From positions 1 to 34,015 of the forward strand of contig JAFYVE010000002.1 of the NCBI GenBank assembly GCA_017549285.1: a DNA stretch of 34,015 nucleotides, given 5' to 3'. Under the pieces are notes generated by a model. The model did not search any database. It was not told the DNA's origin and saw nothing but the letters and a program-made list of their open reading frames with translations. A program made the translations under genes and the position numbers. The stretch is from Clostridia bacterium (GTDB lineage Bacteria; Bacillota; Clostridia; Oscillospirales; Acutalibacteraceae). Of this stretch, positions 1 through 34,015 are shown in pieces. Positions within the stretch are counted from its first letter, which is position 1, and each line of letters starts with the position of its first letter.

Positions 1-1620
1 AAGAAAGGTAATACCGATGAGTCGAACAGTATCACAAATCAAAAGCAAATTCTATCTCAATATGCTAAAGAGCACGGATATTTGCACCCTGAATTCTTTG
101 TAGATGACGGTATTTCAGGTACAACCTTTGACCGTCCTGAATTTCAACGTATGCAAAAAATGGCTGAAAACGGAGAAATTGACACTATTATTGTAAAAGA
201 CCTTTCCCGTTTCGGTCGTGAACAGGTTGAAATGGGCAGGTTAACCCAAATTGTATATCCATCGCTTGGTGTAACATTTATAGCTATTCAAGAAAATGTA
301 AATACGGCTGAAGGCACGGGTCTCGAAATGATGCCTTTTTACAATATATTTAATGAATGGTATGCAGAACAAACAAGCAAGAAAATAAAGGCTGTTTGGA
401 AAGCTAAAGCCGATAATGGAGAAAGAGTTTCTGCTTCCATACCTTTTGGATATATAAAAAGTGCAGATGACCCTAAGCAGTGGATTGTAGATGAACCTGC
501 CGCAAAAGTTGTAAAGTATATTTTTGAACTATGTCTTGCAGGGTTGGGGCCTTCGCAAATAGCAAAGCGATTAGAAAGTGAAGAAATAATTACACCTACC
601 GAATATTGTTATCGTAATGGGCGTAAGTGTTCTAACCCAAGACCTGAGAATCCATACAGATGGGTATCAGACTCAGTTATTCATATTCTTGAAAATCGTC
701 AATATACAGGTTGTACAGTAAACTTTATGACATCTTATGTAAGTTTTAAAGTTAAGAAAACAGTATATCACCCCGAGGAAGAATGGAATATAATACCAAA
801 CACTCAGGAAGCTATTATTGATGAAGATACCTTTGAAAGGGTTCAGGAATTACGTAAAAGTCGCCGACGAAATTCTGCCACAGGTAAAACAAGTATTTTT
901 TCAGGACTTTTATATTGTGCTGATTGCGGTTCGAAATTATATTATTGTGCAGCAAAAAGTATTGAGGACGGAAAAGAATTTTATCGTTGCTCACAATATA
1001 AAGAAAAGCGTGGTTCCTGCACAATTCACTTTATCCGTGATGCGGTATTAAAAGAAATTGTTCTTGAAACCATAAAAGCCGTAGCAAAATATGTTACTGA
1101 ATTCGAACCGGTATTTCTTTATCTGTACGCAAAGCATAACACAGCTGATAGAGAAATAAATATTAGGATGTTGAAGCAAAAGGTAGAAAAAGCTCAAAAG
1201 CGTATTTCTGAATTAGATAAACTGATTGAAGGTCTTTATGAATATAATCTTCTTGGCAAGGTCTCGGATGAACGATTTTATCGTATGTCGGCAAATTATG
1301 AAAAAGAGCAAAAAGAATTGCTTGCCGCAGTAGAAAACGACAAGCAAGCAATAAAAACAGCCGAACAAGAGAAAATAGACCTTGATGCTTTCTTAAAAGC
1401 AATTCGTGGTTGCACCGACTTAAAAGAATTAACACCTACACTTGTAAACACATTGATTAAGCGAATAGATGTTCATAACAGTATCAAAGGTGATGATGGA
1501 TTAAAGCATGTTCCTGTTGATATTTCATTTACTGCGGTGGGTATTATAAACATTCCGACAGAACAAGAGATTCTTGAAACCATTCAGGAAATGCGTGAAA
1601 ATCCCCTAAAAACCGCTTGA
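1..1620 (+). CDS. Large serine recombinase (Tn4451/TnpX type), 5' end outside window
   Basis: Site-specific recombinase that excises and inserts a mobile element through a serine-linked DNA intermediate. The frame is open from base 1, so the apparent start at base 82 is only an internal TTG; the catalytic serine and its surroundings lie upstream of the window. Visible parts in order: the end of the resolvase domain (VDDGISGTTFDRPEFQRM, then VKDLSRFGR, the conserved DRFGR-like motif); a Recombinase domain (GYIKS...IFELCLAGLGPSQIAKRL); a zinc ribbon with CADCG and a later YRCSQY...GSC pair around bases 916-1021; a coiled coil (about 1160-1380); and a DUF4368-like C-terminal tail (LVNTLIKRIDVHN). 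This architecture is typical of recombinases carried as the last gene of conjugative or mobilisable elements in gut Clostridia, so the left side of the window is probably inside such an element. Cargo cannot be seen. Confidence 0.93.
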   Translation, partial: KKGNTDESNSITNQKQILSQYAKEHGYLHPEFFVDDGISGTTFDRPEFQRMQKMAENGEIDTIIVKDLSRFGREQVEMGRLTQIVYPSLGVTFIAIQENVNTAEGTGLEMMPFYNIFNEWYAEQTSKKIKAVWKAKADNGERVSASIPFGYIKSADDPKQWIVDEPAAKVVKYIFELCLAGLGPSQIAKRLESEEIITPTEYCYRNGRKCSNPRPENPYRWVSDSVIHILENRQYTGCTVNFMTSYVSFKVKKTVYHPEEEWNIIPNTQEAIIDEDTFERVQELRKSRRRNSATGKTSIFSGLLYCADCGSKLYYCAAKSIEDGKEFYRCSQYKEKRGSCTIHFIRDAVLKEIVLETIKAVAKYVTEFEPVFLYLYAKHNTADREINIRMLKQKVEKAQKRISELDKLIEGLYEYNLLGKVSDERFYRMSANYEKEQKELLAAVENDKQAIKTAEQEKIDLDAFLKAIRGCTDLKELTPTLVNTLIKRIDVHNSIKGDDGLKHVPVDISFTAVGIINIPTEQEILETIQEMRENPLKTA

Positions 1621-1657
1621 AATAAGGAAAACGGCGTAGCCCTAACGGGCTACACCG
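1621..1657 (-). terminator. Intrinsic terminator of the dockerin gene
   Basis: The hairpin GTAGCCC/GGGCTAC (1636-1642 with 1647-1653, loop TAAC) is extended by CGG/CCG across one mismatch. Read on the minus strand it is followed by a TTTTCCTTATTT tail, which suits termination of the minus-strand gene ending at 1717. It sits beyond the plus-strand terminator at 1690-1716, so the two convergent genes have interleaved terminators. Confidence 0.6.
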
Positions 1658-1689
1658 CAACCTGTTTTCAGACTGTCCTTTAGAGTGCG

Positions 1690-1716
1690 ACTCTGACGAC
1701 AGAGTGTTTTTTATTA
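1690..1716 (+). terminator. Intrinsic terminator of the recombinase gene
   Basis: A perfect 6-bp stem ACTCTG/CAGAGT with loop ACGA (1690-1705) is followed on the plus strand by GTTTTTTATTA. It lies 70 bases after the recombinase stop and almost touches the stop codon of the convergent dockerin gene. Confidence 0.7.
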
Positions 1717-4700
1717 TCAGAATGTCTGAAGTTTTGCACTTACACGAAGAATGACACGTGCATCAGCTGCAGTAATCTTTTTATCTTTATTGACATCTGC
1801 AGCAGCAAGGTAATTATCGGCAAGTGACTGAAGTTTTGCACTTGATCTCAGAACAATTCTTGCATCGGCTGCGCTGATTTTACCGTCACCGTTCACATCA
1901 CCGATCATAAAATCAAGTTTATTGATTTTACGTGTTTCTTTTGTTCCGCATACTGAACAGATTCTTTCTTCTGTTCCTTCTGCATCAGCTGTAGGTGCTT
2001 TTACTGTTGTCCAGTTCGCAAACTTATGACCGGTAGCAGAAATCACTGTCTGTTTTTTTGTTACTGTACCGCAGACAGAACATTTTATACCATCCGATGT
2101 ACCTGATTGAGTACATGTTGCAGGTGTTCCTTTTACAGTCTGATGTATATGTCCCTTGGCGCTGAAATAATTATCAACAAAGGAATGTCCACAGACACAT
2201 AAATTGGTTGTATACCCTATTGCTGTACAGGTCGGAGACGTAACCACTTTTTTATAACTGTGAGTATGATCAGTACCAAGTGCAGGAATTACTTCCTGAG
2301 CTTTGAGGATTTCTCCGCACGATGAACATTTTTCACCTTCTGTAAGTCCGGTAGAAGTAGTTGAAGGCCGTTTTGCAGGAAGTTTTACCGGTGTATGTCC
2401 TGTCGGCTGAGTTATTACACCTGACAATGTAAGTTTTCCGCAATCAAGACAATATGTATCACCTGAAAATCCTTTTTCAGTACATGTTGCTTTAACAGCA
2501 TTTTTAACTTCTGTTTTTCCTGAATGCTTGGATGCACTTACTTTGCCATATTCAGCATTACAAACAAAACATACAGCTTTTCTGCTGCAGGTAGCACTAC
2601 CACCGATATGTTTGCTGCTTTCTTTTACAGCACCGCATTCTCTGCATTCTATCCAATGTTGCGTATCATCTGCTGTATACTCGGTTTTCCATACATGAGT
2701 AGTAGTTCTTGTATATCCGCATACGCCGCAGACTGTATCACAATTATTATCAAAATTATGAGATGAAACATCACCTTTATATCCGCAACTGCACTTATGC
2801 CAGTGTTCATCAGAATTTTTCAGCCATTCATTACCATAAGTATGAGGTATTTTTTCAAGCACTATATCACGCTTCGGAATTTCTGTTTTTCCGTTTTCAT
2901 CTCTGAAACATTTATCGCAGACATAACATATCCAGTGCTCAATATTTCCTTCTTTATTATGATCAGGCTCTGTTCTCGGACGTTTTGTGATTCGGTGCTG
3001 TGCATAATCACCATATTTTTCACCACATACAGAACAACTTGCTTTTTCTTTACATGTTGCTGTTCCTCCGACATGATCTGCAAGTTCAAGTTTTTCATCA
3101 GACCCTGAAACTACAGCACCGCAATCATCACAGGAAGTATAATCTGCATTACCGTGAACAATACATGTAGACGCAACTGCAGGGTAAAAGGTTGTATTAT
3201 TATGTGAGCATCCGACAACTACAAGACAGGTTGCTGTGAAATTACCATCAGATGTTTTTACAGTAATTGTAGCAGTGCCGTTTTTCAGAGCTGTGACTCT
3301 ACCGTTATTATCAACAGACACAACAGATTTATCGCTACTGCTCCATGTAACATTTTTATTTGTTGCGTTAACAGGATTTATAACTGCGATAAGAACATCA
3401 GTTTCTTCAGGATAAAGTGAAAGTCTGTTTCTGTTAAGAGAAACACCGTTTACAGGCACAGTTCTTGCAATAATTGAAACTGTAAATGTTGCTGCAGCGC
3501 CTTTATATGATACTGTCAGAGTTCTGTTGCCGGCGGTTCCGGAACTGAATCCTGTAACATTGAAGCCGGTTGTAACAATTTCTGTTTTACCGTTATTATA
3601 TGAAACATTAATCGCAAGACCGCTTGTATTAAGTGTGTCACCCACATAGTATGTTGTTTTTGCTGGCATTGTAGCTATTGAAATACCGGTAATTTCAACA
3701 GGAATAACCGTTACTTCAAAAGTTGTTGTTTTTCCTCCGTATGTTACAGTTATCAACTGTGTTCCTGCTTCACTGAGTGTTGACGGAGTGACAGTGAAAC
3801 CTTCTGACACAGAATATTGTGTGCCATCAGCCCCGATAACATTAAGTGTCAGACCACTTGTATCAAGTGTATCTCCCACATAGCAAGTCAGTTTTTCAGG
3901 ATTATTTTTAATTGTAATATCTGCAACCTCAAGAGGATTGACTTTTACAGTAAATGTTGTTGTATGTCCTTTATAACTTACAGCAACAACCTGCTCGCCT
4001 ACAGTATCAAATGTATTAATATTACAGGTAAAACCACTGTTTACTATTTGTGTTGTTGAATTAACATATGTAACTGTAAGAGTCAGGCCTCGTGTATCGA
4101 GTGCTTCACCAACGTTGTATATTGTTTTCAACGGATTTGTTTTAACAGAAATACCGGTAATTCCGACAGGATTGACAGTGACATCAAATGTTGTTGTTTT
4201 TCCTTTATAAGAAACTATAACCGTCTGAGTACCTGAATTTTCAAAAGTTGTTATATTGGTTGAGAAACCATTATTGACAGTTTGAGTAGTACCGTTATTG
4301 TATGTTACATTAAGAACAAGACCTTTTGTATCAAGTCTTTCACCCACATTATAGGTTATTTTTGAAGGCATCGTCTTTATCGTTACTGAGGCAACATCAA
4401 CAGCACTGACGGTAATATTGAAAGATGTTTGCTTCTGATTGTAAGTTACAAAAATACTCTTCGTACCTGACGTATTGAATGTTAACGGAGAACATGTAAA
4501 TCCGCTGTTCACAATCTGAGTAGTTCCATTATTATATGTAACAGTAAGAGAGAGCCCACTTGTATCAAGTGTTTCACCAACATAGTATGATGTCTTTAAC
4601 GGATTAGTATTGATAGCAATTGATGAAATAACAACCTCTTTAACAGACACACTGAAGGATGTCTGTTTGCCTTTATAAGACAAACTTATAGTCTGAGAAC

Positions 4701-7700
4701 CGACTGTATTGAAAGTTGTTGGTGAACAGGTAAAGCCGCTGCTTATCAGCTCTGTTTTGCCACTGTTATATGTTACAGCAAGAATAAGACCTGTTGTATC
4801 AAGTGTATCTCCTGAATAATAAGTTTTCTTTTCAGGCTGATATCTGATTGCTATACTGGTAACTTCAAGAGCTTTTACTGTTACATCAAAACTTGTTGTC
4901 TTTCCTTCATATGTAACTGTTATTTTACTTGTACCTGCAGTATCAAGAGTGTCAGGAGTACATATAAATCCTTCGCTGATTATTGCAGTTTTACCGTTAT
5001 CATATGTTGCTGTAAGAACAAGACCTGTTGTATCAAGATTATCGCCCGCATAATAATTTGTTTTTGCTGGAAGGCTCTTCATTTCAATTGAAACAACAGT
5101 GACAGGCTTGACAGTAACATCGAATGAAGTTTCTTTTTCTTCGTATATAACGGTTATCTTTTGCGTACCTACTACAGTAAGATTTCTGGGATTACAGGAA
5201 AAACCGGTTCTTGCGATATCTGTTGTACCATTATTATACGTAACATTAAGAGTCAGACCTGCAACATCAAGATCTTCACCTACAAAATAGACCAGTTTTG
5301 CAGGCTTTGTTCTAACAGAAATGTTAGAAATATCAACAGAATTTACTGTCACATCAAATGTAGTTGTCTTGTTTTTATATGTTACGGTTATGGTCTGCGA
5401 ACCTTCCGTATCAAGAGTTGCAGGAGTACATGTAAAGCCTCTGGTTATTGTTTCGGTTGTTCCGTTACTGTACGTTGCAGTAAGAGTAAGTCCGCTTGGA
5501 TCAAATGCATCACCAACAAAGTATGTTGTCTTTTTGGGATTACTGTTTACAGAAATACCTGTCAGTTCAACAGGAAGAACTGTTACATCAAATGTTTGTA
5601 TTTTTCCGATGTAAGATACATTAATTTTCTGAATACCGGCAGTATCAAGTTTTGTAGGCGAACAGATAAATCCTGCTGATAAGGTATTAGTCGTGTTGTT
5701 ATCATATGTTACATTCAGAATAAGACCTGTTGTATCAAGCGTATCACCGACATAATAAGTTGTTTTTACAGGTAGTGTTTTTATAGTGAAACTTACAGGA
5801 GAAATAGGTTTGACCGTAACATTGAATGTTGCAGTTTTTTCCTTATAAGTTACTGTAACAGTACAGGTGCCGCTACTGCTGAAATATGTAGGATTACACG
5901 AAAAACCACTTGTTATAGTCTGGGTTGTACCGTTATTATATGCAGCTGTAAGTGAAAGTCCGGTTGTATCAAGTCTGTCTCCCACAAAATAAGTTGTCTT
6001 TGATGGGTTTGTCTTTATTGTAATACCGGTCAGTTCTACAGGTATGGTTTTCCATATAGCATAAAGTGTTGCTGATTTATTCGGAGTATAACGGATTCCA
6101 GCCTGATAAGTCGCTGTTGTTGCCGTACTACTTGTTGACCAACCGAGAAGTGTGTAATTCGAACGTGTAGGTGTAGGCAAAACAAATGAATTTCCTGCCG
6201 CAGTAAGAAGAATTGTTTCTGAACCTGTTCCTCCGTTTACATTAAGTGTTGTTTTATAAAAAGTCACACTTGCAGGATTTGAAACATTTCCGTCAATATC
6301 CTTTGCAAATAAGTAATATGTGCCGGGAGAAGTAACGGCTTTGGATATATTTGCACCTTTTGTACTTGTTATACTTGTATAGTTACTGTCTGATGGTGAA
6401 CTGTTTGTTCCCCAGTAGTAAGCAATAACACCGACATTATCAGAAACAGACAAAGAAACCGTCTGACTTGAAGCATAATTATCCGAAGGAGTTATTGAAA
6501 CAGAAGGTTTTACAAGATCAGTCTTTTCCTTTTTTACGGTAAAAGCAGTATCACCGGTTTTTGTATTATAAGCTCTGATTTTAGCATAGTATTTTGTACC
6601 TGCATCCAGATCTATACTAAGCTTAAAATTGGTTCCTTCCAAACTGCCATCATCATCTTCATCCAACAAGGTTCCTGTAGAATTATAAAGATAAATCTGC
6701 ACATCGGTTGATCCTATTGATTCAAAAGTATACGTTCCTGAATAGACAGGAGTAAATTCATAATAGATTTCCTGATTTGCAAATTCAATTGTTGTATTAT
6801 ATAAAGTATTTACATCAATTGTTGAAGCCGCTGACCATACAGCATAAATTGTTGTATTTGCTGTCAGGTTAATAACATTACCCGGCTTATATGTCGGAGT
6901 AACTGAATTCTTGCTGGTATTCCAGCCCAGAAACCGATATTTAAAACGTGTGGGAACTGTACTGCTGATAGTATATGATGCATTGTTTGTCTGTGTTGCA
7001 GGAGCGCCACTTCCTCCGTTTGCATCATAATACAAGTCATATGAAATATACTGCCATACAGCATAGAGTGTTGTGTTTGAATTTGATGAAAATGTTCCGC
7101 CTGACTGATATGTTGCAGTTGTAGCTGTATTACTTGTTGCCCAACCGAGGAATGTGTAACCGTCTCTTGTCGGTCTGACAGTACTTAATTTTAAATCTGT
7201 ACCGTATTCTTTTGTCTGTGATGACGGTGCACCGGAACCACCGTTTGCATTATATGAAACTGTGTAAGTATTCTTTTTCCATACAGCATATAACATTGCC
7301 GGAGCATTTGATGTATAAGAACCTCCCGACTGATATGTTGCAGTTGTAGCAGTATTACTTGTTGACCAACCGAGGAAAGTATATCCTTCTCTTGTTGGCT
7401 TGGTTGTCGACAAAGTCAGAGTTTGCCCGTGTATTTTTATTTGTTGCACCGGAGCACCGCTGCCACCATTTGCATTGAATAATATACTATAACCTATAGG
7501 TTCCCATACTGCATACAAAGTGTTATTTGCATCAACAGCAAACGTATCCCCCGGCTCATAAGCAGGACTTGTTGCTGAACTTCTTAAAGCCCAACCAAGG
7601 AAAGTATAACCTTCTTTTGTAGGAATATTTGTACTGAGTGTAATGTTTATTCCATAATTCTTACTCTGTGCCGTGGGTGCTCCTGATCCGCCATTTGCAC

Positions 7701-9240
7701 TGTACGAAATTGTATATACAGGACCGAATTTAAAAGGAATTGATCCGGACATAGAAGAACTGTAGAATGTTACCGCGTAATAATAAGTTGTTCCGGCAGT
7801 AAGATTATATACAAGTTGAAAGTTTCTGTTTGTGCCTACATCATCATTGTTTGTTATTTCTGTTCCGCTTGAATTATAAAGATAAACCTTAGTATCATTT
7901 GAACCTGAAGAGTAAATAACATATTTTCCGCTTGTAGATGGCGTAAATTTATAAAAACATTTCTGTCCCTTGAAAGCAATATTGGCTGTTTCACTCATTG
8001 CGGGATAAAGTGTATATTGTTTCCACACAGCATAAAGCGTTGTATTTGAAGTAAGTGTTATTGAATCACCCGGTTTGTATGAAGCTGATGTTGCTGAACT
8101 GCTTTTTGACCAACCGAGGAATGTATAACCGAATTTTTCGGGAATATCAGATTTTATAGTGTATACTGAATCTCCTGAAGCTGTACCTGAACCGGAAGAA
8201 CCGCCATTTGTATTATATGTAAGAGTATATGTATTTTTTGACCAATGAGCATATAAAGTATGATTACCGTTTGTTGTGACAGTTGTTCCGCTTCCTATCT
8301 GCGAACCGCCTGACGATGATGTATACCAACCATTAAATGTATATCCGCTTCTTGTCGGAGTGGGAAGGGAGCCATATGTCGAAGTGTATGTAACGGATTT
8401 ACTTGAAGGAGAAACACTACCGCCGTTTGCATTGAATGTAACCGTATAACTGTTAGCTGATACGTTTACCGGAATCACTATCGTTTTTATGATTTCCTCA
8501 GTTGAAGTATATCTTTCATGTACAGAAATTCTGATATTGGTGTTACCTGCTTTTTTAGCAGTAATCGTAATAGGAATATCATTACCGTTAAACTGACCCC
8601 AGTTAGCATAAATAATATTATTATCATCAATATGATAACTTACGGAATACAATCCCGGATATGAACCACCGATATTAATATTTACATTACGGCTGACTGT
8701 CCCGTTCATATTCAAAGAAACAGGATTTTGAGATGGCGTAATGACAGGATTATATGAAACATCATATGTTATTGAAACAGAACCGGTCAAATCACCACGT
8801 ACTGTTGCTGTTGCTGTATATTCACCGCTCATTTCAGGAACAATTGAAATCCAGTTGGCATCACTGTCATCATAATCGGAACTGAAAACATAATTTCCGT
8901 TCGGATCGTATATTTCAATATAAACTGAATAATCACTGTTCTGATATGAATTCAATAATGCACCCGTATTGTTATCATATAAAGTATACCATACGTATAT
9001 ACGGTTCTGAGCATATCCGTACCGTGTGGCATAATTCTCTGCTGTTGTATGATTATATCCTTCTCCATAAGGTGATATAAATATACCTATTCTTGTATCT
9101 CTATTTGCTGCATCAGCATCAATTGAAGCATCAAGAACATCAGGAATATCAATTCCTGTAATATTACTCAACGGTGCGATAGCAAGAAATAAAACAATCA
9201 ACATTAATGAAATAATTGTTTTTTTAATTATGCTGTTCAT
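1717..9240 (-). CDS. Giant secreted multi-repeat protein with C-terminal type I dockerin
   Basis: Predicted extracellular protein of 2507 residues that probably binds surfaces or glycans and docks to a cohesin. N-terminal signal peptide (hydrophobic segment about 8-28, likely cleavage near residue 45). Residues about 265-410 hold two Listeria-Bacteroides repeats (NANGG...GYTFxGW...LYAVW). Two PPC-like beta domains (about 411-505 and 803-905) flank four more such repeats (about 507-802); an Ig-like segment and a seventh repeat follow to about 1065. Residues about 1067-1926 are eleven tandem Ig-like (Big_3) repeats of about 78 residues (Y.VGDxLDTxGL...YNNGTT...GFxCxP...TFDVTV), then one Big_2 domain to about 2010. 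A CxxC-rich zone follows to about 2443. Residues 2447-2507 are a dockerin with two Ca-binding loops ([24 protein letters not shown]). No catalytic domain is visible. The start is supported by AAGGA nine bases upstream. An adhesin or scaffold-attached binding protein is the most likely role. Confidence 0.9.
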
Positions 9241-9274
9241 AACAAAAATTCCTTTCCGTTATATATTAAATTAT

Positions 9275-9303
9275 ATTATAACATTAAAAATATAAAAAGT
9301 CTA
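9275..9303 (-). promoter_or_regulatory. Putative sigma-A promoter of the dockerin gene
   Basis: On the minus strand TAGACT (9303-9298) and TATAAT (9280-9275) are 17 bases apart, about 35 bases upstream of the ATG. The surroundings are very AT-rich, so the -35 call is weak. Confidence 0.45.
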
Positions 9304-9436
9304 TAAAATTTTATTAAAAAAGAAAGAACTCTTATATGTTTGTTTAATTCTTAATCACATTTAAAAGCACTAAATATATAAAGTTTATTATTATATAATC
9401 AAGACATAAAAAAACAAAAGAGGAATACACACAGAC

Positions 9437-9541
9437 ATTTACGATTGCTTTTTATCAGAAGAGGTTACTGATTATTGCAGAGACATAAATCATCAATACA
9501 ACACATTGGAACTTGAGTATATTGTTAACGAGAGCAATAAA
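9437..9541 (+). pseudogene. Possible short coding remnant without a start codon
   Basis: Within the 333-base gap between two minus-strand genes, a plus-strand frame reads IYDCFLSEEVTDYC, then RDINHQYNTLELEYIV and NESNKK, before running through the terminator hairpin of the opposite gene to a stop at 9575. The composition looks like a folded protein, and it recalls (from memory only) the N-terminus of small conserved Clostridia proteins starting YDxFLSxEV..YC. An AGAGGA ribosome binding site lies at 9419-9424 but no ATG, GTG or TTG sits at the expected place. I read it as a decayed or truncated 5' gene piece; chance coding is possible. Nothing else is recognised in 9304-9436 apart from AT-rich DNA. 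Confidence 0.3.
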
Positions 9542-9563
9542 AAAAGACCTCCCGACGGAGGTC
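9538..9563 (-). terminator. Intrinsic terminator of the beta-helix gene
   Basis: A perfect 7-bp GC-rich stem GACCTCC/GGAGGTC (9546-9552 with 9557-9563) is followed on the minus strand by a run of seven T. It starts 11 bases after the stop of the gene ending at 9574. Confidence 0.85.
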
Positions 9564-9573
9564 CTGTTTTCAC

Positions 9574-11496
9574 TTAAAATGTGATTTCAGTTTTGAAAAT
9601 TGATTTGTTCATTGAAACCTGAATATCACCGAACATCATATTACTGAAGTTCTTTACTGTTATTTCCTCAGGCGGAACGACGGGATATTCTGCATCGTAG
9701 AAATCAAAAAGATGCTTTGCATTGACAATATTGAAAATGAAGCAGGTGCCGATTCTGTTGACATAAAGTCCGTCAATCTCAACTCTCTGAGGAAGATAGC
9801 AGGTGTAACCGAAATCGTGATCTTCAGAGTTTTCAGCATTGATAATCTTATTTGAAATATCTGTGGGATAGAACTTACAGTTACGGATTATAACATCACC
9901 GTTCCATGTTGAGCCATAGTCTGCACGAAGGTCAATAAAGCTTGCTGAAAGAACTGTTGTGTTTTCAATAAGAGCTGTACCGCTTCCAATAAGCTTTATA
10001 CCGTGATGCCCGAGAACTGAGTTTTTAACCGTTGCATTAAGAACACCCTGATGAGCGTCAAAACGTGAGAATACACATCCGTCATAAACAAGGTTTTTAC
10101 AGTAGTTTGTACCTGCAATACCCCAGTAATCTGAGTCTGTGATATCGTTTGTCTGATTACAGTTAACAAAGCTTGCATTGACTGCAGTTGCGGCACCGAT
10201 ATCGTATGTACCCATCTGTACGCTTGAGCCTGCAGAACCGATTGTGGCATACTTTTTGTGACCTGTAAATGTTGATTCCTTAACCGTTACATCTGAACAG
10301 CAAGAAAGGCTGACAAATGCAGAATAAGGAGCACCGGTTGCGCCTTCATTGATAACATCGTGATAAATGCCGTCAATAACTGTGTTTGAACGTCTTACCT
10401 GAATACCTCTTGTGTAATAAGTGTATTCAGATGGGGCATTGTTTGCAATTGTTGTGAACACACCGCCTTTGACTGTGAGGATTTCAGAATCAACGGGATA
10501 TGCGACTGCATTTGTGATTGCATTGAAATCCCAGATAAGAGGAGTATCTTCGGAAATATTACCGTTTTCGTCAACAAGGATAACGTCTGTCTGATTACTA
10601 CCCGAATTCTGATTAAGACCTTTACGGATATATCTCTTGACATTGGAGTCTGTCAGCACAACAAGACTCTTTTCGTCAAGTGTTGTGCCGATATTTGTTG
10701 CATCAATCTTAAGAGAAGAAGCTACTTTATCTGTTATGTTCTTTGTGCTCTGAGAAGGTGCGATATTGAAAATCCAGGCACTTCTGTTTTCAACATCGGT
10801 ATCGTCAATAATGAATTTTGCTGTTGACCAATCTGTGTCGGTCATAATTGTTGCTGTCTTGTTTTTACCGCCGATATAATATGTTGCAGTCTCACAAGCA
10901 AAAACGGAAAGGCCGTTTTCGTTTGCATATTTATGAGTGTTTACGATGGCTTCAAGGTCATCGGTCCTGCCGTCACCCTTTGCACCGAATTCTTCATAAG
11001 TTACAAAGTCTGTGAATGTTTTTGTGTACACATAACCGTCTGCAAAGTCAAATGAGCCGTCTGCGGAAAGAAGGACTTCATCAGAAAAAGCTGTGATACC
11101 TCTTGAAACACCGATATTGTCACCGCCTGTGATATAGACATTACCGTTTTCAACCTTAAGAGTGAATGTGTTATCATCATTAAGATTTTCATTGATGACA
11201 AATGCATTTTTATCAGATTGTCCTTCGGTAATCTTTATACCTGATACTTCATAAAGCTCATCAGAAAGCGTATCTGCTGCATTTTCATAAACAGCACCGT
11301 CAGGAGCAACAACGCAGAAGTCGTCAATTGCAACACCGTTTACAGTTATTTCATCGAGAGATCTTACAATATATGGGCTTTCATAATTTCCCTTTGCAAG
11401 TTCATTTTTAAGCTCCAGTTCTGCAGTAAACTGTGAAAAAAGAGGGGTAAGCGCAGAGACAAAGCTCATAATTACAGCAATTAATCGTGAAATCAT
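9574..11496 (-). CDS. Secreted right-handed beta-helix protein, pectate-lyase superfamily
   Basis: Predicted exported protein of 640 residues. The N-terminus is a short signal-like segment (MISRLIAVIMSFVSALTPLF). After an N-terminal beta domain, residues about 165-185 carry FGAKGDGRTDDLEAI, the hallmark start of the pectate lyase 3 / GH28-like beta-helix superfamily. From about 340 onward come repeated beta-strand turns typical of parallel helices (IDGIYHDV, VTVKESTFTGH, NLVYDGCVFSRF, ATVKNSVLGHHGIKL, IENTTVLSASF, VIIRNCKFYP). The catalytic residues of a named polysaccharidase family cannot be assigned by eye, so the substrate (pectin or another polysaccharide) is unknown. Start supported by AGGTGA and a strong promoter; single-gene transcript ending at the 9538-9563 terminator. 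Confidence 0.75.
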   Translation of the reverse strand: MISRLIAVIMSFVSALTPLFSQFTAELELKNELAKGNYESPYIVRSLDEITVNGVAIDDFCVVAPDGAVYENAADTLSDELYEVSGIKITEGQSDKNAFVINENLNDDNTFTLKVENGNVYITGGDNIGVSRGITAFSDEVLLSADGSFDFADGYVYTKTFTDFVTYEEFGAKGDGRTDDLEAIVNTHKYANENGLSVFACETATYYIGGKNKTATIMTDTDWSTAKFIIDDTDVENRSAWIFNIAPSQSTKNITDKVASSLKIDATNIGTTLDEKSLVVLTDSNVKRYIRKGLNQNSGSNQTDVILVDENGNISEDTPLIWDFNAITNAVAYPVDSEILTVKGGVFTTIANNAPSEYTYYTRGIQVRRSNTVIDGIYHDVINEGATGAPYSAFVSLSCCSDVTVKESTFTGHKKYATIGSAGSSVQMGTYDIGAATAVNASFVNCNQTNDITDSDYWGIAGTNYCKNLVYDGCVFSRFDAHQGVLNATVKNSVLGHHGIKLIGSGTALIENTTVLSASFIDLRADYGSTWNGDVIIRNCKFYPTDISNKIINAENSEDHDFGYTCYLPQRVEIDGLYVNRIGTCFIFNIVNAKHLFDFYDAEYPVVPPEEITVKNFSNMMFGDIQVSMNKSIFKTEITF

Positions 11497-11525
11497 TTTC
11501 TCATCACCTTTAAAGCTTTTTTATC

Positions 11526-11554
11526 ATTATATCATTCACTTTTAATTTTTGCAA
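11526..11554 (-). promoter_or_regulatory. Promoter of the beta-helix gene
   Basis: On the minus strand TTGCAA (11554-11549), a 17-base spacer and a perfect TATAAT (11531-11526) lie about 30 bases before the ATG. The -35 element is only nine bases from the -35 of the divergent promoter. Confidence 0.75.
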
Positions 11555-11563
11555 TATAACAAG

Positions 11564-11592
11564 TTGAAAATTGATGTAAAAAATGCTATAAT
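11564..11592 (+). promoter_or_regulatory. Promoter of the TetM-like GTPase gene
   Basis: TTGAAA (11564-11569), a 17-base spacer and TATAAT (11587-11592). Transcription would start near 11599, leaving a leader of about 25 bases holding GGAGGT (11610-11615) and the GTG start at 11624. There is no room for the long leader-peptide attenuator known upstream of tet(M). Confidence 0.8.
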
Positions 11593-11623
11593 AGAAAAAA
11601 ACTTTCAACGGAGGTAACGGTCT

Positions 11624-13636
11624 GTGGCTGAAATTTTTCATAATATCGGTATACTTGCCCACGTTGACTCGGGCAAAACGACACTTACAGAACAACTTCT
11701 GTTCCTGACCGGTGCCATCCGTAATGCAGGTACCGTTGATTCGGGTACAACTGCAACAGACAGTCTTTCAGTTGAAAAACAGAGAGGAATTTCCGTACGT
11801 ACTGCAACTGCTTCAACCAAGTGGCAAGGCGTAAATATCAACATAATTGATACACCCGGTCACATTGACTTTGCAGGTGAAGTTGAACGTGCATTGGCTG
11901 CTCTTGATTATGCAGTTGTGATTGTTTCTGCAGTTGAGGGTGTACGTGCTCATACCGAAAACATTATAAAATCACTTGATAAAGCAGGGCTTCCGAGGAT
12001 TGTTTTTATAAACAAGGTTGACAGAACAGGTGCCGACGTTTCAAAGGTTATAAAAGAACTTGAAGAAATCTCTTCACAGAAATATATTATTCTTTCAGAT
12101 ATTGAAAATGAAGGAACTGAAAAATGTTTTGTAAGTATGCCTGATAAAAAAACTTTCTGTATGAATGCTACGGAAACACTTGCCGAAGTTAATGATGAAG
12201 CAGCTGAAATGTTCCTTAATGACACGCTACTTACAAAAGAAAAATCCGATGAAATTATATGTAAAGAAGTTTCGGACTGCAGACTGACTCCCGTAGTTTA
12301 CGGAAGCGCAAAATACGGTGTAGGAATAAAAGAACTTGCCGACATTCTCATAAAATATATGCCTGACTCATCACGCAGAGCAACTGACGTGCTTTGCGGA
12401 ATCATTTTCAAAATTGAACACGATAAATCATTGGGAAAGATTTCACACATCCGTCTTTTCGGCGGTGAAATTGCAAACAGAGATGAAATAGAGCTGTTTG
12501 CTCCCGAAAAAAATCAGATTATAAAGTCTGATGCTGTTGAAATTGAAGCTAAGAAAGCAATCACAGAAAAAGTGTCACAGATAAAGAAATTCTGTGGTGC
12601 AAAAAGCACCGATACAGGTATTATCCGAAGCGGTGATGTTGCCGCCGTATGCGGTCTTCCTTCTGCAAAAAACGGTTTTTATATCGGCACGCCGAAACAG
12701 CCAGAAGATGCAGACCTCGTAAATCCCTTTCTGAGAGTTAAAATAACTCTCGCTGATAATGATCCGCAGAAAATCCCTGCCCTTGCAGCAGCTATGAGTG
12801 AATTGTCAGACGAAGAGCCTTATATGGATGCAAAATGGGAGAACGGACAGAAAGAAATAACAATCAGCACAACAGGCAGAATCCAGCTTGAAGTGCTTTC
12901 AAATCTTTTAAAAGAGAGATATAACCTTTCCGCAGAGTTTTCTCCCCCGACGGTTATTTACAAAGAAACACCTTCAAAGAGAGCCTCAGGCGGTTCAAGA
13001 TACACTATGCCTAAGCCCTGCTGGGCTGTTGTTGATTTTGATATTGAGCCGATGCCCAGAGGTTACGGCATTTCATATCACGGCAGACTGCCCAACAATC
13101 AATGTTTTTATCGTTATCAGTCACATATCAGAACATCTTTCAACAGATGTCTTGAGCAGGGGCTTTACGGCTGGGAAGTGACAGACTTTAAATGCACACT
13201 CATCGGAGGTGAGCATCATACAATCCATACTCATCCCCTTGACTTCTTTGTTTGCACTCCGATGGCATTTATGAACACACTTGTTGAAACGGGTACAACA
13301 ATTCTTGAGCCTCTTCTTAAAATACGTGTTACGGCTCCCGAAGATTTCTCGGGAAAGATATTCTCAGAAATCGTTAAAATGGGCGGTGACTATGACACAC
13401 CTGTTATACGCTCGGGAATGATTACTTTAGAAGCCGTCGTACCTGTTGCAACTTCAATGAATTTCCCCGAAAGACTTGCAACTCTCACTTCGGGCAGAGC
13501 TGTACTTTCTCAGGTCTTCCACGGTTACCGTGAATGTAATGACGGCGAAGAACATATCAATCCGAAAAACGGTGTAAATCCCCTTGACCGTTCAAAATGG
13601 ATTCTTTATGCACGTGGTGCCTATAATGTTGAATAA
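11624..13636 (+). CDS. TetM/EF-G family translational GTPase (ribosomal-protection-like)
   Basis: A 670-residue paralogue of EF-G and the tetracycline ribosomal protection proteins, expected to act on the ribosome in the cytoplasm. GTPase motifs: G1 AHVDSGKTT (12-20), G2 region RGISVRTAT (54-62), G3 DTPGHID (76-82), G4 NKVD (130-133), G5 GSAK. Domains II, III, IV and V follow in TetM order (LCGIIFKIEHD; GRIQLEVL; QGLYGWEVTDFKC; LEPLLKIRVTAP; TSGRAVLSQVFHGY). The GTG start is placed by GGAGGT eight bases upstream and by the promoter. Family knowledge: TetM contacts the drug site with a loop containing SPVS. Here the ungapped equivalent (residues about 533-536) reads TIHT, so the key proline is absent. 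It may be a housekeeping or stress translation factor rather than a resistance determinant. Single-gene transcript. Confidence 0.88.
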   Translation: MAEIFHNIGILAHVDSGKTTLTEQLLFLTGAIRNAGTVDSGTTATDSLSVEKQRGISVRTATASTKWQGVNINIIDTPGHIDFAGEVERALAALDYAVVIVSAVEGVRAHTENIIKSLDKAGLPRIVFINKVDRTGADVSKVIKELEEISSQKYIILSDIENEGTEKCFVSMPDKKTFCMNATETLAEVNDEAAEMFLNDTLLTKEKSDEIICKEVSDCRLTPVVYGSAKYGVGIKELADILIKYMPDSSRRATDVLCGIIFKIEHDKSLGKISHIRLFGGEIANRDEIELFAPEKNQIIKSDAVEIEAKKAITEKVSQIKKFCGAKSTDTGIIRSGDVAAVCGLPSAKNGFYIGTPKQPEDADLVNPFLRVKITLADNDPQKIPALAAAMSELSDEEPYMDAKWENGQKEITISTTGRIQLEVLSNLLKERYNLSAEFSPPTVIYKETPSKRASGGSRYTMPKPCWAVVDFDIEPMPRGYGISYHGRLPNNQCFYRYQSHIRTSFNRCLEQGLYGWEVTDFKCTLIGGEHHTIHTHPLDFFVCTPMAFMNTLVETGTTILEPLLKIRVTAPEDFSGKIFSEIVKMGGDYDTPVIRSGMITLEAVVPVATSMNFPERLATLTSGRAVLSQVFHGYRECNDGEEHINPKNGVNPLDRSKWILYARGAYNVE

Positions 13637-13642
13637 AATTAC

Positions 13643-13680
13643 AAGCAGAGTAGTTTTTATAACTACCCTGCTTTGTTTTA
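13643..13680 (+). terminator. Intrinsic terminator of the TetM-like gene
   Basis: A long imperfect stem, AAGCAG-GTAGTT pairing with AACTAC-CTGCTT (13643-13655 with 13661-13673, one A/C mismatch, loop TTTAT), is followed by TGTTTTATG. It starts six bases after the stop codon. Confidence 0.8.
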
Positions 13681-13683
13681 TGC

Positions 13684-14033
13684 TTATTTTTTTATTCCCG
13701 ATACAATATACATTGTATCATCGGATATCATAACATCCACATCGAAATACGGAGTGAGCAAAGATGCCAGTTCTTCGGCTTCAGGAAGAACAGTCGATAC
13801 ATTCCCTGCACTCTGAAAATGGATTTTATCGAGTTCAGACTTACTCAATCCGTGAGCAACGGTGAATCTTCCACCCTGTTTCAGAGCTTTTGCAAGATTT
13901 TCAACAATCTTTTCACAGTTAATAAAGTGAGGAAAAGCATTATAAATCATTACAGCATCAAACAGCTTTTCAAATGCGTAATTTTCAGCATCAGCGCAGA
14001 TGATATCGAAGTCAGGGAATCAAAAAATTTCAT
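13684..14033 (-). pseudogene. Class I SAM-dependent methyltransferase, internally deleted
   Basis: The C-terminal half of a class I methyltransferase is readable from 14019 down to 13684: FPDFDIICADAENY, then AVMIYNAFPHF, LAKALKQGGRFTVAHG and a final beta strand MYIVSGIKK. The frame is closed by TGA at 14020-14022. A plausible original start, ATG at 14033 with MKFFDSL, overlaps the stop of the upstream small gene (TGATG) but is in another frame. The SAM-binding glycine motif expected between them is missing. The simplest reading is one internal deletion, with frameshift, joining the first few codons to the middle of the gene near 14015-14020. The nominal ORF from the ATG at 13950 is therefore a relic and not a functional enzyme. 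Confidence 0.8.
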
Positions 14034-14188
14034 CAGAGCTTCTTATCCCTTTTCATTGTGTCATAATGCTTATGAAGAAGGTCATAAACAAAACGCACCA
14101 ATTTCATATCAAGATTGAACCAGTAAATTGCGAATGTCAGAAGAAAAAGTCCGACAATCACTGCAAGTATTATAAGAAATATTTCCAT
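14033..14188 (-). CDS. Small single-pass membrane protein, 51 residues
   Basis: An intact short gene. The N-terminal half (residues about 2-24, MEIFLIILAVIVGLFLLTFA onward) is a clear transmembrane segment; the rest is a basic cytoplasmic tail ending in MKRDKKL. The start has AGGTGA seven bases upstream and lies one base after the stop of the preceding activase fragment. Its stop overlaps the ATG of the following methyltransferase relic. The tight spacing indicates an ancestral translationally coupled operon of activase, small protein and methyltransferase. I recall similar short proteins beside 2-hydroxyacyl-CoA dehydratase activases in Clostridia, but no function is known to me. With both neighbours broken it may no longer be useful or transcribed; no own promoter is evident. 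Confidence 0.65.
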   Translation of the reverse strand: MEIFLIILAVIVGLFLLTFAIYWFNLDMKLVRFVYDLLHKHYDTMKRDKKL

Positions 14189-14189
14189 A

Positions 14190-14487
14190 TCAGTTCACCT
14201 TTGCAAGGCCCTTCTGACGGGCATATTCAGCAGCACCGAGAGCACCCATAAGCTGAGGGTCAGTTTTGAGCTCGACAACTTCGATTTTAAGAACTTTTTC
14301 AATAGCCTTTTTAAGACCGTCATTCTTTGCACAACCGCCTGTGAGTGTGATGCTGTTTGTAGCACCTGCTTTTTTAGCCATAACAAAGCATCTTTTAGCA
14401 ACAGCAAGCTGAATACCTGCTGCGATTTCATCCATAGGCTTACCTTCACCGACGAGTGAAATAACTTCACTTTCGGCAAAAACAGTT
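14190..14487 (-). pseudogene. 2-hydroxyacyl-CoA dehydratase activase (HgdC-like), C-terminal fragment
   Basis: The last roughly 100 residues of an ASKHA-fold ATPase of the BadF/HgdC activator family: TVFAESEVISLVGEG, then AAGIQLAVAKRCFVM, ITLTGGCAKNDGLKKAIEK and PQLMGALGAAEYARQKG. Full-length family members have about 250 residues. The N-terminal nucleotide-binding part and the cluster-ligating cysteines are absent; recognisable sequence begins at about 14487 and the frame has only a chance ATG at 14498 upstream of it. The break lies about 40 bases from the promoter of the plus-strand activase/glycyl-radical operon, so a deletion or insertion that set up that operon may have destroyed this gene. 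Confidence 0.8.
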
Positions 14488-14529
14488 TTTGTTAACAATT
14501 TTTATATAGTTAAAATATAGGGATATTGA

Positions 14530-14558
14530 TTGAAAAACAGGAAAAGTAGTGATATAAT
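14530..14558 (+). promoter_or_regulatory. Promoter of the activase/glycyl radical enzyme operon
   Basis: TTGAAA (14530-14535), a 17-base spacer and TATAAT (14553-14558). The predicted transcription start near 14565 leaves about 28 bases of leader. No known riboswitch or clear operator is seen. Confidence 0.75.
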
Positions 14559-14592
14559 TAAAAAAAATAATTAAATTTACGTGAGTTATAAA

Positions 14593-15486
14593 ATGGGAAT
14601 CATATTCAATATTCAGAAATTCTGCATACATGACGGTGACGGAATACGCACCTGTGTGTTTCTCAAAGGGTGTCCTCTGAGATGCTTATGGTGTCATAAT
14701 CCCGAAAGCCTTGAGAAAAAGCATAGTCTTTCCTTTAACAAACAGAAATGCTCATCCTGCGGAAGATGCCTTGAAATTTGCTCTGCACGTACAATTGATA
14801 ACGGTTTTCTTAATATTGACCGTAAAAAATGTACCCGTTGCGGTAAATGTGCAGAAGTCTGTTTCAACGATGCAAATGAAATCATAGGTAAGGAAATGAC
14901 TGCACAGGAAGTATTTGATGAAGTTTTAAAGGACAAGATGTTCTATGATACATCAGGCGGAGGAATTACCATTACGGGCGGTGAGCCGTCATTTCAGGCA
15001 GATTTCACATTAAAAATTCTCTCTCTTGCAAAAGAATCAGGAATTTCACTTGCCATTGAAACCTGCGGTATCGGGTCACGTGAATTCTATGAGAAAGCCG
15101 CAGACCTCGGCACAACATTTCTTTTTGACATAAAATGTATTGATTCCGAAAAGCACCGTAAACTTACGGGTGCAGATAATTTTCATATTATGTCAATTCT
15201 TGATTATCTTATGGAAAGAAATGCGGATATTATAATAAGACTGCCCTTGATTCCCGATTGTAACGACAGCGATGAGGATATTGCGATGCTGTCATCATTC
15301 CTTAACAAAAACAAAGGCCGCTACAGATATGCAGAGATTATGCCTTATCATACTCTCGGTACGGGAAAAGCAGATAAATTCGGTATAACTGTTCCCTATA
15401 ATCACGCAAATGCAAGCAGAACGGAAATTGACCGTTGGTGTAAATTATTCACTTCTCACGGAACAGATGTGAGAATATCAGAATAA
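14593..15486 (+). CDS. Glycyl-radical enzyme activating protein (radical SAM, PflA family)
   Basis: Uses a [4Fe-4S] cluster and S-adenosylmethionine to place the glycyl radical on its partner enzyme, encoded 11 bases downstream. Counting from ATG 14593 (297 residues): radical SAM motif CPLRCLWC with C27, C31, C34; then two ferredoxin-type cluster motifs CSSCGRCLEIC (C53/56/59/63) and CTRCGKCAEVC (C80/83/86/90), as in activases of dehydratase-type rather than classical PFL enzymes; the SAM-binding TGGEP motif; and a C-terminal half with IRLPLIPDCND and EIMPYHTLG. The longer frame opens at GTG 14581, but that GTGAG is better read as the weak Shine-Dalgarno for ATG 14593, since nothing resembling a binding site precedes it. 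Confidence 0.93.
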   Translation: MGIIFNIQKFCIHDGDGIRTCVFLKGCPLRCLWCHNPESLEKKHSLSFNKQKCSSCGRCLEICSARTIDNGFLNIDRKKCTRCGKCAEVCFNDANEIIGKEMTAQEVFDEVLKDKMFYDTSGGGITITGGEPSFQADFTLKILSLAKESGISLAIETCGIGSREFYEKAADLGTTFLFDIKCIDSEKHRKLTGADNFHIMSILDYLMERNADIIIRLPLIPDCNDSDEDIAMLSSFLNKNKGRYRYAEIMPYHTLGTGKADKFGITVPYNHANASRTEIDRWCKLFTSHGTDVRISE

Positions 15487-15497
15487 AGAGGTTTTAT

Positions 15498-17663
15498 ATG
15501 ACAGATTTAATTAAAATTGATCCATTTTTATGTGGTTACTTTTCAGATGAAACAATTGAACACGGAGAGCGAGTCGGTCTTGCTCTTCTTTATGCGGCGA
15601 AAAATCTTGAAATCAAGTTCTCACGTCAGTTACTCCCCGATACAGCTTTTTCAACTCAATACGGCAGTTCGGGATATGCACCTTCCGAGGGTTTATGGTT
15701 CAATGATGAAAATATTTTAAAGATTGCCGAAGATTATCCCGAACATAAGGAAACTCTTAACAGATATATTCAGGGAATAAACATATTCAGAAGCAAGTCA
15801 AGAATGCTCAATTGCGAAACCACCGATGCACTCAACAATTCAGGTGCTGAGTGGGGTGGCGGTTGGGGCGGCCATTCAAACCCCGATTACGGAAGGATAA
15901 TAAATCACGGCACGGATTACATTCGTGAAATAATCTCCGCAAATCGTGATAAACATCCCGATGAAGATTGGTTTTACCGTTCCTGCTCTTATACACTTGA
16001 TGCAATAGATATATTCGGTGAAAGATACCGTAAGACGGCTCTTGAACGTGCAGAAAAATGCGAAAACCCTGATGACAATGCATTTTATCTGCGTATGGCA
16101 GAAGCATTTGAAACAGTACCGAAAAAGCCGGCTTATGACTTTATGTCAGCGATGTGCTCCTTTATGCTTATATTTGCTCTTGACGGAAGCGATTCACCCG
16201 GTCGTTTTGACCAGTATATGTATCCTGCATATTCAAAAACTGAAAACAAAGAAGAAATAACCGACCTTCTTGACAGACTGTGGGATTATTTCCGTGACCA
16301 CCGTTCCTGGAATCTGTGTATTTCGGGAAGTGATGAGAATTGGGTTGACGAATCAAACGAGCTTACATACGATATACTCGAAATGGTAAGAAAAAAAGGC
16401 TATAACACACCTAACCTTACCTGCCGTGTACATAAAAATACTTCTGCTAAGCTATGGAATGCAATTGCTGATACACTTGCAGTCGGAACGGGACTCCCCT
16501 CCCTTTACAATGACGATGTTGTATGCAAAGCACTTGAAAAAATCGGCATTCCCCCCGAAGACAGCCACGATTACTGTATGAACGGCTGTAATCAGATAGA
16601 TATTCTCGGCAAAAGCCATATGGGGCTTGAAGACGGCGAGGTTGTCTTCACAAAATGCCTTGAATTTGCACTTCACAACGGAACGGATGCTATGACAGGC
16701 GAAAAAATTTCAATCGAAACAGGTGACCCGAGAACTTTTGAAATCTACGAACATTTTGAACGTGCTTTTATTGAACAGCTCGAGTTTGTGACATACAACG
16801 CCTGCAGCAGTGCCAACAGATGGCAGCATATGCGTGGTTTATTCCAGCCTCATCCCTTACGTTCCTGCCTGATTGAGGGCTGTCTTGAAAAGGGACGTGA
16901 CTACAGAAACGGCGGTCCGCTTTACAACCACGGACAAATCTTAGCCGAGGGTATTGCTGACACGGGTGACAGCCTTTATACAGTTAAAAAGCTTGTTTAT
17001 GATGAGAAGAAGTACACAATGGCAGAGCTTATTGAAGCTCTTGATGAAGATTTTGTAGGATATGAAAAGCTTCATCATGACTTTAAGAATTGTGAAAAAT
17101 TCGGTAATGACATTGAAGAAGTTGACAATATAACGGCTATGGCTCTCAACCGATTCTTTACTGTTCTCAAACATAATAACACCTACAGAGGCGGAATATT
17201 CACGGGCGGTTGCAGTACATTCAACCGAGCCGCAAACTACGGAAAACAGACTGCCGCACTTCCTAACGGTAAGCGTAAAGGCGAACCTCTTCTTGCTGAT
17301 TCAATTGCCGCAACTCCCGGTCGTGACAGAAACGGACCTACTGCACAGATAAAATCTGTTCTCAGATACAATCACACTGATGCCTGCAGCGGTTTTGTTT
17401 TTCAGAACAAATTTGAAAAAAGGCTTTTTAACAGCGAAAAAGGTAAAGCTTCATTTATTGCACTTGCAAAAGCATATTTTTCACAAGGCGGTCAGCAATA
17501 TACTGTTACGGTTGTATCGCCCGAAGACCTGCTTGATGCAAAGATTCATCCTGAAAACCACAAAAACCTTATTGTGCGTGTCGGCGGATACAGTGATTAT
17601 TTTGTAAACATCAGTGAAGAGCTGCAGGATAACGTAATTGAACGTACTTTTGCAGATATATAA
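15498..17663 (+). CDS. Glycyl radical enzyme of unassigned subfamily (PFL-like)
   Basis: A 721-residue glycyl radical enzyme, somewhat shorter than usual for the dehydratase group. The glycyl radical motif VRVGGYSDYF is 24 residues from the C-terminus (radical Gly697). The active-site loop reads YCMNGCNQ: the thiyl cysteine is Cys364 (with C360 nearby). In glycerol, diol, choline and hydroxyproline enzymes the loop is GCVE and the glutamate acts as acid/base; here that position is Gln366. An N-terminal loop GGHSNPDYG (His126, Asp130), preceded by a Trp/Gly-rich stretch, matches the conserved GHxxPDY region. The sequence is neither a PFL (no CC pair) nor a GCVE dehydratase. AGAGG precedes the ATG by six bases; it is co-transcribed with its activase and nothing else, so the substrate cannot be inferred from neighbours. 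Confidence 0.9.
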   Translation: MTDLIKIDPFLCGYFSDETIEHGERVGLALLYAAKNLEIKFSRQLLPDTAFSTQYGSSGYAPSEGLWFNDENILKIAEDYPEHKETLNRYIQGINIFRSKSRMLNCETTDALNNSGAEWGGGWGGHSNPDYGRIINHGTDYIREIISANRDKHPDEDWFYRSCSYTLDAIDIFGERYRKTALERAEKCENPDDNAFYLRMAEAFETVPKKPAYDFMSAMCSFMLIFALDGSDSPGRFDQYMYPAYSKTENKEEITDLLDRLWDYFRDHRSWNLCISGSDENWVDESNELTYDILEMVRKKGYNTPNLTCRVHKNTSAKLWNAIADTLAVGTGLPSLYNDDVVCKALEKIGIPPEDSHDYCMNGCNQIDILGKSHMGLEDGEVVFTKCLEFALHNGTDAMTGEKISIETGDPRTFEIYEHFERAFIEQLEFVTYNACSSANRWQHMRGLFQPHPLRSCLIEGCLEKGRDYRNGGPLYNHGQILAEGIADTGDSLYTVKKLVYDEKKYTMAELIEALDEDFVGYEKLHHDFKNCEKFGNDIEEVDNITAMALNRFFTVLKHNNTYRGGIFTGGCSTFNRAANYGKQTAALPNGKRKGEPLLADSIAATPGRDRNGPTAQIKSVLRYNHTDACSGFVFQNKFEKRLFNSEKGKASFIALAKAYFSQGGQQYTVTVVSPEDLLDAKIHPENHKNLIVRVGGYSDYFVNISEELQDNVIERTFADI

Positions 17664-17670
17664 AAATTTT

Positions 17671-17703
17671 AAAGCAGCCTGCAACATGCAGACTGCTTTT
17701 TTA
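17671..17703 (+). terminator. Terminator of the glycyl radical operon, probably bidirectional
   Basis: The stem AAAGCAG-CTGCA/TGCAG-CTGCTTT (from 17671, loop ACA) is followed by TTTTTTATATTT on the plus strand. Read on the minus strand the tail is TTTAAAATTTTT, so it may also stop the convergent acetyltransferase gene ending at 17732. Confidence 0.8.
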
Positions 17704-17731
17704 TATTTGATTTAAGTTTTAAAAAGAATAT

Positions 17732-18892
17732 TTATATCGACCATGAACTGTCCGTAAAACGTGTTGCACGGTAAGGAAACGCTCTGAAAAAGTCAGAAGC
17801 ATCAGTTTCAAGTGTAACACCATCTATGTAGACAGCAGTATCTTTTGTATGACCTTCACCTGCAAGAAGGAGTCTTGCCGCAGCAGGAGCTGTAAGTGAA
17901 ATGTCATACTCCCCTTCACTTCTTACTGTAACTGTTGCTTTTCCGTTTTCATATTCAACATCGAAAACACCTTTATTCTGTTCAAGGTCATCAAGACTCA
18001 GAATGCTGAATTTTCCGTATTCCTTGGGATAATCATTACATTCAAGCAGTTTTTTCAGGTTGTATATTCTTCCTGCAGAACCTTTGTCATATTCATAATA
18101 TGCATCGGTAATTCTGTCTGCAAGGCATGCAAAAGGTGAACCCTGATACTGTTTTTTTACCTTGAGTGTCATTGTTATTCCGTCATAGTTACGAAGAAAG
18201 CCCACAAGTCCGTAAAGTGCTTCGGGAGAAAGTACAAACAGTTCTTCAACCGTAACATCATCAGGACGGTTTACTTTAAAACGGACATATCCGTCTGCTT
18301 CACCCTGAGAATTGCGGTGAATATAAGTATAATCAGCACTTTCATAAGGTGTATCACAGAAATGCTTTTTGTCCTCTCTTAAAGTCATAAGATTTTCTCT
18401 GAAAACACATTTATTGTGAAGTTCACAGAGTTCTTCAAGCTGTTCACCCGTAAAAAGCTCAACATCATTACAATGCAGTATGTGTGTAAGATTTGAAAAA
18501 GGAACTTTTATTGCAAAAGTACGGTTAAGGTTTGCAAAACCGAATTTTTCATAATACGAAATTGAAAACGGAGAAAGAAAACCTGCAACAATATCATTTT
18601 CAACTGCATTTTTTGCTACATAATCAAAAATTGCTCTTACACTGCCCATACCTCTGCATTCGGGCTGACTGCATACACCGCTTAAAACAAGCGTGTTTAT
18701 AATATTTCCGCAGTAATTGCATTTGAAATCAAAAAGTTCAACGCCCGCAATCAGTTTTCCTTCATGAAAAGCTCCCAGAACGGGAATTTCAACTTCAGAA
18801 TCCTCTTCAATATTGAATTTCCATATAAATGATGCAGCAGATATCTTATTATATGCAATTGCCTCTTCAGGTTTTATAAGTCTGATTTCCAT
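17732..18892 (-). CDS. Eis-like GNAT N-acetyltransferase
   Basis: Cytoplasmic acetyl-CoA dependent acetyltransferase of the Eis architecture (386 residues from ATG 18892): an N-terminal GNAT domain with the acetyl-CoA loop CRGMGSV (79-85) followed by AIFDYV, the SYYEKFGF strand-helix typical of GNAT domain ends, a second degenerate GNAT domain (about 140-280) and a C-terminal SCP2-like domain ending in a free carboxylate (DSSWSI). Family members acetylate amines such as aminoglycosides or protein lysines; the substrate here is unknown. The frame opens at GTG 18901, but AGGGTGA at about 18905-18899 is the ribosome binding site for the ATG at 18892. It follows the ceramidase-like gene across a terminator, so it may rely on read-through or an unseen promoter. 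Confidence 0.83.
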   Translation of the reverse strand: MEIRLIKPEEAIAYNKISAASFIWKFNIEEDSEVEIPVLGAFHEGKLIAGVELFDFKCNYCGNIINTLVLSGVCSQPECRGMGSVRAIFDYVAKNAVENDIVAGFLSPFSISYYEKFGFANLNRTFAIKVPFSNLTHILHCNDVELFTGEQLEELCELHNKCVFRENLMTLREDKKHFCDTPYESADYTYIHRNSQGEADGYVRFKVNRPDDVTVEELFVLSPEALYGLVGFLRNYDGITMTLKVKKQYQGSPFACLADRITDAYYEYDKGSAGRIYNLKKLLECNDYPKEYGKFSILSLDDLEQNKGVFDVEYENGKATVTVRSEGEYDISLTAPAAARLLLAGEGHTKDTAVYIDGVTLETDASDFFRAFPYRATRFTDSSWSI

Positions 18893-18908
18893 AATTATCA
18901 CCCTATGA

Positions 18909-18938
18909 AAAATCTCCTATTTTATAGGAGATTTTTTT
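18909..18938 (-). terminator. Terminator of the ceramidase-like gene
   Basis: A perfect 11-bp stem AAATCTCCTAT/ATAGGAGATTT with loop TTT (18910-18934). It is flanked by T runs on either strand, so it can work in both directions. It lies between the ceramidase-like stop and the acetyltransferase start. Confidence 0.8.
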
Positions 18939-18943
18939 ACAAC

Positions 18944-20707
18944 TTATTTATATTCTTCAACAAGTTCGTTAAGCGCACCGATTACGGTTGAACCTGCTTT
19001 ACTGCCCGTTGACAGCATTTCTTCATAATGACTGTGATATTCGCCGAAAAGCTTAATACCGAGGTCATTGTTCCAGATTGTATCAGCGATAAAGGGTGCG
19101 TAGTCGTTATCAGGCACAATATAGCCGATTGCATCATTACAAAGCCCCATTACAAGAACAGTCTTGTTTTCACCAATGACGTCAGCCGTGCATTCATATT
19201 CCCAGTCTGTTCCGAGGTAAGATTCGGTCTTATCAACAACATTTCCGAACACAAGCTGAGGAACAAGCTCACCGGGAACTGTAACAAGAGCAATATCCGT
19301 ACCGATTTCAAGATAACCTACTTCTGAAATTACAGAATAACCTGAAGGAGCAGAAGTATCTTTTACTGTTGTCATACCGAGAAGACCTGAAACAGCACCG
19401 AGTTCAAGAAGACCGTATTCAAGAGGAACTGTTATTTCTTTCATTTTTACATTAAGCACGGGAGCTACTTCGGTTGCATTGTCCTGAGCATCAATTATAA
19501 GTCTTGCAAATTCATAACCGAGTTTTTTTGCCTGTTCATAATCGGCTACTCTTTCGTCTTCTGCTTTCTCAGCTTCAATCTCTGCAAGTATCTCTTCTGT
19601 TTTAACATTACCTGCACTTACCGAAACAGGTGACTGAGCGCCCTGGATAAACATAAAGTTCATACCCGCATCATTCATTTTTGTTTCAATATAATGAGGA
19701 TAATCAGCTGAAAGGAGTTTTGTTGCTCTGTTGATTGTTGTGGGATGACCGCCTACATTTGCAAAAACTGTGGGCTGTGATTCAGCATTATCGGGAACGA
19801 ATCTGAAACATGCAATAAAGTTCTGATATCCCTCTGTATTGTATCTCTTATTGTAAAGATAATCGTATTCATCATCGGGATATGTACCGTTTCTTTCGCT
19901 TCTGCCTATACCTGCAGTTTCATAATAATAAAGCGTACCCGGTTCCATATTCATGTATGCTTCAACAATCGCATCTGAAGCACCGTCAATAAGATATTCA
20001 TAAAATTCATTATCAATACTTCTGCCGGCTTTTACAAAAGGTGTGAAACGTGATGCAATATTTTTTACAATACCGAGTAAAAGGTTTTCAAGACCGAAGC
20101 CCTGAGTATCGATAATAGTGTGAGCATGTGTGCTGTTTATATTGATTGCAACAACATCGCTGTCAATTCCCTGTTCTTCGAGTTTTCTCATAGCTTCAGC
20201 ACGGATAGTACGTACATCAGCATTTGTGACACCTACACCGTCAACTGATGCCATGACAACAGTGCCTCTGCCTGAATTGTCATTGAGAGCAACGGCATTC
20301 ACACCCTGGTCGTCATAAACACCGTCAACTTTCTGTGTGAAATAACCACCTGTGTAATATGCCTTTTCACCGTTTTTGAGATTTTCAGGCACGACACTTG
20401 CTTTACCGAACCCGAGATACCATTTTGCATCGTCAGAAGGTTTGTCAAGGAATGTATCATTGCCTTCATAAAAGTTTTCACTGTCACCGGCATAGTATTC
20501 TTCTACTGAAATAAAATCATTCGGGAATAATGAACCGAATCCCTTGAAAACAGCATTGAGAAGACCGTTGACTGCATTTGTAACGGCAATAAGCTTGCTG
20601 TTATCTGCAGCAGCGGCATCTTCTGCACTTACAAACACGGATGTGCAAGTAAACAGCATTGTGATTGCGAGTAAAAGGGAAATGATTTTCTGAATATTTT
20701 TTTTCAT
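18944..20707 (-). CDS. Secreted neutral-ceramidase-like amidohydrolase
   Basis: Predicted exported protein of 587 residues. A classical signal peptide occupies residues 1-28 (MKKNIQKIISLLLAITMLF, cleavage near FVSA-ED). The body matches the N-terminal catalytic domain of neutral/non-lysosomal ceramidases: INSTHAHT with His194 and His196, equivalent to the zinc-binding SHTHS motif, and NVGGHPTT with His321, equivalent to the conserved GHP. A later segment ELVPQLVFG matches the family PGE region. Ceramidases cut the amide bond of ceramide into sphingoid base and fatty acid, but relatives with other amide or lipid substrates exist, so substrate is inference. The C-terminal Ig-like domain of longer members is absent. 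AAGGAGAG lies nine bases before the ATG. Single gene with its own terminator. Confidence 0.72.
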   Translation of the reverse strand: MKKNIQKIISLLLAITMLFTCTSVFVSAEDAAAADNSKLIAVTNAVNGLLNAVFKGFGSLFPNDFISVEEYYAGDSENFYEGNDTFLDKPSDDAKWYLGFGKASVVPENLKNGEKAYYTGGYFTQKVDGVYDDQGVNAVALNDNSGRGTVVMASVDGVGVTNADVRTIRAEAMRKLEEQGIDSDVVAININSTHAHTIIDTQGFGLENLLLGIVKNIASRFTPFVKAGRSIDNEFYEYLIDGASDAIVEAYMNMEPGTLYYYETAGIGRSERNGTYPDDEYDYLYNKRYNTEGYQNFIACFRFVPDNAESQPTVFANVGGHPTTINRATKLLSADYPHYIETKMNDAGMNFMFIQGAQSPVSVSAGNVKTEEILAEIEAEKAEDERVADYEQAKKLGYEFARLIIDAQDNATEVAPVLNVKMKEITVPLEYGLLELGAVSGLLGMTTVKDTSAPSGYSVISEVGYLEIGTDIALVTVPGELVPQLVFGNVVDKTESYLGTDWEYECTADVIGENKTVLVMGLCNDAIGYIVPDNDYAPFIADTIWNNDLGIKLFGEYHSHYEEMLSTGSKAGSTVIGALNELVEEYK

Positions 20708-20794
20708 CTGACATTCTCTCCTTTATTGTTTTGTTTTACGGTTGCCCGTAATGAGATTTACATTCTTTTTGTAATTCTTTTTGTCGAATAAGTT

Positions 20795-20920
20795 TCACAA
20801 TAAACTATACACTTCATTTAGTGCATATTTATTGTAAAATTCACCTGCTCTGACATTGAGAGTAAAAGTACTGTCAAAGAATTTATCAAGCAGATATCTG
20901 CGTTCGCAAGACCCATTGTA
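20795..20920 (-). pseudogene. Possible 3' coding remnant
   Basis: In the 541-base gap upstream of the ceramidase-like gene, 41 open codons on the minus strand read YNGSCERRYLLDKFFD, then STFTLNVRAGEFYNKYAL, then NEVYSLL and a stop. The composition looks coding, but the frame is closed at 20921-20923 and there is no start. It may be the degraded C-terminus of a lost gene; the family is not recognised and chance is possible. Confidence 0.22.
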
Positions 20921-21123
20921 TCAACAGAAATGAATACAACTTACTTTTTCATTGAAATCAGAAGAAAGTACGGATACTATATTTATGTCTATAATATCAT
21001 TTATTTTTCTAAAAGTAAATATTTTTGTTTAAATATTACATATTATTTGTAAATTTTCTGAAATTTTGATTAAGCCTGATACTTTGATTGTAATCAATAA
21101 CACAAAAAATCCCCAAGAAATTA

Positions 21124-21234
21124 TGCCGACGGTTGACAAAGAAGAATTTCCTTATCAACTGTCGGCAAAAACTTCGGATGTTCACAGGTATTATCCTGTC
21201 TTAAAACGAAGTTGCATCTGAATATTAAATTCAG
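21124..21234. repeat. Cluster of three inverted repeats in a long intergenic gap
   Basis: Three neighbouring stem-loops lie downstream of the GH106 gene: 21124-21136 with 21155-21167 (13 bp, G.U wobble on the plus strand); a nested pair with outer AACTTCG/CGAAGTT (21170-21176 with 21207-21213) and inner ACAGG/CCTGT (21184-21188 with 21195-21199); and CTGAAT/ATTCAG (21218-21234). The first may end minus-strand transcription, since its tail reads TAATTTCTT, but none is a textbook terminator. The rest of 20921-21123 is AT-rich with nothing I can name. Confidence 0.5.
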
Positions 21235-21248
21235 AACAGAATCTTATT

Positions 21249-23522
21249 TTATGTATATATCACAACAGGTCCATATAAACCGCCTGATACAGAATCTTTT
21301 GCAAAATCTTTTTCTCCTTCAAAATACGGAGATAATTCTTTTGTGCTCCATTTATCAAAATAGTCGGTATGTATATACCAGTTTGCCGATGTGTTGGTTA
21401 CAACTACTTTCAGCTTATTCTTTTTATCAAGCAAGCCTTCCGGTATTTTCAGACTGTACGGAGGCATCAATGATGTTCCCAGGAAACGGTCATTCAGATA
21501 TACAGAAGCCGCAAAATGCACATCGCCGAGGTCAATTTTGCCTTCTTTACCTGCGTTTTCATCGGGTAGCGTGAATGTTGTTTCATAAACACAGCTACCT
21601 GAGTATGCGCTACCGATCAAATAAGCCCAGTCACCTAAATTGACAGAAACTGCCTTGTCTGAATGATTAATATTTTCAAAACCATTTTCATTGCAGATGA
21701 GTTCATTTTCTTTACTGAACATAAAATCATTTTTAATTTCAATTTCAGTTTTAAATTCTTTTCTGATTCCAGTATTCAGATTTTCGTCTGTCAACAATAT
21801 AACAGCTGTTTCACCTACGGTAAGAAATAGTGGAAGATTTCTGTTTTTGTTTTCCAAACGTTGCAATTCACCATTTTCCGGATCAAGCAGATAACCTTCT
21901 GATGAAGGCAGATGAACACAGTAATCACGGTTTTCATCCGATTCATTGAAAAAAATGAAAATATCTGCATTCTCGGCTTTTCTGTGCATTGCCCGCAACC
22001 CCTTACCGTTAATCTGAACTACAGGACTGAGTTCAGAAGGCTCGGACAAAACTCTTCCTCCGCAACCGACAAAACGGTTTAACGCCTTTTGTGTATCAAC
22101 AGGAATATAAGCATCTTCCGGAATGATAATAGATTTGTATTTTGCTCTGCCGATTTGCATACAGCCGTTATCGGTTATTTCCGCAAGCTGTATGACATCA
22201 TCGTCAACAATATCAAAATCCACCGTCATATCTTCAAGCTTTCTGCCGAGAGAATCAAATTCTTCTGCAACAGTTTTGGCATTGAGCCTTCCCTGAAAAT
22301 CGGAAACGGGATAATAAAGTGCTGTTTCGCAGATGCGTTCTCCGAGAGAAGATATATAAGATAATCTTTCAACATAACGATTAAACTGAGCGAGATGACG
22401 GTAATACGGTTGATTTTCCGTAAAAATCGGCAGTTCCTGCGCGAGCAGCTGACCTTTACGACCGAGCGGAAAATTAAACGGATTGAATATATTAATACCT
22501 CTTACCGCCTGATAACCGACGGTATATCTCATCATATCAAAAGTCAGTCCGGGACCTGCAACGCCAAAAATCTCACTCATAGCAAACTTTGTGCCGTTGT
22601 GTGCTGCGGCAGATGACGCGTATCTCGGATAAAATCCGTTGTAAGCGTTCATATCATCTTTGCTTTTCACTTTAATGTCAGGGTAAATCTGACGCCATAT
22701 AACATCTATGCCCGGAATATCAAAACACCTGAGGGCACGCATCAGATTAAAGTTTCCTCCACCGTTCATACAGCCTGAAGGACTGTGGTCTTTATCAAGA
22801 TGTCCCGTAAAAGCAAAACCGTTTTCATTTGCCCATTTTTTGCATGGCATAAGATAATTTTCACAGAACATCCGGCTGCACAAATCATACCAACGATAAA
22901 GAATATGTACATTTTCTTCTGTCGGTTTTTCTTTGTTTTCAATAAGAGAAAGATATGGCAATATTGATTCGCCGTACATTTCTTCATATTTATCAGCTAA
23001 CTCTTTATTGAACGGATTTAAAGGAGCTTTCGGTTCATCAGTAAATACGGCAGTAAAATTCCCGGTTGCTGCCGCATATTTTTCGTGAGTAATTTCAATA
23101 AAATACTGAGTTGCTTCTCTGTTGAGCAGGTCGGGATATCCGCCCCCTGATTTTTTGTAAGTATATTCAGGATGATCTTTAACAACTTGTCCGCACGCAC
23201 TTCCTGACGGCCAGCCGCCCTCATCGTAAATCCAGCAATTCATTCCGAGAGAAGTTCCTTTATCAATTGCATAAGCACAAAGTTCAAAATATTCCGCAGA
23301 AAGATATTCGGGACTGAGTTTTGTGGGCATACTGTCGGGTCTGAATTCTTTCGGTTCAGGAAGAATATAAAACGCACGTATCCCGAGCCTCTGCATTTCA
23401 GCAAGTTGTTCATCAATAATTTCACGGGTGCAGAAATCATTCCATACCCAGATATATACGGGAGCGTTGGAAACATCAGGGGATACGAATCTGCACAACT
23501 CAAATTTATCATTATTTTTCAT
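21249..23522 (-). CDS. GH106-type glycoside hydrolase (putative alpha-L-rhamnosidase)
   Basis: A 757-residue protein without signal peptide, so probably cytoplasmic, expected to remove a terminal sugar such as L-rhamnose from imported oligosaccharides. The N-terminal barrel has the family's opening pattern (VYIWVWNDF, EQLAEMQRLGIRAFYI) and WIYDEGGWPSGSA, then FTDEP and GHLDKDHSP; about residues 625-757 form a galactose-binding-like beta sandwich (IDLGDVHFAASVYLNDRFLG...NKLKVVVTNT). It is short for GH106 (commonly 900 or more residues). The start is ATG 23522, because AAAGGTG lies about seven bases upstream; the longer frame from 23558 would overlap the preceding gene. It follows the MFS transporter by 19 bases, which suggests uptake and hydrolysis of the same sugar. 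Exact substrate is inference. Confidence 0.78.
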   Translation of the reverse strand: MKNNDKFELCRFVSPDVSNAPVYIWVWNDFCTREIIDEQLAEMQRLGIRAFYILPEPKEFRPDSMPTKLSPEYLSAEYFELCAYAIDKGTSLGMNCWIYDEGGWPSGSACGQVVKDHPEYTYKKSGGGYPDLLNREATQYFIEITHEKYAAATGNFTAVFTDEPKAPLNPFNKELADKYEEMYGESILPYLSLIENKEKPTEENVHILYRWYDLCSRMFCENYLMPCKKWANENGFAFTGHLDKDHSPSGCMNGGGNFNLMRALRCFDIPGIDVIWRQIYPDIKVKSKDDMNAYNGFYPRYASSAAAHNGTKFAMSEIFGVAGPGLTFDMMRYTVGYQAVRGINIFNPFNFPLGRKGQLLAQELPIFTENQPYYRHLAQFNRYVERLSYISSLGERICETALYYPVSDFQGRLNAKTVAEEFDSLGRKLEDMTVDFDIVDDDVIQLAEITDNGCMQIGRAKYKSIIIPEDAYIPVDTQKALNRFVGCGGRVLSEPSELSPVVQINGKGLRAMHRKAENADIFIFFNESDENRDYCVHLPSSEGYLLDPENGELQRLENKNRNLPLFLTVGETAVILLTDENLNTGIRKEFKTEIEIKNDFMFSKENELICNENGFENINHSDKAVSVNLGDWAYLIGSAYSGSCVYETTFTLPDENAGKEGKIDLGDVHFAASVYLNDRFLGTSLMPPYSLKIPEGLLDKKNKLKVVVTNTSANWYIHTDYFDKWSTKELSPYFEGEKDFAKDSVSGGLYGPVVIYT

Positions 23523-23541
23523 TGTTAACACCTTTGTAATT

Positions 23542-24723
23542 TCAGAAATCTGCATCATATCTGCCCTGCTTTTTCAGGTATCTGATAAAGCACTTAAGAG
23601 CAATAACCATCGTCACATATAGTACGGCGAGCAGAACAGGATATATTTTTATTCCGAAAAGTCTGCTTATAAGGCTTACCATTGGAGGCGCTAACATAAC
23701 ACCAATGTAAGCAAAGGCAATCTGTGATCCCATAATGGATTGCGATACATTTTTGCCGAAATTGTGAGGTGTCAGATGTATCATATTAGGATAAATCGAG
23801 CCGTTACCCAGCCCGATAAGAAACAAACCGATAACTGAAACCGCTCCGTGCAACGGAAGAAGCATCATTACAACAGCAGGAGCAAGAATGACTGTGCCTA
23901 TGCCGATACGCCTCCATGTGCTGATTTTATCTGCGAGCAAACCCGAAACAAAACGCCCGATTGACATACCGACATAATATATTGTCAGGGCAAGTGCCCC
24001 ATACTTTGCATCAAAGCCTTTTTCTTCTACAAGATATGTGCTTCCCCATACTCCACAGGCATATTCAATGGCATTTGTTACAAGCATAATGACCCATACA
24101 AGTCGCACATCTGCCATTTTTGCCATCTGCAAAATAGTAAGGGTCAGGCCTTTCTCTTCTTCCGTTTCTTTCGCAGATAATGTTTTTTTCCATAAAGGAA
24201 CGGAAGCAATAAGCAGGATTGTAATTGCCAACTGCACATAAAAAACATAACGGTATCCGCCACGCCACCCGATGTTACTTAAAGCCTGCGACATAAGATA
24301 AGGGCTGAGTGATACACCCACACCGTAAAAACAATGAAGAAAATTCATATGACTTGCTTTAAAGTGAAGAGCCACATAATTATTAAGTCCCGAATCTATT
24401 GCACCTGCACCGAGACCGAGAACAACAGCAATCGGAATCATAAACCAAAAGGAAGGAACAACAGAGAAGCAGAGCAAAGACAATGCAGTCATAGCCGTAC
24501 TTAAAGCCGTAACTCCGGCAGTTCCGAATCTGTTGAGAATTTTTGCACTGAACATACTTGATAAAACAGTACAACCTGAAATAAGAAATGTGATAATACT
24601 GACCGCTTCAAGCGGAATATTCAGTTCTGTATGTATTGCGGGCCATGCAGAGCCGATGAGTGAATCGGGCACTCCGAGACCTATAAACGCAATATAAATC
24701 ACAATGAGAAGGATTGTTGCCAT
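23542..24723 (-). CDS. MFS sugar transporter
   Basis: A 12-helix major facilitator permease of 393 residues from ATG 24723 (MATILLIVIYIAFIGLGVPD). GVPDSLIGSAWPAIH after helix 1 is the signature of a Clostridia MFS group related to FucP-like sugar transporters; the central cytoplasmic loop is the charged SAKETEEEKG. It is expected in the cytoplasmic membrane, probably as a proton or sodium symporter of a mono- or oligosaccharide. The frame opens at GTG 24765, but AGAGGA eight bases before ATG 24723 fixes the start. First gene of a two-gene operon with the GH106 hydrolase; the leader contains a 9-bp inverted repeat that could regulate it. Confidence 0.85.
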   Translation of the reverse strand: MATILLIVIYIAFIGLGVPDSLIGSAWPAIHTELNIPLEAVSIITFLISGCTVLSSMFSAKILNRFGTAGVTALSTAMTALSLLCFSVVPSFWFMIPIAVVLGLGAGAIDSGLNNYVALHFKASHMNFLHCFYGVGVSLSPYLMSQALSNIGWRGGYRYVFYVQLAITILLIASVPLWKKTLSAKETEEEKGLTLTILQMAKMADVRLVWVIMLVTNAIEYACGVWGSTYLVEEKGFDAKYGALALTIYYVGMSIGRFVSGLLADKISTWRRIGIGTVILAPAVVMMLLPLHGAVSVIGLFLIGLGNGSIYPNMIHLTPHNFGKNVSQSIMGSQIAFAYIGVMLAPPMVSLISRLFGIKIYPVLLAVLYVTMVIALKCFIRYLKKQGRYDADF

Positions 24724-24745
24724 ATTTAAATTCCTCTGAAAAATA

Positions 24746-24785
24746 CCGGATAAAACCTGCCACACTTTCCGTCAGATTTATCCGG
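24746..24785 (-). repeat. Inverted repeat in the leader of the transporter/GH106 operon
   Basis: CCGGATAAA (24746-24754) and TTTATCCGG (24777-24785) form a perfect 9-bp inverted repeat with a 22-base spacer, between the putative promoter and the ribosome binding site. It could be an operator for a sugar-responsive repressor or an mRNA stem-loop. Confidence 0.55.
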
Positions 24786-24825
24786 CGTTAAATTATATTT
24801 TGTTAAGTTTTCTTAATGTAGGATT

Positions 24826-24854
24826 ATAATAGCATAGCATAATCAGGAAATCAA
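24826..24854 (-). promoter_or_regulatory. Putative promoter of the transporter/GH106 operon
   Basis: On the minus strand TTGATT (24854-24849) and TATTAT (24831-24826) are 17 bases apart; an overlapping TATAAT lies three bases further. The leader would be about 95 bases and contains the inverted repeat at 24746-24785. Confidence 0.5.
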
Positions 24855-24915
24855 GATAACTCATAATTAAAACAGATTGTATTATAAAAAATCGGAAGTG
24901 TCATTTTCGGGACAT

Positions 24916-24950
24916 AAAACAACGGAGCAGAAATTCTGCTCCGTTGTTTT
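24916..24950 (-). terminator. Strong bidirectional terminator
   Basis: An almost perfect palindrome AAAACAACGGAGCAGA / TCTGCTCCGTTGTTTT (24916-24950) follows the stop of the gene ending at 24968. The T run on the far side of the stem on either strand makes it work in both directions. Confidence 0.85.
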
Positions 24951-24967
24951 GGTATTCAGATATTCTG

Positions 24968-25498
24968 TTACATCAGTTGTTTTGCAAGTTCAGTTATCTC
25001 ATCGAAGTTAGCTTCATACACGTTGTATTTGTAAACTTCGTTTTCATGTTCCCAATCTTCCTCGTTATAGAAAGGATAATCACTTCTGTAAAACACAAAA
25101 AGCCCTTGATTTGTTTCATCTGAATCATAATATTTTCTGGGAAACTTTTCACCTTCACAGAAACCGCAATAATCTGATGCATAATATGTAAGTTTCTCTG
25201 CAATCAATGCAGTAACAGTAAAGGCTTTATTTTCACTTTCATCTGATACGTTGTCATATGTTATATATTGTGAAACAGTAGTAAGCAACTTAAGGAAAGC
25301 CAGTGTATCACTTGCCCGTTCAGGCAAAACGCATTCAAAAATATAATTGTTTTTTACAGCCTTGATAATTTCAAACGTATCTTTAAAAAGTTCAGCAAAC
25401 TCTTCGAATGATATATCTTCTTCTCCATATGTGTATTGGTTTCTCAGTTCAACCTTTTCCTGCCAGATTTCTGTAAGTTCATCAATTCTATCACGCAT
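24968..25498 (-). CDS. Unrecognised acidic cytoplasmic protein, 176 residues
   Basis: No family recognised. From ATG 25498 it begins MRDRIDELTEIWQEKVE and is rich in Glu, Asp, Tyr and Phe, with no signal peptide or membrane segment; a CGFCEG pair sits in the middle and the C-terminus is helical (ITELAKQLM). GGAGG precedes the ATG by about eight bases and a consensus promoter lies at 25530-25558. The longer frame to 25588 would run through that promoter and is rejected. Single-gene transcript ending at the 24916-24950 terminator. Small acidic soluble proteins of this kind are often immunity proteins, but that is only inference from the neighbourhood. Confidence 0.75.
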   Translation of the reverse strand: MRDRIDELTEIWQEKVELRNQYTYGEEDISFEEFAELFKDTFEIIKAVKNNYIFECVLPERASDTLAFLKLLTTVSQYITYDNVSDESENKAFTVTALIAEKLTYYASDYCGFCEGEKFPRKYYDSDETNQGLFVFYRSDYPFYNEEDWEHENEVYKYNVYEANFDEITELAKQLM

Positions 25499-25529
25499 CT
25501 CAAAAACCTCCGTTTTGAATTCTAAAACA

Positions 25530-25558
25530 ATTATAATGCTATTGAGTTCTGATGTCAA
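25530..25558 (-). promoter_or_regulatory. Consensus sigma-A promoter of the 176-residue protein gene
   Basis: On the minus strand a perfect TTGACA (25558-25553), 17 bases, and a perfect TATAAT (25535-25530), starting nine bases after the stop of the lipoprotein gene. This is one of the two best promoters in the window. Confidence 0.88.
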
Positions 25559-25566
25559 CAAAAAAA

Positions 25567-26076
25567 CTATCTGCTGTGGTGATAGCAATATTCTGAATTT
25601 GCTGTTTTTTCAAGGTGGCAATCGGGATTATTACATTTATGAACTACACAGTACTGACTGTCTTCCACAGCGGGGTCTTCACAGCTGTTTTCATTGCAGT
25701 TATGGTCTGTACAGTAAATGTACTTCAGCCCGCCGTCTTTTCTTAAATTATCACACTTGATACATCTGCAGTTGACACAGTATGTTTCAAAATCGCCCAC
25801 GGGCAGTTCACCGCACCAATAACACATATCTGGTTCATTGACCTGAACTGTTGTCTGCGCCTGAGTTGTTGTGTCTGCATTGTCGGGCGTATAATCGTTC
25901 TGAACATCGGCATTCACCGTCTGTGTTATGTTGACAACATCTTCTGCATTGTTGTTTGCGGTGGTTGTCGGGTTGCTTACAATCACATCATTCCCGCTGC
26001 AGGCTGTAAAGAAAAGAGCCATTGACAGCACCGTAACTGCACATAAAATCATTCTGACTGTTTTTCTTGTTTTCAT
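25567..26076 (-). CDS. Lipoprotein with Cys/His-rich repeated C-terminal domain
   Basis: A 169-residue exported protein from ATG 26076 (GGAGGT upstream). Residues 1-26 are a lipoprotein signal peptide ending LFFTAC, with Cys26 as the likely lipidation site; a low-complexity Thr/Asn/Gln linker runs to about residue 80. The last 85 residues hold 13 cysteines and several histidines: CYWCG, YCVNCRCIKC, then three copies of a YCxxH unit spaced as YCxxHxCxxxxCxxxxxxxSxYCxxH. The pattern suggests metal (zinc or iron) binding outside the membrane. I do not recognise a named family. The longer frame to 26202 adds a spurious N-terminus in AT-rich DNA. Confidence 0.78.
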   Translation of the reverse strand: MKTRKTVRMILCAVTVLSMALFFTACSGNDVIVSNPTTTANNNAEDVVNITQTVNADVQNDYTPDNADTTTQAQTTVQVNEPDMCYWCGELPVGDFETYCVNCRCIKCDNLRKDGGLKYIYCTDHNCNENSCEDPAVEDSQYCVVHKCNNPDCHLEKTANSEYCYHHSR

Positions 26077-26106
26077 TTTAAAACCTCCATAATTTTTTAT
26101 TAAAAT

Positions 26107-26131
26107 AACAAATAAAAAATTTTTATTTGTT
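26107..26131 (-). repeat. AT-only inverted repeat downstream of the 147-residue protein gene
   Basis: AACAAATAAAAA (26107-26118) pairs with TTTTTATTTGTT (26120-26131) directly after the stop at 26135. It could be a weak terminator or a leader element of the lipoprotein gene; the stem contains almost only A-T pairs. Confidence 0.35.
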
Positions 26132-26134
26132 AAA

Positions 26135-26578
26135 TCAAAAGGGAATATCTTCATCACCAAAAATATCAAGTTCCTCTTTATCGCAATAAATATATGTATC
26201 AATATCTATCCTATATTCGTTAAAATCGATATAAATATCATAAGGACAATTAATTACTTTCAACTTAGGAAAAACAGAACCGTTATTTTCAAATCCTCGA
26301 ACAAATTGCCAAAGCATATTATTCACAATTTCATCAATATCATAATGCTTCGTATTTCCAAAAATCAGATCATATTCTCCTACTTGCTCCATTATTTTAA
26401 ATAGTTCTGACATAGAGTCACATATATCATTTTCCGGATTACACTCTGACAGAAAAGCATATGTATCACGAGCAATTATCTGAAATTTATCAGCATCAAT
26501 TGGCGGATAATATAATGAATTATCTTGCAATTGCACCCAACGTTTTAATAATTTCTGAATTGTATACTCTTTATCCAT
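26135..26578 (-). CDS. Unrecognised acidic protein, 147 residues
   Basis: No family recognised. From ATG 26578 (AGAGGT about eight bases upstream) it reads MDKEYTIQKLLKRWVQLQ..., with a helical N-terminal half and a beta-like acidic C-terminus (YDIYIDFNEYRIDIDTYIY ... FGDEDIPF). No signal peptide, membrane segment or catalytic motif is visible. Size and acidity fit a soluble binding or immunity protein; this is inference. The nominal longer frame (to 26617) has no ribosome binding site. Confidence 0.65.
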   Translation of the reverse strand: MDKEYTIQKLLKRWVQLQDNSLYYPPIDADKFQIIARDTYAFLSECNPENDICDSMSELFKIMEQVGEYDLIFGNTKHYDIDEIVNNMLWQFVRGFENNGSVFPKLKVINCPYDIYIDFNEYRIDIDTYIYCDKEELDIFGDEDIPF

Positions 26579-26655
26579 TTTTGAACCTCTGCATATTTTG
26601 TAATACAATAATAACATATAAGATGGGACAAAATGGGGATATGTTTATTCTGTTA

Positions 26656-26976
26656 TCAATAATCGAAAATTGCTTCAATTTCTCCCTGTGAATTGTGGTG
26701 TATATGCTTTATCAATTTGCCTTTTGTATTGTACACGGATTCAATCCAATTTCTGATAATGCCGTCTGAATTATACACTGTAAACTTTACTATTTCGCCG
26801 TTATTGCCATATTCGCTCACAGACCAGGACTCAATACTACCGTCCGGATTATATTCAGTCTGTTTTATGTATCTACCTTTTTCATAATATATTTTTTCAT
26901 ACCACTTGGTAATATTTTCATCTGCATCATATTCTTTGTATTCTGTTCTTTTGCTTACTGTTTTCTCATTGTTCAT
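26656..26976 (-). CDS. Small YD-repeat protein, 106 residues
   Basis: Made almost entirely of four RHS-like YD repeats (YDADENITKWYE, YNPDGSIESW, YNSDGIIRNW, YNTKGKLIKH), each about 20 residues, without signal peptide. RHS repeats normally form large shells around toxins; short soluble proteins made only of such repeats resemble MORN/YD-type immunity proteins (for example YwqK-like) by analogy. Start supported by GGAGAA before the ATG. A larger relative with the same repeat lies at 29509-30423. A TATACT sequence at about 27011-27006 could be its -10 box, but no -35 is clear. Confidence 0.7.
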   Translation of the reverse strand: MNNEKTVSKRTEYKEYDADENITKWYEKIYYEKGRYIKQTEYNPDGSIESWSVSEYGNNGEIVKFTVYNSDGIIRNWIESVYNTKGKLIKHIHHNSQGEIEAIFDY

Positions 26977-27028
26977 TGCAATTCTCCTTTGCTTTTACTG
27001 ACACAAGTATACCGCAGGAGATGCACAA

Positions 27029-27063
27029 AAAACGGGACATGTATCTGCATACACATCCCGTTT
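27029..27063 (-). terminator. Intrinsic terminator of the UDG-like operon
   Basis: AACGGGA...TCCCGTT with inner pairing across 27031-27061, followed on the minus strand by TTTTTTGTGC. It lies 19 bases after the stop of the 149-residue protein gene. Confidence 0.82.
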
Positions 27064-27081
27064 ATCTAATGTTATTTAATT

Positions 27082-27531
27082 TTATTTTCTGTATTTATCT
27101 GCGATTCCAATTAAATCATCTATTTTTTCAATGGTGTTCTCAGAGACTGATATAATCTGTTTTATCTGTTTTTTATATTTTCTCAGATACGATACAGTCA
27201 TTTCCAACCCTTTTTTTGCAGTATGCTGTTTCCCGCTTTCAAATTCTTCCAGCGTATCGGTTACAGATTCCATATACATAAGAAGAGACAGACAATAACG
27301 CCACTTCAGAAAACAGATTATATCATTTTCATCCATTACTAAATCACAGGGGTCAAAATATCCCTCTTCATCTTCAGCAAATAAATCACAAAAGTTATTA
27401 AAGTTCCTATCTTCTCCGAATTCGGCACTATACATTTCATTAAAATACTCGATGAAATCTTTGTTTTTTTCTGCAAATAGTTCAGATGTATCATTTTTTA
27501 AAGTTTCAATATCCTGTTTTATATTATCCAT
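27082..27531 (-). CDS. Small acidic helical protein coupled to the UDG-like gene, 149 residues
   Basis: No family recognised. It starts MDNIKQDIETLKNDTSELF and is predominantly helical and acidic in the first half (FAEDEEGYFDPCDLVMDEND), with a more basic C-terminal helix (SYLRKYKKQIKQIISV). No signal peptide. AAGGAG lies about seven bases before the ATG, inside the end of the upstream gene, whose stop is only two bases away, so the two proteins are translationally coupled and probably act together. The operon ends at the 27029-27063 terminator. Confidence 0.75.
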   Translation of the reverse strand: MDNIKQDIETLKNDTSELFAEKNKDFIEYFNEMYSAEFGEDRNFNNFCDLFAEDEEGYFDPCDLVMDENDIICFLKWRYCLSLLMYMESVTDTLEEFESGKQHTAKKGLEMTVSYLRKYKKQIKQIISVSENTIEKIDDLIGIADKYRK

Positions 27532-27533
27532 TG

Positions 27534-28319
27534 TTATTCTCCTTGGTATAACATATTTCGCGTTTCAATTATTCGTTCTTTCAGCAAACCCAAGTATTTT
27601 TCTTTATGCCAACAATGAAAAGACGGATGATAAGAGCCGATAACATAACAGACACGACCTGATTCTTTATTTTCAGCTTTATACAAACCAACAAGTTTGT
27701 CCTGTTTTACATCCCAATTCTCAGAAAAATAATTTCGGATATCTTTCAGTGCTTTTTCTTTTGCAGACCATCCGCTCTGAATAACTACAACATCAGGCTC
27801 AAGTATTTCAATCTCTTTTCTGACTATTTCAACGCAATTATACCACATATTGTTGTTTGACTTTATACCGTGATATTTATTTGCATCAACTGTCTTTTTA
27901 TAAGCACAATGATAGTGGTTTGTAAGAGCAAAATATTTGTGGAGTGTGTCCTCATTCGACGATGTAAAATTATATCCGTCATAATTATTTATATCAGCTT
28001 CATTACATTCATCAAGAAATGCTGATAACATAAACTTTGTTCTTTTATAGTGCTGATTTTTCTGCGTTAAAAAACTTTCAGGCTCAACAGGAGTAAGACT
28101 TTCTGAACGATGTGTATTTTCTTTGCCGATAAACAAAACTTTTGTTTTCTCACCATAATATTTACCGACTTTCAGATTACGGTTGCAGATTATTGATGAT
28201 TCATAATCAAAATCCATTTTTTTACTGCAATCATTAAAACATTTACATCTGCCGTCACAGCAAAAATGTTCATCATACATATCTTTAAGTTTCATTTCGA
28301 TACTGTTCAATTCGTTCAC
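27534..28319 (-). CDS. Uracil-DNA glycosylase superfamily-like Fe-S protein
   Basis: A divergent member of the UDG fold closest to the Fe-S families 4/5 (261 residues from GTG 28319). An N-terminal cysteine cluster (C20, C21, C25, C27, C31, C45) precedes VLFIGKEN (residues 61-68), which replaces the usual GEAPG/GQDP motif. TNHYHC (C138) and C162 reproduce the family-4 pattern of two cluster cysteines flanking a loop, followed by EIEILEPDVVVIQSG (LRPKVIVALG in UDGs). YHPSF (His231) matches the HPS active-site loop. Uracil removal cannot be assumed because motif A is altered. The start is fixed by promoter 28342-28370 and AAGGAG nine bases upstream; the longer frame to 28370 would start inside the -35 box. 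It is followed at two bases by a small acidic partner and preceded by a WYL regulator. Confidence 0.68.
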   Translation of the reverse strand: MNELNSIEMKLKDMYDEHFCCDGRCKCFNDCSKKMDFDYESSIICNRNLKVGKYYGEKTKVLFIGKENTHRSESLTPVEPESFLTQKNQHYKRTKFMLSAFLDECNEADINNYDGYNFTSSNEDTLHKYFALTNHYHCAYKKTVDANKYHGIKSNNNMWYNCVEIVRKEIEILEPDVVVIQSGWSAKEKALKDIRNYFSENWDVKQDKLVGLYKAENKESGRVCYVIGSYHPSFHCWHKEKYLGLLKERIIETRNMLYQGE

Positions 28320-28341
28320 GATAAACATCTCCTTAATTATC

Positions 28342-28370
28342 AGTATAAAGCTGTCATTACAGATTGTCAA
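28342..28370 (-). promoter_or_regulatory. Consensus promoter overlapping the WYL stop codon
   Basis: On the minus strand a perfect TTGACA (28370-28365), 17 bases, and TATACT (28347-28342). The TGA stop of the WYL gene (28369-28367) lies inside the -35 box. The transcript would begin near 28335, 16 bases before the GTG start of the UDG-like gene. Confidence 0.85.
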
Positions 28371-29425
28371 GTTGCATTATAATTCTCAATCGCTGAATTG
28401 AGGTCATCCTTTATCTGCTCTGCGAGGCTCTGTGGGGATATAATTTTTGTATGAAGTGCGTACTGCAGTCCCCAGCGGCGCATTGCTTTTTCATTGACCG
28501 TTACACGGACTGTGATTTCGTCTTCCGTTTCGTCTGAAAACTCAACATCTTTTCCGAACCAGTCAAGAACATCGCCGACGATGTATTTTTTTGCTTTGAA
28601 TGTAACGGGAATGCTCTCTCCCGAAAACATATAAACATGCTCTGCCATATGCTTCGGCAGATATAATCCGTGTTCAAGACCTTTAACCTGTTTAGTTGAT
28701 TTTACAGGTGTCTGAAGCATTTTTATATCCGTTATTCTGTCAAGACGGAAGTGTGAAACATTGTCATATTTATCGTAATTTGCAATAAGATAATATCTGC
28801 CGTTTGTGGCTGCTATCTGATAAGGATTTACTATGTATTCCTTGACTTTTCCGTCTGCATTTTTCTCCTGATGAAGCTTTTTATCCGTGCCGTATCTGTT
28901 ATAACTGAACGCAACCTGTCTGCCACGGCTGATTGCTTCATCGAGAACATCAATAGTAAAGAAAAGCTGACGGTTTGTAAGGGAGTTATCGGGCATAGTT
29001 CTGATATACTTCACCTTTGCCTCAAAATACCTGCTTGAAAGCCCCTCAAGCTTTTCAACAAGCTCCTTGCACTGACTGTATGGAATATGCTTTGAAAAAA
29101 GCAGACTGTCAATGAGAAGCCTCAGTTCACTGTCGCTGAAATCACGGACAAGATAGAAATCTGACCATATATAGCTCTCCTCAAGCTCCCCTGTTGCTTT
29201 ATTGGGAACCATCCGGATTGCTTCGCTGTATTCGATTTCATAACCGAGTTCAATAAGGTCAAGAATATTGCGTCTGACGGATTTTCTGTCGGCTGACATA
29301 TTATATTCCGTTTTCAGAATATCAACAATTTCTTTCTGAGAAAGTCTGTGGTCCTCGTCAGTATATTTTTTCAGAATGTCAAGAATGTTGAGAATAAGCT
29401 GTTTTTTAGGCTGTTTTGCAGACAT
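28367..29425 (-). CDS. WYL-domain transcriptional regulator
   Basis: A 352-residue DNA-binding regulator. An N-terminal winged helix (about 8-75: ILNILDILKKYTDE...LSQKEIVDILK...SVRRNILDLIELGY), a linker, a WYL domain (about 165-240; the name-giving tripeptide appears as YYL in GRYYLIANYD, followed by SHFRLDRITDI), and a C-terminal WCX-like domain (about 270-345). WYL proteins sense ligands such as nucleic acids and often control phage-defence or DNA-damage genes (BrxR, CapW and PafBC types are known examples). Here it sits directly upstream of the UDG-like operon, whose promoter it abuts, which makes that operon a likely target. GAGGTGA precedes the ATG by about six bases. Confidence 0.88.
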   Translation of the reverse strand: MSAKQPKKQLILNILDILKKYTDEDHRLSQKEIVDILKTEYNMSADRKSVRRNILDLIELGYEIEYSEAIRMVPNKATGELEESYIWSDFYLVRDFSDSELRLLIDSLLFSKHIPYSQCKELVEKLEGLSSRYFEAKVKYIRTMPDNSLTNRQLFFTIDVLDEAISRGRQVAFSYNRYGTDKKLHQEKNADGKVKEYIVNPYQIAATNGRYYLIANYDKYDNVSHFRLDRITDIKMLQTPVKSTKQVKGLEHGLYLPKHMAEHVYMFSGESIPVTFKAKKYIVGDVLDWFGKDVEFSDETEDEITVRVTVNEKAMRRWGLQYALHTKIISPQSLAEQIKDDLNSAIENYNAT

Positions 29426-29443
29426 TTAAGTCACCTCGTAAAT

Positions 29444-29472
29444 ATATTATCACTTTCACACACATAATACAA
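29444..29472 (-). promoter_or_regulatory. Possible promoter of the WYL gene
   Basis: On the minus strand TTGTAT (29472-29467), 17 bases, TAATAT (29449-29444), ending about 18 bases before the ATG. A moderate match in AT-rich DNA. Confidence 0.45.
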
Positions 29473-29473
29473 C

Positions 29474-29508
29474 ACCCGATGAGAAAAAATCTTCCCATCG
29501 GGTATATT
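29474..29508 (-). terminator. Hairpin downstream of the large YD-repeat gene
   Basis: ACCCGATG (29474-29481) pairs perfectly with CATCGGGT (29496-29503), five bases after the stop of the minus-strand gene ending at 29509. The tail on the minus strand (GTTGTATTATG) is only moderately T-rich. Confidence 0.6.
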
Positions 29509-30423
29509 TTATGTGCCGTCAATTTTCTGCATATTTTCAGATACAAGCTTGCCGTCGGAATCATATACATATTCAAACCAACCTGAAATTGTATTTCTAT
29601 ACCCAAAGTCAACATATCTTTTCAGGTAATGCTGTCCGTTCTTTTCATTAAAATAGTCTTGAACGACCGGACTTCCCGCTTCATTGTAAAAATAAGCGAT
29701 TTCTGCAAAATCATCATTCTTATTCTTTGAATATATCACTCTGCCATTCCGGTCATTTACAAAATCATGCTCAACTATATACACTTCTTCGTTTGCTTTA
29801 CTGAAATATTTTATAATCTCTTTTATTTTAAAGCCTTTACTGTCATAAAAATATTCATATATTCTGAAAAAACCTTTACGTGTACATTCGCTTTTTGCTT
29901 CAAGCTGACCTGCATCATTATAAGAATAGTTTGTTACACAATCAATTTCACCTTCGGGTGTATATTCTGTTTTCTTTGTCATATTTCCTGATGAATCATA
30001 TTCATATTCACAGACTTCTTCGCAATAGCAGTCTGACATTATGCTTTTTATCATATTTCCGTTATCATCATAAACATAATCTGTGATGAACTCTGTCTCA
30101 TTATAAATATCGTTTTCTTTTATCTTTTTGCCTCGACTGTCATAAAAAAACTGCTTTATATGACAATAACTTCTGTGACCTTTATCAATTTCAGTTTCAC
30201 ATATTTCAGAACAATTGCCTTTATTATCATACAGATAAGAAACTTCCACGCAGTTGCCAAAACCGTCATCCTGACTTTCTTTTTTCAGTTGACCAACTTC
30301 ATTGTATTCATACAAAAATGTTGTCAGTTTTACATTTCTGATTTCATCAAAGAATGTCTCGTTGATAACTATTCCGTTCTCGTCTCTCTCAATAGTTTTT
30401 CTTATGCCTGATTCAAGTTTCAT
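29509..30423 (-). CDS. YD-repeat (RHS-like) cytoplasmic protein, 304 residues
   Basis: At least nine degenerate YD repeats of about 20-30 residues (YNEVGQLKKES, YDNKGN, YDSRGKKIKEN, YDDNGNMIKS, YDSSGNMTKKTEY, YNDAGQLEAKSE, YDSKGFKIKEI, YNEAGSPV, YDSDGKLVSEN). No signal peptide, toxin domain or peptidase motif, so it is not a complete RHS toxin; it ends cleanly after the last repeat. GGGAGAG precedes the ATG. Same repeat type as the 106-residue protein at 26656. Possible roles are an orphan immunity protein or an RHS-derived structural fragment; not resolved. Confidence 0.72.
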   Translation of the reverse strand: MKLESGIRKTIERDENGIVINETFFDEIRNVKLTTFLYEYNEVGQLKKESQDDGFGNCVEVSYLYDNKGNCSEICETEIDKGHRSYCHIKQFFYDSRGKKIKENDIYNETEFITDYVYDDNGNMIKSIMSDCYCEEVCEYEYDSSGNMTKKTEYTPEGEIDCVTNYSYNDAGQLEAKSECTRKGFFRIYEYFYDSKGFKIKEIIKYFSKANEEVYIVEHDFVNDRNGRVIYSKNKNDDFAEIAYFYNEAGSPVVQDYFNEKNGQHYLKRYVDFGYRNTISGWFEYVYDSDGKLVSENMQKIDGT

Positions 30424-30463
30424 AATAACTCTCCCTTTTGTCTGATGATTGAATTATACAACA

Positions 30464-30491
30464 GGATGTGTGACATAATTGTCACACATCC
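30464..30491 (-). repeat. 12-bp perfect inverted repeat spanning a stop codon
   Basis: GGATGTGTGACA (30464-30475) pairs with TGTCACACATCC (30480-30491), loop TAAT. It covers the last codons and the TGA stop of the minus-strand gene ending at 30482. There is no clear T run on the minus strand (tail TGTTGTATAA), so it may be a poor terminator, an mRNA 3' stabiliser or an operator for the YD-repeat gene downstream. Confidence 0.6.
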
Positions 30492-31012
30492 TCACCCATA
30501 TGCTCTGTAATCAGGTGCATAATCTCTTCTTTTTCTTCAAGACACTTTGCAAGACGTGTATTATAAGTATTGGAATTGTTCTGCAGGTTTTCTGTAATAT
30601 CCTTTTTTCTTTTTTCCATAGCGGCAATATTTTCCTGCAATTCTTTATATATTTTATCAAACCGCTTGAGATAATTTATAACCCTTTTTGCATTACCGAC
30701 TGCAGAATCACCCATATAAACAAGAAACTTGTTTGTGTCTTTTTGCAGATAAATATAAGGCTTTTTATCAGATTGATTTTCGGGCAGAACTATTGTAAAG
30801 TCCATGACTGTAATCGGATTGTCTGTTACTTCCTCTCCGTAAATATACCTTCGGCTGGGATTATCTGACAGACTATGATAAGCTTTGAGAAAATCATCGT
30901 TTGAGAAGTTTTTGAGTTGCTGAGAGTACATATATGCAGAATAGTTCTTTAATGCCGTATCACGCAATTTTTTTTCAAGAACTCCGAGTTCTTCCATAAC
31001 ATCTTCAATCAT
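30482..31012 (-). CDS. Unrecognised coiled-coil protein, 176 residues
   Basis: No family recognised. The middle part looks beta-rich (VMDFTIVLPENQ, PYIYLQKDTNKFLVYMG); the C-terminal third (about 115-176) is a charged coiled coil (FDKIYKELQENIAAMEKRK...CLEEKEEIMHLITEHMG). No signal peptide. Neither the ATG at 31012 nor the one at 30997 has a good Shine-Dalgarno, and the sequence abuts a plus-strand deacetylase fragment, so the true 5' end may have been lost in a rearrangement. Confidence 0.6.
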   Translation of the reverse strand: MIEDVMEELGVLEKKLRDTALKNYSAYMYSQQLKNFSNDDFLKAYHSLSDNPSRRYIYGEEVTDNPITVMDFTIVLPENQSDKKPYIYLQKDTNKFLVYMGDSAVGNAKRVINYLKRFDKIYKELQENIAAMEKRKKDITENLQNNSNTYNTRLAKCLEEKEEIMHLITEHMGEDV

Positions 31013-31037
31013 TATGATGAAACAGGTGATTATGATT

Positions 31038-31205
31038 ATCTTTAATGAAACGGTAAAAAATATTACAGGTCACTCTCCCACCCTGTTCAGAGCTCCGTCA
31101 GGCAGTTACGATAACAAAACCATCTCCGCCGCAGAGGAACTCGGTATGATGACAATTCAATGGGATGCAGAACCACCGGCAACGGTTAAAAATGGCTGTA
31201 TATAG
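31038..31205 (+). pseudogene. Polysaccharide deacetylase (NodB domain) fragment
   Basis: About 45 residues of the conserved core of a peptidoglycan/chitin-type deacetylase: FNETVKNITGHSPTLF, RAPSGSYDNKTI, AAEELGMMTIQWD. The RAPSGSY motif is the equivalent of the catalytic-domain RPPxGxY. The usual N-terminal metal-binding Asp/His motifs and the C-terminal half are missing, and similarity ends at QWD. The frame can be opened from ATG 31014, but the preceding residues do not belong to the family. A relic of a lost gene. Confidence 0.7.
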
Positions 31206-31241
31206 GGATTTTTTTACGCTGAGGTTTGTTATAAAAAAACA

Positions 31242-31269
31242 TAAGGCCATCGGAAAAACCGATGGCTTT
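31242..31269 (-). terminator. Terminator of the zinc-ribbon/TPM/DUF6935 operon
   Basis: GCCATCGG/CCGATGGC (31246-31253 with 31259-31266, loop AAAAA); on the minus strand the hairpin is followed by CTTATGTTTTTTT. It lies 16 bases after the last stop codon of the operon. Confidence 0.8.
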
Positions 31270-31284
31270 AGTTACTGATAATAT

Positions 31285-31842
31285 TTATGCCCAGGGATTT
31301 GCACTTTCAGGCTGTCGGATATCTGCAAGAATGAACTGCTCCCACAGATACCATTTACCGTCCTTTGCAAGACGCAGCTGAACGCTTCTGGGACTGTCAG
31401 CACCGCCTGAAGTTATATACAGCGTTGCGTATCCATCATTCTGATAAGAATAAGGATTTTCACTTACAACGATTGAATAAGGTTCTGCAGGCAGATAGTT
31501 ATTATCAGGAGTTGCTCCCTCAAAATATGAACGGGGAACATAATCCTTATCACGGAATCTGTCCTGAATAAACTGCTTATCCATTACACTCATAGGTCTG
31601 GGACCTCTGAGAAAATCAAGCATTTTAAGTGATAATTCTTTATTTTCGGGATAGAAACAGAATGCAAGAACAGTCATAGCGGCTGTATCAAAGGGTGTTG
31701 CAAGTGAAGCCTGAGGCAATGCCGTAAACTGTTCATAGGTATCAGGTAATACAGAAAAAACTATTTTCTGCATTTTATTGCCTGACGGTGCCGGAGTATT
31801 TGACGGAGCCGGAGTATTTTTTAATTTATCAAAAAGTCCCAT
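31285..31842 (-). CDS. DUF6935-like cytoplasmic protein
   Basis: A 185-residue soluble protein. It starts MGLFDKLKNTPAPSNTPAPSG, a short amphipathic helix and Pro-rich linker common in envelope-stress related Firmicute proteins. The conserved core includes FDTAAMTVLAFCFYPENKE, GPRPMSVMDKQFI, RFRDKDYVPRSYFEGATPDN, SENPYSY, TSGGADSPRSVQLRL and WYLWEQFILADIR, which I recall as DUF6935; no enzymatic function is known to me. AAAGGAG ten bases before the ATG; 18 bases after the TPM gene, so last gene of the operon. Confidence 0.72.
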   Translation of the reverse strand: MGLFDKLKNTPAPSNTPAPSGNKMQKIVFSVLPDTYEQFTALPQASLATPFDTAAMTVLAFCFYPENKELSLKMLDFLRGPRPMSVMDKQFIQDRFRDKDYVPRSYFEGATPDNNYLPAEPYSIVVSENPYSYQNDGYATLYITSGGADSPRSVQLRLAKDGKWYLWEQFILADIRQPESANPWA

Positions 31843-31860
31843 ATCTTTTTTACTCCTTTA

Positions 31861-33078
31861 TCAGAATTTTATTCCGCCGCCACCGTGGGTTCTGCCTGAT
31901 GAGCTTGTATGTGTTGATGTATTTCCTGAATCACTGTCATCAACCTTTGCATCCTTGTTTACATAAGAACCCTTGAATGTATCGTTTCTGCCTGTAAGAA
32001 CAAGACTTCCGCTTCTGACATAAACCTTTGCATCAAAAGCCTTATGTACTGATTTGTTTGCAGCTGCAATTCCGTTAAGCACAAGAAGAGCAACAACACA
32101 GCCTACAAGCATAAACACAAACAACCAGATAAAATGAACACCGGGCTTTACATATTCAGTAAGCTCTGCAATATATGTATCAAGAGCTGCAGTATAATTT
32201 CCGCTGATGATATCATCCTTCATATTAAGAAGCATTGTGTTTATCATATCATCGCTCATTTTGTAAACAGCCGCGCCGTGAGTTGTTACATAAAGCTCTC
32301 TTTCGCCTTCTTCACCGGGGAGGTAAAGAAGAAGGAATCCGTCATCATTCTCACCGTAGCCGTAACCATTGTAATCATAGAAATCGTCTGCATATTCCTG
32401 AACAGTTTTGCCGTCAAGTGAAGTTACGGTAACAAATGCGATTTCCATTTCATATTCTTCGGTGAAAGCATTGAATTTATCAATAAAATCTTTTTCTTCT
32501 GCATCGGTCAGAAGGTCTGCATTGTCAACAACAAGAGGTAATGTTCTTTCAACTCTGACCATTTCTGTTGTTGTTTCTGTTGTTACGGCAGCAGTTGTTT
32601 CTGCAGGTGTGTTAACAGCAGGAGCATCTGCATCAAGAACACCTTTTACTGCATTGTAATAAGCAACTATACCGTCATAATATGTGTCGCAGGCATCATA
32701 TGCATCCCAGATTGTATCTTCTTCGGAAGAAAAGAGACTTTCGGCACCTTCTGTCATATAAACTGAATAAGCATTGTCGCCGAGATTATCAACAATAACG
32801 ATACCGTTATCTCTGTCACCGACAGAATTATAAACATCTTCCGCATAGTCATAAGTTGTTTCATACAAATCTCTGTCAAGGCTGTCAATAATTCCGAACA
32901 TTACACAATAACCGTAATTATTTTCAATTGTTTGTGCATAGACTTCAAGTTCTGACATCTCTGATTCGGTAAGATGATTACCCATATCAAAAACATGGTC
33001 AGAATTTGCAGATGCAGTAAGTGCGAAAGGTAAAAGCATCATAAGGGCAATTACCACAGATATAATTCTCTTTTTCAT
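31861..33078 (-). CDS. Membrane-anchored double TPM-domain protein
   Basis: A 405-residue exported membrane protein. Signal peptide 1-25 (MKKRIISVVIALMMLLPFALTASA). Two TPM (YgcG/Psb32-like) domains: the first, residues about 28-150 (HVFDMGNHLTESEMSELEVY ... DNGIVIVDNL); after a Thr/Ala-rich linker, the second, residues about 180-310 (LPLVVDNADLLTDAEEKDFI ... EIAFVTVTSLDGK ... DGFLLLYLP). One transmembrane helix follows (about 318-340, FIWLFVFMLVGCVVALLVL), then a cytoplasmic tail ending in a Gly-rich THGGGGIKF typical of the family. TPM domains are linked to membrane-protein quality control; exact activity is unsettled. The preceding zinc-ribbon gene ends 15 bases upstream and its stop overlaps the strong AAGGAGGTG ribosome binding site. 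Confidence 0.85.
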   Translation of the reverse strand: MKKRIISVVIALMMLLPFALTASANSDHVFDMGNHLTESEMSELEVYAQTIENNYGYCVMFGIIDSLDRDLYETTYDYAEDVYNSVGDRDNGIVIVDNLGDNAYSVYMTEGAESLFSSEEDTIWDAYDACDTYYDGIVAYYNAVKGVLDADAPAVNTPAETTAAVTTETTTEMVRVERTLPLVVDNADLLTDAEEKDFIDKFNAFTEEYEMEIAFVTVTSLDGKTVQEYADDFYDYNGYGYGENDDGFLLLYLPGEEGERELYVTTHGAAVYKMSDDMINTMLLNMKDDIISGNYTAALDTYIAELTEYVKPGVHFIWLFVFMLVGCVVALLVLNGIAAANKSVHKAFDAKVYVRSGSLVLTGRNDTFKGSYVNKDAKVDDSDSGNTSTHTSSSGRTHGGGGIKF

Positions 33079-33093
33079 AATTACCGCACCTCC

Positions 33094-34015
33094 TTAAAGT
33101 AATGTCAGAAGCCAGAGTATGCCGTATGCTGCCGCACCGACTCCGGCACCGATAAGAAGTCCGAGCTTTTTGATAAGAGCATGGTTTGTGGGGATATCAC
33201 CGACAAACTTGCCCGTCTGACCGTTCATTGCAAACGTATATTCTTTGCCGTTCCAGTTGGTTTTGAGAATCCATACGGGATAAAGTGCATACTTATATGT
33301 ACCGTTCAACACGCTCATATTTGCACCGAGAGAAGTAACGGTTTCATAGCCTTCAACCGTATCCTCAAGAGCATCAATTGCACTCTGACGGATTCTCTCG
33401 TTTGCTCTGTTCATGCTTTCTTCAACACTGACATCATATTTATCTGCAAGATAACCTGCAAGGTAAGCTGTGTTGAAATCAACGGCATCATTGATATTGA
33501 AAGGCTCGATTGATTCCATAAGGTCATCGGGCATTTTTGTTGAACCGTCAACAGGAACATTGTCAAAACTCAGATTACCGCTTCTGTAAATATCAAATTC
33601 TGAAATTTCCGTATATCTGTAATTTTTATCTTCCCAACGTCTTGTTTTTTCAGCAACATAGGACACTTCTGCCGAAGCATCACAGCTGAAAAGCCAATGA
33701 GGAACGTATACGCCCTTGATTTCATCAAGATGGTTTTCATCCTTGAATGCTTTAGGAACGAATTTCTTTGTTGCTATGTGTTTTTTAAGAGCTTCTTTTG
33801 CCGCTTTCTTATCATATTTAAAAGGAATGACAAGATTGGGACGCAGAGCACCTTCAAACTGACCTTTCATAACAACGGGATTTCCGCAGTAAGGACAGCT
33901 TGTGGCACCTGTTGTTTCATCGGCAACAATTTCACCGCCGCAGGAATTACAGCCGTAGACTTTCATTCCGTCTGTCTCCCCTGCTGCCCATTCATTATTT
34001 TCTGAATTCCATTCT
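33094..34015 (-). CDS. Zinc-ribbon membrane protein, 5' end outside window
   Basis: The frame remains open to the last base (EWNSENNEWAAGETDG before MKVYG), so the ATG at 33966 is internal and the real start is beyond the window. Visible: a zinc ribbon CNSCGGEIV...CPYCG (Cys 6, 9, 24, 27 counted from that Met); a central soluble domain (LVIPFKYDKKAAKEAL ... VPHWLFSCDASAEVSYVAEK ... YPVWILKTNWNGKEYTFAMNGQTG) characteristic of Firmicute proteins often named TFIIB-type zinc ribbon or DNA-helicase-like; and two short C-terminal membrane segments (LGLLIGAGVGAAAYGILWLL). Family members usually carry another zinc ribbon at the missing N-terminus. First visible gene of the operon with the TPM and DUF6935-like genes; probably an envelope assembly or quality-control factor (inference). 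Confidence 0.8.
   Translation of the reverse strand, partial: EWNSENNEWAAGETDGMKVYGCNSCGGEIVADETTGATSCPYCGNPVVMKGQFEGALRPNLVIPFKYDKKAAKEALKKHIATKKFVPKAFKDENHLDEIKGVYVPHWLFSCDASAEVSYVAEKTRRWEDKNYRYTEISEFDIYRSGNLSFDNVPVDGSTKMPDDLMESIEPFNINDAVDFNTAYLAGYLADKYDVSVEESMNRANERIRQSAIDALEDTVEGYETVTSLGANMSVLNGTYKYALYPVWILKTNWNGKEYTFAMNGQTGKFVGDIPTNHALIKKLGLLIGAGVGAAAYGILWLLTLL

Follow-up and report, generated by a model that had tools for sequence, protein, structure and literature searches.

Eliminases among the glycyl radical enzymes (GREs) are described as sharing a conserved Cys-X-Glu (CXE) motif in the Cys loop, according to two reports (PMC8473560, PMC7077986). In the latter, the E436Q variant of HypD is inactive, and so is D278N, which makes the beta-1 strand acid Asp278 essential; the HypD glutamate is proposed there to contact the leaving hydroxyl, not to deprotonate a second hydroxyl as in other eliminases. 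An E-to-Q change is also reported to abolish IslA activity. The CXE glutamate is the feature by which GRE eliminases are recognized and explained, and E-to-Q is a standard inactive mutant. The GREs YbiW and PflD act on anhydrohexitol phosphates and cleave 1,5-anhydrohexitol-6-phosphate, as given in PDB titles and in PMC12441222.

The activase and glycyl radical enzyme genes

The analyzed window is a 34,015-nucleotide stretch of a Clostridia bacterium contig, in which open reading frames of at least 80 aa were listed. The radical-SAM GRE activase gene lies on the plus strand and starts either at ATG (14593..15486, 297 aa) or at GTG 14581 (301 aa). It matched the Pfam families Radical_SAM, Fer4, and Fer4_10 and encodes a CxxxCxxC SAM-cluster motif and two ferredoxin-like CxxCxxCxxxC motifs, KCSSCGRCLEIC and KCTRCGKCAEVC. 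With 322.6 bits, the activase passed the TIGR02494 cut-off for two-cluster GRE activases (174.35), and the two-extra-cluster type given in the initial annotation was thereby confirmed. The best equivalog was the HypD activase model T4HPD_activ_SAM, whose cut-off of 425 was above the score obtained (322.8 bits). The GRE gene extends on the same strand from ATG 15498 to the stop at 17663 (721 aa). The operon holds only these two genes and gives no substrate clue, as had been stated initially, and the neighbourhoods of relatives were equally uninformative. Beside the activase lies a BadF/BcrA ATPase remnant (14190-14498). It was weighed as a hint to the pathway but set aside, since it encodes a fragment of only 102 aa and is on the opposite strand.

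The enzyme belongs to the GRE superfamily by both Pfam domains (PFL-like PF02901, 360.2 bits, cut-off 24.3; Gly_radical PF01228, 79.5 bits, cut-off 22.2), the RVGGY motif, a thiyl cysteine in the Cys loop, and the GRE fold, which spans residues 3-721 of the AlphaFold2 model (pLDDT 94.7, pTM 0.93). Direct reading of the codons showed that the glycyl radical motif RVGGY with Gly697 (17577..17591, plus strand; RVGGYS spans 17577-17594) and the thiyl Cys364 are intact. Cys364-Asn365-Gln366 is encoded at 16587..16595 (plus strand); the loop reads GCNQ, and the Cys-Cys pair of PFL is absent. The expected Trp/Gly-rich segment is present as AEWGGGWGGHSNPDYG. Gln366 stands at the position of the CXE glutamate, aligned with the glutamates of glycerol dehydratase (GD) and HypD and with the corresponding position of the CutC chain 5fav, titled an E491Q mutant. 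Three further plus-strand residues are of interest: His126 (15873..15875), which occupies the place of the histidine of the GHxxxxY motif in diol dehydratases; Asp232 (16191..16193), a candidate relocated base; and Glu378 (16629..16631), aligned with an active-site Asp of GD and 1,2-propanediol dehydratase (PD), both B12-independent enzymes. The roles of His126 and Glu378 are assumed by analogy with these enzymes, GD having a catalytic set of His, Ser, Glu, and Asp. Comparison with an 83%-identical relative gave dN 0.106 and dS 1.39, a ratio of about 0.08 with dS near saturation, indicating at the sequence level that the gene is under purifying selection.

Conservation and phylogeny of the CNQ subfamily

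The family, like GREs a group of oxygen-sensitive enzymes, occurs in gut bacteria that have not been cultured, a large share of which come from ruminants. Before the counts over 113 rows and 89 loci, six duplicate loci (L003-L007, L009) were excluded, as were L001, L002, L019, the GCNW row of L072, and one piece of L018, all with less than 40% identity to P0001. GCNQ was found in 112 of the 113 other family rows with the loop covered (at least 40% identity), the exception being GCNR in L068, which is cut by a contig end; one of the underlying locus sets is biased, because the motif is part of one peptide pattern (MNGCNQID) used to find it and because it comprises the best 80 of 211 matches. 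In a search without peptide patterns, GCNQ was read at all 15 places of CNQ type, the source genome being counted among them, and a sixteenth, L019, encodes a CQE protein. Locus L149 reads GCNQVDI and is a CNQ row. The glycyl motif in the 113 relatives covering it was RVGGY (90), RVGGF (19), or RIGGY (4). Alignment A1 was restricted to 54 rows by leaving out those more than 75% identical to a kept row, shorter than 690 aa, or scoring below 500 bits, L068 among them. Cys-Asn-Gln, the glycyl Gly, His126, Asp232, and Asp368 were invariant (54/54), while Ser233, at its GD position, and Glu378 were each conserved in 53/54.

Outside the family, glutamate occupied the Cys+2 place in 33 of 40 other GREs hand-picked from two match lists (38 + 2); a wider set, overlapping with the first, had it in 51 of 64. 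The initial claim that characterized GREs keep this glutamate stands for the eliminases HypD and IslA but does not extend across the superfamily, where natural non-acid variants include GCVV (relatives near CutC), GCVS, GCVY, and GCLG. The GCVV enzymes were suspected to be the C-N cleaving HplG; this found no support, L103 being closer to CutC chains than to 7vua. Asp232 was present in 55/55 CNQ and 21/21 CQE rows, and its position is mostly hydrophobic in the 64 other GREs. Many other positions near the Cys loop and in the beta-3 region differ between the CNQ family and other GREs.

A separate clade with conserved Cys-Asn-Gln, the outcome set beforehand as the test of an uncharacterized subfamily, was recovered in both trees. 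The IQ-TREE tree, into which 28 of the 54 A1 rows were entered, grouped 28/28 CNQ rows with 100/100 support, apart from the CutC, HypD, YbiW, PflD, and PD-like rows (100/100). The 140-row FastTree, with all 54 A1 rows entered, united all 55 CNQ rows with a local support of 1.0. For isethionate sulfite-lyase and the arylsuccinate synthases, no subfamily model appeared among the NCBIfam hits and no known rows were in the trees, the comparison being through profile scores to their PDB chains. Another glutamate at the place of Gln366, which was to speak against the proposal, was seen in none of the alignments inspected. The subfamily status is supported, and the idea that proton chemistry or substrate differ from those of known GREs is plausible, though still to be proven. 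No paper on the CNQ subfamily or on tandem GRE arrays was met in literature searches conducted largely outside subscription journals.

Tandem arrays, neighbourhood, and the CQE sister clade

An activase lies within 400 bases in 36 of the 89 loci. More than one GRE piece was found in 18 loci, one of which (L086) contains a single split gene; the remaining 17 count as tandem, several being cut by contig ends. Copies 3-6 of L088 match L096 copies at 79-82%, whereas the full-length copies within either array share 56-79%, a pattern in line with tandem diversification. Among the 44 immediate same-strand neighbours (loci L043-L098), 56 Pfam families were detected, none in more than 3 of 44, the 25 commonest being inspected, and no enrichment is claimed. 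Over all loci, the commonest neighbour cluster besides GRE and activase was an FAD-dependent oxidoreductase (PF12831, 7 loci). In L021, L024, and L033, all close relatives, a gene of this cluster directly precedes that of the activase. Genes for GH28, GH4, glucuronyl esterase, 3-keto-disaccharide hydrolase, or xylose-isomerase-like TIM-barrel proteins were found at most three genes from some distant members. Gfo/Idh proteins made up 2 of the 44 immediate neighbours, one of which (L072) flanks another GRE type. Individual Pfam inspections revealed no partner common to the distant members, some of which have carbohydrate genes nearby.

The unassigned CQE clade (L019, L113-L115, L138-L142, L144-L146) is sister to the CNQ clade, with support of 98/90 in IQ-TREE and 0.961 in FastTree. 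Its members share with CNQ proteins Asp229, Asp232, the GKS motif, and EDG after the Cys loop; they also form tandem arrays and often occur in the same genomes. They differ in retaining Glu at Cys+2 (21/21), in their greater length (about 750-810 aa), and in sequence (33-36% identity to CNQ members). As Asp232 occurs throughout the CQE clade, where the glutamate persists, the pattern fits an order of events in which the acid arose first and the glutamate was lost later.

Proposed mechanism and comparison with known enzymes

The preferred reading, to which a probability of roughly 0.4 is given, is that the CNQ enzyme is a catalytically competent member of a separate GRE subfamily, namely, an eliminase of polyhydroxy substrates with a relocated proton base and paralogues for related substrates. 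Sequences establish that the radical motifs and the fold are present, that the clade is separate, that the pocket is invariant, that selection is purifying, and that relatives have diversified in tandem. The intact radical machinery and the adjacent activase speak for the preferred reading. In the two-gene module, the activase would install the glycyl radical on Gly697, which would pass it to Cys364. The substrate, held close to the conserved aromatics Trp119 and Trp271, would be a polar polyhydroxy compound derived from a sugar or polyol, and Cys364 would abstract a hydrogen atom from it. A leaving group, most likely hydroxide, would depart with the help of His126 and Glu378, located where diol and glycerol dehydratases bind the leaving group. 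The dehydratase-like reading is suggested by GD and PD being the best matches in both profile and Foldseek comparisons and by His126, Ser233, and Glu378 at GD positions. Proton acceptance by the CXE glutamate would have moved to another acid, most likely Asp232, given its invariance in A1 and its alignment with the essential Asp278 of HypD, and Gln366 would only form hydrogen bonds. A sugar-like substrate is suggested by the YbiW/PflD precedent and by the carbohydrate genes near some distant members. The tandem paralogues may perform the same reaction on different stereoisomers or related substrates with one shared activase.

About half as probable is a base-free radical elimination, in which no residue takes over the role of Glu and Gln366 only orients a substrate that is already ionized, bears a carbonyl, or has a leaving group needing no deprotonated neighbour (C-N, C-S, or ether C-O). 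The invariance of Gln, as if selected for hydrogen bonding, the other natural GRE lineages without an acid here, and the leaving-hydroxyl contact proposed for HypD favour it, but the loss of HypD and IslA activity upon E-to-Q change, the retained His/acid pair of diol dehydratases, and the invariant Asp232 and Asp368 argue against it. Slightly less credit is given to an enzyme that is no eliminase, with an eliminase-like scaffold adapted to C-C bond chemistry (decarboxylase, radical addition, or keto-acid lyase) or to radical epimerization or isomerization. The family profile favours dehydratases, scoring 472.6 bits with 1r8w, 468.5 with 5i2a, 459.7 with 9rco, and 438.5 with HypD, against 347 with 7e7l, 321 with MasD, 268 with BSS, and 209 with HPAD.

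Improbable is a neutral replacement of Glu by Gln in a divergent member of a characterized subfamily such as HypD, CutC, the diol dehydratases, or the sulfonate lyases, although the activase fits the HypD activase model best and the GRE profile scores as high as 470 bits against GD/PD. All eight full-length GRE equivalog models matched fell more than 700 bits short of their cut-offs: HypD NF043068 (305.7/1100), CutC TIGR04394 (327.3/1050), the sulfopropanediol dehydratases HpsG NF048011 (280.1/1000) and HpfG NF048009 (271.4/1000), the arylacetate decarboxylases IAD NF033718 (243.7/1100) and HPAD NF033715 (152.4/1150), PRK09983 (270/1109), and PFL TIGR01255 (82.3/994.2); the separate clade and the divergent Cys-loop and beta-3 positions also oppose it. 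A dead or decaying GRE retained for another reason is very improbable: the neighbouring remnant, the split L086 gene, and E-to-Q inactivation in two enzymes are outweighed by the low dN/dS, the invariant Cys, Gly, His, and acids, and the frequent proximity of an activase.

Since Gln stands where most known relatives have an essential Glu and diverged copies sometimes lie in rows, the CNQ family may perform radical chemistry as yet unassigned to any GRE. A broader view, more doubtful than the preferred reading, is that CNQ enzymes are GREs without the CXE base (relocated carboxylate or base-free) with a substrate beyond the known GRE repertoire, amplified with the CQE enzymes into tandem sets of up to six paralogues served by one activase, as a substrate-diversified radical toolkit of gut, largely ruminant-associated, Clostridia for abundant polyols, sugars, or sugar acids of the gut. 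A whole clade fixing Gln raises the question of what the glutamate does and by which route the proton is moved in its absence. The arrays hint at an anaerobic gut conversion that is still uncharted, in ruminants as well, and offer enzymologists natural paralogues to compare.

Among known enzymes, GD (1r8w) and PD (5i2a, 9rco) are the best profile matches; the fold is shared over nearly the full length (Foldseek, PD 5i2g, E 3.7e-52, TMq 0.89), together with the GHxxxxY His, the Ser before PGRFDQ, the acid at Cys+14, and the glycyl motif. His126, Ser233, and the acid at 378 of their catalytic set are kept, whereas Gln366 replaces the glutamate, and CNQ appears instead of the CXE motif of GD, PD, CutC, HypD, and IslA. 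The CNQ enzyme, 26-30% identical to them, further differs in being truncated at the N terminus, where the Pfam model is matched only from position 157 on, in having fewer residues ahead of PGRFDQ, in possessing Asp232, and in a Trp/Arg signature of the beta-3 region. HypD is linked by the activase model and by the profile alignment of Asp278 with Asp232, but carries Glu436 at the place of Gln366, and its three rows fall in another clade. CutC provided the top single-sequence PDB matches (best chain 5fav, 290.5 bits); the CNQ enzyme has a natural Gln for its Glu and His126 for its Asp (Asp216). YbiW and PflD carry CXE in both reference rows and fall in another clade.

The glycyl radical enzyme gene and its surroundings

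The window encodes a radical-SAM activase on the plus strand at 14593-15486 (from ATG, or from a GTG at 14581) and, after a spacing of 11 bases, a glycyl radical enzyme (GRE) of 721 aa at 15498-17663 (+) with Pfam PFL-like and Gly_radical matches. The activase has the motif GCPLRCLWC and two ferredoxin-like Cys motifs. The codons at 16587-16595 (+) specify Cys364-Asn365-Gln366 and those at 17577-17594 (+) RVGGYS including Gly697; the cysteine and glycyl motif RVGGY are thus intact, as the initial annotation had stated. The same genome, which is 88% complete and totals 2.3 Mb in 56 contigs, carries on a different contig two further GREs, one a pyruvate formate-lyase and the other a GCQE protein, both with a smaller activase as neighbour. 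The genome's other GRE (contig C27, 1453-3831) has a GCQEP Cys loop, but IMRIHGTF at the expected RVxGY.

Back to back with the activase lies a 102-aa remnant of a BadF/BadG/BcrA/BcrD ATPase (14190-14498, -), covering the last third of the Pfam model. Other genes in the window encode an EF-G-like GTPase of 670 aa (11624-13636, +), possibly of the ribosome-protection, TetM-like build, and a surface protein of 2507 aa (1720-9240, -) that has a dockerin domain and numerous repeats of the Big_3 and Listeria-Bacteroides types. A GH106-like (alpha-L-rhamnosidase) gene adjoining an MFS transporter (21252-24723, -) is located a few kb downstream of the GRE on the opposite strand.

Glutamine at the CXE position and the CNQ clade

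Gln366 aligned on the CXE glutamate in the single-sequence search, the family profile and the multiple alignments with reference GREs, the Cys364-to-Gln366 stretch being gapless in all of them, which together with the codons confirms the earlier claim of Gln where this glutamate is expected. The top single PDB match was chain 5fav, whose title gives it as the E491Q mutant of the choline TMA-lyase CutC; this mutant is reported to be inactive. Passages of two reports term CXE conserved across GRE eliminases (PMC8473560, PMC7077986) and describe abolished activity for IslA E470Q (PMC8473560) and HypD E436Q (PMC7077986). By the CXE criterion the window GRE is a non-member of the described eliminase class; dehydratase-like working was kept apart from family membership.

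As a control, 40 other GREs were hand-picked from genomes of the phylum (38 from one match list, two from another). At Cys+2, 33 of them carry Glu; the other seven have Ser (three, including a PFL), Tyr (two), Val (one) or Gly (one), and Gln occurred in 0/40. A wider, overlapping set had Glu in 51 of 64 rows outside the CNQ clade (the window GRE subfamily) and its sister CQE clade; the five commonest letters, Gln not included, accounted for 62 of the 64, the other two being apparently Gly (L181) and Asp (L153). Given 33/40 and 51/64, Glu at Cys+2 is a rule with exceptions among other GREs, and within the rows compared Gln was seen in the CNQ clade only. The GCVVP-loop GREs of loci L103, L110 and L165 likewise lack the CXE glutamate, the first two being placed near CutC.

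Nine full-length NCBIfam GRE models matched, and each cut-off was missed by >300 bits (the subfamily model TIGR01774 by 307 bits, eight equivalogs by >700 bits each); the window GRE lies outside every equivalog family tested. The IQ-TREE phylogeny of 53 rows placed 28/28 CNQ rows in one group (100/100), its sister (98/90) being the LGCQE-loop clade, in which 4/4 rows keep Glu. The FastTree phylogeny of 140 rows grouped all 55 CNQ rows at 1.0 and 21/21 CQE rows at 1.0, and joined the two clades (0.961). A pair of GC(N/H)W rows joins next (0.891) on a long branch, and its placement is not to be trusted. The proposal of a separate subfamily with conserved CNQ is upheld by both CNQ groups. No IslA, HpsG, IAD, HPAD or BSS row was knowingly among those in the trees; IAD, HPAD and HpsG/HpfG were compared via model score, and IslA and BSS via profile against PDB chains only.

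Loci L072 (2966-5110) and L151 (4528-6741) hold a further GRE subfamily with an aromatic residue at Cys+2 (GCNW / GCHW), preceded in both genomes by two adjacent genes and an activase; at least one of the two genes per genome is Gfo/Idh by Pfam. At L143 (1731-5458) and L147 (1117-5577), in two genomes, a GRE adjoins an activase and an FSGQSNMQ gene, which we take to be SGNH-like; the L143 loop is GCIENF, and the L147 GRE is 49% identical to that of L121, of the same type.

The same-order search (E <= 1e-100) found relatives in 13/394 genomes (own included) and 9/169 genera, and the phylum-wide search of 398 genomes (E <= 1e-150) returned nothing beyond the own genome. The genome-contig scan yielded 79 loci, kept from the best 80 of 211 matches and biased since one peptide search pattern (MNGCNQID) contains the motif. 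They were largely from Clostridia or Oscillospiraceae MAGs, with some Victivallales, Lentisphaeria and one Christensenella; many MAG titles named goats, sheep, cattle, buffalo, yak or deer. GCNQ occurred in 112/113 family rows spanning the loop (window GRE and duplicates excluded), and RVGGY, RVGGF or RIGGY in 113/113 spanning the glycyl motif. The sole GCNR row (L068, 1696-3081) comes from a gene interrupted by a contig end. Across 54 members with <75% mutual identity, His126, Asp232, Asp238, Tyr337, Asn338, Asp339, Asn362, Gly363, Cys364, Asn365, Gln366, Asp368, Ser373, His374, Met375, Leu377, Ser573 and Gly697 were invariant, and Arg269, Trp271, Ser233 and Glu378 were each present in 53/54. 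Between the window GRE and a relative at 83% identity, dN was 0.106 and dS 1.39. In a Victivallales MAG (L086, 7974-10154), the CNQ gene is broken into two open pieces directly after the Cys loop.

Tandem arrays and gene context

The sister CQE clade, the tandem arrays and Asp232 are additions to the initial annotation. CNQ genes stood head to tail in 17/89 distinct loci, their stop-to-stop frames being separated by -39 to 184 bases. The largest arrays comprised six full copies (L088, in genome record G786 contig 42) and five (L096), each with one terminal activase; L046 and L053 have three copies preceded by one activase, and L049 has three, with no activase found within the retrieved stretch. 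Copies 3, 4, 5 and 6 of L088 paired with copies 1, 2, 3/4 and 5 of L096 at 79-82%, versus 56-79% among full copies inside either array. L088 copies 1 and 2 were without a one-to-one partner, copy 1 entering this comparison as a contig-end piece (<=85% to copy 2). In L044, L047, L050 and L067, identity was 80-97% between partners by position, against 70-71% between the two copies. L046 and L053 paired clearly in copy 1 only (69 vs 60-61%), and L046 and L049 showed no pairing. Copies in some arrays thus diverged before the genomes split, with order retained, a pattern to be expected if the copies do different jobs; other arrays carry no such signal.

The CQE clade (loop GCQEIEIP; also at L144) likewise forms arrays of 2-4 copies: four at L138 (3837-13248), three at L139 (3548-10517) and two plus an activase at L140 (5532-11150). 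Among 14 genomes scanned, each chosen as CNQ-carrying, seven (G787-G792, G798) also had 430-512-bit proteins, a GCQE loop being present in 7/7 of these genomes. Conversely, CNQ genes were present in 4/4 CQE-carrying genomes (295 searched) vs 13/394 genomes of the same-order search, kinship being ignored.

An activase was located within 400 bases in 36/89 loci, farther off in the retrieved stretch in 6/89, and was not seen in 47/89, loci at contig ends included. Gene clusters across loci and a Pfam scan of immediate neighbours revealed no conserved partner besides the activase. Three loci closely related to that of the window (L021, L024 and L033) have a PF12831 gene for an FAD-dependent oxidoreductase immediately before the activase. 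Distant members had, within three genes, GH28, GH4, glucuronyl esterase, 3-keto-disaccharide hydrolases, a TIM-barrel xylose-isomerase-like protein, BNR and DUF4838 proteins, and two periplasmic binding proteins. Such carbohydrate-gene surroundings fit a polysaccharide-degrading niche no less than a pathway.

Predicted fold and comparison with known dehydratases

The AlphaFold2 model built from the 54-row alignment had a pLDDT of 94.7 and a pTM of 0.93. The first nine Foldseek rows were 1,2-propanediol/glycerol dehydratase (PD/GD) chains (best E 3.7e-52, TMq 0.89). VIA-align gave 47.4 for the A. fulgidus GRE, 45.4 for IseG, 44.6 for HpsG, 44.5 for arylacetate decarboxylase, 42.5 for PD, 42.3 for HypD, 42.2 for BSS and CutC, and 42.0 for GD, with rmsd of 2.9-3.6 A across 690-700 residues. 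The window GRE is thus predicted to adopt a complete GRE fold, with no one closest subfamily by VIA-align.

Motifs, fold, clade, conservation and arrays are directly supported for the CNQ clade. The best-supported reading is that it would be a live GRE subfamily on a diol-dehydratase-like site, with the base moved or unneeded; we infer an elimination reaction, the base and the substrate class. Asp232 would be the first candidate for a moved base, and the substrate would be polar, probably polyhydroxy.

Residue roles were assigned by sequence alignment. Arg269, Trp271, Trp282 (47/55), Tyr337, Asn362, Asn365, His374 and Met375 are CNQ-specific vs CQE and most other rows. Asp229 and Asp232 are common to both clades, Asp232 being present in 55/55 CNQ and 21/21 CQE rows and hydrophobic in most other GREs; their region is about six residues shorter than its GD/PD counterpart. 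The profile aligned Asp232 with HypD Asp278 (a 20-residue tag counted back), which is described as catalytic in a passage of PMC7077986. The equivalence of Asp232 and Asp278 is proposed as a hypothesis only, because an indel adjoins Asp232. Unlike in GD and HypD, the CXE Glu is gone from the CNQ family. In the profile alignment with both enzymes, His126 (the GHxxxxY histidine), Ser233 (the serine preceding PGRFDQ) and the family acid Glu378 at Cys+14 are retained, and correspond to GD His164, Ser282 and Asp447. In GD, His164 and Asp447 sit at the leaving hydroxyl.
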